Shown here in pieces: positions 1-64,000 of a stretch of DNA of 64,000 bases (within the stretch, counting starts at the first letter, position 1; every line of letters begins with the position of its first letter). The DNA lies in NCBI RefSeq assembly GCF_010092445.1, contig NZ_CP048031.1, positions 4,278,001 to 4,342,000 of the forward strand, in the 5' to 3' direction. The position numbers and the translations under genes are program-made. This DNA is from Shewanella sp. Arc9-LZ (lineage in GTDB: Bacteria; Pseudomonadota; Gammaproteobacteria; Enterobacterales; Shewanellaceae). The notes under the pieces were generated by a model that was given only the letters and a program-made list of their open reading frames with translations, was not told the origin of the DNA and did no database searches.

Positions 1-42
1 AGCCCAAATCGTGCCTGCTAAACCCAAACATAGCCCTAGCAT
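1..42 (-). CDS. Start of an unidentified downstream gene (partial)
   Basis: An ATG at 42-40 overlaps the TAA stop of the TRAP permease by one base, the usual sign of translational coupling. Fourteen codons are visible before the window edge and they read as a hydrophobic, Gly/Leu-rich N-terminus (MLGLCLGLAGTIWA), so the product is probably a membrane or exported protein of the same operon. The family cannot be named from so little sequence. Confidence 0.45.
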   Translation of the reverse strand, partial: MLGLCLGLAGTIWA

Positions 43-2093
43 TATTCGCCTTGCGCTAAACGTTTTAGCTTACGTGCACGCCATACGTGGTGCAAAATAA
101 ACGCCAGTGCCAAACCAAAACCTAACTCATCACTCAGCGGTGTCGCCATAATCAAGCAGCCACCAGCAATAAAGCCTAAAACACGTTCCCACCAATAAAG
201 GTTCTGTAATAAGTAGCCGGTAAATATCACGCCCCAAATACCAATAGCCACCGTCGCTTTAAGGACCACATAAACCGTTTCTAGCACACCACCACTTTGG
301 AGCATTAGCGCAGGGTCGTACACCGCCATAAACGGAATAATAAACCCAGCAATGGCAATGCGAATGGCCCATAAACTGATTTTTAAGCCTTTCTCTTTAG
401 CGATTGGCGCCGCGGCGAAACACGCTAGGGCAACTGGCGGTGTAAGGTCTGCCATAATGCCAAAATAAAACACAAACATGTGTGACACAATTAACGGCAC
501 GCCTAAATCCAGTAACGCTGGCGCGGCAATTGAGCTGGTAATAATGTAGTTAGGAATGGTCGGGATCCCCATACCTAATACCAAACACGTCACCATCGTC
601 AGCACTAAAGACAAAAATAAGTTATCTTGGCCGACAGCCAGAATATAGCCGGCAAACGTTGAAGCAATACCGGTTAGTGACACAACACCAATAATCACGC
701 CCACTAGCGCACAAGCAATACCTACAGGTACAGCATGGCGAGCACCTTCAACTAATGCATGCAAACATAATGTGAGAGTTTCTTTACCACCTTTAACAAA
801 CCAACAAACCACCACCAGCATGGCAATAACGCCAAACATCACCCCAATACCTAACTGGAAAAAGCCTGCGCATATCACCCCTAATGCTATCCAAAAAGCA
901 AACCGCATAGCAGCTGATGATAGATTGAGAATAATGGCCGAACCTAAAATCACAATCGCAGTGAGTGCTAAGCCAACCATGCCGGAAAACAGCGGTGTAC
1001 GACCTGAAAACAACAAGCCAATCAAAATAAATAATGGGATGAGTAAGTACCAACGCAACTTAATTGCTGCCCACGGATCTGGACATTGGTCTTTAGGTAA
1101 ACCAGATAAATTGGCGCGTTTAGCTTCTAAATGCACCATCCAGAACACCGAACAAAAATACAATACCGCGGGGATCATTGCCGCTTTAGCTATTTCAATA
1201 AATTGCACATTAATGGTTTCAGCCATAATAAAGGCTACGGCGCCCATAATCGGCGGCATAATTTGGCTGCCCATACTGGATGTGGCTTCTACACCCCCCG
1301 CAAAAGCAGACCGATAACCAAAACGCTTCATTAGCGGAATCGTAAATTGGCCAGTGGTGACCACATTGGCAACCCCCGAACCGGTAATGGTGCCCATGAG
1401 TGCCGACGATACCACCGACACTTTTGCAGGCCCACCCACTTTATGGCCAAATAAGCCCATAGCAAAGTCGGTAAATAAGCGGATCATTCCAGCTTGCTCT
1501 AAAAAGGCCCCAAACAGAATAAACAAGAAAATATAGGTCGCGGACACATAGGTTGGCGTGCCGTATAAGCCTTCGGTACCAAAGGCCAACTGGTTAACTA
1601 TTTGGTCGAAACCATAACCTCGATGCATCAATTCACCGGGTAAATACTCACCAAACAAACCATACGCAAGAAACATACCGCAAATAATCGGCAGGGCTAT
1701 TCCCATCACTCGTCTGGCGGCTTCAAACACTAAAGCTACTAACACTACACCAATAATCATGTCATTTTGGGTTAAGTCACCGGAACGTTGAATTAAGTCA
1801 GCTTCAAACACCCATTGATAAACTGCGGTAGCCATACCCGCTAAACCGAGTATCCATGCCAAAGGTTGCCATGGCTGACTCTTGCCTATACCTGGATAAC
1901 TAATAAACACCACTAATAATAAAAAGCCCACGTGTACGGCGCGCAATACTTGTGTCGAAACTGGATGAAATGCCGCGGTGGTAATTTGGAAAATAGAAAA
2001 AATTAATGCTACTGCAAACAAGGCTTTCGGCCAGTTGCGAGTATCGGCACTTAAGCCCTGCTCTGGTTCGGTAATTTGGGTTGGATCGCTCAT
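42..2093 (-). CDS. TAXI-type TRAP transporter fused permease (4TM/12TM)
   Basis: About 683 residues and almost entirely membrane-spanning. The length and composition fit the fused small (DctQ-like) and large (DctM-like) permease subunits used with TAXI solute-binding proteins. Typical DctM features are visible, such as GTITGSGVANVVTTG near residue 240 and GMGIPTIPNY near 515. It lies downstream of the TAXI binding protein on the same strand. I chose the ATG at 2093 because a GAGG motif sits 7 bases before it; an in-frame GTG at 2108 is the alternative. The transporter should import an organic acid or similar solute using an ion gradient; the substrate cannot be read from sequence. Confidence 0.9.
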   Translation of the reverse strand: MSDPTQITEPEQGLSADTRNWPKALFAVALIFSIFQITTAAFHPVSTQVLRAVHVGFLLLVVFISYPGIGKSQPWQPLAWILGLAGMATAVYQWVFEADLIQRSGDLTQNDMIIGVVLVALVFEAARRVMGIALPIICGMFLAYGLFGEYLPGELMHRGYGFDQIVNQLAFGTEGLYGTPTYVSATYIFLFILFGAFLEQAGMIRLFTDFAMGLFGHKVGGPAKVSVVSSALMGTITGSGVANVVTTGQFTIPLMKRFGYRSAFAGGVEATSSMGSQIMPPIMGAVAFIMAETINVQFIEIAKAAMIPAVLYFCSVFWMVHLEAKRANLSGLPKDQCPDPWAAIKLRWYLLIPLFILIGLLFSGRTPLFSGMVGLALTAIVILGSAIILNLSSAAMRFAFWIALGVICAGFFQLGIGVMFGVIAMLVVVCWFVKGGKETLTLCLHALVEGARHAVPVGIACALVGVIIGVVSLTGIASTFAGYILAVGQDNLFLSLVLTMVTCLVLGMGIPTIPNYIITSSIAAPALLDLGVPLIVSHMFVFYFGIMADLTPPVALACFAAAPIAKEKGLKISLWAIRIAIAGFIIPFMAVYDPALMLQSGGVLETVYVVLKATVAIGIWGVIFTGYLLQNLYWWERVLGFIAGGCLIMATPLSDELGFGLALAFILHHVWRARKLKRLAQGE

Positions 2094-2230
2094 GGTATGC
2101 CTCGACACTTACTACAACTAAATAACCTCATCTCAAAAAAATGAGTGGACTAAAAATGACGTTGACTCAATTAGTCACTCTTGATCTAAAACGGAAGTTA
2201 GCAAATATGGTTGAAAGACAGAAATAAACA

Positions 2231-2260
2231 AGCGCTTGCTGGGTTTACCAAACAAGCGCT
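2231..2260 (-). terminator. Hairpin between the TAXI binding protein and permease genes
   Basis: AGCGCTTGTTTGG pairs with CCCAGCAAGCGCT across a short loop, and TTGTTT follows on the minus strand. It lies between the two transporter genes, so it may be a partial terminator that makes the binding protein more abundant than the permease. Confidence 0.5.
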
Positions 2261-2279
2261 GTTAACTTAATACTATTAC

Positions 2280-3233
2280 TTATAGCGCATTCACTTCTTT
2301 ATAATAGCGTTCTGCACCTGGGTGTAGTGGAATAGGCAGATCTTTTGCCGCTGTGGCTAAACTGATCGCCTTAGCAGCTGAGTGAGCAGTACCTAAACGG
2401 TCTAGGTTTTCAAACATCAGCTTAGTCATTTGATAAGCAATCTCATCAGACACCTTACTGTGACTTACCAATAAGTTTTGTATCGCAACCGTACTCACAT
2501 CTTCTGTTTGGCCTTCGTAAGTATTGGCCGTAATCACCCCAACTTGATAAGCAGGATTATTAATTTTAGCGACAACATCCGCAGGGATAGCCACAAAGTT
2601 GATATCCATTGTTGCGGCTAAATCACGAATGGCAGCCATACCTAAACCAGACGATTGTAAAGTCGCATCCAATTGGCGGTTTTTAATCAGCTCAACAGAT
2701 TCGGCATAAGGCAAAAACTCCACTTTACCCATGTCGTCGTAACTGAGTCCTGCAGCAGCAAAAATAGCGCGAGCGTTTAGCTCAGTACCTGATTTTGGCG
2801 CCCCGACAGAAATACGTTTGCCTTTTAAATCTGCAAGACTATTAATACCGGCATCTTTATTGGCGACAATTTGGATGTAGTTAGAATAAGTTGCCGCAAT
2901 AACGCGTAATTTTTTAAGCGGTGCTTTAAAACCGGCTTCCTGATCACCTTCCCACGCTGCCGATACCGAATCACCTAGTGCAAGCGCTAATTCACCACGC
3001 CCAGCTTGTAATAAATTGAGGTTTTCAACCGACGCTTTAGTCGCTTGTACTGAGGTTTTAGAGCCCTCAATGCCATTGCTGTAAAGTTGAGATAAAGCCA
3101 CACCGATAGGATAGTAAACACCACTAGTTCCGCCGGTGAGAATATTGATAAATGTCGGCGCGGCCATAACAGCCGTACTAATAGATAGCGCTGCAGCTGC
3201 GCCAATCATGCAAAAACGTTTGGTTAATTTCAT
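2280..3233 (-). CDS. TAXI family TRAP transporter solute-binding protein
   Basis: 317 residues with an N-terminal Sec signal peptide ending near AVMA-APTF. The mature start FINILTGGTSGVYYPIGVALSQLY is the family hallmark, and the segment around residues 125-155 (LADLKGKRISVGAPKSGTELNARAIF, read in part) matches the conserved ligand-binding region of TAXI proteins. It acts in the periplasm and delivers its ligand to the fused permease encoded next. Ligands known for the family include glutamate and other carboxylates, but none can be assigned here. Confidence 0.93.
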   Translation of the reverse strand: MKLTKRFCMIGAAAALSISTAVMAAPTFINILTGGTSGVYYPIGVALSQLYSNGIEGSKTSVQATKASVENLNLLQAGRGELALALGDSVSAAWEGDQEAGFKAPLKKLRVIAATYSNYIQIVANKDAGINSLADLKGKRISVGAPKSGTELNARAIFAAAGLSYDDMGKVEFLPYAESVELIKNRQLDATLQSSGLGMAAIRDLAATMDINFVAIPADVVAKINNPAYQVGVITANTYEGQTEDVSTVAIQNLLVSHSKVSDEIAYQMTKLMFENLDRLGTAHSAAKAISLATAAKDLPIPLHPGAERYYKEVNAL

Positions 3234-3565
3234 CCTGCAATATCCTTATTTTTTATATTGTTATGAGTATTATTATGTCGTTACACTACCACTGACATCC
3301 TGTGCAATCTATATAGACTAAAGGCTAATAACATCATTATAAATCGCCTTTATTCCGCGATTTCAGTTACTTCGATACGACACCAATAGCAACATTAGCA
3401 TTTTTCATCACCAACTTGCTTTAGGGCTGTCTGGGCAGCGAGCAATAAATACTCTGCCATCCACGAGTATAGTTAATTGAAATAAAAAGGTGCCAACAAT
3501 GTCGGCACCTTTTTAGTCTATGGTGTAAGCCCTAATGAAATGAAAGGCTGGAATGTTATTAAGCC
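3234..3565. other. Intergenic region with a bidirectional terminator
   Basis: Holds the upstream region of the TAXI gene and, at 3484-3514, a terminator-like hairpin. I see no ORF or repeat beyond that. Confidence 0.6.
3484..3514. terminator. Bidirectional intrinsic terminator
   Basis: AAAAAGGTGCC and GGCACCTTTTT form a stem with a short loop and T-runs in both directions. It lies downstream of the minus-strand phosphodiesterase gene. Confidence 0.8.
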
Positions 3566-4840
3566 TTACATATTCATACAGTTAGCATAATATGTCACTG
3601 TGGCAGGCCAGTCAGAAAACACCCCTATTACCCCGACATCTTTTGCCAGTACATCTAACAGCTCAAAAGTATCACCTTCGTTATCAATCACGTCAGCAAT
3701 ACTCTGATAATACCAACCACCGCCGCCTTGACTCAGTGGCCCCGAACGCTCTAATGACCAAGCAATAATCTTCAAGCCAGCGGCACTTGCTGCTTTGGCA
3801 TATTCAGATGGCACTATCGCGTTATTGTCTCCTACGGTAACCAGCATCCATAAAGGTGGTGCAATAATCTTGACCCCGTCTGCCGCTAAGGTGTCCATAC
3901 TCGGTGACCATGTGGCACTGTTTTGCGGATCAAATCCAGCTTGCTCGTCACGGCCATCAAGGTATACCGCTTGATCGGCAAATTCAGGTGCGTTGGCTAT
4001 CCAATATTTTACATCGTCTAAATTAAACGATTGTGGAAACACTTGCGATGCATCAACGCCTGCTGCGGCATATTCATCTAGCATTTTTTGGGCGTAATCT
4101 TGTTGGGTAAATCCATCATACGGCATGCTGACACTGGCCGACTTAAGCTCGGGAGTCATCTTTACTCCAGCAGCTTTGAATAAGGCAATACTTTCAGCGT
4201 GAGTCATTAACGTGCCATTACCGGCATATAAATCGGTGCGCCAATTTGGCGTGCCATCCATAAACTCTTCAACTGTGGTGGCATTGGGGTTAAAGCCGTC
4301 CATTTTGCCTTGCAAGGTTGTAAACTCTGCAAGACTAATATCGCTGGTACAACAGGTTGCCGTTGCACTCACGCCATTGACGGCATCGGCTGGTGAAAAT
4401 GGCACTGAACATTTATTGGCTAGGGCCGGGATAGCAAGAATATTGGTGGTAGTGGCTAAATCACACTGCGAGTGACGGCAAACTAACTCTTTATCTGCGG
4501 TAAATGTCACGTCACATTCCACAATACCTGCGCCCGAATCGATAGCTGCTTGATAAGCTTCTTTGGTATGCTCAGGAAATTGCATTGATGCGCCGCGATG
4601 ACCAATAGAAAAGTCAGTACGGTAAAATGAATTTGAAGCACATTGCGCTAATTGATCTTTTAACTCACTGTCTTGCATTTGACCGACTAAAAATAGCGGC
4701 CTAGGGCCTACTTGAGCGCTAACACTTTTATCCACTTCTGCAGTGGTGTCATTATTATCGTTACTGTTACACCCCGAAATCCATAACGTACTGGTTAAAA
4801 CTGAAATGATACCCAGTGTTACACTTTTTTTCCTTGTCAT
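3566..4840 (-). CDS. Glycerophosphodiester phosphodiesterase family lipoprotein
   Basis: 424 residues. The N-terminus is a lipoprotein signal with lipobox ISGC (Cys 24) followed by Asn/Asp-rich linker. The GDPD fold begins with GHRGAS near residue 80 followed by [23 protein letters not shown], which carries the catalytic His-Arg and the metal-binding E-x-D. H at RHSQCDL completes the active-site set. It should cleave glycerophosphodiesters to glycerol-3-phosphate and an alcohol at the cell surface or in the periplasm. The start ATG has GGAG 7 bases upstream. A candidate PhoB box lies upstream, which fits a phosphorus-scavenging role. The closest relatives may be the GlpQ-like group with inserted segments. 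Confidence 0.88.
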
Positions 4841-4926
4841 CTTTTTGCTCCATGTTGTAATGCGGTAATGTCAGTTGTAATGGTTTGCTGAAAAATTCAT
4901 CATCAGGAACAGCTTACGCAATGAAT

Positions 4927-4955
4927 ATGACTGAATTATCGAATTAATATGACAA
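4927..4955 (-). promoter_or_regulatory. Weak candidate PhoB box upstream of the phosphodiesterase
   Basis: On the minus strand TTGTCAT and CAGTCAT lie 22 bp apart, which is two PhoB periods of 11 bp. The heptamer between them (ATTCGAT) is a poor match. The site is about 90-115 bases before the start codon. Confidence 0.4.
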
Positions 4956-5076
4956 CCTTAGTTTCTACTGTTTTACCGACCGATTGAATAATATAAAACA
5001 TGACCCTAACTGCGGTAACGGTAAATAGACAAGCAAATAAACGATAGTGAGTAAACAGCTAACAATGAGGTCCACA

Positions 5077-5718
5077 ATGGTAAACACAACACTTTATTAT
5101 GTTCACGATCCAATGTGCAGTTGGTGTTGGGGATATCGCCCCACATGGGACGCCCTGCAAGCTCAACTACTACAGCAGTTTGGCCAGCAATTGAGTCTAC
5201 AGTATCTAGTCGGTGGTTTAGCGCCCGACTCCGACCAACCCATGCCGCAACCCATGCCGCAAATGTTACAACAAACCTGGCATAAGATTAACCAACAATT
5301 AGGTACAGAATTTAATCACGACTTTTGGCAGCATTGCCAACCAAGGCGTTCAACGTATCCAGCATGCAGAGCTAGCATCATTGCTCGCCAATATGGGCTA
5401 GAGCAACAAATGATCAACGCCATTCAACAGGCTTATTACCTTAATGCGCGTAATCCATCTGATGTTGATACTTTGGTATCGATTGCGACTCAATTAGGGA
5501 TCCCCGCAGACTTGTTCACAGAGCAATTAAGCGCTGATGAAATAGAAGATAAATTACTCAGCGAAATCAATTTTGCTCGCCAACTTCCCATTCAAGGATT
5601 TCCCTCATTAGTGCTGATGGTCGATAACAATGCCTATCCTATTCGGCTTGATTATCATCAATGGCAAACCAGCTTGGCAGACATACAGACTATCCTGTTA
5701 ACAACCCAACCGAGTTAA
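5077..5718 (+). CDS. DsbA family protein (thioredoxin-fold, CSWC)
   Basis: 213 residues from the ATG at 5077, chosen because GAGG sits 6 bases upstream; an in-frame GTG lies at 5047. The N-terminus reads as beta strand then DPMCSWCWGYRP, where CSWC occupies the thioredoxin-fold active site. The C-terminal GFPSLVLM supplies the cis-proline region. No signal peptide is visible, so it is probably cytoplasmic, as in the FrnE/2-hydroxychromene-isomerase-like branch of DsbA proteins. Its substrate is unknown; a disulfide oxidoreductase or glutathione-linked role is inferred from the fold only. Confidence 0.85.
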   Translation: MVNTTLYYVHDPMCSWCWGYRPTWDALQAQLLQQFGQQLSLQYLVGGLAPDSDQPMPQPMPQMLQQTWHKINQQLGTEFNHDFWQHCQPRRSTYPACRASIIARQYGLEQQMINAIQQAYYLNARNPSDVDTLVSIATQLGIPADLFTEQLSADEIEDKLLSEINFARQLPIQGFPSLVLMVDNNAYPIRLDYHQWQTSLADIQTILLTTQPS

Positions 5719-5909
5719 TTAGCCCATAAGGACATTAGGACCGCATGACTTAATGACTCTACGCACCGTCACGGGGTAAACGTCAGTTAAGATATAAAGT
5801 TTGCACGACGTTGATTAGCCTTTGGCCTTAATGGCCAATATCCTATACTCTGCACGTCGAAAACGACAACGCCCCACACAGGCTTGTTAAACATAACATG
5901 AGGCAGTGA

Positions 5910-6590
5910 ATGACAGATCGTAAACGAGGTTTTTTCGGTTGGACATGGTTTGTCATGTGGCGATTTTTGCTATTACTGGCGCTATTGTTACTGCTGCTTA
6001 GATTTGTGCCACCACCGACGACGTCATTTATGCTGCAAAGCGATTATCCGGTTAGTCAGCACTGGGTAAGTATTGATGAACTGCCAGCGCACATGCCTTT
6101 AGCCGTAGTGGCCGCAGAAGATCAACTGTTTCCAGAGCACTTCGGGGTCGATTTTACCTCCATCACTAAAGCCCTTAACCAGTACGACGACGGCCAAAGT
6201 CTGCGTGGTGCCAGTACCATCAGCCAGCAAACCGCCAAAAACCTATTACTTTGGCCGGGTAGAAGCTTCGTTCGCAAAGGGTTAGAAGCCATATTGGCCG
6301 TTAGCCTTGAAGCGATTTGGGGCAAAAAGCGTATCTTAGAGGTGTACTTAAACGTAGCCGAATTTGGTAAAGGTATTTATGGCGTAGAAGCGGCGAGTCA
6401 GCACTATTTTAATAAATCGGCCCGCTATCTATCCAACAATGAAGCGGCGCGCCTAGCAGTGTTGTTGCCGAGTCCGCGTAACCGAAACCCTAACAATTTA
6501 ACCCCATACCTGCGCCAAAGAGTCGCTTGGGGTGAAAAACAAATGCGCCAACTTGGCTCTGGCTATTTAAAGCCTATTCTTACCAATTAA
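5910..6590 (+). CDS. mtgA: Monofunctional biosynthetic peptidoglycan transglycosylase
   Basis: 226 residues, the normal size for MtgA. A single N-terminal membrane anchor (about residues 12-30) is followed by a GT51 domain. The catalytic Glu lies in VVAAEDQLFPEHFGVD, and the family motifs GASTISQQTAKNLLLWPGR, EAYLN-like ILEVYLNVAEFGKGIYGVEAAS and NEAARLAVLLPSP are all present (quoted in parts). It polymerises lipid II into glycan strands at the outer face of the inner membrane without a transpeptidase domain. GAGG lies 8 bases before the ATG. Confidence 0.96.
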   Translation: MTDRKRGFFGWTWFVMWRFLLLLALLLLLLRFVPPPTTSFMLQSDYPVSQHWVSIDELPAHMPLAVVAAEDQLFPEHFGVDFTSITKALNQYDDGQSLRGASTISQQTAKNLLLWPGRSFVRKGLEAILAVSLEAIWGKKRILEVYLNVAEFGKGIYGVEAASQHYFNKSARYLSNNEAARLAVLLPSPRNRNPNNLTPYLRQRVAWGEKQMRQLGSGYLKPILTN

Positions 6591-6606
6591 CCGCAATACC
6601 ATGCCC

Positions 6607-6640
6607 GTTGTTATTGCTCTTTGTTAAGAGCAATAACAAC
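6607..6640 (+). terminator. Perfect 14-bp hairpin downstream of mtgA
   Basis: GTTGTTATTGCTCT and AGAGCAATAACAAC pair perfectly around TTGTTA. No strong T-run follows, so termination may be partial. A short tandem AGCCATT-type repeat follows near 6688-6712. Confidence 0.55.
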
Positions 6641-6876
6641 TCAAACTGGTCCCATATTTAAAAGATCAAAATATTGATCATTGATAAGCCATTAGCCATT
6701 AGCCATTAGCCTTTAATATCATTCAAAAAATACTATTCTCTTCCAATCGTCATCATGTGGCGAAAACATGATGCTTACTAGCAAGCCAGATGAAAGCCGG
6801 AATTAACAGGATTTGAACTATTTTTACTGTTAGAATGCGAGCTCATTTTTATCCGCTTTTACGATCAAGGCAGGCT

Positions 6877-8811
6877 ATGACCGTTCTTCTAATGACTCCA
6901 CCGATGACCCAGCTGAATACACCGTATCCAGCAACAGCGTATTTAACCGGTTTTTTACGCTCACGAGGCTATGAGGCGGTTCAGCGAGATCCTGCGATTG
7001 AGCTTTTCCTTGAGATGATGACAGCGCCTGCGCTGGACATTATTCGTCAGCATGTAGAAGAAAACTTCGAACACTTTGAAGACGACGAACTGCCAGATGT
7101 CATCTTTAATTTTTTGGCTGAATTTGAGCGTTATCACCTCACCGTAGAACCTGCCATTCGCTTTTTACAAGGCAAAGATCCCAGCCTTGCAATGCGCATT
7201 AACACGCGTCGTTTTTTACCCGAAGGCCCAGCGTTTGATGCAATTGCTGAGATGGAAGCGGTATCTGGCGACGTGTTGCAAGCCGCCTTTGGTAATTTAG
7301 GCGTACAAGATAAAGCCAAGTATCTGGCCACTCTGTTTATTAATGATCTATCAAACGTTATTACTCAGGGCGTTGATCCCTACTTTGAAGTCAGCCGTTA
7401 TGGCGAGAAATTAGCTGCGGCCAACCCAAGCTTTGACAACCTCTATGACACCCTCATGGGTGAACCGAGTTTCAGCTCTGAAATTTTGGAGCAGCTGGTC
7501 GAGATGTATCTGGAAGACACCCAACCAAGTGTTGTCGCATTAACCGTGCCGTTTCCCGGCAATATGCTGGGCGCGTTACGTATTGCGCAAACCTGTAAAG
7601 CCATTAATCCAGACATTCCTATCGTCATCGGCGGCGGGTTTGTTAATACCGAGCTGCGCGCACTAAAAGATCCTCGTGTATTTGAGTTTATTGACTTTAT
7701 CTGTCTGGACGACGGCGAACGCCCGCTTATCACTCTGCTGGAATACTTTGAAGGTAAGCGTGAGATAGACGATTTAGTGCGAACTTATTTTCTCGCAGAA
7801 GATGAAAATGGCCAGCCTTATGTCCATTTCAATGAAAACACACAGCTGCATGATATTCCACAAAGCGAAGTTGGCGCCCCAATTTACGATGGCCTGCCAC
7901 TAGGTGACTACTTGTCTTTGTGTGAAATGCTTAATCCAATGCACCGTATATGGAGTGATGGACGTTGGAACAAACTGACCATAGCCCATGGTTGTTACTG
8001 GCGTAAATGCAGCTTCTGCGACGTCAGCCTGGACTATATCGACCGCTACGATACTGCAGGCGCCGATGTGCTGGTTGACCGAATCGTAGAGCTTGTCGAA
8101 GAAACCGGACAAACTGGTTTCCATTTTGTCGATGAAGCCTTACCACCAAAAACCTTATTTGCGTTTGCAAAACGTCTCATTGAACGCGGCGTAGTGATCA
8201 GTTGGTGGGGCAATATCCGTTTTGAGCGGACTTTTAGCCCAGATCGTTGTCAATTACTGGCAGATTCAGGTTGTATCGCCGTCAGCGGCGGCCTTGAAGT
8301 AGCGTCAGATCGTCTACTTAAACTGATGAAAAAAGGCGTCAGCGTTGAGCGCGTAGCCCATGTAACCAAAGCATTCAGTGATGCCGGTATTATGGTTCAC
8401 GCTTACTTAATGTATGGTTTCCCAACACAAACCGAGCAAGAAACCATAGACTCGCTAGAAATGGTGCGTCAGATGATGGAACTAGGTTGTTTCCAGTCAG
8501 CCTATTGGCACCGTTTTGTCGCCACCATCCACAGCCCGATAGGCATGAACCCAGAGCAATTTGGTATCACCCTTGCTGATCGCCCAGAGATCTTATTTGC
8601 TGAAAACGATGTCGATTTCACCGACCCGACCGGAACGGATCATGACATGCTGGGCGAAGGACTGCGTAAAGCAATCTACAACTACATGCACGGTATCGGC
8701 TTCGACCAACCAATGAGTTTCTGGTTCAACGAACCCGTTTCCCGCACTTCAATGAAGAAAGACCTGATATCAAAAGCGATTAATAACTTTATTCTGAGTC
8801 ATGAAGAGTAG
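6877..8811 (+). CDS. B12-binding domain-containing radical SAM protein
   Basis: 644 residues from the ATG at 6877, preceded by an AGGCAGG-like site; an in-frame ATG at 6835 would add 14 residues. The N-terminal third resembles the cobalamin-binding region of the BchE/B12-rSAM group (LLMTPPMTQLNTPYPATAYL, then VVALTVPFPGNMLGALRIA and IPIVIGGGF), but the usual DxHxxG cobalamin motif is not visible. The radical SAM core starts near residue 375 with GCYWRKCSFCD. The spacing of the cluster cysteines is CX4CX2C rather than the usual CX3CX2C. Residues such as GGLE and HAYLMYGFPTQTEQE fit the TIM-barrel core. The reaction is unknown. Confidence 0.88.
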   Translation: MTVLLMTPPMTQLNTPYPATAYLTGFLRSRGYEAVQRDPAIELFLEMMTAPALDIIRQHVEENFEHFEDDELPDVIFNFLAEFERYHLTVEPAIRFLQGKDPSLAMRINTRRFLPEGPAFDAIAEMEAVSGDVLQAAFGNLGVQDKAKYLATLFINDLSNVITQGVDPYFEVSRYGEKLAAANPSFDNLYDTLMGEPSFSSEILEQLVEMYLEDTQPSVVALTVPFPGNMLGALRIAQTCKAINPDIPIVIGGGFVNTELRALKDPRVFEFIDFICLDDGERPLITLLEYFEGKREIDDLVRTYFLAEDENGQPYVHFNENTQLHDIPQSEVGAPIYDGLPLGDYLSLCEMLNPMHRIWSDGRWNKLTIAHGCYWRKCSFCDVSLDYIDRYDTAGADVLVDRIVELVEETGQTGFHFVDEALPPKTLFAFAKRLIERGVVISWWGNIRFERTFSPDRCQLLADSGCIAVSGGLEVASDRLLKLMKKGVSVERVAHVTKAFSDAGIMVHAYLMYGFPTQTEQETIDSLEMVRQMMELGCFQSAYWHRFVATIHSPIGMNPEQFGITLADRPEILFAENDVDFTDPTGTDHDMLGEGLRKAIYNYMHGIGFDQPMSFWFNEPVSRTSMKKDLISKAINNFILSHEE

Positions 8812-9036
8812 GTAATGAAGAGTAGATTCGGGCTATTTCATTAGAATAAATAAACGCGACCTAAATAATTGGCAGTCAAATTCCGCTATACAGACGCACC
8901 ATAACCCTACTTAATATAAGAAAGAGAAAGAGTAAGTGGGTCCAAGGTTAGAATATTGAAGGTTGATTTATCACTGTTCTGCATAGAGAATAGCACTCAA
9001 ATACATTGATATATAAAGCATAGGAATGGCAATAAG

Positions 9037-9471
9037 ATGATGACAAAATGGGCAATACGCTTTTTACAAATGGCCGAGCTCGTAGCATCTTGGAGTAAAG
9101 ACCCTTCCACCCGAGTTGGCGCGGTGATCACTGAAAACAATCGTATCGTCTCGCTAGGCTTTAATGGTTATCCTCACGGAATATCAGATAGCGCTGAAAC
9201 CGATAACCGTGAAATGAAACTGCTAAAAACGCTCCATGCAGAAGAAAATGCCATTCTGCATGCCAAACGAGATCTCAGTAGCTGTGAGATTTGGGTAACC
9301 CACTTCCCCTGCCCAAACTGCGCCGCCAAGATTATCCAAACAGGATTGCGCGCTGTGCATAGCCCACAACCCAACGAAGATTTCCTGTCACGCTGGGGAG
9401 ATAAGATTAAAGTCAGCGAAGAGATGTTTGAGCAAGCTGGCGTTCAAGTCGATTGGATGCAAGTAGATTAA
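9037..9471 (+). CDS. Cytidine/deoxycytidylate deaminase family protein
   Basis: 144 residues. The zinc site is clear: HAEENA supplies the His ligand and catalytic Glu, and PCPNCA supplies the two Cys ligands. SKDPSTRVGAVI near the N-terminus is the substrate-binding strand of dCMP deaminases. It most likely converts dCMP to dUMP for thymidylate synthesis in the cytoplasm; a ComE-like or broader nucleotide deaminase role is possible. Confidence 0.9.
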   Translation: MMTKWAIRFLQMAELVASWSKDPSTRVGAVITENNRIVSLGFNGYPHGISDSAETDNREMKLLKTLHAEENAILHAKRDLSSCEIWVTHFPCPNCAAKIIQTGLRAVHSPQPNEDFLSRWGDKIKVSEEMFEQAGVQVDWMQVD

Positions 9472-9490
9472 CCTTACTTTTTCACCGTCG

Positions 9491-9515
9491 TTCCGGCAAT
9501 GCGGTTGAGCCGGAA
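9491..9515. repeat. REP-like GC-rich palindrome
   Basis: TTCCGGC at 9491-9497 pairs with GCCGGAA at 9509-9515, with an 11-base loop. It lies between the deaminase gene and the cassette-like region and resembles REP-type intergenic palindromes. It marks the left edge of the accessory region. Confidence 0.5.
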
Positions 9516-9624
9516 TCCAGTTGTTTACTCTTTGCATTTATGGCCTGCGTGTCACTTCATCATAGTAAAGGGTGAACAGTCTAGCTTCACTTTACTAGCT
9601 GGCTTTAAAAGGCTAGGTAAAAAT

Positions 9625-9647
9625 TTAACAATGGATGCCATGATTAA
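9625..9647. repeat. Cassette-associated repeat, copy 1 (diverged)
   Basis: Contains AATGGATGCCATGATTAA, a diverged copy of the AATGGGTGGCATGGTTAA element also found at 10104-10126 and 12876-12898 and, inverted, at 10899-10916. It lies just downstream of the minus-strand ORF 9658-10068. Confidence 0.6.
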
Positions 9648-9657
9648 TTCGTGTCGT

Positions 9658-10068
9658 TTACAAGCTTTCTAAGAATATTTGCCAAGTAAAAAATAACAAC
9701 CACAGAAGGCCAAGCATAAAAGCGACATCTTCTTTAATCGATGAGCCAAACTCTGAGCTATTATCACCAAAAAAGTAACCTACTGGTTTGGAATATATTA
9801 CTGCCGCTAAGCATAAACCTGGCACAAGATAATACAGCACCCAATCTTCTAAATACGTGCTTGTTTCATCGACACCCATTACAACGTAACTGTGCCCATA
9901 CATTAGCAAATAGACTACGTATACAAGTACAAGAATAACGGCAAAATACTTACCCCATTTCCATTTTTTTAAGTTATCCGAAAGCGATAAATCGAATTCA
10001 TGATTTGAATAAATGCCAAAAAAGATCAATGGCAGCATCAGTAAACAAATGCCTAGAAAAGTACTCAA
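9658..10068 (-). CDS. Hypothetical membrane protein in cassette-like array
   Basis: 136 residues with about four hydrophobic segments (near residues 2-18, 36-56, 75-95 and 113-132). I do not recognise the family. The start is a TTG at 10068 with GGAG about 11 bases upstream, so the exact start is unsure; an ATG 10 codons further in is an alternative. It follows the attC-like site at 10121-10276 in the minus direction, so it would be the last cassette of the array. Confidence 0.6.
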   Translation of the reverse strand: MSTFLGICLLMLPLIFFGIYSNHEFDLSLSDNLKKWKWGKYFAVILVLVYVVYLLMYGHSYVVMGVDETSTYLEDWVLYYLVPGLCLAAVIYSKPVGYFFGDNSSEFGSSIKEDVAFMLGLLWLLFFTWQIFLESL

Positions 10069-10103
10069 AATACAGCTCGCTCCAGAAATTTAATAATGGG
10101 AAT

Positions 10104-10126
10104 TTAATAATGGGTGGCATGGTTAA
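10104..10126. repeat. Cassette-associated repeat, copy 2
   Basis: Carries AATGGGTGGCATGGTTAA and overlaps the R'-like end of the attC candidate at 10121-10276. In the minus direction it reads on from GGGCGTTA into CCATGCCACCCATT, immediately ahead of the 136-residue ORF. Confidence 0.7.
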
Positions 10127-10276
10127 CGCCCAAAGTTTACCCTGCCCCCACTAAATTCACCTTTAAATTCACTTTTATAAGCGATTAAAAGAAGTAGTGA
10201 ATGATCAAAAAAACAACTATTTATTGTCCTACTTTAATGACTTCTTGTACAAAAAATTATTCTTTCTTTGTTAGAT
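10121..10276 (-). repeat. Candidate attC recombination site (156 nt)
   Basis: Read on the minus strand it starts with ATCTAAC, a perfect RYYYAAC R'' box that overlaps the end of the lipoprotein gene, and ends with CTTTGGGCGTTAACC. AACAAAG pairs with CTTTGGGCGTT. The GGGCGTTA end is the same as in Vibrio-type attC repeats. The R' box has one mismatch to GTTRRRY. Confidence 0.6.
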
Positions 10277-10799
10277 AATTAACATAGTTAATTTCACTTG
10301 TATGATTTGACTCGAAAGCATAGCCTTCATAGGTAATTGATAAGTTATTTGATAAATACAAAAGGTTATTATAAATTTCTACGTTTACAGTCATTTCCCA
10401 TAGAGGCTCTTGAAAAACTTCGACAACAATAAATTTATCATTTGTATCACGATTCGATTCGGGATAGCTGTAGGGATTAATTGTTTGTGAAATAGATTCT
10501 ACAGGGGTTCCTGCACAATCAGAGGTATCATATTTATGTTGAATTATTTCTAAATTGACACTAGTTATGACTAATTCATTTGTATAATATGCCAAATTTT
10601 TCCTTTCGCCACAATTTGATAACCATGAACCAGTTAGATCGAATGTTTCATCAATAGGCACAGAAACAATGGGAGGAGCTATACTTTCGTCTTCCACTTC
10701 AGAAGTGCCGCCACAACCGTACAATGTTACGAAGGCAATGCAAATGATGAACCTAATGAGAAAATAGTTAGTGAAGTTTATTTTAATATTAGAATACAC
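10257..10799 (-). CDS. Hypothetical lipoprotein in cassette-like array
   Basis: 180 residues with a lipoprotein signal: hydrophobic stretch then LYGCGG with the lipid-modified Cys near residue 29. The mature part begins with an acidic linker and is predicted mostly beta by eye; GSWLSNCG is a recurring opening of small secreted beta proteins. No family is recognised. The start is a GTG with AAGGA about 7 bases upstream. Codon use is A+T-rich compared with the core genes around it, as expected for acquired cassettes. Confidence 0.7.
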   Translation of the reverse strand: MYSNIKINFTNYFLIRFIICIAFVTLYGCGGTSEVEDESIAPPIVSVPIDETFDLTGSWLSNCGERKNLAYYTNELVITSVNLEIIQHKYDTSDCAGTPVESISQTINPYSYPESNRDTNDKFIVVEVFQEPLWEMTVNVEIYNNLLYLSNNLSITYEGYAFESNHTSEINYVNYLTKKE

Positions 10800-10837
10800 A
10801 GAAAATTCCTTTTATATATGTGAAGTAGATAGCACCC

Positions 10838-10881
10838 GCCTAACACTCAATGTGTAGACGTGGCTTTTAGCATTGTTTGCT
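10838..10881 (-). repeat. Short attC-like remnant
   Basis: On the minus strand AAACAATG pairs with CATTGAGTGTT and the site ends in GTTAGGC, a perfect GTTRRRY R' box. At 44 nt it is shorter than usual attC sites and its R'' box is poor, so it may be a truncated site. Confidence 0.35.
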
Positions 10882-10898
10882 AAAACTATAACCAACAA

Positions 10899-10916
10899 AA
10901 CCATGCCACCCATAAT
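10899..10916. repeat. Cassette-associated repeat, inverted copy
   Basis: AACCATGCCACCCATAAT is the reverse complement of the core found at 10104-10126 and 12876-12898. It lies 9 bases from the R' end of the attC site at 10925-11035. Confidence 0.65.
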
Positions 10917-10924
10917 TTGCATAA

Positions 10925-11035
10925 GTTCAACGCCCGGCTAAGCCGCCGAAACGGAGTTGATTGTTTTGTGCAAGCGTAGCGAAAAAGCACAAAACAAGCG
11001 ACGCAGTGGAGGTCGGATTGAGCCGCTTGTTAAAT
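10925..11035 (-). repeat. attC recombination site (111 nt, best in window)
   Basis: On the minus strand the site runs from ATTTAAC, a perfect RYYYAAC, to GTTGAAC, a perfect GTTRRRY. The outer arms AACAAGCGGCT and AGCCGGGCGTT pair imperfectly. An inner arm, TTGTTTTGTGC with GCACAAAACAA, is a perfect 11-bp inverted repeat. It starts 3 bases after the stop of the DUF2071 gene, exactly where a cassette's own attC belongs. Confidence 0.85.
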
Positions 11036-11037
11036 TT

Positions 11038-11826
11038 TTACCCAACAACAGTTGGCGGCAAGTAAATAGTAAATTCATTAATGGGCTCTATTAAAACGCT
11101 ATAAGGTGACTTTTGCTCTTCTGCTTTTACAATTCCAAGATCAGATAAAAGGTTGAAAGTAGCAGATACAAGCGTGGCTGGCTTAACTTCTAGCTCCTTG
11201 TGCCAGACTCGGTAAGTACCTAGTTTATTGTCTCTTCGATAATAAAAGCCAGCTAAAGGATGTGTTAAGTAAACCAGGGCAGACTCAACGTCGGGGAAGC
11301 CAGGAAAATCAAATTTGTCAGATTTAGATTGAACCAATTCTACCGAAGCAGCCGCCCACTCAGATGCCGTTTTCATGCGGTACTTTTCATAAAAACCACT
11401 AGTTTCATCTATCACACAGTCGAAACTAACTTTTCCAGAATGCCAAGGAAGATTCCATAGATATCTAGGCACGGCTAGAGTCCACGAGTCCAACGTCGTA
11501 CCAAGAAACCATACGCAACGCTCACCCGTTTCCTTATCGGTAATATAAATACGATAATTAGTTTGCCCCATTGTGAATTTTGGGAATGGAAACACTGCTG
11601 ATGTGAAATCTACATCAATAAACGGAACTACGGATATAAGTCCCATTTCCTGACCATTTACTTCAACTGTATCTAGCTGAAACCGCTCAGGAAATATACC
11701 TTGGAACCTCTCCGCCGGTACGGCGTAGGTGATAATTGCAAAATGCTTTAAACCACACAGAACATCTATCCCTTGTGGCTTAGGCCTCTCAATCAAATAA
11801 TCTTTTAGCTTCCGGGACTCTTGCAC
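11038..11826 (-). CDS. DUF2071 family protein (YqjF-like) in a cassette
   Basis: 262 residues, resembling the DUF2071 family, whose fold is related to acetoacetate decarboxylase. The N-terminal part with CGLKHFAIITYAVPAERFQGIFPERF and LISVVPFIDVDF (quoted in parts) is the recognisable segment. Function in this family is not established. No signal peptide is seen. The start is a GTG with AAGGA 6 bases upstream, directly after the R' end of the attC at 11841-11942. The gene is flanked by attC sites on both sides, so gene plus 10925-11035 forms a well-bounded cassette. Confidence 0.8.
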   Translation of the reverse strand: MQESRKLKDYLIERPKPQGIDVLCGLKHFAIITYAVPAERFQGIFPERFQLDTVEVNGQEMGLISVVPFIDVDFTSAVFPFPKFTMGQTNYRIYITDKETGERCVWFLGTTLDSWTLAVPRYLWNLPWHSGKVSFDCVIDETSGFYEKYRMKTASEWAAASVELVQSKSDKFDFPGFPDVESALVYLTHPLAGFYYRRDNKLGTYRVWHKELEVKPATLVSATFNLLSDLGIVKAEEQKSPYSVLIEPINEFTIYLPPTVVG

Positions 11827-11840
11827 GATACTTCCTTGAA

Positions 11841-11942
11841 ATTTAACGCCAACATATGGGGCGGCTGTAACAGAGCGAGTAACGAGTGGCGAGTAAGCCG
11901 TCCCAGCAGCCGTAGGATGCGAACATCATGTTCTTGTTATGT
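11841..11942 (-). repeat. attC recombination site (102 nt)
   Basis: On the minus strand it begins ACATAAC, one mismatch to RYYYAAC and overlapping the TAA stop of the upstream ORF, and ends GTTAAAT, a perfect GTTRRRY. The arms AACAAGAACAT and ATGTTGGCGTT pair with a few mismatches. Confidence 0.75.
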
Positions 11943-12635
11943 TTCAACTAACTGTTCTTTTAATTTACCTGATCGATGTAAATCTAAGCATACATCTAAT
12001 GCTTCATTGATGACTTTCTCATACCCTTCTTGAAGGTTATCAAGCATGCTAACACTAATAATAATTGTATTTTCAATGTGGTTTTTTAGAGTTTTTTCTG
12101 AACGTGGGTATTTACCAAAAGTAACTTCCAAAGTTTCATGATTAGGGTTTGCATAAGCACCAAATGTTCCCGAGTAGTTAGGGTGTGCATATTCAGACAA
12201 CATATCGTAGTGCCGGCCAAACTTCCCTTCGAGTTCTTTGTCCACAGACTTTATGCAAGTTAATATGTTTGTTTTTTCAGGAAACTCTTCATCTTTAGAC
12301 CACCCCAATATTAAGCTGCGTGTTCTTTCGCTGAAGTGCTTTAAATCTTTAGTTTTAACTAGGTGCGACAACTTAGTATTTAAATACCACATTACGGCCA
12401 AGGTCTCATACGCAGAACGAACCGAAACGACTGAGCCAACAAGCAACTCTACTTTGTACAAGGCATGTGCAGATTCGATCAACTCAATAAATCTATACAT
12501 TACTGCTTCACGTAAATAGTCAGCTTCAAATGTAGGCTTATAAGCTAGGTTCTTCGACAATGGCCTTACAATCACACGTCTATGTTCTTTCCATACAGAG
12601 AGACCAGCCATAGCTTCTTCTATATTTTTATACAC
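11937..12635 (-). CDS. Hypothetical protein in cassette
   Basis: 232 residues from the GTG at 12635, which has a strong AAGGAGG 5 bases upstream. A longer frame reaches a TTG at 12689, but that start falls inside the attC-like repeat at 12651-12710 and is rejected. The protein looks helical and soluble, with motifs RSAYETLAVMWYLN and MLSEYAHPNYSG. The latter two resemble the conserved Glu/His segments of DUF5677/HEPN-like helical proteins, but I cannot assign it firmly. Its stop codon overlaps the following attC. Confidence 0.75.
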   Translation of the reverse strand: MYKNIEEAMAGLSVWKEHRRVIVRPLSKNLAYKPTFEADYLREAVMYRFIELIESAHALYKVELLVGSVVSVRSAYETLAVMWYLNTKLSHLVKTKDLKHFSERTRSLILGWSKDEEFPEKTNILTCIKSVDKELEGKFGRHYDMLSEYAHPNYSGTFGAYANPNHETLEVTFGKYPRSEKTLKNHIENTIIISVSMLDNLQEGYEKVINEALDVCLDLHRSGKLKEQLVET

Positions 12636-12650
12636 TGAACCCTCCTTGAA

Positions 12651-12710
12651 ACATAACGTTTTAGTATTTATGCGTTGCGCTGTTTGCAAGGCATAAATCG
12701 CTTGTTGGAC
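12651..12710 (-). repeat. attC-like site shared with the tRNA-Ser island (copy 1)
   Basis: On the minus strand it starts GTCCAAC, a perfect RYYYAAC, and the arm ATTTATGC pairs with GCATAAAT around a 17-base loop, closing with AAC and GTT. Its R' box GTTATGT matches GTTRRRY poorly. A near-identical 59-nt copy lies at 61976-62034 in the opposite orientation, and the similarity continues about 60 bases further upstream of the site. Confidence 0.7.
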
Positions 12711-12722
12711 TTGGCCGATGCC

Positions 12723-13236
12723 ACATCCAAATTAATCGGTATGATTTATGCTATAGGAATTTGCTTTTTAACGGTAGTGGTATTTTGTACAACCTTTCGG
12801 CTAATCGTCTGTTCTGGTTAACCTTTTAAGGTGGATTTTGTTGGCTTTCATCTTTTTCCATTGTTCGATTATAATTTAACAATGGGTGGCATGGTTAAAG
12901 ACCGTGTTTCCAATCATTCCCGAGATAAAGCGCAGATTAGCGACGCGCAGCTGCCCCTGTTGTCAGCAACCAATGCGCTTTATGGGCATAGTGAAACGAC
13001 CGACAAACTTACGGCTCACAACCTAACGCGGGAAATGATAATAAGAATAATGGCTTAATCAATACGATGAAGGAGTTAATTTAAGATACTGAAAGTATAG
13101 CGTTAAAAATTAGCAGAGGGGCTAAGGGAGCTTGCTGACTACAGAAAATTAGCACGATAACTATCACATCAAACAGCGCGTTTTCTCGAGCTGTTAATTA
13201 CATAATAAAGAGTCACTCTCAGGTGTTCGGGCTTGT
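12723..13236. other. Cassette-region spacer without a convincing gene
   Basis: No ORF here has a ribosome site and plausible composition. The segment holds the repeat at 12876-12898 and a possible attC end (GCGTTAGGT on the minus strand, near 13030). A 75-codon plus-strand frame at 12831-13058 runs through the repeat and is not called. Near 12733-12780 the minus strand encodes, after an in-frame stop, ANSYSINHTD-stop, which matches the tail of the 40-residue ORF at 61832-61954. Confidence 0.55.
12876..12898. repeat. Cassette-associated repeat, copy 3
   Basis: Carries AATGGGTGGCATGGTTAA, identical in the core to the copy at 10104-10126. Here the flank reads GGTCTTTAACC on the minus strand in place of GGGCGTTAACC, so the attC end next to it is degraded or absent. 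Confidence 0.65.
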
Positions 13237-13291
13237 TCAACACTTGGGATAAGGACGCGGCTTCGCGCGGCCTATCCTTATTAGTTATGTA
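13237..13291 (-). repeat. Candidate attC site or GC-rich terminator hairpin
   Basis: On the minus strand ATAACTAATAAGGATAGG and the segment ending CCTTATCCCAAGTGTTG form an imperfect palindrome with AAC and GTT at its ends and a GC-rich CCGCG core. It directly follows the 3' end of the CPXCG pseudogene. It could also simply be a terminator. Confidence 0.5.
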
Positions 13292-13295
13292 TTTA

Positions 13296-13491
13296 TTAAA
13301 ACGCGTCATCGTCACTATAAACATTAACTGATAGTTCGCCATTAACACTTTCAGAAATTAAGAAATTTATAGGTTTACAACATACTGCAATCTTCAATAT
13401 ATTGCTGGTCCGAATCTGATGGATCAATCAGAACTTTAATGACCTCTCCACAGTAAGGACACCTAATAGATTTTTCAGCTAATTGATTCAA
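13296..13491 (-). pseudogene. CPXCG motif-containing cysteine-rich protein, frameshifted
   Basis: The first frame starts at a TTG (13491) and encodes EKSIRCPYCGEVIKVLIDPS then DSDQQYIEDC before ending at a TAA (13375-13377). In another frame, starting right after that Cys, the minus strand continues VCCKPINFLIS, then VNGELSVNVYSDDDAF-stop, which is the rest of the same small zinc-ribbon-like family (CPxCG and a later CC pair). A loss of two bases near 13390 explains the break. The intact protein would be about 65 residues. A sequencing error is the alternative. Confidence 0.75.
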
Positions 13492-13977
13492 TTTCTACGG
13501 TTCCCCTATTTGCCTAAATACAGACAGCTTATTGAACAGCTCGCCCAATAAAGCCGACCGTTTAAGTTATTGATTTATATCATCCTACATTCTCAATCTC
13601 ATTGAAGTAAAGCAATTTAATGACTCTTACACTCAAATATAAAACTGAAATTGCGCGTTAAAAGTATCGAATTTAAATGCTAAAAAATTAAATTAAACAA
13701 TATCAATAAATTAGAATTATTCTATTTTTCTCACCGTACTACTTTAGTTCGATTTTGATTACGTTTTTATGTTTCTAGCAAACGAACGACGAGCTTCCAG
13801 TGGTACGCAACAAAGCGCTTTGTGTTCTTTTTTCGTTTGAAATTAATGGAGTCAGAATAAACTTTATTGGTTAGCAACCAATCCAAAATTGTCATCACAT
13901 TTGACTATCATTAATGGCGCCGTTAACTTGAACAGAGTAAAAAACTCATCACGTATCAAATTAACCCAAGGGATCAC
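13492..13977. other. A+T-rich intergenic region
   Basis: No ORF, RNA gene or repeat is supported here. It includes the upstream region of the gene at 13978 and is notably A+T-rich around 13660-13740. Confidence 0.5.
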
Positions 13978-14586
13978 ATGAATATACTGCAACGTTATAA
14001 CCTACTGTCCACCAGCATATTAATGTGTTGTTTCTTTTTTAGTGCGGGAGTATTTAGTTCGGGTGTGAATAGCTCGGAAGTGAATAGTGTCGATATGAAC
14101 CGCGCAAGCAGCATGGCCAACATTGATACCAGCAAACTTGGCGACATAAAAGCAATTAAATTTAATAACCAGCAAGTCATTACCGCAGGTTTACCCACAG
14201 AGCCGCAATTTGCACAACTTGCTCAAGCGGGTATCAAAACCGTGATTAATCTTATTCCTAATGACAATCCGCATGCATTACAAAATGAGCAGCAAATAGT
14301 GACTCAACTCGGTATGAACTATCACAATATTAGCGTGGACTGGCAGCAGCCTACACAAGAAAATCTACAGCAATTTTTTAGCCTGATGGAACAGAATGGC
14401 GACGCCCCCGTGTTAGTGCATTGCGCTGCTAATTATCGTGCATCAGCCTTTTATTATTTATACCAAACCCGCCAAAACAAAGCACCGACGATGGCCGAAG
14501 CACTCACCCCTTGGGGCGACTTACAACAAAGCTTTGCTGAATATCCTCAGTGGAAAAAACTGATTGAAGACGTACAAGCTCAATAA
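13978..14586 (+). CDS. Exported protein tyrosine phosphatase-like protein
   Basis: 202 residues with an N-terminal signal peptide (hydrophobic residues about 10-27). The core matches the DUF442/beta-lactamase-hydrolase-like phosphatase group: FNNQQVITAGLPTEPQFAQLA and AGIKTVINLIPND open the domain and VLVHCAANYRAS carries the HCx4R catalytic loop with the nucleophilic Cys near residue 146. It probably acts in the periplasm. The in vivo substrate is unknown. The Ser/Val/Asn repeats after the signal look like a low-complexity linker. Confidence 0.8.
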   Translation: MNILQRYNLLSTSILMCCFFFSAGVFSSGVNSSEVNSVDMNRASSMANIDTSKLGDIKAIKFNNQQVITAGLPTEPQFAQLAQAGIKTVINLIPNDNPHALQNEQQIVTQLGMNYHNISVDWQQPTQENLQQFFSLMEQNGDAPVLVHCAANYRASAFYYLYQTRQNKAPTMAEALTPWGDLQQSFAEYPQWKKLIEDVQAQ

Positions 14587-14682
14587 ACAGATTAGTATAT
14601 ATATCGATAATATTGTGATGGTACGATAAAGTAATTTAAGGCTCGTCATGTACCTACAGTTTGTTTTAAGGAAAAAACAACT

Positions 14683-15360
14683 ATGTTGAAATCGATTATC
14701 GCCTTTGTTTGTGTTTTATTTTTTACTTATTTTTGCTACTCATATTTTAATCAACAAGCTACTGAACCTATTATTCTGCCTGATATCGCACCGACAATGA
14801 ATTCTGAACTGCAAACTTCATCAGATAATCACATACCGAATACAGATAAAGAGATAATCGCAGAAGTAACCAATAATATTGAATTCACAACAAATTTAGT
14901 CGATGAGGATAATGAAGATTTCTTCAACCAATTTACCCATTTGAATAAAAGTCATTTTCAGAGTTCTGAACAGTTAACATCAGGCTTCATAAATAAAGAT
15001 GGAGCTGTATCTCAAATTGCTTTAGAAGAAACATTCCGCGTGAATGACTTTGAAAACTTTATTGAACGTATTAATTCAATTGAAAAGTCTGAAGATGCAG
15101 CAATGCGGGAAAGCCTTTTATCCGAGAGTTTGTATAAATTAGAGGGAATTCACGTTTATTCGGAAAGTTACTCTTGCGCTGGAAAAATTTGTTTAGTGTC
15201 TTTTAACTTTGATGGTAATGACGAAAGTGCCAGTGAATTGTCTAAATTTATTGATAACTATTCCTTTACCAATATCATTGAAGGTGAAAATGGTTCTAAA
15301 CAATTTAGAGCAGTTTACATTGAATCAGATGATCCATCTACACTCAGCCTAAGTTACTAA
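14683..15360 (+). CDS. Hypothetical protein with N-terminal membrane anchor
   Basis: 225 residues. A single hydrophobic segment at about 4-18 anchors or exports the protein; the rest is acidic and hydrophilic. Two Cys (CAGKIC near residues 166-171) could form a disulfide. AAGGA lies about 9 bases before the ATG. I recognise no domain. It follows the phosphatase-like gene by 96 bases and may be cotranscribed. Confidence 0.7.
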   Translation: MLKSIIAFVCVLFFTYFCYSYFNQQATEPIILPDIAPTMNSELQTSSDNHIPNTDKEIIAEVTNNIEFTTNLVDEDNEDFFNQFTHLNKSHFQSSEQLTSGFINKDGAVSQIALEETFRVNDFENFIERINSIEKSEDAAMRESLLSESLYKLEGIHVYSESYSCAGKICLVSFNFDGNDESASELSKFIDNYSFTNIIEGENGSKQFRAVYIESDDPSTLSLSY

Positions 15361-15621
15361 TAGTCATAGATTAAGCCACCAGCAGTTCCTCTAGAACTTC
15401 ACCCGACGACACCATTGGGCATGTCGGAGGCTATAAGTACAAAACATAAAAGAATAGAGCTGGATTGCGGCTCAAAAGCATTACCGGAATAACGGTGGTT
15501 TTGGCCCGTGCAGGGTGGAACCTTGCTATCTTAATTCAAACGGAGTTTGAAAAGTCAGGTGTAAGCGAAGCGCCACGACCTTAGTGGCCGCAGGCCATAT
15601 CTAAAAAATAAAGAAAATCAC

Positions 15622-16602
15622 TTACTGTTGAGTATGAAAACCTTTCAAATCCATCTTATACAAGGGTGCTGGGATCATCTCTGAGGTGATAAAAACACTG
15701 TTACCATCTTGGCTGAAACCCACGGCTTCAGCTTGTTTTATCGCTGGCAGAGAAATCTCTTGTGGTGGCGTAGAAAACAGCGTTAACCAATCACCTGGCT
15801 CAGGTTGAGTAAAATAGAACGCGTGAGTGTAGGTTAATACCACCGCCGATAAACCATCAGCTGATATATCCATGGCTGTGGGTTTCCCGGCAAAACCAAT
15901 CCAGGTATAGATACTGGCGTAATCGAGCATGGCTGTTGGTAATGGCGCGATTTCGCCTAGCCTTTTGGCTTGTTTGTTAATAATTTGAACCGATGAATTG
16001 CTTGAAGCGCTTTGCCCTAAAACCGGAGCGATTAAAGGCAGCTCGAATAATATTGGCAGTTTATCGCGTTTGCTCAGTAACAGTATTTTTTGCTTGGCGA
16101 CATCAACGGCCACAGATTCACAATCGTGTGCACCATCTGGGTAGGTAAATGTCATGCTCCAAACGGGTTTAGCCGCCAGTGTTTTTTGTCCATTAAGCTG
16201 GCTTAAATCTGGCTCTTTGATCAGATGTAACTGATATTGCGATCGTTTAGCTTGATTATCACCCACATCGGCGATCAATAAATACGACTCACCTTGATAA
16301 ACGAACGAGGCGATGTCTTCCCAATCGTTATTCTTAACGCCTGTAATGTTAACTGTCGCCAACTGATGACCTTGGGTATCGATGGCAAAAATTCTTGCTG
16401 TGTCGCCACTGTCGTTATGTACCCACAATATATTGTCGTTGAGCCGCGATACCGCCAAACCACTGGCTTCGTCAATAGTCGGGGCAGTAATGCTACCCGC
16501 TTGGGTCATGCCTATCGGCATAGCACATGCACTGGTCGATAACGCCAACATCACATATATACACAGCTTTAACGGGGTGAACAGGGGCAGTATTTTGGGC
16601 AT
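15622..16602 (-). CDS. Beta-propeller-like putative lipoprotein
   Basis: About 326 residues with an N-terminal signal ending LSTSACA, which fits a lipobox. The repeated pattern of strands and motifs such as DEASGLAVSRLNDNILWVHND, DNDWEDIASF-like NNDWEDIA and VGDNQAKRSQY (each in part) resembles the SdiA-regulated/YncE-like propeller proteins. No enzymatic residues are evident. The ATG at 16602 is preferred over a GTG two codons upstream, but the evidence is slight. A terminator upstream (16748-16784) separates it from the TonB receptor gene. Confidence 0.7.
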   Translation of the reverse strand: MPKILPLFTPLKLCIYVMLALSTSACAMPIGMTQAGSITAPTIDEASGLAVSRLNDNILWVHNDSGDTARIFAIDTQGHQLATVNITGVKNNDWEDIASFVYQGESYLLIADVGDNQAKRSQYQLHLIKEPDLSQLNGQKTLAAKPVWSMTFTYPDGAHDCESVAVDVAKQKILLLSKRDKLPILFELPLIAPVLGQSASSNSSVQIINKQAKRLGEIAPLPTAMLDYASIYTWIGFAGKPTAMDISADGLSAVVLTYTHAFYFTQPEPGDWLTLFSTPPQEISLPAIKQAEAVGFSQDGNSVFITSEMIPAPLYKMDLKGFHTQQ

Positions 16603-16747
16603 TAACACGGGTCCATTGAGATATCAGTAACGAGCAAGCCAGTATTCTACCCAATTTGAAATAGAAAAGTGCCAATGTTTACACTGAGGTTAATTTATTT
16701 ATTCGTTAGATAAGCTGAGTTTGTGTAGCGTTATCTTGTTATTAAAC

Positions 16748-16784
16748 AAAAAAGGCCACTTTCTTTGTTCCGAAGAAAGTGGCC
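16748..16784 (-). terminator. Intrinsic terminator after the TonB receptor gene
   Basis: GGCCACTTTCTT pairs with AAGAAAGTGGCC around a 7-base loop and is followed by a T-run on the minus strand. Confidence 0.85.
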
Positions 16785-16889
16785 GTGCACATTTTTAGCG
16801 ATTGAAATGATGAGTAAAAACCGCTAAAAACAAGTACTCTTTTAAACGTGACTCATGAACGTGACGATTACATATGGCTATTAAACGTA

Positions 16890-19574
16890 TTAATACTCAT
16901 AGCTAAACTGCAAGGTGAACTCTGTGCCAGGGTCTTTGGCGTACACTTGCAGATCTTGCTGTTCGTATTCAGTAGTTTCACCTAAGATATTTTTCGCTTT
17001 TACTTTTACCGTAAAACTATCTGTCGGGAAGAAACTATACGTAAAATCAAGGCTATGGAATGGCTTTTCAAATACATCGTCTAAACCTCCACGGCCACCA
17101 TAAGCAATACGTTCACCAAACACGTTATACACTAATGTGGCACTGTGATAACTGTCTGACGAGTCGTAACTTAACTGTAAGTTAGCCACCCATTGTGAAT
17201 GTCCGGTCATGCGGCGGGTTTTATTAGTTGGGTCAATTTCGCCATTAGCAGCGATATCGATTTCTGAGTCGCCAAGGGTTAAGTTACCCGCAACAAAGAA
17301 GTCTTCCCAAATGCTGCCATCGCTACCCAAAAATTCAAGCTCTTGTAAGAACTCGGTTTCAAGGCCGTACACATAGCCCGACTGCGCGTTATAAAACTTG
17401 AGCTGACGCCCAGCTTCTGAAATACGTTGAATAGGTTCAATCGGTGCGTCTACATCTTTATAGAATGCGCCCATGCTGAAATTATTGCCTGAATCAGAAT
17501 AGTATTCCCAACGTAAATCTAAGTTAAGAATGTCTGAACTCTTTAACTCTGGGTTACCGAAGAAGTCAAAACCGGTAACGGGGTCTTGGAATCGAACCGG
17601 TGACACTTCACGTAGATCTGGTCGTACAATGGTTTTACTCGCCCCAAAACGCCATTGAGTAGTATCGGTTTGTTTCCAGGTTAATGACAGTGATGGGAAC
17701 CAACCGTCTTCTGCTATCACGTAGTCAGATAACTGATAACGACCACCTTCATCTGATATTTCACCATTGGGGTCGATAGGCAAAGTGACGCGACGAAAAT
17801 CTTCATAACGAATACCAGCATATACGCGCCAAACATCGTCAAAGTCGATGTCCATGCTCACAAATGCAGCGTCGTTTTTCTCGGCGGCAATGTAGTCTTC
17901 AGTGTCAGTTGATGCGTCTTTTAGCTCTAGCCCTAAAGTATTGTCGGTAATGTTTTTATCAGAGAAAATCTCATCAAAATCACCCGCTAAAATAGCGCCA
18001 TTGGCATCAGTTGGGCTTAAATCAACATCAAAACCTAAGCGAGTTGCATAGCTTTCGCGAGTACGCTCAAAGTATTCATAGCCGGTAGTCAGTTTAACCA
18101 CTGCACCGTCTAGATTAATGGGGTACATAAAGTCCCAACCATAGTTTTGGCTGTCATCTTCTAGGCGACTATAAACATACTTGGGTGCATCTTGAGTATT
18201 GAGATTACGTGATAATAATTGATTGCTCTCATCTAAAATCACGTTGTAGGTATACGACACTTCATTCGGGGCATAACGCTCAGAACGTGCATCGGAGAAC
18301 TTCCAATTAAATTCAGAGTCGTTCAGATATTCAATAAAATGATGACCTTTAATTTGGTTACTGATAAGCGAACGTTCTTCGTAATCAATGGCGTAAACTT
18401 GCAGTGCATTTGGCTCACCCAAAGTATCGATGGTTTCTTCAATCCCCATAGACACGTCATCGGAAGTGTCTTGCAGGTAAGTGGTGAAGGTTTCGATTTT
18501 ATGGTTGTAGCCAATCTCTAAGCCTAAGTTAAGCATGCCAGACACTTGGACTATTGAATCAGTACCGACGATGTCTTTCTGGTTTTCAACTTGTACTTGG
18601 CTGCTATCACCATCAAGCTCAACTTCACGTTTAGTGTAGTTTTCAGCTTGCTTCTTGTAAGACACGGCTGACAATGCACCAAAGATAATGTCGTCGGTAA
18701 TGTCCCAACGATCACCAATGGCGATATCGCCGCGCATTGCAGGGTCTGTACTTTGGCTGCGCACCGTCATATCGCGGTACATGTCTAGTGCCAATTCGCG
18801 GTTAACTTGTTGTGCTGCTGGGTAATTTATAGCGCCATTAGAATTACTCACGATATCAATCGGGCTAATTCCACCGTATTGATTAATGGTGTTATTAATG
18901 TTGCTTGGCATGCTGCGAGTGCCATCGTCTTGGCCGGTCCAATCATCGCCACCCCCGTTGTAGGTGTAGCTGTCGTTTGAGTCATTGGTGTTATAACGGC
19001 CGCCAACTGACGCTTTAAAAAAGAAGTCGGCCGGAATTGATTTAGTGCGAATATCAACATGCCCACCACCAAATGCGGCAGGTGAATTGGCTGAGGCAGA
19101 CTTTTGCACCGATAACGATTCAATGATCGATGCAGGGAACATATCTAAAGGCACTACGTTACGGGTTGGATCCGGTGACGGCACTGTCGCGCCATTCAGT
19201 GAGGTACTTGAATAACGCTCACCTAAGCCACGAACATAAATGAATTTGCCATCTTTTAAGGTTAAACCTGTCACACGACGAAGCGCTGCGGCTGCATCAC
19301 CGTCACCGGTTCTTGAAATTTGTTCTGAGCCCATAATATCGGCTACAGCAATTTGTTCACGACGTTCTTCAGTTGCTTCTGATGCAGAGCTACGTAGACG
19401 CCCAGTAACTGAAATTACTTCGATTGGTTCAATTGGAATCACTTCACCAGGATCACGAACAGGCGCTGGTTCTTGCGAGTATACGGGGGTAGCTGTTAAA
19501 AGTGTCGCCGCAGAAATCACAGAGATAATGGCAAGGCTTAACTTATTAACGGTAAAACTCGGCTTGGTTTTCAT
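16890..19574 (-). CDS. TonB-dependent outer membrane receptor
   Basis: 894 residues with a signal peptide ending TPVYS-QEP. The plug domain is clear (GDGDAAAALRRVTGLTLKDG, FIYVRGLGERYSSTSLNGAT, FGGGHVDIRTK), and the long barrel ends in an aromatic residue (FSYEY) as expected for BAM insertion. A TonB-box-like EVISVTG lies near residue 50. It should import a substrate across the outer membrane with TonB energy. It follows the duplicated lipoprotein gene by 84 bases on the same strand with AGGA 8 bases before the start, so the two likely form an operon under the PhoB-like array upstream. The substrate is unknown but probably phosphorus-related. Confidence 0.93.
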   Translation of the reverse strand: MKTKPSFTVNKLSLAIISVISAATLLTATPVYSQEPAPVRDPGEVIPIEPIEVISVTGRLRSSASEATEERREQIAVADIMGSEQISRTGDGDAAAALRRVTGLTLKDGKFIYVRGLGERYSSTSLNGATVPSPDPTRNVVPLDMFPASIIESLSVQKSASANSPAAFGGGHVDIRTKSIPADFFFKASVGGRYNTNDSNDSYTYNGGGDDWTGQDDGTRSMPSNINNTINQYGGISPIDIVSNSNGAINYPAAQQVNRELALDMYRDMTVRSQSTDPAMRGDIAIGDRWDITDDIIFGALSAVSYKKQAENYTKREVELDGDSSQVQVENQKDIVGTDSIVQVSGMLNLGLEIGYNHKIETFTTYLQDTSDDVSMGIEETIDTLGEPNALQVYAIDYEERSLISNQIKGHHFIEYLNDSEFNWKFSDARSERYAPNEVSYTYNVILDESNQLLSRNLNTQDAPKYVYSRLEDDSQNYGWDFMYPINLDGAVVKLTTGYEYFERTRESYATRLGFDVDLSPTDANGAILAGDFDEIFSDKNITDNTLGLELKDASTDTEDYIAAEKNDAAFVSMDIDFDDVWRVYAGIRYEDFRRVTLPIDPNGEISDEGGRYQLSDYVIAEDGWFPSLSLTWKQTDTTQWRFGASKTIVRPDLREVSPVRFQDPVTGFDFFGNPELKSSDILNLDLRWEYYSDSGNNFSMGAFYKDVDAPIEPIQRISEAGRQLKFYNAQSGYVYGLETEFLQELEFLGSDGSIWEDFFVAGNLTLGDSEIDIAANGEIDPTNKTRRMTGHSQWVANLQLSYDSSDSYHSATLVYNVFGERIAYGGRGGLDDVFEKPFHSLDFTYSFFPTDSFTVKVKAKNILGETTEYEQQDLQVYAKDPGTEFTLQFSYEY

Positions 19575-19658
19575 ACTTAACTATCCTGTATGCGGTTCAG
19601 AGATAGCCGCCCTTGCGGGCGGCTATTAATAGGTCACAAATTAACGTTATCGAGGTGA

Positions 19659-22493
19659 TTACTGTGGAAAGTAAGCCCAACCTTGACGCCAGTCATTCTG
19701 GCCATCGAATGCACCAATAAAGTTGGTTGATTCGAAGAAGCTATCATCTGTGCTTAAGTCTTTACCTGTGCCAAGTAGCGTTGTATCCGTTGCCGCTGGC
19801 ATACCGTCAGTGATAGTCACTGCAGCTGTTGAGTTACCTTCTTGGCCCATGAACCAGGTTTCAACATTCACAGCGTCGGCTGTTGCGGCATTATCAGAGC
19901 TGTACTTAAAGGGCTCGTTACAGTCGATAATTGAATGAGACATAGTCAAAGTGCTGTTGTTTACGTTGTCGACTAAACCAGCGTAAGAGCCATCTAACTC
20001 TAAACATTCGCCAGACTCAGTTTCAGCAGTAGTGCCTTTACGACCTTGTACTAGCACGTTGTATAACTCACCTGCAGTAGCAACACGTAGTAAGATACCT
20101 TCACCTTTATCGCCACTTGCGTTAGCAATATCTGTACCCGGTAAAATAGTGAAGTTAGCTAATTTAGGCGCTGACACCGGAGTATCCGTAGCACCTTTAT
20201 GGCTATCACCTTCGATACCACGGTTAGCATTACCGTCTTCGTGAGTGATATACACAAACTGCGCTTTACCCGTCCAACCGTTAGTCCAATCTAAGCTGTC
20301 ATCGAAGTTGGCAGTTAAGTAAACATATTTCAAGTTAACTGCACCACCCCAAAACTCAACACCGTCGTCGCCGTTAGCGTGAATTTGAATATGGTCTACT
20401 TGAGTTCCGCTGCCCACTGCTGCAAATGAGATACCGTTCATTTCTTGAGTATCATTCACTTTAAAGCCAGCATACTTAATCACTACGTAGCTGATTTGAC
20501 CGCTGTTATCAGCGTTGTTGTTACCACCGTACGGAAAGTCACCGACTTCAAACGACGCTGAACAAGCATTATGATCAGGACATGTGTTGGTTAAACCATT
20601 ACCTAGAATAACCAAACCACCCCATTGACCACGTTCGCCACTTGCTCCCGCAATAACATCTTCTTCAGAGGTCATTTCAATTGGGTGAGTTGCACTACCT
20701 TGAGCCATAATTTTTGAGCCACGACTCACCGCGATAAAACTGTTAGATGTCGCGAATAGCTTAGTACCCGCTTGAATGGCTAATGTTGCAGGTGTTGTGT
20801 TATCACCACCTACTACTACTGCACCGCCATCAATTTTGTACATTACGTTTTGGCCAGCGAGAAGCGTCGTGTTGCTTAAGACATTGCCTTCAAGGGTACA
20901 AATTAACGTGATTGATGCATCTTTATATAACCCTGTTGCCGCTGCTGAAGCTGTTGTGCCTACAGGACAAGAAGTTAATACTGGCAATTCAGTTGGCGTT
21001 GGCGTCACATCGTCATGAATAGCTGTAGTCCAGCCTTTAGTCCAGTCGTTAGTGCCATCAAATGCACCAATATAGTTGGCATTAACCAAACGCGCATCAA
21101 GGTTAGCCAAATCAGCCTTACCAGCCGTTAATGCAACAGATGATGAATTAGGCATGTAATCAGTTAAATCAGAAGCGGCAACTAAGTTACCGTCTTGACC
21201 GTTGTACCAAGCTTCTACATCTAGCGCTAAAGCACGGCCTTCTGCAGCATCTGCCTTGGCACTTTTGAACGGTTCAACACAATCAATTAAGCTGTTTTGC
21301 ATCGTCAATTCAGCGGTGTTGGCGTTGTTAACGGTATTGTCGTCGTTAACCTCTAAACATTCGCCAGAATCAACGTCACCTTTAACAAGAATGTTATAAG
21401 TATTCACCCCAGTACCTTTACGGAATAAAATACCTTCCGCATCGTCACCACCACTGTTGGTGCCATTAGCAACCTGAATAGTAAAGTTGGCTAACACTGG
21501 TTTTGACATAGGTACAGCACTTGCGTCACTGTTACTGTCAGCTTCAATACCACGGTTAGAAGCATTGTCCGCTTGACGAATATAAACGTGCTGCGCGCTA
21601 CCTTGCCAACCGTTTGTCCAATCTAACGAGTCATCAAAGTTTTCTGTCAGTACGATATTTGTTACTGAAACATTACCGCCCCAGAATTCAAAACCATCAT
21701 CGTTATTCATGTGAACTTGTACGTGGTCAATTTCAGTACCCGCACCCACACCGGCAAAACTAATACCGTTCATTTCTTGGGTGTCATTGATTTTGAAACC
21801 ACCAAACTCAACGCGTACATACTTGATTGAACCTGAATTGTCTTCGGTATCATTACCACCGTAGCTGTGGTTACCCACTTCAAAAGACGCTGAACAATTG
21901 GTTAAATCTGGGCAGGTGTTTACTGGCGCATTACCCAATAAAACTAAACCACCCCACTGACCCGCTTTACCTTCTTGGCCTAAAGCCGTTTCAACAGACG
22001 TAAATACGATTGGCGCTGTTGCCGTACCGTCAGCCATGATTTTTGAACCGCGGCTAACCACTAAATAAGAATCACTGCCACCTAAGATTTTGGTGCCAGG
22101 TAATATTGATAACTCAACCGCGTTAGCATTATCGCCACCGGCAATCACTGCGCCATCAAGCTGCCATACAACGTCATTACCTAACACTATTTTGTCGCCA
22201 TCTTGGCCACCAGTGGTAATCGTTGATGCTGCAGTAGAAGGAGCTAACGTACCTTTTAATACCCAAACTTCTTTACCATCAACGGCTGTCATTGTGGTGC
22301 TTTTAGTTGCAAAGCCACTGTATGATTTTTCTTGAACTGTCTGAGTGGGTGTAGTTGGAGTTGTTGGCGTAGTAGGTGTAACAGTATCGCTACCCGCATT
22401 GATATTAATATCACCACCACAACCAGCGAGCCCTAATGTTGCAGCAAGGGCTGTAGAAAGTGCAGTAAGTTTAAAAATGTTTTTCAGTTCCAT
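19659..22493 (-). CDS. Large surface lipoprotein with an internal duplication
   Basis: About 944 residues. The lipobox LAGC is followed by a Thr/Pro-rich linker (PTTPTTPT). The rest is two homologous halves (about 60-500 and 505-940), each containing SRGSKIMA, GQWGGLV, CSASFEVG, NDTQEMNGISFA, DDSLDWTNGW and NRGIE segments. By eye it looks like a right-handed beta-helix-type surface protein. The start at 22493 is chosen because GGAG lies 6 bases away, while an ATG two codons upstream touches the GGAG. It precedes the TonB receptor in one probable operon and may be its surface-exposed partner. No catalytic residues are recognised. Confidence 0.85.
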   Translation of the reverse strand: MELKNIFKLTALSTALAATLGLAGCGGDININAGSDTVTPTTPTTPTTPTQTVQEKSYSGFATKSTTMTAVDGKEVWVLKGTLAPSTAASTITTGGQDGDKIVLGNDVVWQLDGAVIAGGDNANAVELSILPGTKILGGSDSYLVVSRGSKIMADGTATAPIVFTSVETALGQEGKAGQWGGLVLLGNAPVNTCPDLTNCSASFEVGNHSYGGNDTEDNSGSIKYVRVEFGGFKINDTQEMNGISFAGVGAGTEIDHVQVHMNNDDGFEFWGGNVSVTNIVLTENFDDSLDWTNGWQGSAQHVYIRQADNASNRGIEADSNSDASAVPMSKPVLANFTIQVANGTNSGGDDAEGILFRKGTGVNTYNILVKGDVDSGECLEVNDDNTVNNANTAELTMQNSLIDCVEPFKSAKADAAEGRALALDVEAWYNGQDGNLVAASDLTDYMPNSSSVALTAGKADLANLDARLVNANYIGAFDGTNDWTKGWTTAIHDDVTPTPTELPVLTSCPVGTTASAAATGLYKDASITLICTLEGNVLSNTTLLAGQNVMYKIDGGAVVVGGDNTTPATLAIQAGTKLFATSNSFIAVSRGSKIMAQGSATHPIEMTSEEDVIAGASGERGQWGGLVILGNGLTNTCPDHNACSASFEVGDFPYGGNNNADNSGQISYVVIKYAGFKVNDTQEMNGISFAAVGSGTQVDHIQIHANGDDGVEFWGGAVNLKYVYLTANFDDSLDWTNGWTGKAQFVYITHEDGNANRGIEGDSHKGATDTPVSAPKLANFTILPGTDIANASGDKGEGILLRVATAGELYNVLVQGRKGTTAETESGECLELDGSYAGLVDNVNNSTLTMSHSIIDCNEPFKYSSDNAATADAVNVETWFMGQEGNSTAAVTITDGMPAATDTTLLGTGKDLSTDDSFFESTNFIGAFDGQNDWRQGWAYFPQ

Positions 22494-22538
22494 TGTCATC
22501 TCCGAAGACGGATTTAAGCGTGTGAGTTAGTTGGCTGG

Positions 22539-22610
22539 ATGACAAGCTAACCTGCAAAAATGACAAAAAGACTGCGTAAACATGACAGTCACATTTCATT
22601 AACATGACAG
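22539..22610 (-). promoter_or_regulatory. Array of PhoB-box-like heptamers
   Basis: On the minus strand CTGTCAT occurs at 22610-22604 and again at 22588-22582, and TTGTCAT at 22566-22560. Each is exactly 22 bp from the next. The intervening heptamers ATGAAAT and ACGCAGT are weaker. A further TTGTCAT at 22545-22539 is 21 bp on. PhoB boxes are CTGTCAT-like repeats with an 11-bp period, so this fits a multi-site PhoB promoter. The array ends about 46 bases before the start codon of the lipoprotein gene. Confidence 0.75.
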
Positions 22611-22710
22611 AAATATGCAAATCCAATGGCTATGCACCTTAGGAGGAGATTTGAATGGCATAAATTTTTAACAAAAAAAGCGGAAATATAACGTTTTAGA
22701 CCTAATCAAC

Positions 22711-23085
22711 TTAATAATAGCTAACATAAACGGTCCACAAACCAAAAATGATGGCACAAAATCCCGCGGGTCTAAATGCTTTGACACAATAGGAGGCAGA
22801 CCATAAGGCAAACTGTTTGTGATATTTCTCTGTCATAAAAACAAGAATAATTGCAATAATAAACAATAAATTACCTATCACCTCGAACACTAATGGTGAT
22901 GAAGTGTTATGCGCATCGAGCAGTAAGACCGTCCCAATAACTAACCGAGATATAATTTCAATGTAATGGAAATAGCGTTGATGGCTAAAACGAACAATTT
23001 GGTCTGCAAAATGCGCTGGAGCCAGCATCATGAACAGGCCAAAACTGAATGTGATTACGCCCCACAAGCTAATGAATATGGCCAT
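22711..23085 (-). CDS. Small hypothetical membrane protein
   Basis: 124 residues with four probable membrane segments (about 4-24, 42-60, 68-86, 98-120) and few charged residues. GGAG lies 5 bases before the ATG. I do not recognise the family with certainty. It is not obviously part of the PhoB-linked operon because it starts on the far side of that promoter. Confidence 0.7.
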   Translation of the reverse strand: MAIFISLWGVITFSFGLFMMLAPAHFADQIVRFSHQRYFHYIEIISRLVIGTVLLLDAHNTSSPLVFEVIGNLLFIIAIILVFMTEKYHKQFALWSASYCVKAFRPAGFCAIIFGLWTVYVSYY

Positions 23086-23387
23086 GTTAACTCCGAGTGA
23101 TACTGCTTACGCTAATATTAACACCTCACTAATGAGGTAATTTGTTAACTAAAAATGTCGCATCCACTATCAACAAGATGATTAAGCAAGATGTGTTAAC
23201 AAAAAAGGTTAATGCGAGTGGCTATTTATTACACTTATATAGTCTAATAAACACACGGTAATGACATTAATCAAATTGATTATAAGAATATAAAAAAATA
23301 TTAATAAATGCTCATAAAGTAAGTTTAGGCGATTTTAATGCTAAAATAGCCATTTGATACAATCTTCCCACGCAAGGAGTTGCCCAT

Positions 23388-24596
23388 ATGCCACCTGATA
23401 TTATTATTTTAGGGATCTCCATACTTATTGCGATTGGCATTTTACTCCATCACCCTTCTAAAACATTAGGCTTACCGTCGTTATTAATCTTTATGGGTGT
23501 CGGCTTGGCATTTGGCAATGGTGAATTTGGTTTTGTATACGACGACCTGCAACTGACTTCAGTTATCGGCACCTTAGCATTAAACACCATAGTATTTGTG
23601 GGTGGCCTCAATACCCCAATGAAACACATTAAGTTTTCTTGGAAAGAAGGTGGCATGTTATCCACTGCTGGGGTGATATTCACTACCATTATTTTTGGCT
23701 TTATCCTTAATGCGTTACTCGACTTTAACCTTATTACTTGCATGTTGTTCGCCGCGGTAGTGTCGTCTACTGATGCTGCGGCCGTATTCTCTATTTTAGA
23801 GTCGAAAAAACTTAAATTAAAACACGGTACGGGCACCATTTTAGAATTCGAATCAGCTACCAACGACCCTGTAGCCTTGTTAATGGTGGTGATGTTAACC
23901 GACTTTATTATCAATAGTGCCAACGGCGCACCCACAGCACTTTCAGTGATATCGAGTCTCGGCCAGCAAATTGGTGTTGGGGCTGTCGTTGGGTTAATAA
24001 TGGGTAAATTAGCCGTTTGGGCACTTAATAACATTAAACTGCCTGAATTCGGACTTATTCCTGTTTTTATTTTGGCCAGCTTTGCCATTACAGTATCAAG
24101 TACTGAAATCTTAGGTGGTAACGAACTTATTGCGGTTTATATTGCTGGGGTGATCATCGGCAACTATTTAAAGAAGGGCGCTGAAGTCAGTAAGCATTTC
24201 TTTAATGGTATATCGTGGTTAGCGCAGTCATTAATGTTCATCATTTTAGGCTTACAGATATTCCCGCAGCAATTAATGCCGGTGTTCATGGCATCATTGC
24301 TCCCGGCCATATTACTTATTGTCGTGGCGCGCCCATTGGCTGTACAGCTGTGCTACTTGCCATTTAAACAAGCTAATTGGCGCAAACGTTTGTTTGTTTC
24401 TATGATCGGATTAAAAGGTGCTACGCCAATTGTCTTTGCGCTTATTCCCGCTGCGGCAGGAGTAGAGGGGTCGCGTGAAATGATCCACATGGTGTTTTTC
24501 ATTGTACTGATTTCGGTCATTGTTCAAGGCGCCGCAATTGAACCGCTAGCCAATAAACTAGGCCTAAAACTGCAGCCCAAAAATCCTGATCTATAA
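23388..24596 (+). CDS. CPA1-type cation:proton antiporter
   Basis: 402 residues with about 12 membrane segments. The SSTDAAAVFSIL motif and FESATNDPVALLMV carry the acidic residues (TDAA, ND) typical of NhaP/CPA1 exchangers. It should exchange Na+ or K+ for H+ across the inner membrane. It lacks the long C-terminal TrkA domains of the NhaP2/CvrA type. AAGGAG lies upstream of the ATG. Cation preference cannot be read from sequence. Confidence 0.9.
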   Translation: MPPDIIILGISILIAIGILLHHPSKTLGLPSLLIFMGVGLAFGNGEFGFVYDDLQLTSVIGTLALNTIVFVGGLNTPMKHIKFSWKEGGMLSTAGVIFTTIIFGFILNALLDFNLITCMLFAAVVSSTDAAAVFSILESKKLKLKHGTGTILEFESATNDPVALLMVVMLTDFIINSANGAPTALSVISSLGQQIGVGAVVGLIMGKLAVWALNNIKLPEFGLIPVFILASFAITVSSTEILGGNELIAVYIAGVIIGNYLKKGAEVSKHFFNGISWLAQSLMFIILGLQIFPQQLMPVFMASLLPAILLIVVARPLAVQLCYLPFKQANWRKRLFVSMIGLKGATPIVFALIPAAAGVEGSREMIHMVFFIVLISVIVQGAAIEPLANKLGLKLQPKNPDL

Positions 24597-24639
24597 AAAT
24601 GATTCAATGCCCCATAACAATGAGGCATTGAATCATTTT
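24596..24639. terminator. Bidirectional terminator between convergent genes
   Basis: AAAATGATTCAATGCC and GGCATTGAATCATTTT form a long stem, serving the antiporter gene on the plus strand and the M56 peptidase gene on the minus strand. Confidence 0.85.
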
Positions 24640-24657
24640 CAGTATCTTTGATATAGG

Positions 24658-25875
24658 TTATTTTACAGTGATTCTCTCAACTGATTTATCAGGTTGATGG
24701 ATCACATAGTCTAACTGTACTTGTAGGTCTTTAAACCCAGTTGCAGAGGGTTGATACTTCCATTGTTCAAGCGCCGCAACCGCCGATGCATCAAACACTT
24801 GTTTCGGCGACGACTTGGTCACTCTCACATTGTTCACACTGCCATTTTGACTGATATCAAATGACATTTGCACATAGCCATTAAGCCCTTCTTTAGCGGC
24901 ATCAATTGGATAGCTAGGCTCAATTCTTATCACAGGCATTGCCATAGAGTCGGTTTTGTTTTCAACGCTGAGATTATTGCCTGCAAATACCTGCTGATTA
25001 AACATAAAGGCACTAACACCAATAGCCAATGTCATTCCAATTAATGCTAAGGTGCTTTTTCCATGTTGCTTTTTCATCTGTAAGATCCTCTCTTTTAAGA
25101 TGGTTTTATCCCCATAATGGGTGTGTAACATGCTCAACGGCGCATGCTGTGAATAGGCCAATAGTGTTCTGCTATAGGCAATTTTAGCTTGGGCTTTCAT
25201 ATCGGCAGTGACTTGTGCATCACATGACAATTCTTGATCTTGTCTAAATCGGCGGTAACTCAACCACATCAACGGATTGAACCAAAACAATACGGTTAAT
25301 CCATAAGCCAGGGCATTTGACCATAAATCACCACGTTGATAGTGATACACCTCATGCTGAATAATGGCTTGCTGCTGGCTTTCATCGAGTAACATAAAAC
25401 TATTAGGGACTAAAATACTGGGGGTAATAAACCCTGCGAGCATAGGTGATTCAATATCTGGATGGACTAATACGTTAAGCTTTACAGAAGGAATATTTAG
25501 CTGACGTCCATGCTGGATTAACCGTTGCAGATAGCCATATTCCATCACGATATTAGCGACCAATAACGTGATAACTGCACCGTAGAGGTAAGGCAGGTAT
25601 AACAGGTCAAGTAAGCCTGCCGACAACGCAGCGGTATCGCTAGCAAACACATAATATTGCTGGATGATTGAGGCAGTATTATTACTGCCAAACCAGTTAA
25701 CGGTGTGCGGTAATATTATTTGCAGTAAATCGGCAATGATTAATAGTGGCACTGATATCCACATAAAATAGGTATAGTGCGCCCCAAATCTAGACAATAT
25801 AAACCGGTGCAATACCAGTAAAGCCAAACACACCACGCTCAATGAGATGGTTTGTTCCATAAACCAATTAATCAT
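24658..25875 (-). CDS. M56 (BlaR1-like) metallopeptidase with TonB-like C-terminus
   Basis: 405 residues from the ATG at 25875, which overlaps the BlaI stop (TGATG). The N-terminal half has membrane segments at about 4-22, 32-55 and 90-110. HEVYH near residue 165 is the zinc-binding HExxH of M56 peptidases, with NPLMW downstream. After a further membrane segment (about 268-288) the periplasmic C-terminus is a TonB-type domain (PVIRIEPSYPIDAAKEGLNG...ALEQWKYQP). It lacks the penicillin-binding sensor domain of true BlaR1, so the signal sensed is unknown. It likely cleaves or inactivates the co-encoded BlaI-type repressor. Confidence 0.88.
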   Translation of the reverse strand: MINWFMEQTISLSVVCLALLVLHRFILSRFGAHYTYFMWISVPLLIIADLLQIILPHTVNWFGSNNTASIIQQYYVFASDTAALSAGLLDLLYLPYLYGAVITLLVANIVMEYGYLQRLIQHGRQLNIPSVKLNVLVHPDIESPMLAGFITPSILVPNSFMLLDESQQQAIIQHEVYHYQRGDLWSNALAYGLTVLFWFNPLMWLSYRRFRQDQELSCDAQVTADMKAQAKIAYSRTLLAYSQHAPLSMLHTHYGDKTILKERILQMKKQHGKSTLALIGMTLAIGVSAFMFNQQVFAGNNLSVENKTDSMAMPVIRIEPSYPIDAAKEGLNGYVQMSFDISQNGSVNNVRVTKSSPKQVFDASAVAALEQWKYQPSATGFKDLQVQLDYVIHQPDKSVERITVK

Positions 25876-26249
25876 CACTTTTGTTCCTTTTGCCAATCAT
25901 CAAGTAAGGTTTGCAGTTCGGCGACATCTTCTGCCGACAGCTTGTTCTTTTGTGCAAAACCTGCAACCAATGGGGTTAACTTGCCAGCAAACATGCGGTC
26001 CACAAACGAAAGCGATTCTTTAACGGTATAGTCCTGCTCAGCAATTAAAGGTGAGTAATGGTAAACCCGACCTTGTTTTTCAAAACTGACGGCTTGTTTT
26101 TTGACTAAACGATTAAGCAAGGTTTTAACCGTTTTTTCATGCATGTCATGGCTTTGCTCTAATGCATCAACCACTTCACTCGAGGTTAATGGCGACTGCT
26201 GCCAAAGCTGCTGCAATACGACTAATTCACTATTGCTGATTTCTTTCAT
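25875..26249 (-). CDS. BlaI/MecI/CopY-type repressor
   Basis: 124 residues. A winged helix occupies residues 5-75 (SELVVLQQLWQQSPLTSSEVVDAL and KTVKTLLNRLVKKQAV, read in parts), followed by the C-terminal dimerisation helices (FVDRMFAGKLTPLVAGF). It binds TACAnnTGTA palindromes; two lie just upstream of its own start. The downstream, overlapping M56 gene is the expected antirepressor. Autoregulation is therefore likely. No beta-lactamase gene is near. Confidence 0.92.
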   Translation of the reverse strand: MKEISNSELVVLQQLWQQSPLTSSEVVDALEQSHDMHEKTVKTLLNRLVKKQAVSFEKQGRVYHYSPLIAEQDYTVKESLSFVDRMFAGKLTPLVAGFAQKNKLSAEDVAELQTLLDDWQKEQK

Positions 26250-26292
26250 GCGATATCGCTCATTTGTTGTTAGTACTTGTTAGGCTAAAAAT

Positions 26293-26335
26293 GGATTACA
26301 GGTGTAATCCATTTATTTAAATTACAACTGTAATC
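26293..26335. promoter_or_regulatory. Two BlaI-type operators
   Basis: GGATTACAGGTGTAATCC at 26293-26310 is a perfect palindrome and AATTACAACTGTAATC-like sequence at 26320-26335 is a near-perfect one. Both contain TACAnnTGTA, the BlaI/MecI core, and lie 45-90 bases ahead of the repressor gene. Confidence 0.8.
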
Positions 26336-26383
26336 ATAAATAAGCAAGGTTTATTTTCGAGCAATTTACGAATAAAAATGAAA

Positions 26384-26407
26384 AAGCCTAATCAGATAAT
26401 TAGGCTT
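26384..26407. terminator. Terminator downstream of the RND pump gene
   Basis: AAGCCTAATC and a matching GATAATTAGGCTT-type arm form a short stem with A/T-rich flanks on both sides, after the stop of the minus-strand czcA-like gene. Confidence 0.65.
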
Positions 26408-26437
26408 AAAATTGAAATGTTATTTAGCTAATTGGCT

Positions 26438-29400
26438 TTATCTCGATGATAACTTATCTCGATACAACCACTGATAAACCGTCGGCAACACCAGTAAAGT
26501 CAAAGCCGTTGAGCTAAACAAGCCGCCAATGATCACCACCGCTAATGGTTGTTGAATTTCACTGCCCACACCAGATGATAACAAGATAGGGATCAGCCCC
26601 AATGCAGAGGTGAGTGCCGTCATTAACACCGGACGTAACCGCCCTACCGTGCCTTGATAAACACTGTCGTACAGGCTTTCATCTGCTGATTGTCTGCGCT
26701 GGTTAATCGAGTCCACCAGCACCACACCATTCAACACCGCAACACCAAACAAGGTGATAAAGCCGATTGAACTGGGCACCGACAAATAGGTGCCAGTGGC
26801 ATATAAAGCCACTACGCCGCCGATTAATGCCAATGGCACGTTAGCCATAATCAATGCCACTTGTTTGAGTGACCCAAACGAGAAATACAGCAATAAGCCA
26901 ATAAGTGCGATAGAAATGGGCACCACCAACATTAGCTTTTGTTGCGCCCGTTGCTGGTTTTCATATTGGCCGCCCACCACAACAGTATAGCCCGCAGGTA
27001 ACTCCGCTTGCGGCACAATGGCATAAATATCGTTGACCACCGAACCCATGTCACGCCCCGATACGTTGGCTTGCACCACCACTCGGCGCTGTACATCGTC
27101 ACGACGAATATTCGGCGGCGCCATTTCAATCACCACATCAGCGAGATCGCCCAAGCGTACAATCGCGCCATTAGCACCACTGAGTAGCAAGTCTTCAATC
27201 GCATCTGGCGCATTACGATATTGCGCAGCTAATCGCAGGTTAATGTCATAACGGGCATTACCATCAATCACTTGGCCAGCACTGGCACCACCAATACCTT
27301 GAGTGACTAAACTCATGACTTCATCGACGCTAATACCATAGCGAGCAAGGACTTCACGTTTAGGTCGAACCACTAACTGAGCTTCGCCGCTGACTTGTTC
27401 TAGCGACACATCAACCGCCCCAGGAATGGCAGCGACTAAATCGGTTAACACCTGACCTTTTTCCGACAAGATGCTCAAATCTGGACCAAATATCTTAATC
27501 GCTAACTGCGCTTTAACACCCGATAACAACTCATCGACTCGGGTCGCTATCGGTTGTGAGAAGGTTAACAATAATCCTGGGAATATCGCTAGCCGTTTCT
27601 CCATCAAGCGCTGTAGCTCAAAGCGATTGCTTGCCGATGTCCATTGCTCTATCGGTTTAAGACCTATATATATTTCAATATTACTCACAGGCTCAGGGTC
27701 GCCGCCAAGTTCGGGAGCCCCGATTCGACTTAACGCATATTCCACCTCAGGAAACTCCAGCAGCATGGCTTCAATTTTAGGCGCAACGTTAATCGAAGTA
27801 GCCAAACTGGCTGTAGGCGCCAATGTCACCCGTAAGTTGATGGTGCCCTCTTCTAATTCAGGCACAAATTCAGTGCCCAACTTTGGCAATAACAGCATGC
27901 TTGCAGCAAACAAAACAACTGCCGCTAACATCACTGATTTAGGGCTTGATAGCACCAGTGTCAGTACTCGTCGATAGACTGCGTCAATGGGGGCCAACAC
28001 CTTGCTTTGATGCACCACAATACCGCGTTTAAATAGAAACACCGCCAATGCAGGCACCGCAAATAACGCCACCACTAATGCCGCCATCATGGCGAGAATA
28101 ATGCTCACGGCCATAGGTTGAAATAATTTACCCTCTACACCTTCTAGGGCAAATAACGGCATAAATACTACGATGATAATCGCTGTTGCAAAGAAGATAG
28201 GACTGCACACTTCTTTTGCCGCCAGCATGATCCTAATCGCCATACTTTGGGTTTGTGCATCAGATTCGCTATCAACATCACTATCAACATCACTATCAAA
28301 ATGAACATCAGCTGATTGGTTGACGCCAGTTTCGCCGCTAACATGCTTAAAGATGTTCTCAACCATCACCACTGAACCATCAACTAGCATACCAATCGCA
28401 ACAGCAAGGCCACCTAAAGACATTAAATTGGCTGACATGCCGTAGTAAGACATGATCAGTAGTGCGATCCCGATCGACACTGGGATCGACAATAATACCA
28501 ACAATGTCGCCCGTATATTGACCAGAAATAGCGCCAAAATAATCACGATAAATCCAAAGGCCATCAATAGCGCTTCAACCACAGTCGTGACCGCTTTATC
28601 GACTAAATCCGCTTGGTCGTAAAACACCTCAAATGACACTCCTTTTGGCAAGGATTGCTCAATTAAACTAATACGTGAATTGATGTCATCAATGGTGGCT
28701 TTGGTATTGGCGCCCATGCGTTTAAGCACAACGCCAGCAACCACTTCACCCAGCGCTTGTACATCGGACGACGAGCCATTAGCCGCTGCTTGCCTGCGCG
28801 ACATGGTCACTGCCCCGACTCTTATTTCGCTACCAAAAGCCACATTAGCAATGTCGGCCACTCGTATTGGCGTGCCATTGATTTCGGTTAACGGGATGTC
28901 GGCAATGGCTTGTAAGCCTGCGTCGCCAGCGGGCAACAAACCATAACCACGAACCACTAATTGCTCCTGGCCTTGGTCCATAAACCAACCACCAGCATTA
29001 CGGTTATTACTTTCCAATGCTTGGCTAACTTGGCTCATCGACAAGCCATAACTGCGCAGTTTATTAGGGTCAACTTGCACTTGGTATTGCAACACCTCGC
29101 CGCCAAATGAAAGCACTTCAGTCACGCCACTCACAGGCATTAATATCAGCTTCACTAAATAGTCATTTAAGCTACGCAGCTCAGATGCGCTGATATTGGT
29201 TTCGGGCTCGGCCCGTAAAATGTATTGATAAATTTGCCCTAAACCTGAAGTGTTTGGGCCGATTTCAGGGGTGCCAACACCCGCAGGAATCGACTCTTTT
29301 GCAGCTTGCAGTTGTTCAAAAACTTGCTGACGAGCAAAATAAATATCAGTACCTTCGGCAAACACCACGGTCACTAGCGACAAACCAGTACGCGATAATG

Positions 29401-29650
29401 AACGCACCTCAGTCACTGCCGGTAATGCATACATTGCCGATTCGACAGGATAGCTAATCAGCTTCTCGACCTCTTCTGCCGCCAACCCTTCCGCTTCAGT
29501 ATTAATGGTCACCTGCACATTGGTAACATCCGGAAACGCATCTAAATTTAGTTTTGGTAACATGAATACCGATGCCACCACAGTGGCCAGTAATCCAAGT
29601 AACACCAATAACCGCTTTTCAACGGCAATCTCAATTAATTTATATAACAT
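26438..29650 (-). CDS. CzcA/CusA-type heavy-metal RND efflux pump
   Basis: 1070 residues, normal for HME-RND pumps. Twelve membrane segments, with family motifs such as LNLDAFPDVTNVQV, AIGMLVDGSVVMVEN and GTEFVPELEEGTI. The second contains the TM4 acidic proton-relay Asp. An unusual acidic insertion, near residues 452-465, follows the first VENIFKHV segment and is made of repeated DVDS units. The pump expels divalent or monovalent metal ions from periplasm or cytoplasm. It starts 16 bases after the adaptor gene. Metal specificity is not clear. No outer-membrane CzcC-like gene is nearby. Confidence 0.93.
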   Translation of the reverse strand: MLYKLIEIAVEKRLLVLLGLLATVVASVFMLPKLNLDAFPDVTNVQVTINTEAEGLAAEEVEKLISYPVESAMYALPAVTEVRSLSRTGLSLVTVVFAEGTDIYFARQQVFEQLQAAKESIPAGVGTPEIGPNTSGLGQIYQYILRAEPETNISASELRSLNDYLVKLILMPVSGVTEVLSFGGEVLQYQVQVDPNKLRSYGLSMSQVSQALESNNRNAGGWFMDQGQEQLVVRGYGLLPAGDAGLQAIADIPLTEINGTPIRVADIANVAFGSEIRVGAVTMSRRQAAANGSSSDVQALGEVVAGVVLKRMGANTKATIDDINSRISLIEQSLPKGVSFEVFYDQADLVDKAVTTVVEALLMAFGFIVIILALFLVNIRATLLVLLSIPVSIGIALLIMSYYGMSANLMSLGGLAVAIGMLVDGSVVMVENIFKHVSGETGVNQSADVHFDSDVDSDVDSESDAQTQSMAIRIMLAAKEVCSPIFFATAIIIVVFMPLFALEGVEGKLFQPMAVSIILAMMAALVVALFAVPALAVFLFKRGIVVHQSKVLAPIDAVYRRVLTLVLSSPKSVMLAAVVLFAASMLLLPKLGTEFVPELEEGTINLRVTLAPTASLATSINVAPKIEAMLLEFPEVEYALSRIGAPELGGDPEPVSNIEIYIGLKPIEQWTSASNRFELQRLMEKRLAIFPGLLLTFSQPIATRVDELLSGVKAQLAIKIFGPDLSILSEKGQVLTDLVAAIPGAVDVSLEQVSGEAQLVVRPKREVLARYGISVDEVMSLVTQGIGGASAGQVIDGNARYDINLRLAAQYRNAPDAIEDLLLSGANGAIVRLGDLADVVIEMAPPNIRRDDVQRRVVVQANVSGRDMGSVVNDIYAIVPQAELPAGYTVVVGGQYENQQRAQQKLMLVVPISIALIGLLLYFSFGSLKQVALIMANVPLALIGGVVALYATGTYLSVPSSIGFITLFGVAVLNGVVLVDSINQRRQSADESLYDSVYQGTVGRLRPVLMTALTSALGLIPILLSSGVGSEIQQPLAVVIIGGLFSSTALTLLVLPTVYQWLYRDKLSSR

Positions 29651-29666
29651 TATGATGCCTTAGCGC

Positions 29667-30953
29667 TTAGTGGTTATGGATATCAAAGCCAGATTTTGCT
29701 TGCTCAGATGCTAAGAAAAACGCACCAGATACAACAACGCGAGTTTGTGGAACTAAACCACGAATAAAACTCAGTCCGCGTTGGCGCTCCACCACAGAAA
29801 CTTCTACTGCACTAAATCCACCATCTTGTTCTATGAACACCTGCCAGTCACCGTCACCGCTGCGTGTTAGCGCTGCATCTGGCACAATAAATCCAAGCGG
29901 CTCAGCCCCTTGATTTGCTGCTAGGTATAATTCGGCAAACTCGCCAGCATGTAAGTCATGACCAGGGTTTGCCATCCGCACTAACACTTGCTCTGTGCGG
30001 GTTTGCGAGTTAATTTCATGTGAACGCCCAATAATGACACCCTCTCGAGTACGGCTTCCCACTCGTACTAAAACATCGGTGCCCATATTGACTTGATCTG
30101 CTTGTAATGGCGTCAGTTCAGCCTCCACCCACAAATACGATTCATCGGTTAGTTGCATCAAAGGTGTGCCCGCGGTTAGCACTTGTCCTACGGTGGCAAT
30201 ATCTTGCTGAACCCGACCATTTATAGGAGCCAACAACTGAAACTGACCAATTGAACTTGGCGACGTTGCTAGCTCGGCTATCTGTTGTTTGGACATCATT
30301 ACCGACTGTAAAATGGCACGTTTAAGCTCTGCATTGACCTCAGTTTGCATCCGCTGACTAGCACTAATCGTTCCTTTGCTCATGCGCTTTATGCGATCCC
30401 ACTCCGTTGCTGCATTAACGTAGTCAGCTTGCGCCGCAGCAATATCTGCCCCGCCGATAGTCAATAATGGTTGGCCTTTTTGCACCTGTTGTCCTGGCAC
30501 CACATGGCGCTTAAGCACCTGCATATCTAATTGCGGCGCTATGGTTATAGTTTTGTCTTTATCTACAACCAGCTGAGCGGTGGCAACGGCCTGTAAATTA
30601 AACGCGGTCGCACTTAACTGTGCCACTTCCACTCCCGCCAGTTGGCGCTGCTCTGCACTTAAGGTTAACAACGACTCTTGATGGTCAGCCTCTGCTGGCT
30701 GACTGCTGGCTTGCACAGGCGAACTAGACAGTGCAAATAATGATAGCAATAGCGCTACACTGAACAATAATGCTCGCGAAACGCTGGAGTTCATGCGGTA
30801 AGATTTTCGAATGCTTGGCAGAGAGATGGAGTGAGTGCCTGGCGCAACATTTAACTGAGCATGATTCACAAAACGATTCACTGAATGACTCAACATAGCG
30901 TTGGCATTCAACGCTGCCAATAAAGGTAGTACTTGGACTGATTTGATTTTCAT
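29667..30953 (-). CDS. RND efflux periplasmic adaptor (CzcB-like)
   Basis: About 428 residues from the ATG at 30953, which has AGGA 7 bases upstream. However, a textbook signal peptide begins only at the in-frame ATG at 30794 (RALLFSVALLLSLFALSSS), so the true start may be there even though I see no ribosome site before it. The mature protein has the lipoyl/barrel-sandwich region (VVPGQQVQKGQPLLTIGG), a coiled-coil hairpin and the C-terminal LAPINGRVQQDIATVGQVL and GEFAELYL strands of membrane fusion proteins. It links the inner-membrane pump to an outer-membrane channel encoded elsewhere. Confidence 0.88.
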   Translation of the reverse strand: MKIKSVQVLPLLAALNANAMLSHSVNRFVNHAQLNVAPGTHSISLPSIRKSYRMNSSVSRALLFSVALLLSLFALSSSPVQASSQPAEADHQESLLTLSAEQRQLAGVEVAQLSATAFNLQAVATAQLVVDKDKTITIAPQLDMQVLKRHVVPGQQVQKGQPLLTIGGADIAAAQADYVNAATEWDRIKRMSKGTISASQRMQTEVNAELKRAILQSVMMSKQQIAELATSPSSIGQFQLLAPINGRVQQDIATVGQVLTAGTPLMQLTDESYLWVEAELTPLQADQVNMGTDVLVRVGSRTREGVIIGRSHEINSQTRTEQVLVRMANPGHDLHAGEFAELYLAANQGAEPLGFIVPDAALTRSGDGDWQVFIEQDGGFSAVEVSVVERQRGLSFIRGLVPQTRVVVSGAFFLASEQAKSGFDIHNH

Positions 30954-31128
30954 GGTTAATCCTAAAAACAATCTAGACCGTCGACAATAAATATCAACGG
31001 AAATAGGCTTAGCCACCGTCATTACAAGCGAGATATCACGCCATAATGGAATGCAAAAAAGCATTCATTAGCGCAATGAAAGCGAATATAGAGGTGAAGC
31101 TAAACAGTAAAAACGGGCTTTAAAGGGA

Positions 31129-31563
31129 TTAAACGATAGGAGGACGATAAGTAGGGAAAGACTCAGGAGGTAAATAGTTCAGTTTGGTATCGGCAAAAAG
31201 GTCATGAAAATGTTCACTAACAACATTATCGTTAAGCTTAGCAAGTGCCACATGACCACCATGACACTGACAATCTAAACACACATCAACTTTCTCAAAA
31301 TCAGTAATAGTATCAAAATGTTGATGATCATCATTAACCGAATGCAGTGATGAACCATCGAGTGCACAAGCGCAATCGGCACATTCAGCAAGGCTGATCA
31401 CTTCGGTAGTAAATTGAAGATGTGGATGGTTATTTTGCTCTTCGTTGCTGTTGCCCACATGTAATTGATGCGCACCTAAATTGGCGCCCACAAATTGCAG
31501 TAGCACTAAAGCAATCAATAATTTGGCTATGTTAGCCATAAAAGGCAAAACGGTATGACTCAA
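31129..31563 (-). CDS. His/Cys-rich exported protein of the metal efflux operon
   Basis: 144 residues. The start is a TTG with AGGAG 7 bases upstream; a later in-frame ATG at 31539 lacks such a site. A signal peptide covers about residues 9-30. The mature part has metal-ligand-like clusters CADCAC, CLDCQCHGGH and several HxH pairs. I do not recognise a named family; position directly upstream of the adaptor and pump genes suggests periplasmic metal binding or sensing. Confidence 0.75.
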   Translation of the reverse strand: MSHTVLPFMANIAKLLIALVLLQFVGANLGAHQLHVGNSNEEQNNHPHLQFTTEVISLAECADCACALDGSSLHSVNDDHQHFDTITDFEKVDVCLDCQCHGGHVALAKLNDNVVSEHFHDLFADTKLNYLPPESFPTYRPPIV

Positions 31564-31583
31564 CCACCCACTCCTAAACGATA

Positions 31584-31760
31584 TTATTTAAATACGCAGT
31601 GCTTGGCGTAATCGGCTGCTTCATTGGCAGTCCAATCACCACTTTCTTTTTCTTTCATTTGCTTACACCAAGCTTCACTACCCACTTCAGGAGCACATGC
31701 CGATAAGCTAAGAGTTAACAATAACGCACTTGATACGGCAAACAACTTTGACAATGACAT
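31584..31760 (-). CDS. DUF3012 family small lipoprotein
   Basis: 58 residues. A lipoprotein signal with lipobox LSAC (Cys 22) is followed by APEVGSEAWCKQMKEKESGDWT, the compact conserved block of DUF3012, and ends YAKHCVFK. AAGGA lies 6 bases before the ATG. Its stop is only 20 bases ahead of the next gene's start, so it is probably the first gene of the metal efflux operon. Its function is not known. Confidence 0.85.
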   Translation of the reverse strand: MSLSKLFAVSSALLLTLSLSACAPEVGSEAWCKQMKEKESGDWTANEAADYAKHCVFK

Positions 31761-31936
31761 AAGCTATCCTTTTCTAAAATAATAAAATCAGTACTAGGTC
31801 CTGTTGACCTTTGTAGATGAATTTTGCAGTAATTTGTGACAATTAGCTACTGGGAAGAACTTATCATCTGTCGTTGTTCGACATAAATAAGCGATAACCG
31901 AGTAAAAAGGTGCCACAAAATTATTTACAGGCCACT

Positions 31937-32302
31937 CTAGCGCAGAGATCGCTTAGCAATCCAAGTAATGGCTTCTTGTTTACGCTCTAATGGAAACCAT
32001 GCAACTTCGCCCTGCATAAAGGGTCCCATCAGCCTAACAGAATTACCCACCCAATCTGGGCCGCCTACAAACACTAACGCATCAAACGCGGGTAACTGAA
32101 CTTCTCCGCTACCGGTTAATGAGCCAAACTCCCAGCCTTCCAACAACACATCGGCTTCAATATAAAGACACACTTGATTCCAGTCTTTACGATAACTCTT
32201 AATGGCGGGCTGTAAACGGGTACGGTAATCTTGTGCCGATAAACGGCCACTGACAAATAAGCTAATAACACCTTTAGTGATATCGGGGATTTGACATAAC
32301 AT
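31937..32302 (-). CDS. SpoIIAA/STAS-like (SEC14-type) protein
   Basis: 121 residues, cytoplasmic, no signal or membrane segment. The pattern ISLFVSGRLSAQDYRTRLQP, VCLYIEADVLLEGWEF and FMQGEVAWFPLERKQEAITWI fits the SpoIIAA-like/STAS fold (PF11964 type). GGAG lies 9 bases before the ATG. Cellular role is unknown. Confidence 0.8.
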   Translation of the reverse strand: MLCQIPDITKGVISLFVSGRLSAQDYRTRLQPAIKSYRKDWNQVCLYIEADVLLEGWEFGSLTGSGEVQLPAFDALVFVGGPDWVGNSVRLMGPFMQGEVAWFPLERKQEAITWIAKRSLR

Positions 32303-32628
32303 AACGGCAACTCCGGCCCTCTAACTAGGCCATAGAACAGACTTTATACGGTGATGTTATCGTGTAAAGCGACAATGGCGCTCATGATAACAAAACTATT
32401 CTGGTTATTTCATTAAATATGTCATAACTCTGAGGCCAGTCAGGCTTTTTAATTCAATCCCCACCCTAAGGTCAATTCACTTATCGCAATCCATGCCACA
32501 GCAGACAACCCTGAAAAGTTTCCCAGACTGCGGTAGAATGAAGCCACAGCACATAAACATGCCGCTTAAAAAACAGTAAGCAGCGTTATAGGTTTATGAC
32601 CGTTAATTAAGGGGAACACGACAACCGA
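32303..32628. other. Divergent intergenic region
   Basis: Contains upstream regions of the STAS-like gene and of arfB. I see no further ORF or clear operator. Confidence 0.5.
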
Positions 32629-33045
32629 ATGATACAAATAACTCAGCGCGTCATATTGCAAGATAACGAAATTGAATGGCAGTTTGTCCGTTCAAGTGGT
32701 GCGGGTGGCCAGCACATCAATAAAGTATCAACCGCAGCGCAACTCAGCTTTGATATTGCCTCATCTTCTTTACCCGAGTTCTACCAACAAAAGCTGCTTG
32801 AAAAAGCCGATCACCGTATTACCAAAAGTGGCAAAGTAATTATAAAATGTCAGCAATCACGCAGCCAAGACTTTAACCGCCAAACCGCACTGGAACAATT
32901 TATTGAACTGGTAAGAAGCGTCGGCATAGTACAAAAAGCCCGTATACCAACCAAAGCGACAAAAGGCAGCCAAAAGCGACGCATTGAAACCAAAAAACAA
33001 CGCGGTGCCACTAAAGCGATGCGCCAAAATAAATCTGATTATTAA
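32629..33045 (+). CDS. arfB: Alternative ribosome-rescue factor ArfB (YaeJ)
   Basis: 138 residues, the usual size. RSSGAGGQHINKVSTA carries the catalytic GGQ that hydrolyses peptidyl-tRNA, and the basic C-terminal tail (KATKGSQKRRIETKKQRGATKAM, in part) inserts into the empty mRNA channel of stalled ribosomes. The short length distinguishes it from RF1/RF2. Confidence 0.95.
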   Translation: MIQITQRVILQDNEIEWQFVRSSGAGGQHINKVSTAAQLSFDIASSSLPEFYQQKLLEKADHRITKSGKVIIKCQQSRSQDFNRQTALEQFIELVRSVGIVQKARIPTKATKGSQKRRIETKKQRGATKAMRQNKSDY

Positions 33046-33269
33046 TAAGTAATTAGTAAATAATTAGCCAGTTGCTAATAAATCATTAGTAAGTCGCTAG
33101 CAAATTATTAGCAACAAAGTGAATCCGCCATCACTCAATGACTAAGGTATTACCCTAGTTAAGCATTTTTTGGTTTACCTGATAACCGTCTTCGGTAAGA
33201 ATGCTTGTTGAACCCTCTTTTGTGCTGCATATTAAGCCGACTTACCTTGCGATTTTTATAGGAACCATC

Positions 33270-33716
33270 ATGAGCCAAACAGCAAAAGTTTTATTGATCA
33301 ACGGTCCTAATCTCAATCTATTAGGCCGTCGCGAACCCGGACATTATGGTCACCAAACACTCACCACTATTGTGGATGAATTAACTCGCAATGCGACTCA
33401 GGCTGGCGTTACGCTTGAACATATTCAGTCCAATGCCGAGTATCAATTGATTGATGCAATTCATGCTACCGACGCTCAATTTATTATTATCAATCCAGCA
33501 GCCTTTACGCACACCAGTGTTGCTTTGCGTGATGCCATACTTGGGGTAGCGATTCCGTTTATTGAAGTACATTTATCTAACGTACATGCCCGCGAACCTT
33601 TTAGGCACCATTCGTACTTTTCAGATAAAGCCCTAGGAGTAATTTGTGGCCTAGGCGCACAAGGTTATGATTTTGCTCTGCAAGCGGCGATTAAGCACTT
33701 GAGCGATAAACACTAA
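33270..33716 (+). CDS. aroQ: Type II 3-dehydroquinate dehydratase
   Basis: 148 residues from the ATG at 33270 with AGGA 6 bases upstream; the longer in-frame start at 33201 is not supported. [16 protein letters not shown] contains the catalytic Arg region, the YQLIDAIH stretch and [16 protein letters not shown] the substrate-binding Asn, and [19 protein letters not shown] the catalytic His. It makes 3-dehydroshikimate in the shikimate pathway. Confidence 0.97.
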
Positions 33717-33741
33717 ATATCATTCTATAAAGGGATAGCCC

Positions 33742-34134
33742 TTGAGTAAGTTAAAAGCCGATGTAAGCATTATTTATAGCGGACTCTTTAGCCAATGGAA
33801 TAGCGATAGTGATGAATTACCGCGATTTTTAGCGGCAACCGTTCATGTGCCTGCGATTATCGACACCGAATTTGGTTTCATCACGCGCATCAAAAAGGCT
33901 AAAAACCAAGTACTCACTTATTGTATTTACCACCCTAACATTACCGATGACGACGGTAATGTTAGCCCACCGTTTGATGGTGAGATATTTATCAAAGAAA
34001 ATGATTGGCGCTTTTATCTGGGTGATTGCATCTGGGCACCGATCACTAATAAGGTCGGTAACTGGCGGATGACGCTGGAGTTAAATGGCAAAATTATTGC
34101 CGACAAAACCTTTAAGGTGCATCTACCAGATTAA
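33742..34134 (+). CDS. DUF3859 family protein
   Basis: 130 residues, cytoplasmic and probably beta-rich. I place it in the DUF3859 family from its overall layout (IIYSGLFSQW, GDCIWAPITNKVGNWRMTLEL), though this rests on memory of the family. It starts at a TTG with AAGGG about 8 bases upstream, 25 bases after aroQ, and may be cotranscribed. Function unknown. Confidence 0.75.
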   Translation: MSKLKADVSIIYSGLFSQWNSDSDELPRFLAATVHVPAIIDTEFGFITRIKKAKNQVLTYCIYHPNITDDDGNVSPPFDGEIFIKENDWRFYLGDCIWAPITNKVGNWRMTLELNGKIIADKTFKVHLPD

Positions 34135-34225
34135 TTGCGACGCCTAATAGTCTGTACTGCAACTTCACTAAGTTAGAATGTTTGCTATAATCCGCGCCAA
34201 TAGCCACACCATTTAATGAGCCCTC

Positions 34226-35233
34226 ATGTCCATTCAAGCTGTTTTAGCCGATGCTTTAGCCAAGCGTGCCACTTTTTTTGAGCAAGCTGCCAAAGATAAT
34301 ACTGATTGTTATCGGGTTTTTCACGGCACCGTTGAAGGTGAAAATGGCCTTAACATTGACCGTTACGGCGATGCATGGCTGATTCAAACGTTTCACCAAA
34401 CCTTATCGGCTCAGCAACTTGAAGACATATCAAGCTTACTGACTGCTCACGCGGACTACCATATCGTTTACAACGATCGCTCTGGCAGCCATTCTCGTGT
34501 TGTCAATCATGCCGAAAATGAAGCCCAAGACTTCTCGCAATCAGAGCAAGTTATCCATGAAAATGGCATTGCTTTTACCTCCAAGCTACGCCATGAAGGT
34601 CAAGATCCGCTGCTATTTTTAGATATGCGTATTGGGCGTGAATATGTACGCGCTAACAGCCAAGGTAAGAGTGTTCTAAACTTGTTTTCATACACTTGTG
34701 GTATTGGTACTGCTGCTGCGATGGGCGGTGCTCGTAAAGTCATGAATGTCGATTTTTCATCATTTGCATTAGCTGCGGGACAAAAAAATGCTGAGCTAAA
34801 CAATGTCACTGATGTGTGTGAATTTGTGCAAAGTGATGCGTTTCCGGCATTGCGTCAATTAGCGGGGTTGCCTATTGGTGGTCGTCGTAATCAAAAGCTG
34901 CCTAAATACCCTAAACTGCGTGTTGCTCAGTTCGACTTAGTGTTTTTAGATCCACCACGGTTTGCTAAAAGCGCCTTTGGTATTGTCGACTTAGTCAATG
35001 ATTACCAAGGTTTATTTAAACCAGCAGTATTAACCACCAAAGTCGGCGGTAAAATTGTATGTTGTAATAATGTCGCTAAAGTTGATCGCCAAGCATGGTA
35101 CGACAGCCTAGTCCGCTGCGTAGAAAAGCAAGGCCGTAAAGTCACTGCGACTCAGTGGTTAGATTGCCACCCAGACTTCCCCGCATTTGATGACAATCAT
35201 CCGTTAAAAATTGTCGTGCTAACCATAGATTAG
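34226..35233 (+). CDS. Class I SAM-dependent rRNA methyltransferase (RlmI/RlmK-like)
   Basis: 335 residues. An N-terminal RNA-binding part (EGENGLNIDRYGDAWLIQTFH) precedes a Rossmann methyltransferase domain with SVLNLFSYTCGIGTAAAMGGA (SAM-binding motif I), NVDFSSFALAAGQKNAELN, and QFDLVFLDPPRFAKSAFG with the DPPRF catalytic motif of 23S rRNA m5C/m2G enzymes. It probably modifies 23S rRNA; the position cannot be assigned. Confidence 0.9.
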   Translation: MSIQAVLADALAKRATFFEQAAKDNTDCYRVFHGTVEGENGLNIDRYGDAWLIQTFHQTLSAQQLEDISSLLTAHADYHIVYNDRSGSHSRVVNHAENEAQDFSQSEQVIHENGIAFTSKLRHEGQDPLLFLDMRIGREYVRANSQGKSVLNLFSYTCGIGTAAAMGGARKVMNVDFSSFALAAGQKNAELNNVTDVCEFVQSDAFPALRQLAGLPIGGRRNQKLPKYPKLRVAQFDLVFLDPPRFAKSAFGIVDLVNDYQGLFKPAVLTTKVGGKIVCCNNVAKVDRQAWYDSLVRCVEKQGRKVTATQWLDCHPDFPAFDDNHPLKIVVLTID

Positions 35234-35315
35234 CTATTGATGAACCATAGATTAACTATGGATTAACTATGGATTAACCATAGGTTTAGCTAAGCAATAT
35301 GCCGCTTATATAAAT

Positions 35316-35345
35316 CATTCAGCCACCTTCACGGTGGCTGAATTA
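35316..35345. terminator. Bidirectional hairpin between convergent genes
   Basis: ATTCAGCCACC pairs with GGTGGCTGAAT. A short run of ATTAACTATGG repeats precedes it at 35238-35290. Confidence 0.75.
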
Positions 35346-35369
35346 TATCTGCGAATTCACATCAGCTGA

Positions 35370-37133
35370 TTACGACACCGGCGTGACTTTAGGGCTACCA
35401 GCGGTACTGGTGGCACTGTAACCACGGGCGTCTAACTGAACAAATGTCTTATCTAAAATCGTATCAACATATTGCCAATCACTGCGGACTTCATTTTCAG
35501 TAAATGTCAGTAATAAATAGCCGCGATCTTTTAAATTGGCGTATTTAAGATCGGCGATCAAACCGACTATTGCCGCTTCCGTTGCTGGCATTTCAGCATC
35601 AGACAAGCCTAAGTAATACTCAAGACCTGGGGATGACACTGAGCTTGTGGCAAATTCTATCCCAACAATATCACCGCCACTATCGGTTAAATCGCTGGCC
35701 CATGCATTATGGGTATCACCGGCAATCACCACCAAGTTATGTTGTAACGACTTTGCCGTCGCTAAAATCACTTCGCGCTCGTAGGCGTAACCATCCCACG
35801 CATCTAAGTTGTATGGAATTGCGGGCAGCTGTAGTAATGCAATCACCTCTGGCGTCAGCTTGGCTTGATTCGCTTGTAAGTAAGCTAACTCTTCTGCGGT
35901 TAACGTTGGATCGCTAGCTTGAGCACGGCCCGCTAGCTGCGCTAATCCGGCAAGCTCAGCAAACTGCGGAATACTCATTTGCTGAGTCGCAATAGCAGCA
36001 GGCATTAACATTTTGCCCATTAACACCTGTTGACCTAATACTTGCCACTTAGCAGTAGACTGCAACAAAGTTTGTTGTAGCCACAATAGTTGAGTCTGGC
36101 CTAACAGGGTGCGGTTAGTATCGGTTACATCCGCGAGAAATGTGCTGCTGTTAAATGCACCTGTGGTCGCATCAATATATTGGCTATATTCTAATTGTTT
36201 ATCGCGAGCCAATACCCGAGTATCGAGCATGTGCAAATCAACCAAGTTACCGTAATTAAAGCTTCTGTAAATTTCTTCATGATTACCTTCACTCCATGGA
36301 CGAATTGGCAGCCATTCAAAGTACGCTTGTAGTGCGGCTTGTTTGCGTTGATCAAAATCACCTTCACCATCATTATGATTTTCAGCACCGCCTTTCCAGG
36401 TATCATTGGCCACTTCATGGTCATCCCACACGGTAATAAACGGTACTTTGGCATGTAGCTTTTGTAAGCTCGCATCACTACGATATTGACTGTAACGGGT
36501 GCGGTAGTCGTCTAATAAAAATAATTCACCGGCTGGCAACACTTCACGCCCAAGCTCGACAGCATGTTCACTGGCATATTCACCACGAGCATACTCATAT
36601 AAATAATCGCCTAAGTGCACTACAGCGTCCAAATCATTTTGCTGTGCAGCCATTTCATACACATTAAAATAACCAGCAGGGAAATTAGCGCATGACATTA
36701 CCGCCAACTTAACTGACGCTACGCTACCTTCAGGTAATGTACGTGTTTGCCCCATTTCCGATACCGTTTCACCCGCTTTAAAACGATAGTAATACTGCTG
36801 ACCTGCTTCAAGCCCAACAGCGTCCACTTTAACGGTATAGTCACGGTTTTTATTCGTCACCGTTTGGCCGTTTGTGACTACTTGACTAAAGTTGCTGTCA
36901 GTGGCAACTTCCCATGACACCGTAATATCACCTTCAACATCAGGCGTAACGCGAGTCCATAAAATCACCGCACCTGCAGCAGGGTCGCCACTGGCAATAC
37001 CTTGTAAAAATTGACCTGACACAACATCGTCATCATCACTGCTACAACCCATGAGTCCATAAGACACTACTACTGCCCCAGCACCTTTAGCTGACATAGC
37101 CAAAAAGTCACGACGAGTTACAAACCGTTTCAT
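35370..37133 (-). CDS. phoD: PhoD-type alkaline phosphatase, Tat-exported
   Basis: 587 residues with a twin-arginine signal (VTRRDFLAMSAKG) that also ends in a lipobox-like LMGCSS. The N-terminal Fn3-like domain GIASGDPAAGAVILWTRVTP and the metallophosphatase core (HLGDYLYEYARG, FITVWDDHEVANDTW, VVIAGDTHNAWASDL) place it in the PhoD family, which uses Fe3+/Ca2+ to hydrolyse phosphodi- and monoesters. Upstream three PhoB-type heptamers lie in perfect 11-bp register, so it should be induced by phosphate starvation. Confidence 0.95.
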   Translation of the reverse strand: MKRFVTRRDFLAMSAKGAGAVVVSYGLMGCSSDDDDVVSGQFLQGIASGDPAAGAVILWTRVTPDVEGDITVSWEVATDSNFSQVVTNGQTVTNKNRDYTVKVDAVGLEAGQQYYYRFKAGETVSEMGQTRTLPEGSVASVKLAVMSCANFPAGYFNVYEMAAQQNDLDAVVHLGDYLYEYARGEYASEHAVELGREVLPAGELFLLDDYRTRYSQYRSDASLQKLHAKVPFITVWDDHEVANDTWKGGAENHNDGEGDFDQRKQAALQAYFEWLPIRPWSEGNHEEIYRSFNYGNLVDLHMLDTRVLARDKQLEYSQYIDATTGAFNSSTFLADVTDTNRTLLGQTQLLWLQQTLLQSTAKWQVLGQQVLMGKMLMPAAIATQQMSIPQFAELAGLAQLAGRAQASDPTLTAEELAYLQANQAKLTPEVIALLQLPAIPYNLDAWDGYAYEREVILATAKSLQHNLVVIAGDTHNAWASDLTDSGGDIVGIEFATSSVSSPGLEYYLGLSDAEMPATEAAIVGLIADLKYANLKDRGYLLLTFTENEVRSDWQYVDTILDKTFVQLDARGYSATSTAGSPKVTPVS

Positions 37134-37225
37134 AGCCTATCCTTATTTTTTATCGTTCGCATATTATGTGGCGATGCTTAGCACTGCCTAAGAGGTCTAA
37201 TGAGTGGCTATTGTGAGAGCTAATG

Positions 37226-37254
37226 ATGACATAAAGGTGACAGAAGAATGACAA
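37226..37254 (-). promoter_or_regulatory. PhoB box upstream of phoD
   Basis: On the minus strand TTGTCAT, CTGTCAC and ATGTCAT begin exactly 11 bp apart (37254, 37243, 37232). This is the arrangement of a standard PhoB binding site, about 93-121 bases ahead of the phoD start codon. Confidence 0.85.
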
Positions 37255-37402
37255 GCTAATCATATTGATACCAAAGTAAGGCTAAGGTTTACAACCATCG
37301 GATAGTGATTTTTAGACAGTGATTGTTAAATAATAACACAACAAAAAAAATTAAATTGCGCACAATGTAGTTGCAAATTATTTCCGGCTTAGTTATAGTA
37401 AA

Positions 37403-37417
37403 CACAATTAGATTGTG
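37403..37417 (+). promoter_or_regulatory. Candidate OhrR-type operator upstream of ohr
   Basis: CACAATTAGATTGTG is a perfect inverted repeat with a 3-base centre, 38 bases ahead of the ohr start. A related GCGCACAAT half-site lies about 40 bases further upstream. OhrR operators are A/T-rich inverted repeats of this size, but no ohrR gene is in the window. Confidence 0.5.
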
Positions 37418-37455
37418 CACAACTTAAATTAACTAACTTTTACACGAGGTTTACT

Positions 37456-37878
37456 ATGAAAGCACTATATACCACTTCAGCAACAGCATTAGCAGGCCGT
37501 AATGGCCAAGTTTCTACCGACGATAAAAAAGTAGATTTACAATTAAGTTACCCAAAAGAAATGGGTGGCAGTGGTGAGTTTACTAATCCAGAACAGTTAT
37601 TTGCTGCCGGTTATGCCGCATGTTTTTCTAACGCAATTCTGCATGTAGCCAGCCAAAGTAAAGTCGCTATCAAGGCAGCTCCAACTACAGCAACTGTCGG
37701 TATCGGTGCCAATGACAATGGTGGTTTTGCATTAACAGTAGCGCTAGCAGTTGAACTTGAACTCGACCAAGCAGAAGCTGAACAGTTAGTGAAAACAGCC
37801 CACCAAGTTTGCCCATATTCAAACGCAGTACGTGGCAACATCGATGTAAAATTAACCGTAAACGGTCAAGCGATTTAA
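37456..37878 (+). CDS. ohr: Organic hydroperoxide resistance protein Ohr
   Basis: 140 residues, standard Ohr length. The two redox Cys lie in AAGYAACFSNAI and QVCPYSNAVRGNI, the two conserved motifs of the OsmC/Ohr superfamily. It reduces organic and fatty-acid hydroperoxides in the cytoplasm using lipoyl-dependent thiols. A perfect inverted repeat upstream may be its redox operator. Confidence 0.96.
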   Translation: MKALYTTSATALAGRNGQVSTDDKKVDLQLSYPKEMGGSGEFTNPEQLFAAGYAACFSNAILHVASQSKVAIKAAPTTATVGIGANDNGGFALTVALAVELELDQAEAEQLVKTAHQVCPYSNAVRGNIDVKLTVNGQAI

Positions 37879-37912
37879 GCTTTTTGTAAACCAGTTTTAC
37901 TGACTTACAAAC

Positions 37913-37942
37913 AAAAAACCAAGACATCTGTCTTGGTTTTTC
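37913..37942 (+). terminator. Intrinsic terminator after ohr
   Basis: AACCAAGACA and TGTCTTGGTTTTT form a tight stem followed by a T-run. Confidence 0.85.
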
Positions 37943-38015
37943 TATGTTGATGTCAAATGTCATCATCGTGGTGAACAACGACTGTTTAATGAACCATCAA
38001 CACTTAATCAGGCAC

Positions 38016-39203
38016 TTATTTTAACATATCTAATTTGGCTAAATAGTGCTTTTTACTGTCTGGTATATCAGTTAGTTCAATCGCTTTTTTTAATATTTTC
38101 TGAGCCTTTTTTGTATTACCTAGACCCAATTGAGCTCTGGCTAGCGCAAAATAAGCCGGATGGAAATAAGGCGCGTTATCGATAAACTTTTCTAAGAAGA
38201 TGACGGTGGTTTTATAGTCTTTGAATTCCAATGCCTCAATACCCAAACTGTAGTAGCTGTATGGGTTACTCGACTCAAGCGACAACAAGTATTGGTCGAT
38301 CTTTTTTGCTTCAGCAGTTCTGCTTTGTAATTCCAGTAATAAGCGGTAATTACTTAATACTGCCAAGGAATTCGGCTTAATATCAAGGGCATATAGGTAG
38401 AGTTTTTCGGCTGTCTGTTCGTCACCTAAACGGCGATGAGTAATGGCCATCATATTAATCAAAGCATCATAATCTGGCGCTAGCTTTAGCCCTTGCTCAA
38501 GTAAGATAAAAGCAAATTCATACTGCTTTTCTAGCATGGCATCGGCCGCTAAATTACGATAAAACATCGCTAAAAATTTAGATTCTGAGACGATTTCACC
38601 GGTGCGATCAAAACGATCTGGAAAATAATCAATCACAGTAGCAATACCGCCACTAAGAAAATGCCCACTCGGTTTTTCATCATACAAAAATGTGCGTACA
38701 TGGTCTGATGTGACAAGAATATCGGAGGTGATATTGGTCAATATTGGCGCGGCATGAACCACTTGAAATACCGGATATACATTCAATTCTTTTGCGACTG
38801 AATAGGTCAGCAATGCCAATGCCATACAATTGCCAGACTGATTACTCCATGACTCAGTACTGGTATAATTTTTCCCTTCATAATTGAAATTAGTCATTTT
38901 ATGGTTAATAAACTCAGACACTTTTAAGCGATTGGGCAGTGCTTTAATGTTATCTCTGGCGGTAAACCCAGCTAATTCTTGTCGCTGTATTTCGGAGAGA
39001 TAAGTCAGACTGGCAATCTCAGGCACATTTTCGGCAGAAGTGGAATGAATCAGAGCTTGATTAAACTGCGGTAAATGGTAAGCGTTTTGGCTATTTTCTG
39101 AATTGGCAGAGCAAGCACTAAGTAAAACAGTGCATAGTAATAAGACAAGGTTCGGGTGGCATAAACGATTAACGCTCAGCATAGGCATTGGCATTGGCAA
39201 CAT
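38016..39203 (-). CDS. TPR lipoprotein with a transglutaminase-like segment
   Basis: 395 residues. The signal peptide ends at LLSAC, a lipobox. Residues 110-140 (NQSGNCMALALLTYSVAKEL) look like the Cys-containing motif of a transglutaminase-like fold, and about residues 220-390 form TPR-type helix pairs (ALNIMMAITHRRLGDEQTAEKLY, YFALARAQLGLGNTKKAQKIL). It is probably a periplasmic scaffold or peptidase-like protein. The first residues include a short Met-Pro repeat, and the start could be any of the early ATGs. Confidence 0.78.
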   Translation of the reverse strand: MLPMPMPMLSVNRLCHPNLVLLLCTVLLSACSANSENSQNAYHLPQFNQALIHSTSAENVPEIASLTYLSEIQRQELAGFTARDNIKALPNRLKVSEFINHKMTNFNYEGKNYTSTESWSNQSGNCMALALLTYSVAKELNVYPVFQVVHAAPILTNITSDILVTSDHVRTFLYDEKPSGHFLSGGIATVIDYFPDRFDRTGEIVSESKFLAMFYRNLAADAMLEKQYEFAFILLEQGLKLAPDYDALINMMAITHRRLGDEQTAEKLYLYALDIKPNSLAVLSNYRLLLELQSRTAEAKKIDQYLLSLESSNPYSYYSLGIEALEFKDYKTTVIFLEKFIDNAPYFHPAYFALARAQLGLGNTKKAQKILKKAIELTDIPDSKKHYLAKLDMLK

Positions 39204-39410
39204 TCCGTGTAGTCATTGATTAACTTAATATGAATCAATTAATTCAACATTACAAGGCAACCCAAATAGCCACTACCCATGTTAGAGAGCACCCGTGCCC
39301 ACTTTATTAATATCAATGAACACAGGTTTGTTATGACACAAAAAAACGCTCACTAGTTGTGAACGCTTAATCATATTTGTGGATGTTATCGTTACCGTTA
39401 TTATGGAAAC

Positions 39411-40421
39411 TTATTGTTTCACGCTCATTAAAATATCCAGGGCGCGTAAACGATGTTCACTGTCATATAAGTCATTGGTAAACATAAGCTCATCAACACC
39501 TAGCTGTTGAACAATCACTTCAAGTCGATGTTTAATCGTTGCTGGTCCGCCACACACCGACAAACTTAAAAAGTTATCGACGTAGCTTTTCTCTTGCTCG
39601 CTCCACAACCCATCCATACTATCGACAGGCGGTTTAAGCCACATTTCATTGCCACGAATTAACGCCAAAATACGTTGTTTCGAGCTAGTACTAAGGTGCT
39701 CTGCTTCAGCATCTGTTGGGGCGGCGACCAAAGGTAATCCCAACATAACATAAGGTTTGATCAATACCGCCGAAGGGATAAATTCACGTCGATAAAGCGC
39801 TACTGCATCATGTAAAAAACGCGGCGCAAAGTGGCCTGCAAATACATACGGCAATCCACGTTTAGCAGCCAACTGAGCGCTAAACAAACTTGAACCTAAT
39901 AACCAAATGGGCACATTAGTGTCTTCGCCCGGAATCGCTCTCACTTGGGCGGAGGCAGCTTGCTGACGCTGCGCTCGCGGACCTAATAATGATTGCAGTT
40001 CGCTCACTTCTTCTGGGAAGTGTTCTGCTCGGCTATCATCACGATTCAATGCGCGACTCGTCACTTGGTCGCTACCGGGTGCGCGACCTAAGCCTAAATC
40101 GATACGGTTGGGATACAGGCTGGCCAAGGTGCCAAACTGCTCGGCAACCACTAAAGGGGCATGATTAGGTAACATGATTCCGCCAGCGCCAACACGAATA
40201 CGTTGAGTTCCACCTGCAATATAGCCAATTAATATCGAGGTTGCCGAACATATAATGCCTGGCATATTGTGATGTTCAGCCAACCAAAAACGATTAATAC
40301 CAACATTTTCGGCATGTTGGGCATAACGCAGGCTACCTTGTAACGTTTCAGTGACGTTGGCATCTTCGCGCATCGGAGCGAGTTCGAGTAATGAAAAAGG
40401 AATATCTGCCAATATTGACAT
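39411..40421 (-). CDS. LLM class flavin-dependent oxidoreductase
   Basis: 336 residues. The bacterial luciferase-like fold is shown by RFWLAEHHNMPGI, GAGGIMLPNHAPLVVAEQFGTL and RIDLGLGRAPGSD, typical of the group that includes YhbW-like enzymes. It should use FMNH2; substrate unknown. The second ATG is chosen because AGGAG sits 5 bases before it. Confidence 0.92.
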   Translation of the reverse strand: MSILADIPFSLLELAPMREDANVTETLQGSLRYAQHAENVGINRFWLAEHHNMPGIICSATSILIGYIAGGTQRIRVGAGGIMLPNHAPLVVAEQFGTLASLYPNRIDLGLGRAPGSDQVTSRALNRDDSRAEHFPEEVSELQSLLGPRAQRQQAASAQVRAIPGEDTNVPIWLLGSSLFSAQLAAKRGLPYVFAGHFAPRFLHDAVALYRREFIPSAVLIKPYVMLGLPLVAAPTDAEAEHLSTSSKQRILALIRGNEMWLKPPVDSMDGLWSEQEKSYVDNFLSLSVCGGPATIKHRLEVIVQQLGVDELMFTNDLYDSEHRLRALDILMSVKQ

Positions 40422-40509
40422 CATGGCTCCTTATTTAAGGTAAGAATTGATGGCATCCGCTGAAAACCACGCTATAACGCTAGCAAAAAAGTTATCAACA
40501 GATGATGGT

Positions 40510-41034
40510 CTAAAAGGCTTGTAGCATGTCGGGAGTAAACTCATCAGCATCAACAGAAATACCAGCCGCATCAATGCATTTCTGTAGTTTATCTAACTCA
40601 TTATTGACGTTTGAAATAGTTAAGGTGTTGTTATCTAACTCATACACTAGCGCTAAGCTTTGATAATAAAAACTGAGGATGACTAATGCATCACGGTTAT
40701 TGTCTTTGGCGGCTAGTTGAATCGATTTAAGCTTGCGGTAAATTTTGTTCTGCAACTGTTTCAGTTGCCACACATAATACACTTCATAAAATTTCGGTTT
40801 TGAACGCAGGTTACGTATTAAAAATACGCACACCATTAACGCCAAAATCACCCCAGTAAAATTAAGATGAAAATTGCCAGTAGCCTCTGCACCGGGTAAT
40901 GGCTTAACGCCAAAAAAATAGATCATCAACTGACCCAATATTACTGACAAAATAGCCAGCGTTGCCACTAAACCTATCTGCACTTGATTATTAACCGAAC
41001 GATACTGGCTTTTATTAATGTTAACTAACTTCAT
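40510..41034 (-). CDS. DUF3087 family membrane protein
   Basis: 174 residues from the ATG at 41034; a GTG four codons upstream is possible. Two membrane segments (about 20-42 and 56-76) are followed by a helical cytoplasmic part. The layout MKLVNINKSQYRSVNNQVQIG matches the DUF3087 family. Function unknown. Confidence 0.8.
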   Translation of the reverse strand: MKLVNINKSQYRSVNNQVQIGLVATLAILSVILGQLMIYFFGVKPLPGAEATGNFHLNFTGVILALMVCVFLIRNLRSKPKFYEVYYVWQLKQLQNKIYRKLKSIQLAAKDNNRDALVILSFYYQSLALVYELDNNTLTISNVNNELDKLQKCIDAAGISVDADEFTPDMLQAF

Positions 41035-41242
41035 CACGCCGCTCACATCACTTATTTATCTATAGCTTAACGTGTTAGAGCGATTTATAGAATGAAATAT
41101 TAACGCTTATTAAGTGTGATTTAATCTAAAGTTATCGGATGTAATGTTATTGGATGTAAGTTAGCGAGTAACAAGGAGCGACCAAGATCGCCCCCCAAAC
41201 ATTCATATTTCAAATAGGCAATGCTCTATTGTAAGCGGAGTA

Positions 41243-42010
41243 TTAGTTACGGCCAGCCATCACGCCACCATCTACATCCCATACCGCGCCAGTCACCCAA
41301 GCGGCTTTATCTGATAACAAAAATACTATGCTATTTGCTACATCGGTCGGGCTACCTACTCGGCCAATGGGATGGAATGGATTGAAACTGTCGAGCACAC
41401 TAGCCATATCTTGCGGTTCGATAAAAGCTTGATAAATTGGCGTGCTAACAACAGCTGGCGATACCGCATTAACACGAATGTGATGCCCCGCCAGCTCCAT
41501 TGCCATGTGCTGAGTTAACGCATGTAATCCTGCTTTGGCCATAGAATATGCGCTTGACGGTGTGGCTTTAATGGCTTGTTTAGCCCACATAGAACCAATG
41601 TTCACTATGCTACCGCCATGATGTTTAATCATGTTTCTGGCTACCGCTTGTGAAATCACAAAAATGGCTTTGTTAAGCTCCATGTAAATATCGTAATCAC
41701 TCATTTGATGATCTAAAAACGGCTTAGGATTAAAATAGCCTGCAGCATTCACTAAATGATCGATTTTATGATCCATGGAATTGATCATATTGATCAAACG
41801 GCTGAGATCTTGCGGGTCATATAAATTGGCTTGAAACCCACTGACATTCCCCAGCGAAGACAGTTGCGCCACTGCAGCATTGAGTTTATCGGTTTTATTG
41901 CCAACGATAATGGTATCAACACCTTGCGACACGAGTTGCTTGGCGGTTTCAAAACCGATACCGCTTGTGCCGCCAATAATCAGCGCTGTTGTTTGAGTTG
42001 AATTCGTCAT
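41243..42010 (-). CDS. SDR family oxidoreductase
   Basis: 255 residues. [16 protein letters not shown] is the nucleotide-binding TGxxxGxG motif, NAAG lies at residue 88, and [10 protein letters not shown] supplies the catalytic Tyr-x-x-x-Lys. The C-terminal [14 protein letters not shown] is usual for classical SDRs. It is divergent from an HxlR regulator, which probably controls it in response to an electrophile or drug-like signal. Substrate unknown. Confidence 0.92.
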
Positions 42011-42115
42011 TTGAGCACACCTAATAAAAGAGTAAGTGTGTTAAGCTTATTGGCAAACTATCCAATTGAATAGTAAGTACAATTAAGTCCTATAGGTACT
42101 TTTAGGTACATATTA

Positions 42116-42451
42116 ATGAATACAAAAGAAAAATTATTTTTGCGAAAGTCTGCCCCAGAAAAAAGTGCCCGTATGGTCGAAACCATTTACGGCTGTAAAT
42201 GGTCATTAACTGTGTATCAGTTATTAGCCAATAACATTAATCGTCCCGGTGAAATGGTAAAATCAGTTGAAGGACTCAGCACCAAAGTACTGAATCAATG
42301 TTTGAAAAAAAACATCGAATTTGGCATTTTGAATAAAATTAATTACCCTGAAATTCCACCGAGAGTAGAATACCAAGTGACCGAATTTGGGCAAAAGTTT
42401 ATGCGCATATTAGACGATATTGAAAAGCTGCAACACGAAATTGATGCTTAG
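42116..42451 (+). CDS. HxlR family winged-helix regulator
   Basis: 111 residues. The layout VETIYGCKWSLTVYQLLANNINRPGEMVKSVEGLSTKVLNQCLKKNIEFGIL (quoted here only as the region around residues 22-75) is the HxlR winged helix with the VLxxxLK recognition helix, and the C-terminus holds the PRVEYQVTEFG wing. Divergent from the SDR gene, with about 105 bases between the starts. Confidence 0.9.
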   Translation: MNTKEKLFLRKSAPEKSARMVETIYGCKWSLTVYQLLANNINRPGEMVKSVEGLSTKVLNQCLKKNIEFGILNKINYPEIPPRVEYQVTEFGQKFMRILDDIEKLQHEIDA

Positions 42452-42496
42452 CCCGCAGGCTAAGCAATCGTTCACCTAATAACCCCTTCACTCAAA

Positions 42497-43969
42497 TTAA
42501 ATTGCTGATGGATCATTATATTCACTCGCCTTATTCAGCCACACAAACTCTGGCAAAGCATTTAAGTCTAAACAATCTCCTCGCTCAGCAATGGCGCTAT
42601 TTTTCGGTTTTTTAACACTGTCTTGATTAAGCGCTTCAATCAATACTTGCTGTGCTTTTAGTTCACCATGTACCAATATTACCGCGGGTGATTGCTCAAA
42701 ATGGCGATACCAAGACAATAACTCGGCTTGGTCAGCATGGGCTGATAACCCACCTACAGTATGAATACTGGCAGCAACCTTAATACTTTGGCCATGAATC
42801 GTCAGCTCTTCAGCACCGTCGACTAATATCCGCCCTGGCGTTCCCATTGCCTGAAAACCACAAATAATAATATCGGCTTCTTTACGCCATAGGTTATGCA
42901 CAAAATGATTGCGAATTCGGCCGCCATTACACATACCACTGCCGGCAATAATGATTAATCCTTTATGAATATCGTTCAACTCTATCGACTCTTCAGTGCT
43001 ACACACAAATTCAGCACTGGATAACAACGGATGTTGCCCAGGCGATAAGCGGGTAAAACGCTTAAAGTCATCGTCCATCAACGGATAATTGTTAACATAT
43101 ACCTCGGTTGCTTTTATCGCCATTGGACTGTCTAAACAAATACGCCAACGTGATAAGTCCCACTCTTTGGCATATAAATGAAATAGATAAAGAAGCTCTT
43201 GAGCACGTCCCACTGAAAATGCCGGGATCAAAATATTGCCCCTACTTTCATGAATAGTTCGTTTGAAAATTGATTTCAGTTCAACCAAGGTATCTTGCCA
43301 ACTGCGGTGCAACCTATCGCCGTAAGTACTTTCCATTAGCACTAAATCAGCTTGTTCAATAAACGTTGGGTCATCCAAAACCGGCATACCTGCACGACCT
43401 AAATCACCACTAAAAACCAGTTTTTTCTGTTGAGGTTTATTGCCTAACCACAACTCCACCACCGCAGAACCCAGAATATGTCCCGCATCGGACAAGCAAA
43501 CCTCTACCCCATCGGCAACCTGCACTCGCTGGCCATAATCTACCATCACAAACTGCGCCATTACTTGATCGACATCTTTTTCGGTAAATAGCGGTTCAAG
43601 CAGTTCTAAATCATGTTTTGCACGTTTTTTATTTTGCCTGTCGGTATCTCTTTCTTGCAGCATGGCTGCATCACGCAACATGACATCACATAACTGTGCG
43701 GTGGCTTTTTGAGTATAAATGGGTCCAGTAAACCCCTGATTAATCAAATAAGGCAAACGGCCGGAATGATCAATATGGGCATGGCTTAATACCACTGCAT
43801 GGATTTGTGTGGCGTCGAATGGAAAAGGATCGTGATTACGTAACGCGTCAGCTTTACTCCCTTGAATTAATCCACAATCAAGCAGCACTTGCTGCCCTTT
43901 GACTGTGAGTAAATGGCAAGATCCAGTGACCTCTTGAGTTGCGCCGTGAAACTGTAAAGTCATGTCCAT
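42497..43969 (-). CDS. MBL-fold beta-CASP RNA nuclease-like protein
   Basis: 490 residues. SHAHIDHSGRLPYL is the metal-binding HxHxDH motif of the beta-lactamase fold, and DAGHILGSA a second ligand set. The inserted beta-CASP domain and the C-terminal VHGELKAQQVL with conserved His match the archaeal/bacterial CPSF73-like nucleases (YtmP/Rv2752-type relatives). SGMCNGGRIRNH is also characteristic. It probably processes RNA in the cytoplasm. Confidence 0.9.
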   Translation of the reverse strand: MDMTLQFHGATQEVTGSCHLLTVKGQQVLLDCGLIQGSKADALRNHDPFPFDATQIHAVVLSHAHIDHSGRLPYLINQGFTGPIYTQKATAQLCDVMLRDAAMLQERDTDRQNKKRAKHDLELLEPLFTEKDVDQVMAQFVMVDYGQRVQVADGVEVCLSDAGHILGSAVVELWLGNKPQQKKLVFSGDLGRAGMPVLDDPTFIEQADLVLMESTYGDRLHRSWQDTLVELKSIFKRTIHESRGNILIPAFSVGRAQELLYLFHLYAKEWDLSRWRICLDSPMAIKATEVYVNNYPLMDDDFKRFTRLSPGQHPLLSSAEFVCSTEESIELNDIHKGLIIIAGSGMCNGGRIRNHFVHNLWRKEADIIICGFQAMGTPGRILVDGAEELTIHGQSIKVAASIHTVGGLSAHADQAELLSWYRHFEQSPAVILVHGELKAQQVLIEALNQDSVKKPKNSAIAERGDCLDLNALPEFVWLNKASEYNDPSAI

Positions 43970-44338
43970 AATGTCGCCCCCGATAAAATCGATAACAGTG
44001 CTAAATTAAGCGTATGCCATTGGTAAAATAAAGTCGCGATCTACATCAAATAAACGCTCAAAAAACACGCTATTTTAAAGGCGAATAAAAAACCACATTA
44101 AGTGCGTAAGTAACCACCAATTAACATTTACTTACAATTGTTAACTGCGGTACAACTCAGTATTAACACTCGATTTTACTAAGTCATTGAACAACGAATT
44201 TTATGAGATATATCGCCTTTTTTGAGCACATTTCACTTTGTGAGTCACTCATAGGTTTGATATTCTCCGTCGCCTCAATGGAAAGATATATTAACGGACT
44301 AAGCTGTGCTTACTCAAACAACAAGACAAGAGATTAAA
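43970..44338. other. Divergent intergenic region
   Basis: Upstream regions of the beta-CASP gene and the porin gene. I see no ORF. A TTTGTGAGTCACTCATAG segment near 44238 has a partial dyad but is not called as an operator. Confidence 0.45.
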
Positions 44339-45547
44339 ATGAACAGAACATTAATTGCAGCATTAATTTCAACAATTCTTATTGCACCTGCAGCGTCAGC
44401 AATCGAAGTTTATAAAGATGATGTTAATGCGGTTAAAATTGGCGGCTTTATCGATGCGCGCGTGATCAATACTCAAGGTGAAACAGAAGTTGTTAACGGT
44501 GCTTCACGGATTAATTTTGGTTTTAGTCGTCAACTACAAAATGACTGGAAAGCTTACGCCTTGCTTGAATGGGGTGTAAATCCAGTAGGTAGCACAGATA
44601 TTGTTTACAATAATCGCTTTGAATCAATTCAAGACGAGTTTTTCTATAATCGTCTTGGTTATGCCGGTTTATCACATGACAAATACGGTAGCATCACAAT
44701 TGGCAAGCAATGGGGTGCTTGGTATGACGTGGTGTACAGCACAAACTATGGCTTTGTATGGGACGGAAACACTGCGGGTGTTTACACTTACAACAAAGAT
44801 GACGGCGCGGTAAATGGTGTCGGTCGTGGTGACAAAACAGTTCAATATCGTAACAGCTTTGGCGACATAAGTTTTGCCGTGCAAGCCCAACTTAAAAACA
44901 GTGCTTTCTATACTTGTGATGTAGAAAATATCACTCAAGATGCCTGTGAAGAGTTATGGGCAGCAAGTTCAACGTCGGCACAGCAAGTTGAGTATAACTA
45001 TACCTATGGTGGTGCTGTCACTTACCAAGCCACTGATAAGCTAGTGCTAACTGCCGGTGTTAACCGTGGTGAGTTTGATGTGACCTTTGGTAACGGTGGA
45101 ACATCCACTGCTGTTGATCTTATTTACGGCATGGGTATCACTTGGGGCAACTTTGAGCAGAATGGTTTTTATGCTGCTGCCAACGTAAACAAAAACGAAA
45201 ATCATGACACCGACAATATCGGTCGTTTAATTAACGACGCTGTGGGTATTGAATCATTGTTCTCGTACAAGTTCGATAACAACATTCGTACTTTTATTTC
45301 GTACAACATTCTTGATGCTGGATCTAACTACGTGATCCAACCTAACTACAATGCCGATCAAGATGACGTTTTTAAACGTCAGTTTTTCGTAGTAGGTTTA
45401 CATTATGTATTTGACCCAGATACTGTTTTATATGTTGAAGCTCGCCGTGATTACAGCGATTTCACCAGCGCAGACAAAGCACAACAAGCCAGAATGGAAC
45501 TGTCTGAAGATGACGGCATTGCCATTGGTATTCGTTTCACACTTTAA
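44339..45547 (+). CDS. Gram-negative porin
   Basis: 402 residues from the ATG at 44339, followed by a signal peptide ending AASA-IEV. The mature protein is a 16-stranded-barrel-type porin with alternating hydrophobic strands, glycine-rich turns and a C-terminal aromatic residue (IRFTL-stop pattern). The opening VKIGGFIDARVI and the segment YGSITIGKQWGAWYD fit the OmpC-like/DcaP-like porins of marine gammaproteobacteria. It should form an outer-membrane diffusion channel. Confidence 0.9.
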   Translation: MNRTLIAALISTILIAPAASAIEVYKDDVNAVKIGGFIDARVINTQGETEVVNGASRINFGFSRQLQNDWKAYALLEWGVNPVGSTDIVYNNRFESIQDEFFYNRLGYAGLSHDKYGSITIGKQWGAWYDVVYSTNYGFVWDGNTAGVYTYNKDDGAVNGVGRGDKTVQYRNSFGDISFAVQAQLKNSAFYTCDVENITQDACEELWAASSTSAQQVEYNYTYGGAVTYQATDKLVLTAGVNRGEFDVTFGNGGTSTAVDLIYGMGITWGNFEQNGFYAAANVNKNENHDTDNIGRLINDAVGIESLFSYKFDNNIRTFISYNILDAGSNYVIQPNYNADQDDVFKRQFFVVGLHYVFDPDTVLYVEARRDYSDFTSADKAQQARMELSEDDGIAIGIRFTL

Positions 45548-45574
45548 TGTGACTACTGTGGTTTAGCACAGATC

Positions 45575-45609
45575 AAAAAAGGTTCGACAGTGATGTCGAA
45601 CCTTTTTTA
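45575..45609 (+). terminator. Intrinsic terminator after the porin gene
   Basis: AAAAAAGGTTCGACA and TGTCGAACCTTTTTT form a perfect stem followed by a T-run. Confidence 0.9.
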
Positions 45610-45631
45610 TTGCGTTGTTTTAAGCTAGTTC

Positions 45632-45709
45632 TTAATAGTAAGTGCTTAATAGTAAGTGCTTAATAGTAAGTGCTTAATAGTAAGTGCTTAATAGTAAGTG
45701 CTTAATAGC
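45632..45709. repeat. 14-bp tandem repeat
   Basis: Five complete and one partial copy of TTAATAGTAAGTGC in a head-to-tail run. It lies between the porin terminator and the 3' end of the cyclophilin gene. Confidence 0.95.
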
Positions 45710-45761
45710 TATTACTTACTCGCTAATGTTTAATAGCGAGTGTGTAAATAGCACTGCACAT

Positions 45762-46271
45762 TTAAGCAACAGGTTTCTCGTCAACAATGGTCACTTTCTC
45801 AACAATAATCGGCTCACGCGGTACATCTTCATGGCCTGCCATCGTCGTTGTTTTAACTCGCTCCATTTGCTGAATAACATCCATACCGGCGGTCACTTTG
45901 GCAAACACCGCATAACCCCAACCCGCATTGGTCATTGCTGCGTGGTCTAGAAAATCATTGTCGGCAACATTAATAAAAAATTGCCCAGTAGCTGAATGCG
46001 GCGAATCTGTTCGAGCCATCGCCAAAGTACCCAACACGTTGTTCAAACCTTTATTGGCTTCATTGGCAATAGGGTCACGAGTAGGTTTTTCTTTCATTTT
46101 GGCGGTTAAGCCACCGCCCTGCACCATAAAACCTTTAATAACCCGATGAAAAATAGTGCCGTCATAAAAACCGTCTTGGCAGTATTTTAAAAAGTTTTTT
46201 GAAGAAACCGGCGCACGTTCCATTTCAAGCTCTACGGTAAAATCGCCAAGGTTGGTGCTAAAGATAATCAT
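45762..46271 (-). CDS. ppiB: Cyclophilin-type peptidyl-prolyl isomerase
   Basis: 169 residues from the ATG at 46271; the longer frame to 46307 would add a 12-residue hydrophobic stretch that PpiB lacks. GTIFHRVIKGFMVQGG is the active site with catalytic Arg, and SATGQFFINVAD and AVFAKVTAGMDVI complete the fold. No signal peptide, so it is the cytoplasmic form. It catalyses proline isomerisation during folding. Confidence 0.93.
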   Translation of the reverse strand: MIIFSTNLGDFTVELEMERAPVSSKNFLKYCQDGFYDGTIFHRVIKGFMVQGGGLTAKMKEKPTRDPIANEANKGLNNVLGTLAMARTDSPHSATGQFFINVADNDFLDHAAMTNAGWGYAVFAKVTAGMDVIQQMERVKTTTMAGHEDVPREPIIVEKVTIVDEKPVA

Positions 46272-46380
46272 ATACAGCCATGTTCCAAAAATGAGAATAG
46301 CCGCCATTATATTATATAGAACCGTAGGCGGCTATCGCGCTTATTGTTGAATGAAATTCTATCCTTTAAACACTTTCCAC

Positions 46381-46855
46381 TTATTGGGCTGGCTGATTAA
46401 ATAAATCCATCGCGGATTTTGTCATCGCCCTAACCCCAGTGCGAATAGTTAACGGCATAGATAACCGGGTGCAAACTGACTTGAATGTAAACGTTCAAGT
46501 TTATTGCGCTGGTTGATTAAATAAATCCATCGCAGATTTTGTCATAGCCCTAACCCCAGTGCGGATAGTTAACGAATAATCTGGCGCAAACTGACTAGAA
46601 TGTAAACGTTCAAGTTTATTGCACTGGTTGATTAAATAAATCCATCGCGGATTTTGTCATAGCCCTAACCCCAGTGCGAATGGTTAATGGCATAGATAAC
46701 CGGGTGCAAACTGACTTGAATGTAAACGTTCAAGTTTATTGCGCTGGTTGATTAAATAAATCCATCGCGGATTTTGTCATAGCCCTAACCCCAGTGCGAA
46801 TGGTTAACGGCATAGATAACCGGGGGCAAACTGACTTGAATGTAAACGTTCAAGT
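46381..46855. repeat. Four tandem copies of the amidohydrolase gene's 3' end
   Basis: Units at 46381-46500 (120 bp), 46501-46615 (115 bp), 46616-46735 (120 bp) and 46736-46855 (120 bp) repeat the last about 35 codons of the M20 gene plus a short hairpin (ACTTGAA with TTCAAGT) just beyond the stop. The 115-bp unit matches the gene's own version; the 120-bp units carry an altered central piece that breaks the reading frame. Each unit ends with the same NQPAQ-stop sequence. Confidence 0.9.
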
Positions 46856-48196
46856 TTATTGCGCTGGTTGATTAAATAAATCCATCGCGGATTTTGTCAT
46901 AGCCCTAACCCCAGTGCGGATAGTTAGCGAATAATCTGGCGCAAACTGACTAGAATGCAAAGACGGCAAGGTATCGCCAGACTCAACACTCGCTTGATAC
47001 TGGCTAGGTTCTACCCCGCCCAGCCAAAATAAAGTAATCGGACGTTTCTCTGCAGTGAGCCCATATAAACCAAAATCTTCGCCAGCCATTACCGGTGGTG
47101 CCACCAGCACATTATCGCTGCCTAATTCGGCTTCAATACTGGCTTTAACCTTAGCGGCTAACGTGGGATCGTTATAGGTTGACGGAATGGTTTCATCATC
47201 ATGTACATACACCACAGGCATAAGGTCATCTGGCAAGCCAGCACTAATCGCGATACCGGTAGTAATACGTTTAATCGCCGCGATTTGCTGCTCACGAACC
47301 TTAGGATTATACGAGCGTAAGGTCAGCTGAAGCTTCACTTCATCTGAAATAATATTGTGTTTTGAGCCACCATGAATAGCGCCAACAGTAACCACATTAG
47401 GCTCTAACGGCGAGACTTCTCGGCTAACAATGGTTTGCAGTGCAAGTACTGTGCGCGCAGCAAGTACCACTGGATCGATAGTGACGTGCGGATAAGCACC
47501 ATGGCCACCTTTGCCCTTAATGGTAATATCAACCGAATCAACATTCGCCAAGGCATAACCACTTACGGTGCCGACTTTGCCTGCAGGAATTGACGCACTC
47601 ACATGCAAACCAATAATGCTGTCTGGTGTTGGGAACTGGCTAAACAACCCCTGTTTTAGCATGGCTTTGGCGCCGCCACCGACTTCTTCTGCGGGTTGAG
47701 CCACCATCATCAAAGTACCTTGCCAGTCGGCTTTGTGAAGCATCAGTTGCTGTGCAGTACCAATTAAACTGGTCATGTGAATATCGTGGCCACAACCATG
47801 CATAATCCCAACAGTACTGTTGTCCGCATTAAGGGTTGTCACGGTCGATGCGTACTCTTTTCCCGTTTGTTCAATAATTGGCAAGCCATCAATATCAGCA
47901 CGGATCATCACCACGGGGCCTTTACCGTTTTTGACAATACCGACCACACCATAACCGCCAAAATTAGCAGTAACCTCAAAGCCTAATTGCTTTAGTTCTT
48001 GCGCCATACGTTGGCTAGTGGCTTTTTCTTGATATGACAATTCAGGGTGTTGATGCAGGTGTAGATATAGTTGCTCAAGCTTTGGTAATGCTTTACTTAC
48101 AGAGAGATCAAGATCGCTCGCACTAGCAGTAACAGACAACGACGAAGCTGAAAACACTAACGCCAATAAGGGGTACGCAACACGTAAGCAGGTCAT
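46856..48196 (-). CDS. M20 family amidohydrolase, exported
   Basis: 446 residues with a Sec signal peptide ending VTASASD. HPELSYQE and GCGHDIHMTSLIG hold the first metal ligands, AEEVGGGA the catalytic Glu-Glu and HVSASIPAGKVG the inner His. This is the layout of the IAA-amino acid hydrolase/N-acyl-amino acid amidohydrolase branch. It probably removes N-acyl groups from amino acids in the periplasm using Zn or Mn. Its 3' end has been duplicated in tandem downstream. Confidence 0.92.
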   Translation of the reverse strand: MTCLRVAYPLLALVFSASSLSVTASASDLDLSVSKALPKLEQLYLHLHQHPELSYQEKATSQRMAQELKQLGFEVTANFGGYGVVGIVKNGKGPVVMIRADIDGLPIIEQTGKEYASTVTTLNADNSTVGIMHGCGHDIHMTSLIGTAQQLMLHKADWQGTLMMVAQPAEEVGGGAKAMLKQGLFSQFPTPDSIIGLHVSASIPAGKVGTVSGYALANVDSVDITIKGKGGHGAYPHVTIDPVVLAARTVLALQTIVSREVSPLEPNVVTVGAIHGGSKHNIISDEVKLQLTLRSYNPKVREQQIAAIKRITTGIAISAGLPDDLMPVVYVHDDETIPSTYNDPTLAAKVKASIEAELGSDNVLVAPPVMAGEDFGLYGLTAEKRPITLFWLGGVEPSQYQASVESGDTLPSLHSSQFAPDYSLTIRTGVRAMTKSAMDLFNQPAQ

Positions 48197-48354
48197 ATTA
48201 TTATTCTTAATTGTCGGGATTTGAGTATGTTAACCTACCATAAGCTTAAGCCACTTTGTAATGGGTTTTAGGTAACCGCAAGTTAAGGGATAATGTTAGT
48301 AGTGGCATAGTGATTAAGTCATTGTGGTCAGAGAAATAATAATAAAGGAAATCA

Positions 48355-48873
48355 ATGACAGTCATTACTGAAACACCAAGGTTAATTATAAGAGAATTTA
48401 CCCTTGAAGATGCACCTGCAGTATTGCATTTTAATGCTCCAGAACAAGTCAGCCTCTATACCGGTGACGCAGGAATGTGCACAACATTAACCGACGCCGA
48501 AAACATCATTACCAATATTTGGTTAGCTGAATATCAGCAATACGGTTTTGGCCGTTGGGCTGTGGTACTGAAAGAGACCAAGACTGTGATTGGGTTTTGC
48601 GGTTTTAAAAATGAAACTCGTATTAATGCCGTCGATATTGGTTATCGCTTGCACCCTGATTACTGGGGTATTGGTTTAGCGACAGAAGCCAACCTAGCCT
48701 GTATCGAATATGCCAAACAACACATGGATTTAGGCATCGTCTATGCCACTGTTGTCGATGCTAATAGCGGCTCAATCAATGTGGTCACTAAACTAGGCAT
48801 GACATTTCATTCTCAATTCCAACGAGATGAATTTACTTTTAATCGTTATGCCATGTTATTGAACGGCAACTAA
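48355..48873 (+). CDS. GNAT family N-acetyltransferase
   Basis: 172 residues. The GNAT fold is recognisable from PRLIIREFTLEDAPAVLHF at the start, IGYRLHPDYWGIGLATEANLACI, which carries the acetyl-CoA-binding loop, and DANSGSINVVTKLGM. It is of the RimJ-like type that acetylates proteins or small molecules. AAGGA lies 6 bases before the ATG. Confidence 0.92.
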   Translation: MTVITETPRLIIREFTLEDAPAVLHFNAPEQVSLYTGDAGMCTTLTDAENIITNIWLAEYQQYGFGRWAVVLKETKTVIGFCGFKNETRINAVDIGYRLHPDYWGIGLATEANLACIEYAKQHMDLGIVYATVVDANSGSINVVTKLGMTFHSQFQRDEFTFNRYAMLLNGN

Positions 48874-49586
48874 CGAGCACTTATCTAAGTACTAACGCTA
48901 AGCACTAAATCTATCTCAACATCTAAATCTAAAAAAACAGCAAGCAAAAAACTAACATGTTGCTTTTTCATTAAAGCTGACTCTATCGTGCTGGCTTAAC
49001 ATTAGCTTCGTTTCATGTACCGAAATCAAATTAACCTTATAAAATTAGTACCGCTGAGAATAGTATTAAACGTTTTTAGCAATAAAATATAAATTATTTT
49101 TAATCAAAAGCTTACATAAAAAATTAAATACCATAAAGCTAACACTAAGCCATATCACTCGCCTATAGCTGAGCAAATAACAAAACAATATTAATGACCA
49201 ACATAGAGACTGCATATGTGTTAGGTTGTATTAGTGTATTGCAAGAAATCGATACGATATTCATGGATGAAAGAGCAGCTACAACACTTAAGCCGGTATG
49301 TAGTATCACAATGGACTCTCTGAAATTACCCAACCAGTATTTTTCCTTCATTCAAGACTTCAGGTTACATCAGTGCACCATGACGCCGTGCCAATATAAC
49401 GAATTGATTTGTAAAGAATAATAATATCACTTAGTTATATGCAATAAATTTAGATGCCATAAAGTTTAGATGTTAATTATCTCGAACTCACCCATTACAG
49501 ACTGGTGGCCTGCTACCGTATTTCTTCACATACAAACAGCCTGTTTATTGAGTAACAACACAATAAAATAAGAGGTAATTACACTT
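48874..49586. other. Gene-poor intergenic stretch
   Basis: A 75-codon plus-strand frame (49194-49421) exists but has no ribosome site and no recognisable domain; I do not call it as a gene. The stretch is A+T-rich and otherwise featureless. Confidence 0.5.
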
Positions 49587-51482
49587 TTGAAAAATAATAC
49601 GATTGCGATAACCCCTGAAATGCTGAAGTCTTGGCAAAAAACAGTTGATCTGATTGCCAAAGTCGCTCAAGTGCCTGCATCGTTAATTATGAAACTTCAC
49701 ACTGATGAAATGGAAGTGTTTGTCGCCAATCATAATGCCAACAGCCCATATGCCCCCGGGATGAAAGACATGCTGGGACATAGTTTATATTGCGAATCAG
49801 TGATTGAGCAGCAAACAGAATTACATGTCAAAAATGCCCTAGAAGATCCTCGCTGGAGTCAAAATCCTGAGCTTGAATTTGGTATGGTTTCTTATTATGG
49901 CGTACCACTCAACTGGCCTGATGGAGAGCCCTTTGGCACCATTTGCATACTAGACCAAAAAGCAAATAGCTACTCCGATGATCTTATTTTGCTGTTAGAT
50001 TGTTTTCGTCAAAATGTTGAAAGTAATCTAGAAATACTCTACCAAAAAGAAAAGCTGGCTCAAGCCAATTTACAGTTAGAAACTCGTATTGCGCAGCGCA
50101 CATCAGACTTAGAGCAGCTTAACAGCAATTTAATGCAAGAAATCGATTCACGCATCGCCGCGGAAAAACTATTAGATATTCAACAACGTTTCGACAGCGT
50201 CACTGGCTTGCCTAAATTTAGTCAACTCGAAACAGTGTTTAACAACCTGACGAAAAGCGACGCCTTAACCTGTATTTCGGTAACCCATTTCAGCATCACC
50301 AACTTAAAAGTCATTCAAGACGGTTTAGGTTATGACATCACTGAAAAAGTACGTAATGTGGTCGCGCAAAAACTACAACATTTTATACCCAATAATACTT
50401 ATCTTGCCATTGTCAGTGATACGACCTTCTGTATCGTCATCTGCACCAAGAAACAACTATATGGCGATAAGATGGCGACTTTTTGCAGTCGCTTATGTCA
50501 GCACTTTAGCCAAGATATTTATGTCGATGAATTACCGCTATCCATTACCACTGCTATGGGAGTCGCATTTTACCCCAACGATGGTAGTGGATTTATGGAC
50601 CTATCAAGAAAATCCAGCGCCGCGCTATCACATTGTGAAATGGGTAATAACAATAGCTATAAGTTCTTTAACCAAAAAATGGAATCCGAACTGTCTAGTC
50701 GTATACAAATGGAGTCATTATTAAGAGGCGCACTTAAACGCGATGAATTGTCATTGCATTACCAGCCATTTGTAAGCACTCAAAGTAAAAGTGTTGTTGG
50801 CGCTGAAGTGCTTATAAGATGGAACAACCCAACTTTAGGCCAAGTTTCGCCGGCTGAATTTATTGAAATTGCAGAACATTCAGGCAAAATCATTGAAATA
50901 GGTTATTTTGTATTAAGAAGCGCTCTGAAACAATTAGCTTACTGGCGTGAGCTATATAATCGCGATTTTTATCTGGCAATCAATATGTCACCCATACAAC
51001 TAAAAGACAGTTACTTAGTCGATAAGATTGTTAGCTTGCTTGAGTTATACAACATACCCGGCCATTTGCTTGAGATTGAGCTAACAGAAAATGCGTTAAT
51101 CCACGATGCAGCATATGCCCAGGAAGTATTGAGCAAGTTAAATCAGCATGGGATCCGTTTGTCGTTAGATGATTTTGGTACCGGTTATTCGTCACTCAGT
51201 TACTTGCAATACTATCCGTTTAACTCAGTCAAAATTGATCGCAGCTTTATTCGTAATCTTGATACTTCAGAACAGAGCCGACAGTTAGTTAACACCATTA
51301 TCGCCATGGCAAATAACTTACAGTTGTCGTTAGTGGCAGAAGGGGTGGAAAATCAATTTCAAGCCGATTTTGTGGCTAAGCAAGGGGCTGACATATGGCA
51401 GGGTTATCATCTGGGAAAACCGGTAGATGCCAATGAGTTTGCCCAGCAATACTTAATCCCCTCAATGACACCACTATTTTAA
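49587..51482 (+). CDS. GAF-GGDEF-EAL protein, probable c-di-GMP phosphodiesterase
   Basis: 631 residues. A GAF domain (about 15-155, KLHTDEMEVFVANHNANSPY) is followed by a coiled-coil linker, a degenerate GGDEF domain (SDTTF where GGDEF would be, about 195-360) and a complete EAL domain: AEVLIRW, NMSPIQL, IELTEN, LDDFGTGYSSL, VKIDRSFI and VAEGVE are all present. It should hydrolyse c-di-GMP; the GGDEF part is probably inactive or a regulatory GTP-binding domain. The start is a TTG with AGAGG about 10 bases upstream. Confidence 0.92.
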   Translation: MKNNTIAITPEMLKSWQKTVDLIAKVAQVPASLIMKLHTDEMEVFVANHNANSPYAPGMKDMLGHSLYCESVIEQQTELHVKNALEDPRWSQNPELEFGMVSYYGVPLNWPDGEPFGTICILDQKANSYSDDLILLLDCFRQNVESNLEILYQKEKLAQANLQLETRIAQRTSDLEQLNSNLMQEIDSRIAAEKLLDIQQRFDSVTGLPKFSQLETVFNNLTKSDALTCISVTHFSITNLKVIQDGLGYDITEKVRNVVAQKLQHFIPNNTYLAIVSDTTFCIVICTKKQLYGDKMATFCSRLCQHFSQDIYVDELPLSITTAMGVAFYPNDGSGFMDLSRKSSAALSHCEMGNNNSYKFFNQKMESELSSRIQMESLLRGALKRDELSLHYQPFVSTQSKSVVGAEVLIRWNNPTLGQVSPAEFIEIAEHSGKIIEIGYFVLRSALKQLAYWRELYNRDFYLAINMSPIQLKDSYLVDKIVSLLELYNIPGHLLEIELTENALIHDAAYAQEVLSKLNQHGIRLSLDDFGTGYSSLSYLQYYPFNSVKIDRSFIRNLDTSEQSRQLVNTIIAMANNLQLSLVAEGVENQFQADFVAKQGADIWQGYHLGKPVDANEFAQQYLIPSMTPLF

Positions 51483-51538
51483 TCTACTGCATGTGTCGCA
51501 AATGGTATCGCAATAGTTTCGCACTCAACGAGTACCGT

Positions 51539-51567
51539 ATAAGCCGACCGTTACAAAGTTGGCTTAT
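51539..51567. terminator. Hairpin between convergent genes
   Basis: ATAAGCCGAC pairs with GTTGGCTTAT. It lies between the GGDEF/EAL gene and hcr and may terminate both. Confidence 0.6.
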
Positions 51568-51587
51568 ATGTACTACGGTAAGACATA

Positions 51588-52799
51588 TCACATTTGTAAG
51601 CGCACATCTGAGGTCATTTTGGTTGAACACGCCAATACAAAGCCTGCTGCAATTTCGTCAGCCGTTAACGCCATTTTGCTAGACGACACAGTGGTGCCTG
51701 AAACAACCTGACATTTACACGCACCGCATACGCCTGAACGACATGCGGCAATAATCGGTAATTTTGCCGACTCAATGCCATCAAGTAGGCTTTGGTCGCC
51801 AGTTAGCTGCACCTGTTTATCACCAATGCTCAGCATAAACTGCTCGGTTGATGGATTACTTTCTAACGCAGCTTTCAACCCCATGGCACTACTTGCACCA
51901 AAGCTTTCTTGGTTGAACTGACTCATATCAAATTCGGCAGCTTCAAGCATTAACTTTACCGCCGCCATGTATGGCTCAGGTCCGCACACAAATACGGTAC
52001 GCTGTTGATAATCTGGCACTAACTTAACTAAGGTTTCTAAACTTAAGCGACCACTTTCACAACCTGTAGAGGCATGCTTATCAGTCAAATTTTGCTTATT
52101 GCCGTCAGACTCTAATACATAATTGAGATTGAAATGTTGGCTTCGTGATGCCATCGACGCCATTGAATTAGCAAACATAATGTCATCGACAGTTTTGGCA
52201 CTGTGTACGAAGGCAATATCGCTGTCGGTAGTGGTATCGCAAAGCCAGCGCGACATAGAATGCATTGGTGTTACGCCGCAACCCGCGCTTAAGAATAAGT
52301 ACTTATCGGCCTCAATGTCGACCAAGTTAAATATCCCATCAGGGCCAGTAACCGTCACTTCATCGCCAACATTGAGCGACTCAGTTAAGTAATTAGACAC
52401 CACGCCACCAGCGATTTTTTTAATCGTGACCACTAATGAAAATGGTCGTGAAGGTGACGATGAAATAGTGTAACTGCGGTAAACCTTGTCGCCATTAATA
52501 TTTAGTTTAAAGGTAATAAACTGCCCCGGTTTAAAATTAAATTTAACCGGTGTGAGTCCCTGAAAGCGGAAACTGACCACATCATGGGTTTCATTCCATT
52601 TTTCAACACAGCAAAGCTGTACCTCGCCTCGTTGCCAGTTATCAGCTGCCAAAAGTGCTTTCGGGGTTGCCAGTGCAGCGGGTTCAACCGTTGGCGTGGT
52701 CTCGATAACGGGGGCCTCGCTAACAGGAGTCACCTTTTTAGCCACTTGGGCAGAAAGCGCTTGTGAAAATGAAAAACCGACTGAGGGAGCACTACTCAT
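51588..52799 (-). CDS. hcr: NADH oxidoreductase of the hybrid-cluster protein
   Basis: 403 residues. An FAD-binding domain (VYRSYTISSSPSRPFSLVVTIKK), an NAD-binding domain (LSAGCGVTPMHSMSRWL), and a C-terminal plant-type [2Fe-2S] domain with CRSGVCGACKC and a later LACST are in order. Extra residues at the N-terminus form a linker. It follows hcp by 113 bases and passes electrons to it. AAGG lies 7 bases before the ATG. Confidence 0.93.
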   Translation of the reverse strand: MSSAPSVGFSFSQALSAQVAKKVTPVSEAPVIETTPTVEPAALATPKALLAADNWQRGEVQLCCVEKWNETHDVVSFRFQGLTPVKFNFKPGQFITFKLNINGDKVYRSYTISSSPSRPFSLVVTIKKIAGGVVSNYLTESLNVGDEVTVTGPDGIFNLVDIEADKYLFLSAGCGVTPMHSMSRWLCDTTTDSDIAFVHSAKTVDDIMFANSMASMASRSQHFNLNYVLESDGNKQNLTDKHASTGCESGRLSLETLVKLVPDYQQRTVFVCGPEPYMAAVKLMLEAAEFDMSQFNQESFGASSAMGLKAALESNPSTEQFMLSIGDKQVQLTGDQSLLDGIESAKLPIIAACRSGVCGACKCQVVSGTTVSSSKMALTADEIAAGFVLACSTKMTSDVRLQM

Positions 52800-52911
52800 T
52801 TTGATACCTTAACGCAGTAAAAAATACAGTTAGCGATATGAAAGTCTCATATCGCCTTTAATCGTTATCGTGCAAATACGTGTAACATAAATGCACGATT
52901 TTTATGGCTAA

Positions 52912-54570
52912 TTACGCCACGTTCATCATTGCTTTTAAGTCTGACTCAACATCGGTAGTGCCACGCAAACCAAACTGTTGCTCTAAAATATTCATTAGAT
53001 TTTCAGATAAAAATGCTGGCGCAGTAGGTCCTGTACGGATGTTTTTCACCCCAAGTGATAACAAGGTTAACAACACTACAATCGCTTTTTGCTCAAACCA
53101 CGACAACACTAGGCTCAGCGGTAAATCATTAAGGTCACACTCAAAAATATCTTTTAACGCTAACGCTAACTGAATAGCAGAATAGGCATCGTTACATTGG
53201 CCCACATCAAGTAAACGTGGCACACCATTGATGTCACCAAAGTCTAATTTATTGAACTTGTACTTACCGCAACCTAAGGTCAAAATAATTGAATCATCAG
53301 GCACAGACTTAGCTAAGTCAGTAAAGTAATTGCGCTCTAATTTGTCGCCATCACAACCACCAATTAAGAAGAAGTGCTTAATAGAACCGTTTTTAACGTT
53401 TTCAACTACGGTGGGTGCTGCTGCCATTAAGGCGTTACGGGCAAAACCGATGGTGATCATGTGGGGAATTTCATCATAAGCAAAACCTTCAAGTTCAAGG
53501 GCTTTGTTAATCACTTCGCTGAAATCATCACCTTCAACGTGAGTGACACCAGGCCAACCTACGATACTGCGGGTATAAATACGGTCAGAGTACTCACCAA
53601 CGGTAGGGTCGATAATACAGTTTGAGGTCATCACAACTGCACCAGGGAAAGTGGCAAATTCTTTTTGCTGATTTTGCCAAGCGCCGCCATAGTTACCGAC
53701 TAAATGCGCGTATTTTTTAAATGCTGGGTAAGCAAGTGCTGGTAACATTTCGCCGTGAGTAAAGACATTAATGCCCTTGCCTGCGGTTTGCTCAAGAATA
53801 AGCTCTAGATCTTTCATGTCGTGACCAGACACTAAAATCGCTTTACCTTTAACAGATTTGGTATTCACTTGTGTTGGCTCAGGATGGCCAAAAGAGGTGG
53901 TTTCGCCTAAATCTAACATCGCCATAATGCGGTAGTTTAATTGGCCAATTTCCATTGCAGTAGCAAACAGCTTGTCTGCATCAACAGAATCTTCACCTAA
54001 AAATGCCATGATTTTATGGAACTCAGCAGCCACATCAACGTCAGTTTGATCTAATACGCGAGCATGTTCCATATAAGCCGCTGCGCCTTTTAAGCCATAT
54101 AGGCATAATAAACGTAAGCCTAAAATGTCTTCATTTACGTCTCCGCCGTTAAGCAGTGCAATTGGCGCCTGGGCTAAAATCTCAGGTTTTGATGTAGCAA
54201 GTAATAACTCACCTTGACCGCTGACCATTTCTGGCTCGACACCTTGGCCTTTACAAGCAGCAATGTAAGCCGCTTTTAATTGGTCGCGATAGGTTTGTGC
54301 CTGGTAGGCATAATCAATTAAGCGTTCATCGTCGAAGTTTACGTTAGTTAACGTGGCAAAAAAGGCTTTAGGCACAAAAGTGTCAATGTCGCTGTCTACA
54401 ATGCCAAACTCACGCGCTTTAACTGCATAAGCCGACACGCCTTGCAGCATATAGATTAATAAATCTTGAATATCAGACGTCGACGCTAACTTGCCGCACA
54501 TACCTTGCGAGTAACTACAGCCATTGCCTTCTGGTGTTCTAATGGTTTGCTCACATTGCACACAAAACAT
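52912..54570 (-). CDS. hcp: Hybrid-cluster protein (hydroxylamine reductase-type)
   Basis: 552 residues from the ATG at 54570, where GAGGAG sits 7-8 bases upstream. The N-terminal cluster has CX2CX11CX6C spacing as in E. coli Hcp, and the hybrid-cluster ligands lie in [24 protein letters not shown] and CNDAYSA (the last with Cys). Hcp reduces NO and S-nitrosylates proteins in enteric bacteria, acting with Hcr. An NsrR-like operator lies 22-44 bases upstream. Confidence 0.95.
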
Positions 54571-54591
54571 AACTCTACTCCTCAAATATTA

Positions 54592-54614
54592 TTCATGTAT
54601 AAATTTTACATGTT
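54592..54614. promoter_or_regulatory. NsrR-like operator for hcp-hcr
   Basis: CATGTAAAATTTATACATG is an inverted repeat inside a 23-bp site laid out as two 11-base halves around one base, the arrangement of NsrR sites. NsrR controls hcp-hcr in enteric bacteria. No nsrR gene is in the window. Confidence 0.6.
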
Positions 54615-54819
54615 AAGGATGAGTTTACTCTTTACTCTGTAAATCAAAACCCGTTTTTGACACCAATGTTAGATTTTATGAGCTACATCACCTTCAGCAA
54701 TTGCTAATATTGATTGGTTTTTTATTGGGTAATATCGAGAGAGAAAACGGAGGTTATGGCGCGCTAAAATCATTATCTATCGCGACATAATAAACATGGA
54801 TACAGGGAAAATAACGTGG

Positions 54820-54865
54820 CTAGAGTCAGTAAGACATCATTGATTGTATGTCTTACTGACTCTAG
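54820..54865 (-). terminator. 18-bp perfect hairpin after the DUF4382 gene
   Basis: CTAGAGTCAGTAAGACAT and its exact complement flank a 10-base loop. It follows the stop of the DUF4382 gene and would insulate hcp. Confidence 0.75.
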
Positions 54866-54911
54866 TTGATTGACCAAATCAAATGGTGGATAAATTCAAT
54901 TGACCTCAGTA

Positions 54912-55907
54912 CTAGCCACCATGTCCACCATGGCCTTCATGATGCCCACCATTGCCGTTGCCACACTCATGTACCGTTTGTTGTCCACCAAGAGGGCCAG
55001 ATTCAATCGCTATAGAGCCTGCATCTTCATACATGACAAATGGTCCGGTGCTAATGTCATCAAGGATTGGATCATCTAAATGACCTAAACAGCTATAACC
55101 AACGCGGTAGTTCCCTTCGGGTAAATAGCCCATTGCAAAATACCAATCTCCATCCGTAGTTTGTAACAATCGGCTCACCGACAGTGGAGCCGTTAGCCCT
55201 GCAGGAGGTGTTGTTCCCATATCGGCCATTTGATCAATAGAAGTGACACTGTCAGGATATAAATAAGCTAAATGATAAAATTCCCCGCCAACAGGAGTGA
55301 GAGCCGAATACTCAGTTTCGCAATTGGCAATCCATTGCGGATCAACTTCTCCAATTAAATGGCCCATTTGACTATTATCGACTGACCACATTGCACGATG
55401 ACGTAATTGGTATTGTTCTTGATCCATTAGCAGACCTTGGTACAAGTTAATTTCCAATGTCATTACACGGTGTTGATTAGCTATAATCTCAACATCTTCT
55501 ATTGGCAAATAACCATTTTCAACTTGCAAACTATGACGGCCTTGGCCATCTTCAACGTAACAACCCTGATTGCCATCACCCTGATCAATTGTCACGTGGA
55601 CATTATGATATTGGCCAACAGGTAGATCGAGATTATCAATGGCAAGATGCCTATTCATGCCCTGATAATCGAGCAAATTAAACTCCATATGTTGTAAACT
55701 ATAACGGTGTATTTCCCCCGCAGCGTCCGTCATAACAAGTTCATTCATCACTAGCCCTAACCGGGACACTCCCGCCATAGGGGCATCTGACACCCCTAAA
55801 GAGAATTGTCCTAAAGGGTTAACTTCATCGGTTGTACTATCACTGCCGCCACAAGCGCTCAGCAATAAAACCGAAGATAACATCAATACTGAATAATAAA
55901 TTTTCAT
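54912..55907 (-). CDS. DUF4382 domain lipoprotein with a Gly/His-rich tail
   Basis: 331 residues from the ATG at 55907, preceded by GAGGA; an in-frame start 9 codons upstream is less likely. The lipobox LLSAC precedes a Gly/Ser linker. The mature protein opens GQFSLGVSDAPMAGVSRLGLVM, the DUF4382 signature, a beta-sandwich of unknown function. The C-terminus, CGNGNGGHHEGHGGHGG, is unusually rich in Gly and His and may bind metal. Function unknown. Confidence 0.85.
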   Translation of the reverse strand: MKIYYSVLMLSSVLLLSACGGSDSTTDEVNPLGQFSLGVSDAPMAGVSRLGLVMNELVMTDAAGEIHRYSLQHMEFNLLDYQGMNRHLAIDNLDLPVGQYHNVHVTIDQGDGNQGCYVEDGQGRHSLQVENGYLPIEDVEIIANQHRVMTLEINLYQGLLMDQEQYQLRHRAMWSVDNSQMGHLIGEVDPQWIANCETEYSALTPVGGEFYHLAYLYPDSVTSIDQMADMGTTPPAGLTAPLSVSRLLQTTDGDWYFAMGYLPEGNYRVGYSCLGHLDDPILDDISTGPFVMYEDAGSIAIESGPLGGQQTVHECGNGNGGHHEGHGGHGG

Positions 55908-56194
55908 CACACGTCCTCTATGTATTCGAAACATGCTCAGTGTTACTCACAAAGAGGTATCAGCATTTGATCGACATCAACAAACAGCGTTTAAATGAGT
56001 ATGATTATTAACCTGAAATTAACATTCTAAAATGAATTCATGCATCACCTAACAATAGCGACACACACATAAAATATTGCCCCATCACATACAGGGGCAA
56101 AATATGAATATCGAACCACAGTTTATTTCCATTTCTACTATAAAAGTCCGTAGAATGAGCCAAAGTGTTAAAGACTTTCAATCAGGATGAATAG

Positions 56195-56884
56195 ATGAAA
56201 ACCAAACTTAATGCGATCGCATCAGCCCTATTTTTATTACTTGCTCCAGCCGCTATGGCCGCCAATGTTGCTGTTATCACCTTAGAAAATGGCGCCAATG
56301 TTCGTCTAAAAGACGACTTCACTTGGGAATACATCATTACCGAAACAGTAACCCAACCAGTGCAAGCCGCTAAAGCCGACATCGCAAAGCAAGCAAACGG
56401 AGTAACACAGCCGACCATTGCATCTGCAGCATCAATAGCAGCAGTAACAACACCTGTTGCAGCACCAACGGTTGCCATGCCAACTGCACCAGCAATGAAT
56501 ACTCAAGTATCAACCACACGCTTAACTGCAGCGGCGTTAGCACAACCAGAGTTATTGGGTAGTACGGCTAAAGACGGCATTAAAATCGCCCTTGCAGACA
56601 CAAAATGGAAAGGCGATAAACTCGGTTTAGTGTTCGATTTTGACAGCACCAGTAACGAACATGTCACGGTTGTTGAAGTTGAAGTGAGTTTTTACAATGA
56701 CAACGGTGCATTGCTCAAAACAGAAAAGCTTGAAGCCTGGGAAGCTATATTCCGTATGCCAGAAACTTACCTACGTAATGGTCAACATCGCCAAAGTGAT
56801 ACTATTTGGGTAGAGGGTGTGAATAAGCAGCAATGGCAAAAGCAGTTGATAAGCTTAAAAATTGTTGAAATTGAATCACGCTAA
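56195..56884 (+). CDS. DUF3157 family exported protein
   Basis: 229 residues with a signal peptide ending AAMA-ANV. The N-terminal block VITLENGANVRLKDDFTWEY is the conserved DUF3157 start, followed by an Ala/Thr/Pro-rich linker (about 70-115) and a C-terminal beta domain. AGGA lies 8 bases before the ATG. Common in Shewanella-type genomes; function unknown. Confidence 0.85.
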   Translation: MKTKLNAIASALFLLLAPAAMAANVAVITLENGANVRLKDDFTWEYIITETVTQPVQAAKADIAKQANGVTQPTIASAASIAAVTTPVAAPTVAMPTAPAMNTQVSTTRLTAAALAQPELLGSTAKDGIKIALADTKWKGDKLGLVFDFDSTSNEHVTVVEVEVSFYNDNGALLKTEKLEAWEAIFRMPETYLRNGQHRQSDTIWVEGVNKQQWQKQLISLKIVEIESR

Positions 56885-56996
56885 TTCAATATCTAATCCT
56901 GAACCTAGACACGGAAATAGGTACGAAAATAGGTACGGACGTAAGCGTCAGCACTAGACCCAATACGAGAAATATATTTTAAAATCAATAACAAAA

Positions 56997-57027
56997 AGCC
57001 CAAATGAAATACCATTTCATTTGGGCT
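56997..57027. terminator. Bidirectional terminator
   Basis: AGCCCAAATGAAAT and ATTTCATTTGGGCT form a 14-bp stem with a 3-base loop between the convergent DUF3157 and DUF5062 genes. Confidence 0.85.
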
Positions 57028-57052
57028 TAATTTATGGTGTAGGTTGGTAACC

Positions 57053-57313
57053 TTAGTTCAATAACTCATGTTCTTTAGGCAGTTGCTTACTAATCCACAA
57101 TATCAATTTATGTTTACGATTCGGACCATCATCTTTATCTTCGGCTAATGGTTGGATTAAATTGTCTTGCACTAATAATCGATAAATACATTCCACTTTA
57201 TCTTTTGGCGAAATGCCTTTGCCAAAATCTTCAAAACCACGCTTTTGCGCGTATCCCATGCCAATCTCCATCGCGAGCTTGAGCAGTTTTGTATCGTGTT
57301 TACCCGCTTTCAT
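57053..57313 (-). CDS. DUF5062 family protein
   Basis: 86 residues, small, soluble, basic and helical. KLLKLAMEIGMGYAQKRGF and KVECIYRLLVQDNLI fit the DUF5062 family, seen in Shewanella and Vibrio. No function known. Confidence 0.85.
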   Translation of the reverse strand: MKAGKHDTKLLKLAMEIGMGYAQKRGFEDFGKGISPKDKVECIYRLLVQDNLIQPLAEDKDDGPNRKHKLILWISKQLPKEHELLN

Positions 57314-57598
57314 CTATCACCCTCATCGTGCTATCTATTGCTATTAAGCTACGCGAATATCCGCAAATTACCACTACAATTACGGCCAGAATGCCGCAAA
57401 ATCTAACAAACATCACTATTGGCAACTTTAGTTACAATAATTAATCTTAGTTAATACCATTAACCTTTGCTGCAAGCCGCAGGCTTGGTATTGTACTGGG
57501 GTTATTACTTTATGTTTTTATTGTCACTATTCAGCCGCACCACACACTTTGAATAGGCATAAAAACACCTAAAAGGGCCAAGACCCAAGGATATTTCA

Positions 57599-59755
57599 AT
57601 GCGTAAAACACTTATCACGACTGCAGTTAGTGCTGCACTGATGCTCAGCGCGTGTTCAGAGCAATCAGCAGACACCGCCATGGCAGCCAAAACCACAACA
57701 GATGCATCAACAACTATGACTAAAGCGCCTGCAACTGCCGAAAACGTACTGTTAACACCAAGCCCTTTACAATACATGGCACCACAGTTCGACAAAATAA
57801 CAGCCAGCGACTACTTGCCAGCATTTGAGCAAGGCATGAAAGATCACAAAGCTGAAATCGCCGCTATCACCAATAACAGCGAAGCAGCCACATTTGACAA
57901 TACCATTGTCGCACTAGAAAACACCGGCGCGATTTTAGACCGTACTCAACGAGTGTTTTTCAACCTGTCAGGGCTTATCTCAGACGACAACTTCATCAGT
58001 GTTGAAGAACAAATTGTGCCTAAGCTAACGGCACATCAAGACAACATCTATCTTGATGAAAAGTTGTTTGCTCGTATCCAAGCGATTTATAAAAATAAAG
58101 CCACATTAACAGGCGAAGACTTACGTTTAGTTGAAGTGTATTACGACCGTTTTGTCCGTGCCGGTGCTGAATTATCAGTCGCAGACAAAACAACAATGCG
58201 TGAGCTAAACGGTGAACTAGCCAAATTTGAAACCAGCTTCTCACAAAACGTATTAAAGTCATTTAATGACGACGTGATCGTAATTGAAGATAAAGCCCTA
58301 CTTGACGGCTTATCAGACAACGACATTGCATCATTAGCTGCTGCCGCTAAAGCTGCTGGTAAAACGGGTTACATGATCACTTTAGTGAACACCACCACTC
58401 AACCATTGCTTTCTAGCCTTAAAAACCGCGATATACGTAAACAGCTATGGGAAACCTCAGCATATCGCGCCATGGACACCAACGCGCCGTTAAACATCAA
58501 AATTGCTCAACTGCGTGCACAAAAAGCCAAACTATTAGGTTACCCAACATGGGCGGCATACTCGCTAGGCGACCAAATGGCCAAAAACCCAGAAGCGGTT
58601 TATGGCATTCTTGACGACTTAGCCCCAAAAGCACTGGTTAAAGCCAAAGTAGAAGCGGCAGACATTCAAGCCGAAATCGTTAAAGACGGTAAAGACTTTA
58701 CTTTAGAGCCATGGGACTGGGCTTACTACGCAGAAAAAGTGCGTAAAGCCAAATATGACTTAGACGACGGCCAGGTTAAACCTTATTTTGAAATGAATAC
58801 CGTATTAAACGACGGCTTGTTTTTCGCAATGGAAAAACTGTACGGCATTACCGTAAAACCTCGTACTGACTTACCTGTGTGGCATAAAGACGTCACTGGT
58901 TATGAAATCTTTAACAAAGACGGCAGCTCACTAGGTTTGTTCTATCTCGATATGTACGCCCGCCCTGGTAAGCGTGGCGGCGCATGGATGGATGAGTACG
59001 TTAGTCAGTCATTCTTACAAAATACTAAGCCAGTGGTGTACAACGCACTTAACGTACCTAAACCAGCAGAAGGTCAACCTACTCTGTTAACGTTTGATGA
59101 AGTGAGCACGTTATTCCACGAATTTGGTCATGCCATTCACGGTTTATATTCACAAGTTAACTATCCAAGCTTAGCCGGTACCAAAACTGCACGTGACTTT
59201 GTTGAGTTTCCATCACAAGCTAACGAAGACTGGAGTGTTGATCCACAAGTGTTAGCCAACTATGCGAAACACTACCAAACTGGTGAGCCAATTCCTGCAG
59301 AGTTATTAGCTAAAGTGTTAAAAGCACACACCTTTAACCAAGGTTTTGGCACAGTTGAATACTTAGCTGCAGCGTTGCTTGATATGGAATGGCATTCAAT
59401 TCCAGCTGGCACCGAAATTACCGATGTTGCCGCCTTTGAGAAACAAGCACTAGCCAAACACGGCCTAGACTACGGCCCAATTGCACCACGCTACAAAACA
59501 ACCTACTTTAGCCACAGCTTCGGCGGCGGTTATTCTGCTGGTTATTACGCATACCTATGGACCGAAGTGTTTGCAGCAGACTCGTTTGCTTACATGATGG
59601 CTCACGGTGGACTGACCGAAGAGAATGGCCAAAAATATCGTGACGCAGTATTGTCAAAAGGTAATAGCCAAGATCTAATGCAAAGCTACATCGACTTTGC
59701 CGGTAAAAAACCATCAACCGACGCCCTATTAAAGCGTCGTGGTTTAGTACACTAA
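57599..59755 (+). CDS. M3 family dipeptidyl carboxypeptidase
   Basis: 718 residues with a lipoprotein signal (LMLSAC). Thermolysin-type zinc motif HEFGHAIH near residue 505 with the downstream Glu. RHxY-like residues and SFGGGYSAGYYAYLWTE near residue 640 are the Dcp/oligopeptidase A substrate-pocket motifs. It should remove C-terminal dipeptides in the periplasm or outer membrane. AAGGA lies 7 bases before the ATG. The tRNA-Ser gene follows 200 bases downstream. Confidence 0.95.
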   Translation: MRKTLITTAVSAALMLSACSEQSADTAMAAKTTTDASTTMTKAPATAENVLLTPSPLQYMAPQFDKITASDYLPAFEQGMKDHKAEIAAITNNSEAATFDNTIVALENTGAILDRTQRVFFNLSGLISDDNFISVEEQIVPKLTAHQDNIYLDEKLFARIQAIYKNKATLTGEDLRLVEVYYDRFVRAGAELSVADKTTMRELNGELAKFETSFSQNVLKSFNDDVIVIEDKALLDGLSDNDIASLAAAAKAAGKTGYMITLVNTTTQPLLSSLKNRDIRKQLWETSAYRAMDTNAPLNIKIAQLRAQKAKLLGYPTWAAYSLGDQMAKNPEAVYGILDDLAPKALVKAKVEAADIQAEIVKDGKDFTLEPWDWAYYAEKVRKAKYDLDDGQVKPYFEMNTVLNDGLFFAMEKLYGITVKPRTDLPVWHKDVTGYEIFNKDGSSLGLFYLDMYARPGKRGGAWMDEYVSQSFLQNTKPVVYNALNVPKPAEGQPTLLTFDEVSTLFHEFGHAIHGLYSQVNYPSLAGTKTARDFVEFPSQANEDWSVDPQVLANYAKHYQTGEPIPAELLAKVLKAHTFNQGFGTVEYLAAALLDMEWHSIPAGTEITDVAAFEKQALAKHGLDYGPIAPRYKTTYFSHSFGGGYSAGYYAYLWTEVFAADSFAYMMAHGGLTEENGQKYRDAVLSKGNSQDLMQSYIDFAGKKPSTDALLKRRGLVH

Positions 59756-59955
59756 GTATTATTGTTGATATAAGCCTCTCTTATTGGCAACTCGCCAACA
59801 AGAGAGGCAAGCTTGCAATGAAAGCGCTTTAAAGATTAAAAAGGGTAAATATTGTGCAAACGTGAGCCTTTTTGTGTCATTTTGCACATTTGTTGTGCCA
59901 TCGAACACATCAAGGCTTTACATTTTTTCTAATACCCTTATTATTCACCGCGTTC

Positions 59956-60045
59956 GGAGGGATGGCAGAGTGGTCGAATGCACCGGTCTTGAAAACCGGC
60001 AACGGTTTATCCCGTTCTAGGGTTCAAATCCCTATCCCTCCGCCA
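59956..60045 (+). tRNA. tRNA-Ser (UGA anticodon)
   Basis: A 90-nt gene with acceptor GGAGGGA pairing TCCCTCC, anticodon TGA in GGTCTTGAAAACC, a long variable arm and T-loop TTCAAAT. The discriminator G and an encoded CCA are present. Confidence 0.97.
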
Positions 60046-60055
60046 CATTAAAAAC

Positions 60056-60087
60056 AAAAAGGCCTTATCGAAAGATAAGGCCTTTTT
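60056..60087 (+). terminator. Terminator after tRNA-Ser
   Basis: AAAAAGGCCTTATC and GATAAGGCCTTTTT form a perfect stem around a GAAA loop with a T-run. Confidence 0.9.
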
Positions 60088-60277
60088 GTTTGGGCGAAAG
60101 ATAGGGCTTTGAACCCAAGGGTTCCTCTTTATTACAAGCAAGCTATCCCTCCGCAAGATTCAAGACTAAATGCCAAATCGATAAATACAGGGCCTTTTTT
60201 ATTGGGCGAAAGATAGGACTTTAAACCCAGGGTTCCTCTTTATTACAAGCAAGCTATCCCTCCGCAATATTCAAGAC

Positions 60278-60308
60278 AAAAGGCTCATCAGAAATGATGA
60301 GCCTTTTT
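60278..60308 (+). terminator. Second terminator hairpin of the post-tRNA repeats
   Basis: AAAGGCTCATCA and a matching TGATGAGCCTTTTT arm, as in the first unit's terminator but with a different stem sequence. Confidence 0.8.
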
Positions 60309-60867
60309 CGTTTAGGTGAAAAATAGGACTTTGAACCCACGGGTTCCTATTTATAAGATCGATACTTATATATGAGTTGTAAAGTGTATTCAGCATGTGG
60401 TTACTCATTCAATGACGAATTAGTGTAGTCATTTATGTCTACGGGCGGCATGTCTCTGCACGCGGAAGTGCATTCACTGAGGTATACATGCTGGCTTTTT
60501 TATTGAGAAGTATTGAGGTGCTTTTCTATAGAAACCATTATTTACTGGTTAGATTGTGTTTAACCGAATGAACTGATTTTATATACAGGTATAAATAGAT
60601 TTAGCTTAATTAAAATGAACAACTCATTAGGTAAGCCTAAAGTCGTAATGTAGATTTATTTCGAAAAGTATAATTGATTGATAATATTGCAAATAAATAT
60701 TATCGCTAATTTTTTGAACGACACCAACACGTAACCTCGGTTTTTTTGTGAGGTTGAGAGTTTTTTATCACTTTACATCAAAGACATAGAGAATGTAGGA
60801 TGATTTAAACAATAACTTGAACAGCCGACATTATCGGGCGAGCCGTTCAATAAGTCTTTAACTGTTT

Positions 60868-61137
60868 ATGAGTATTGAAGTATCACAAATAAATAAAATG
60901 GAGCTAGCTGAGAAGCTTGAGTCCTATTTGTCTGGGAAAGTGGGTCATGAGGCCATCAAGTCTTATGCTTGGAGTTTATCTGATGAATCACCAAAAGAGC
61001 CCACGGCAAACGAAAAGGTTTTTTGGTCTAGTGTGTTCTCAATTATTCACTTAGCAGATGATGAACACTGGGAAGACGGTTGCACCCAAAGAGATTTAGG
61101 TGAATTATTAATCCAGCTAAAAGGTGGTAATATTTAG
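60868..61137 (+). CDS. Hypothetical island protein
   Basis: 89 residues, acidic and probably helical, no membrane segment. KVFWSSVFSIIHLADDEHWEDG is a noticeable stretch, but no family is recognised. No strong ribosome site is visible before the ATG. It lies between the tRNA-Ser repeats and a possible attC end at 61209-61215. Confidence 0.6.
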   Translation: MSIEVSQINKMELAEKLESYLSGKVGHEAIKSYAWSLSDESPKEPTANEKVFWSSVFSIIHLADDEHWEDGCTQRDLGELLIQLKGGNI

Positions 61138-61215
61138 CTATAAACCGTTTTTTTTCAAAAGACAAAAGGCGCAAAAACTCGTCCACTTGCTCCAAAATTT
61201 ATGCGGGCGTTAGGT
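61138..61215 (+). repeat. Possible attC site in the tRNA island
   Basis: The segment ends ATGCGGGCGTTAGGT, which includes a perfect GTTRRRY (GTTAGGT) after the GGGC typical of attC ends. The opposite, R'' side is poor. The next ORF starts 12 bases after the R' end, as in cassette arrays. Confidence 0.35.
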
Positions 61216-61226
61216 GAATATCGTAC

Positions 61227-61673
61227 ATGGAAGCATTGTATATAATTTTAGGTGCAGCATTAGCTTTGGGTGGCGGAGTATTAACACACCACGTCCAACT
61301 TTATTACGCGCAACAAAAAGAAGAAAATAATCTTCTTTTTGAAATTGAGAGATCCCTACTAGAAATAGGGGGACTTGATTCTGAACTAAATCATTTTAAA
61401 ACAGAACCTGACACTCTTGATACCAAAGCTAAAGTTGCTCGATACCGTGAGCAAAAGAGCAGTCAATTAGAAAACTTGCACCTTTTAGCCATTAGGATTA
61501 TTTCAGACAAAAATAGGAGTATTGCTGTAAAAGTTGCAAAGTACTCTATTGATAAGCACCATCGTACTGATGAAAATAGATATGTATTATTAAAACTGGT
61601 TCAGCAATCTATGAATTCAAAATTATTAAAACAATATCAAAAAGAAACAGATACTAACCCAACGGTATTTTAA
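61227..61673 (+). CDS. Hypothetical membrane-anchored protein
   Basis: 148 residues: one N-terminal membrane segment (about 3-20) then a long helical, charged part (QQKEENNLLFEIERSLLEI), probably coiled-coil. No family recognised. A weak AGGTG lies about 9 bases before the ATG, directly after the possible attC end. Confidence 0.65.
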   Translation: MEALYIILGAALALGGGVLTHHVQLYYAQQKEENNLLFEIERSLLEIGGLDSELNHFKTEPDTLDTKAKVARYREQKSSQLENLHLLAIRIISDKNRSIAVKVAKYSIDKHHRTDENRYVLLKLVQQSMNSKLLKQYQKETDTNPTVF

Positions 61674-61677
61674 TAAA

Positions 61678-61761
61678 GTTGGTTGGTTCCGCTCCGCATT
61701 TTAGCCAACTACAATTTGCCCCTTAACAGGACGCTGAACTAAGCCGTGGAGCGGAGCCAAC
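61678..61761. repeat. Long inverted repeat after the 148-residue ORF
   Basis: GTTGGTTCCGCTCCGC and GTGGAGCGGAGCCAAC pair over 13-16 bases around a 52-base loop. Polarity (GTT at the left, AAC at the right) is opposite to attC sites, so it is not called as one. Confidence 0.7.
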
Positions 61762-61831
61762 AGAGGCTTCAATTGAGTGTGTAACCCTCATTGAATCAAC
61801 CAAGCTTAAAGATATATTATAGGAAAATACC

Positions 61832-61954
61832 ATGAAAAGGAATTTCAATGAAAAACCAACCCACAACTCGATATCAATTGACTCAAAACTGCTCTGTAGC
61901 CCAGAGCCAGCATCAAAAAATGCAAATCCCTACAGCATAAAGCATGCCAATTAA
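61832..61954 (+). CDS. Possible 40-residue cassette peptide
   Basis: ATG at 61832 with AGGA about 8 bases upstream; 40 codons ending YSIKHAN-stop. The stop lies 21 bases before the attC-like site at 61976. The last ten codons are conserved in frame at the other copy of this site near 12.7 kb (ANSYSINHTD-stop), suggesting that this tail is, or was, translated. No family recognised. Confidence 0.45.
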   Translation: MKRNFNEKPTHNSISIDSKLLCSPEPASKNANPYSIKHAN

Positions 61955-61975
61955 TTTTGACTAGGCATCGGCCAA

Positions 61976-62034
61976 ATCCAACAAGCGATTTATGCCTTGC
62001 AAACAGCGCAACGCATAAATACTAAACGTTATAA
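61976..62034 (+). repeat. attC-like site shared with the 9.6-13.5 kb array (copy 2)
   Basis: Starts ATCCAAC, a perfect RYYYAAC; the arm ATTTATGC pairs with GCATAAAT. It differs from copy 1 at 12651-12710 by one base substitution and one indel over the core. The region upstream, starting about 61930, is also similar. The next ORF starts 11 bases after it. Confidence 0.7.
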
Positions 62035-62045
62035 GGCAAAGGAGT

Positions 62046-62510
62046 ATGCATCAATTGTCGGATCCTGAATTACTAGAATTATATAAACAACATCGTACTG
62101 GCCAAGATAAATATGCATATTTTCTATTGGCTATTGTTGCATCAGCAATAGCGTTTACTGTAAATAAAACTATTGGTTTAAAAGTCACTTATGCAGACAT
62201 ACCATTAGGTTTATCTGTAATCTTTTGGGGGTTAAGTTTTTATTTTGGCTGTAAATATCTTGAATGGTGCCAAACTGCAACATTTTCAAATTTTAACTTA
62301 TTGCAATTAAAAAAAGGGGTTCATCCTCAACAACCACTGCACCCTCTAGAAATTGAAGCAGCAATTAATGGTGTTACTTCTGCATTGGAAAGTAACTCAT
62401 CTAATGCAGGTAAATATAATAGCTTTCAATTTAAGTGTGCTATTGGTGGCGCATTAATGTTTCTTATTTGGCATGCTATTAAAGTGTATTTTTTCACAGT
62501 TACCATATAA
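62046..62510 (+). CDS. Hypothetical two-TM membrane protein
   Basis: 154 residues with membrane segments at about 18-35 and 50-68 and a C-terminal hydrophobic stretch (ALMFLIWHAIKVYFF). No family recognised. Starts directly after the attC-like site; AAGGAG lies very close to the ATG, so initiation may use another upstream purine run. Confidence 0.65.
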   Translation: MHQLSDPELLELYKQHRTGQDKYAYFLLAIVASAIAFTVNKTIGLKVTYADIPLGLSVIFWGLSFYFGCKYLEWCQTATFSNFNLLQLKKGVHPQQPLHPLEIEAAINGVTSALESNSSNAGKYNSFQFKCAIGGALMFLIWHAIKVYFFTVTI

Positions 62511-62541
62511 TAAGAAGTTATGTGAAAAATGGAGGTTCATC

Positions 62542-62889
62542 ATGAATAGAGCTGTGATTTTTATAGTTGCCTTATTAGCTTCGTCTTATTCGTTTTCCGA
62601 CAGCGCTTCAGGTGAGTTTATGGCATATGGGCTTGGGTCTGTCTCATGCGGAAAATATTCGAGCCTAAGTAAAAATGGAAGTGGTCATGATATGGCAAAT
62701 CAGTGGGTTCTCGGCTTTGTAACGGCAAAAAATGAAAGCTTGCACTTCGAGAAGGTGAATAGTTATTTGGAAGGCCTAGATACTCAGGCAATTACTAAAT
62801 ACATCGAAAATTATTGTGGCACAAACCCATTGGATCAACTCTATTCTGCTGCAAATAGATTAGTTTACGATCTATCTCTTAAAAATTGA
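62542..62889 (+). CDS. Small exported hypothetical protein
   Basis: 115 residues from the ATG at 62542, where GGAGG sits 6 bases upstream; the frame extends further upstream but overlaps the previous gene. A signal peptide covers about residues 1-20. The mature part has SCGKYSSLSKNGSGHD and YCGTNPLDQLYSAANRLV; two or three Cys may form disulfides. Resembles small Rap1a/Tai-type or HdeA-like secreted proteins in layout only. Confidence 0.65.
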   Translation: MNRAVIFIVALLASSYSFSDSASGEFMAYGLGSVSCGKYSSLSKNGSGHDMANQWVLGFVTAKNESLHFEKVNSYLEGLDTQAITKYIENYCGTNPLDQLYSAANRLVYDLSLKN

Positions 62890-63259
62890 TTCTCATGCCC
62901 ATAAACAGAATAAAATCACATAACAAGAGACTATGGCTCAATAACTATGATTAAGCTTTAGCACTTGAGGCAGAACATCATTCTTCTGACGATAAATAAA
63001 ACAACAGTTTGGTGTAACCATTTACTCATTCAATACTCGTACAACCCGTGTATACAGGCGTCTTAGAAGTAAGAGGTAGGGCTCAAATCCCTACCCCTTT
63101 GAATATTGAATTTTCAGAACGATGACTTTACGTTTATATTCTGTAGTTATACTTTAGCCCTCATAAAGTTTCTGTATTAACCGTATTTGACCGCCTATTT
63201 ACAACACGCTTTGTAACTGAACCAGTGACCTTGTCACTAACCCATAAGGAATCGAAACG
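62890..63259. other. Right end of the tRNA-Ser island
   Basis: Contains ATAACAAGAG (attC-like R'' end) near 62920-62930 and the tRNA 3' fragment at 63075-63101. No gene is seen. Confidence 0.55.
63075..63101 (+). repeat. tRNA-Ser 3'-end fragment (possible att remnant)
   Basis: TAGGGCTCAAATCCCTA is the T-arm of the tRNA-Ser at 59956-60045 with one loop change, followed by a diverged acceptor strand (CCCCTTTG in place of TCCCTCCG). No 5' half is present. It lies 3 kb downstream of the intact tRNA. Confidence 0.7.
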
Positions 63260-63718
63260 ATGAAACAAATCTGCTTGGTTTTATTAGCTTTTTTCTCAAT
63301 AGCTGCATTGGCTGATGACGTGATGTTAGCTGACACAATGAAAGCGCTTGATACTGCGGTGTTTGACTCATTTAATCATTGCCAAAATCTGCAAGAGCTA
63401 GATAAGCACGCAAGCTTTTTTTCAGCTGATGTTGAGTTTTATCATGATAATGGTGGGGTAACGTGGGACCGTGACAGCATGATTGCCAATACAAAAAATA
63501 ATGCATGTGGTCATTACACCCGAAAGCTGGTTGAAGGATCTTTTAACGTCCACTCGATTAAAGATTTTGGTGCGATTACCGAAGGGGTACATATCTTTTG
63601 TCAAAATAAAACCAACCAATGTGAAGGTAAAGCTGACTTTGTCATGGTTTGGCGTAAAGTAGACGACAAATGGCAAATAACCCGAGTATTGAGTTATGGT
63701 CACCGTGAAAATAAATAA
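63260..63718 (+). CDS. Exported NTF2-like (SnoaL/DUF4440-type) protein
   Basis: 152 residues with a signal peptide ending ALA-DDV. The mature domain reads as a cone-shaped NTF2-like fold: HASFFSADVEFYHDNGGVTWDRD near the start and VDDKWQITRVLSYGHR at the end are typical of DUF4440 proteins. Function unknown; AAGGA lies about 9 bases before the ATG. Confidence 0.8.
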   Translation: MKQICLVLLAFFSIAALADDVMLADTMKALDTAVFDSFNHCQNLQELDKHASFFSADVEFYHDNGGVTWDRDSMIANTKNNACGHYTRKLVEGSFNVHSIKDFGAITEGVHIFCQNKTNQCEGKADFVMVWRKVDDKWQITRVLSYGHRENK

Positions 63719-63731
63719 AAGGATATTAATA

Positions 63732-64000
63732 ATGTACAAGCAGATTTCAATTATTACACTCAGCATGACGCTGTTAATGGGTTGTTCTGGCACCGTGCCT
63801 ACTTTAGGCATTAATGATGGCCAGTTAATGCCATGTCCTGAATCGCCAAATTGTGTCAGTAGCCAACAATCAGCTGCAGATGAAGAGCATGCTATACAAC
63901 CGATTGAGTTCGTCGGCACACGCCAGCAGGCGCAGGCAAAACTGTTGCACGTATTAAAGACTGCTGAACGAGCGAATATCGTCGTGGTTGAGGATGATTA
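63732..64000 (+). CDS. DUF1499 lipoprotein (partial at window end)
   Basis: 89 codons are visible. A lipobox LLMGC is followed by the DUF1499 signature MPCPESPNCVSSQ. It starts 14 bases after the NTF2-like gene and may be cotranscribed. The C-terminus lies outside the window. Confidence 0.8.
   Translation, partial: MYKQISIITLSMTLLMGCSGTVPTLGINDGQLMPCPESPNCVSSQQSAADEEHAIQPIEFVGTRQQAQAKLLHVLKTAERANIVVVEDD

Follow-up and report, generated by a model that had tools for sequence, protein, structure and literature searches.

The series of cassette-like ORFs that runs on the minus strand from about 9.6 to 13.5 kb of the window, by which we mean the whole 64,000-nucleotide stretch of Shewanella sp. 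Arc9-LZ DNA analysed here, is a true but decayed integron array that has lost its integrase and kept its attI head. In the reading that we favour and consider probable, the locus is one of many attI-headed integron ports, its own intI reduced to a 27-codon scrap and its cassettes formerly served in trans. An initial annotation had recognised the run of minus-strand ORFs (9625..13491) and an integron-type array without an integrase, and both hold; its choice between a bare cluster of attC sites and the distal part of a larger integron does not, since an attI/promoter region and a fragment of the 5′ part of intI stand at the head of the array, which is thus the attI-proximal end of an integron without intI. 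Absent from that annotation were the attI head with the intI remnant (13523-13841) and a truncated attC half at about 10823-10920. From head to tail, the parts are as follows (G and L numbers denote genomes and loci of the comparison):

13763..13841, plus strand: 5′ remnant of intI, about 27 codons (DNA match to the G043 intI, tblastn)
13523..13756, minus strand: attI/promoter unit, head of the array (homology and profile R1, 13523-13634)
13300..13491, minus strand: cassette 1, a small cysteine-rich (CPYCG) ORF, frameshifted (three-frame translation gives two pieces in different frames)
13284..13290, minus strand: R″ box ACATAAC of the cassette 1 attC, separated from its R′ (7/7 pairing with GTTATGT at 12651-12657)
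12904..13283, minus strand: IS91-like remnant, oriented opposite to the cassettes and inserted after the R″ box (89% and 91% identity with two copies in L044)
12873..12903, no strand assigned: GGGTGGCAT repeat, non-attC (repeat family D1, copies genome-wide)
12658..12872, minus strand: right end of a second IS91-like element (95-97% to L096:6388-6615; 93-97% to L098:11468-11688)
12651..12657, minus strand: R′ box GTTATGT, start of cassette 2 (7/7 pairing with the R″ box at 13284-13290)
11937..12635, minus strand: cassette 2 ORF, DUF5677-like, GTG start after AAGGAGG (Pfam PF18928, E 1.3e-4; 22.5 bits, under the family cut-off of 27.1)
11841..11942, minus strand: cassette 2 attC (model R2, 34.9 bits, E 1.5e-6)
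11038..11826, minus strand: cassette 3 ORF, DUF2071 (Pfam PF09844, E 1.7e-28)
10925..11035, minus strand: cassette 3 attC (model R2, 37.6 bits, E 2.9e-7)
10823..10920, minus strand: further attC, right half only, with a decayed R′ (84% to an intact L044 attC)
10257..10799, minus strand: lipoprotein-like ORF (within a stretch 96.5% conserved in G085)
9622..10131, minus strand: ORF for a 136-aa membrane-protein-like product (9658-10068) between two GGGTGGCAT repeats (repeat family; attC model)

Two of the six palindromes, each of which had been taken for the attC of a unit, are intact attC sites by an independent covariance model; the other four are not, and six sites in the array was rejected. 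This model, R2, was trained on 23 sites, none from this array and one from the orthologous array of G043. With filters off it returned 20 matches in the 64 kb, and the sites at 10925-11035 and 11841-11942, the two palindromes that the initial annotation had ranked best, took the top two places; the third-best match (61615-61739, E 0.0078) lies within another array, and the remaining 17 have E-values of 0.07 or more. In both sites R″ and R′ pair at 5/7 positions. When the bottom strand was folded, as had been proposed, 10925-11035 beat its shuffles (z -2.88), but 11841-11942 did not clearly do so (z -1.52). The former also has 88% identity over 106 b with a site on an Alteromonas plasmid, and its 51-b core recurs at 90% in plasmid records, beside a CARB beta-lactamase gene in the two annotated records examined.

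The AAC..GTT palindromes at 9622-9652, 10101-10131 and 12873-12903, together with an inverted one at 10899-10917, belong to the short repeat family D1, whose core occurs with at most one mismatch at 23 genomic places (three within the array) versus 2 for the reversed pattern. Six core copies have a fragment of a REP-type transposase gene no more than about 1.6 kb away; the REP-type transposase of L044 matches NF047646 and PF01797, both under their cut-offs. The palindrome behind the frameshifted unit is an IS91-like end, and IS91-like debris separates the R″ (13284-13290) and R′ (12651-12657) of the cassette 1 attC. A full IS91-like element in L044 encodes a tyrosine recombinase and a Y2/IS91 transposase with a zinc-binding domain (PF04986, PF14319), whereas the window holds end fragments only; wherever sequence was inspected, such ends directly adjoin the attI and attC cores (GTT/AAC), and the L096 and L098 counterparts of 12658-12872 end an IS91-like element placed at the attI GTT. 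The truncated attC at 10823-10920 has had its left half swapped for an inverted GGGTGGCAT repeat; what is left matches the right part (9583-9654) of the intact L044 attC, whose model match (L044:9581-9682) is a site used in R2 training. The same truncation is found in G085. A precise G|TT breakpoint against G085 at window position w10930 was considered and dropped, as the true break falls at the inverted GGGTGGCAT repeat (w10920-10923), 7-10 b off. Family searches with the lipoprotein-like ORF gave no family, and it is likely an old cassette; the attC model finds no attC in the 9622-10131 stretch, the counterpart of which is broken in G085 by an IS3-like insertion.

By homology and position, the first cassette adjoins what would be an attI. 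The unit at 13523-13756 is 94% identical to the same place in G043 and 86% and 83% identical to the region directly upstream of intI in G043 and G077, respectively; profile R1 matches it at 13523-13634 with an E-value of 2.3e-32. Its crossover point falls at G13525|T13524, where the sequence is GTCTGTA rather than GTTRRRY. In six genomes (G043, G034, G067, G095, G008 and G030) the unit stands head-to-head with an intact intI across a gap of 222-232 b. The unit stops at the point where cassettes start: 76 distinct copies extend to the right end, and for 68 of these a boundary could be placed, with GTT in 65, the search pattern itself having demanded G[TC][TC]. RNAalifold gave no consensus fold for the unit, and no structure is therefore claimed; a promoter scan of 13400-13980 returned one site (13706-13677, on the array strand) versus a shuffle mean of 2.1. 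We infer that the unit functions as both attI and promoter. Beyond it, the DNA at 13763-13841 is 80% identical to G043 intI coding DNA (L096:3686-3770), reads VFMFLANERRASSGTQQSALCS in frame +2 against QFLCFLANERRVSSSTQQQALCA, and reaches a tblastn E-value of 9.8e-5 (residues 57-76), with neither a start codon nor a LexA-type box left. That no intI is visible in the window was borne out: profile searches found none above the TIGR02249 cut-off there or in the whole Arc9-LZ genome, which thus has no functional intI gene. The proposed search elsewhere in the genome did turn up a 97-residue C-terminal intI piece away from the array (best 137.9 bits, residues 217-313).

Units of this type (type 1) are dispersed. 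The Arc9-LZ genome has 11 matches and 22 of 97 congeners have 141, of which 8 lie within 1.3 kb of a listed intI; no genome compared has more than one type 1 unit near a listed intI. In an order-wide sample, 14 of 394 genomes match the unit, all of them in one of 114 genera. All 44 attC matches at E<=0.01 in unit loci share the unit's strand, and an attC lies within 2.5 kb downstream of 21 of 33 units and is lacking there in 12, counts that are partly circular in that many R2 training sites come from these loci. Four (L151, L196, L199, L201) of ten inspected loci with a full unit have no attC match at E<=0.1. Nine of the 33 units have an attC within 2.5 kb upstream and so lie mid-array; these may be promoter-bearing cassettes rather than ports. 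The LexA-type box of the intI promoter is kept in 16 of 51 copies, in 10 of which the best intI match, if any, does not surpass E 0.03, and 42 of the 51 have no intI match (E<=1) in up to 900 b leftward. The multi-unit genomes Arc9-LZ, G085, G033 and G078 yielded no intI match at E<=1e-50, so that in them any action in trans is historical at best. As to how units moved, their left boundaries vary, and an IS91-like end directly follows the unit in 5 of 68 cases, which makes IS91-like elements a possible vehicle. Plasmids and phages were rejected in this role, the former giving one weak match (65 b, S. baltica OS117) and the latter none.

The region upstream of an unrelated Shewanella intI (L106:4360-4660), intended as a negative control, had to be discarded as such, for it proved to represent a second family of dispersed attI units, and the view of type 1 dispersal as peculiar to one clade was given up with it. 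Each of the 16 distal copies fetched, from loci outside the R2 training set, has attC downstream; all 31 attC matches lie there and on the same strand, and intI searches at these 16 units gave nothing better than E 0.6. Control loci totalling 221,608 b contained no attC match at E<=0.01.

Comparison across relatives showed cassettes to differ between conserved flanks. At the 13.5-kb locus, Arc9-LZ (G000) and G043 have in common the intI-truncating junction beside a phosphatase gene and yet no cassette ORF at the DNA level, which points to cassette turnover after loss of the cis-integrase, unless homologous recombination exchanged the arrays. Alternative sources of turnover would be homologous exchange from strain to strain and integrases formerly encoded at each port. 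The port at 2.007-2.016 Mb likewise keeps its flanks and differs in cassettes between genomes. The initial annotation had named as its refutation background attC scores at the two best sites together with strict conservation of gene order in relatives; gene content proved not to be conserved, so that refutation does not apply. The window holds a further port:

60640..60861, plus strand: second attI unit, downstream of tRNA-Ser (59956-60045) (R1 at 60758-60861, E 3.1e-24)
60868..62900, plus strand: second cassette array (ORFs 60868-61137, 61227-61673, 62046-62510, 62473-62889)

This second array contains the weak attC at 61615-61739 and an IS91-like remnant at about 61735-62030, and in G048 other cassettes follow the orthologous unit. 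G043 was considered as a clean empty site for the tRNA-Ser port and rejected: the unit is missing between the flanks there, but other DNA occupies the interval and renders any target duplication unreadable.

We propose that the attI/promoter unit spread to many loci in copies of which some carried fragments of intI, and that a single integrase encoded elsewhere, by an intI locus that relatives such as G043 retain in full, would have acted on these ports. Cassettes would have recombined by their folded attC sites with any port at its G|TT crossover, and the port's own promoter would have expressed the first cassettes. Decay of intI in Arc9-LZ would then have frozen the ports, which may since have been eroded by IS91-like elements entering the GTT core of attC and attI and by REP-type repeats. 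Both the action in trans and the route of spread are reconstructed here from sequence comparison. A broader proposal, for which we see even chances, is that of a Shewanella multi-port integron, with attI copied to a dozen or more loci, cassettes loaded and expressed in trans by one integrase, and at least two unrelated attI types.

Decay in place would offer another history, in which complete integrons were duplicated and loaded in cis and each then lost its intI, leaving the units as tombstones. The intI remnants here and at the G043 ortholog fit this account, as does the LexA-type box at the intI-promoter position in 16 of the 51 copies, but most copies lack any intI match leftward, the 16 distal second-family units gave no intI trace below E 0.6, and the shared truncation with differing cassettes in G000 and G043 speaks against it, barring a homologous swap; we regard it as unlikely. 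We are somewhat more doubtful that the units are gene-less, promoter-bearing cassettes, or a MITE, that chanced to lie beside intI while the true attI is elsewhere. Promoter-active gene-less cassettes are described from Vibrionaceae superintegrons (PMC11014356), and one copy (L150:7298-7625) sits mid-array with a terminator-like hairpin and an attC end before it. Against this, in six genomes intI and the start of the first cassette flank the unit with constant spacing, and the second, unrelated family is arranged likewise and terminates in AATAAAATGTT or a near variant of it, AATAAAATGTT being the core given for delta-attI2 (PMC12901181).

Formation of a CALIN by cassette insertion at a non-attI site (attG) is very improbable for this array. 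The Arc9-LZ genome does have four attC matches at three unit-free places (1.1376-1.1381, 0.332 and 1.840 Mb), and such attC may have an attG origin; here, however, where such a CALIN would have no attI at its insertion point, a 233-b attI unit (13523-13756) and a remnant of intI coding sequence head the array. That there is no integron at all, only chance palindromes amid IS and REP debris, is barely conceivable: REP-type repeats do account for three palindromes and an IS91-like end for one, but two attC sites score at E 1.5e-6 and 2.9e-7, and the control sequence gave nothing at E<=0.01.

Under the customary criteria, two attC or more a few kb apart and no intI close by, software would class the array as a CALIN (cluster of attC sites lacking integron-integrase). 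With CALINs, reported for 59 Shewanella genomes (PMC9229058), it shares these features, a chromosomal location and few cassettes; it differs in being headed by an attI copy with an intI remnant, and the passages of that paper examined here mention no attI at Shewanella CALINs. With sedentary chromosomal integrons it shares attI, small cassettes, attC and, in relatives, an SOS-type box at the intI promoter, whereas here many attI units occupy separate chromosomal loci. The delta-attI-type cassettes of mobile integrons carry IntI1-usable attI sequence within arrays, in place of attC at the cassette 3′ end, and those described (PMC12901181) are mostly attI tails of 14-18 nt located behind genes in one integron, the exceptions being a tail of 244 nt and a complete attI1; by contrast, the units found here measure 150-230 b or more and head separate chromosomal arrays, as in the array at 9.6-13.5 kb. 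Like the Vibrionaceae gene-less promoter cassettes (PMC11014356), they lack ORFs and may supply an array with a promoter, but in the present case the segment consists of the attI region, often at the array head. The full L044 element, with PF04986, PF14319 and a tyrosine recombinase, links the IS91-like debris to the IS91 family; the repeats compare with those of REP-type transposases.

If the multi-port proposal is true, many so-called CALINs of Shewanella would be ports of a distributed integron, not degraded integrons. Were attI to head many intI-less arrays that still exchange cassettes, there would be many first positions instead of one, the cassette load would be untied from a single array, and the origin of CALINs could be tested directly by searching for attI heads. 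Such heads may have been overlooked because the standard program is blind to them, IntegronFinder being described as not detecting attI outside class 1 (PMC9024848).

Separately, the 3′ end of a deaminase gene is duplicated in four relatives and was considered as a possible island att site; in G043 REP-type repeats flank it.

The minus-strand cassette run at about 9.6–13.5 kb of the window is the decayed remainder of an integron, with an attI unit at its head. A larger finding than the locus itself is the dispersal across Shewanella chromosomes of two unrelated types of attI unit, which head cassette arrays that have no integrase. At the head of the array, positions 13524–13756 (minus strand) match the corresponding site of the congeneric genome G043 at 94% identity, and the region immediately upstream of the integrase gene intI in G043 and G077 at 86% and 83%, respectively. 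The adjoining segment 13763–13841 shows 80% identity to intI coding DNA over about 27 codons, and more survives in the G043 ortholog, where intI keeps its start codon and several codons next to a CTGT-N8-ACAG box. The initial annotation had proposed an integron-like array without an integrase, which is borne out. At the presumed original intI locus, the Arc9-LZ genome retains only residues 217–313. The search for intI elsewhere in the genome, which that annotation had suggested, gave this C-terminal piece as its best match, scoring 137.9 bits where the family cut-off is 265. The array is therefore to be read as attI followed by cassettes, its integrase lost. The initial annotation is partly right; it had overlooked the attI head and the intI remnant. 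The C-terminal piece (L001:1780–1860; about 772.5 kb on contig C1) abuts sequence resembling, by eye, the flank of a REP-type transposase gene.

Features of the array, from the head outwards, and the second unit of the window
Cassette 1, nearest the head, minus strand: small CPYCG protein, frameshifted
13284–13290 and 12651–12657, minus strand: R'' (ACATAAC) and R' (GTTATGT) of the split attC of cassette 1, perfectly complementary
Between R'' and R': IS91-like remnant, GGGTGGCAT repeat, end of a second IS91-like element
Cassette 2: DUF5677-like protein (below cut-off), with attC
Cassette 3: DUF2071 protein, with attC
Beyond cassette 3: half attC, cut short by an inverted repeat
Beyond the half attC: lipoprotein-like ORF
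Last in the array: 136-aa ORF, bracketed by repeats
60758–60861: second unit, located downstream of tRNA-Ser and followed by cassettes

Eight ORFs of the two window arrays had no match in a defence library or NCBIfam. The attC sites were scored with a covariance model built from 23 of 26 sites (picked out by a strict pattern in Shewanella loci and a plasmid record), of which none came from this array, one from the orthologous G043 array, and four from L150, a locus at 2.0 Mb of the Arc9-LZ genome. Over the whole 64 kb with filters off, the model ranked 10925–11035 first (E 2.9e-7) and 11841–11942 second (E 1.5e-6), with exactly the coordinates proposed from the sequence; 61615–61739 came third (E 0.0078) and the remaining 17 matches had E ≥ 0.07, all of these E-values being rough. 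The two palindromes rated best from the sequence are thus supported by the model. Folding of the bottom strand likewise favored 10925–11035 (z –2.88) and gave a weaker result for 11841–11942 (z –1.52). The former site is 88% identical over 106 b to an Alteromonas plasmid, and in 73 of 82 matching plasmid records its best place had 90–95% identity, those listed corresponding to a 51-b core; in the two records whose annotation was inspected (H28, H42), a CARB beta-lactamase gene adjoins this core. The plasmid search returned no match for 11841–11942.

Four of the six palindromes originally taken for attC sites proved to be something else. Those at 9622–9652, 10101–10131, and 12873–12903 are copies of the GGGTGGCAT repeat, and the hairpin that follows the frameshifted unit is where an IS91-like element ends. 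The repeat is dispersed in the Arc9-LZ genome, where it occurs at 23 places with at most one mismatch versus 2 for the reversed pattern, and six copies lie within about 1.6 kb of REP-type transposase gene pieces; in G043, this gene is L044:4495–5475, with family matches below cut-off. Together with a copy at 10899–10917, these repeats mark several junctions in the array, i.e. the truncated attC, IS91-like debris, and breaks relative to G077 (window 10129) and G085 (window 10923).

A DNA search with the 233-b type 1 unit as query revealed several copies per genome. A profile built from 36 of 51 copies, with neither window copy among them, gave at least 141 matches (E ≤ 1e-5) in 22 of 97 congeneric genomes, this total and the per-genome counts being lower bounds because 37 candidates were scored per genome under strict filters. 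At least 11 matches were found in Arc9-LZ (2 of the 11 partial), 13 in G085, 12 each in G043 and G077, and 11 each in G034, G055, and G067. In an order-wide sample, the type 1 unit occurred in 14 of 394 genomes, all within one of 114 genera. By coordinate comparison, six genomes have an intact intI facing the unit head to head across a gap of 222–232 b; in G077 the intI beside the unit is frameshifted, and in G055 the two are 1.3 kb apart. Of the 141 matches, 8 are near an intI, counting intI matches listed at E ≤ 1e-50, a list that leaves out weaker scraps. In a survey reaching at most 900 b leftwards of each of the 51 copies (less for four of them), intI was intact at 4, frameshifted at 1, a remnant at 2 (this locus and its G043 ortholog), and a weak match at 2 (E 0.03 and 0.06), with no match at 42. 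A LexA-type box is kept in 16 of the 51.

The units are accompanied by attC sites. In 24 loci (216,802 b), the covariance model made 51 matches at E ≤ 0.1 and 46 at E ≤ 0.01; 44 of the latter fall in 23 unit-bearing loci, all 44 on the unit's strand, an association that is partly circular, these loci having supplied many of the training sites. An attC lies within 2.5 kb downstream of 21 of 33 units and within 2.5 kb upstream of 9 (mid-array). In a further set, sharing L151 and L152 with the first, ten loci have a full unit; six of these carried attC sites (E ≤ 0.01), all downstream on the unit's strand, and four (L151, L196, L199, L201) had none at E ≤ 0.1. As a control, 18 deaminase-locus stretches of relatives (221,608 b; one, L046, contains a weak partial unit) gave no match at E ≤ 0.01 and one at 0.086. 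In the whole Arc9-LZ genome (the window being 4278001–4342000 of a single 4.91-Mb contig), at least 15 attC sites were found at E ≤ 1 with 150 of 1681 candidates scored, the 11841 site not among them: the unit at 2.0067 Mb is followed by six, that at 2.5073 Mb by two, and that at 4.7648 Mb by one; one lies here, a weak one in the second window array, and four at three unit-free places.

Comparison of orthologous ports, i.e. loci headed by a unit, points to cassette turnover. Gene content differed across relatives: at this locus, Arc9-LZ and G043 share the flanks, the head, and the junction that cuts intI, with no cassette ORF common to both in a DNA comparison; in G085 the head is gone and the cassettes are different ones; and the array is absent from this place in G048, G055, and G095. 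As the truncation of intI is older than the split of Arc9-LZ and G043, any later exchange requires either homologous replacement or an integrase supplied in trans. At the 2.007–2.016 Mb port, flanks are 96% and 92% identical between the same two genomes, and the interiors share only units, IS91-like ends, attC, one block measuring about 0.93 kb, and two segments of just 69 and 30 b. At the tRNA-Ser port, G048 keeps the unit and right end with different cassettes, and G043 has the flanks and lacks the unit. This second attI-headed array (60640–62900) includes an IS91-like remnant, and behind the tRNA-Ser, 60032–60354 comprises three tandem 101-nt copies resembling the tRNA 3' end plus terminator, with similar copies in G043 and G048. 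Among the G085 cassettes, a 285-aa ORF (L042:6334–7191) looks, by eye, like a TIR-type nucleotide-binding protein and adjoins a cupin-like cassette; an IS3-like insertion of about 1.26 kb (L042:3893–5131) interrupts the counterpart of the 136-aa ORF (window 9658–10068). In four relatives, the deaminase gene (window 9037–9471) has its 3' end, and that part alone, duplicated about 1.3–2.2 kb from the full gene (G043:C1:4121363–4121485; G071:C27:149580–149715; G040:C133:184532–184627; G066:C6:165188–165293).

The second attI family emerged from an intended control query, the 301 b upstream of intI in the unrelated Shewanella G013 (L106:4360–4660), which had matches in 52 of 97 genomes; in 23 of these there were at least four, with seven candidates scored per genome. 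It adjoins intI, by coordinates, in nine genomes (G013, G015, G035, G060, G072, G027, G071, G052, G084). Of the 17 copies read, 13 have the common 148 b (L106:4525–4672) ending at AATAAAATGTT and 4 at close variants of it; AATAAAATGTT is the core given for delta-attI2 sites (PMC12901181). Sixteen copies distal to intI (L238–L253) were fetched from G013, G069, G038, G024, and G015, none represented in the training of the covariance model. All 16 have an attC within 2.5 kb downstream, all 31 attC sites (E ≤ 0.01) lie downstream on the same strand, and no intI trace at these copies was better than E 0.6. The sequence after the unit differs in 13 of the 16; L238, L239, and L242 continue after the GTT with one sequence common to L106, perhaps an inserted element. 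Five left flanks, read by eye, seem to adjoin different genes of the chromosome.

An integron typically has a single attI, located near the integrase, and attI detection has been limited to class 1 (PMC9024848). CALINs, clusters of attC sites lacking integron-integrase, were reported in 59 Shewanella genomes, with IS91-like elements in arrays; the portion of that report available does not mention attI copies at these CALINs (PMC9229058). Delta-attI cassettes are functional for IntI1 (PMC12901181), and gene-less promoter cassettes occur in Vibrionaceae (PMC11014356). Searches of open-licence literature turned up no account of attI units being dispersed in Shewanella.

The IS91-like elements may form an attC/attI-targeting IS91 group. 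The second element of the split attC sits at the attI GTT in G043 and G077. IS91-like elements, encoding a tyrosine recombinase and a Y2 transposase, were observed at about L096:4243–6604, L044:6896–8874, L093:5001–7229, and, as remnants, window 12658–13283; their ends lie directly against the GTT/AAC core of attI and attC. In E. coli plasmid RCS41, a related element is found just behind aadA1 of a class 1 integron.
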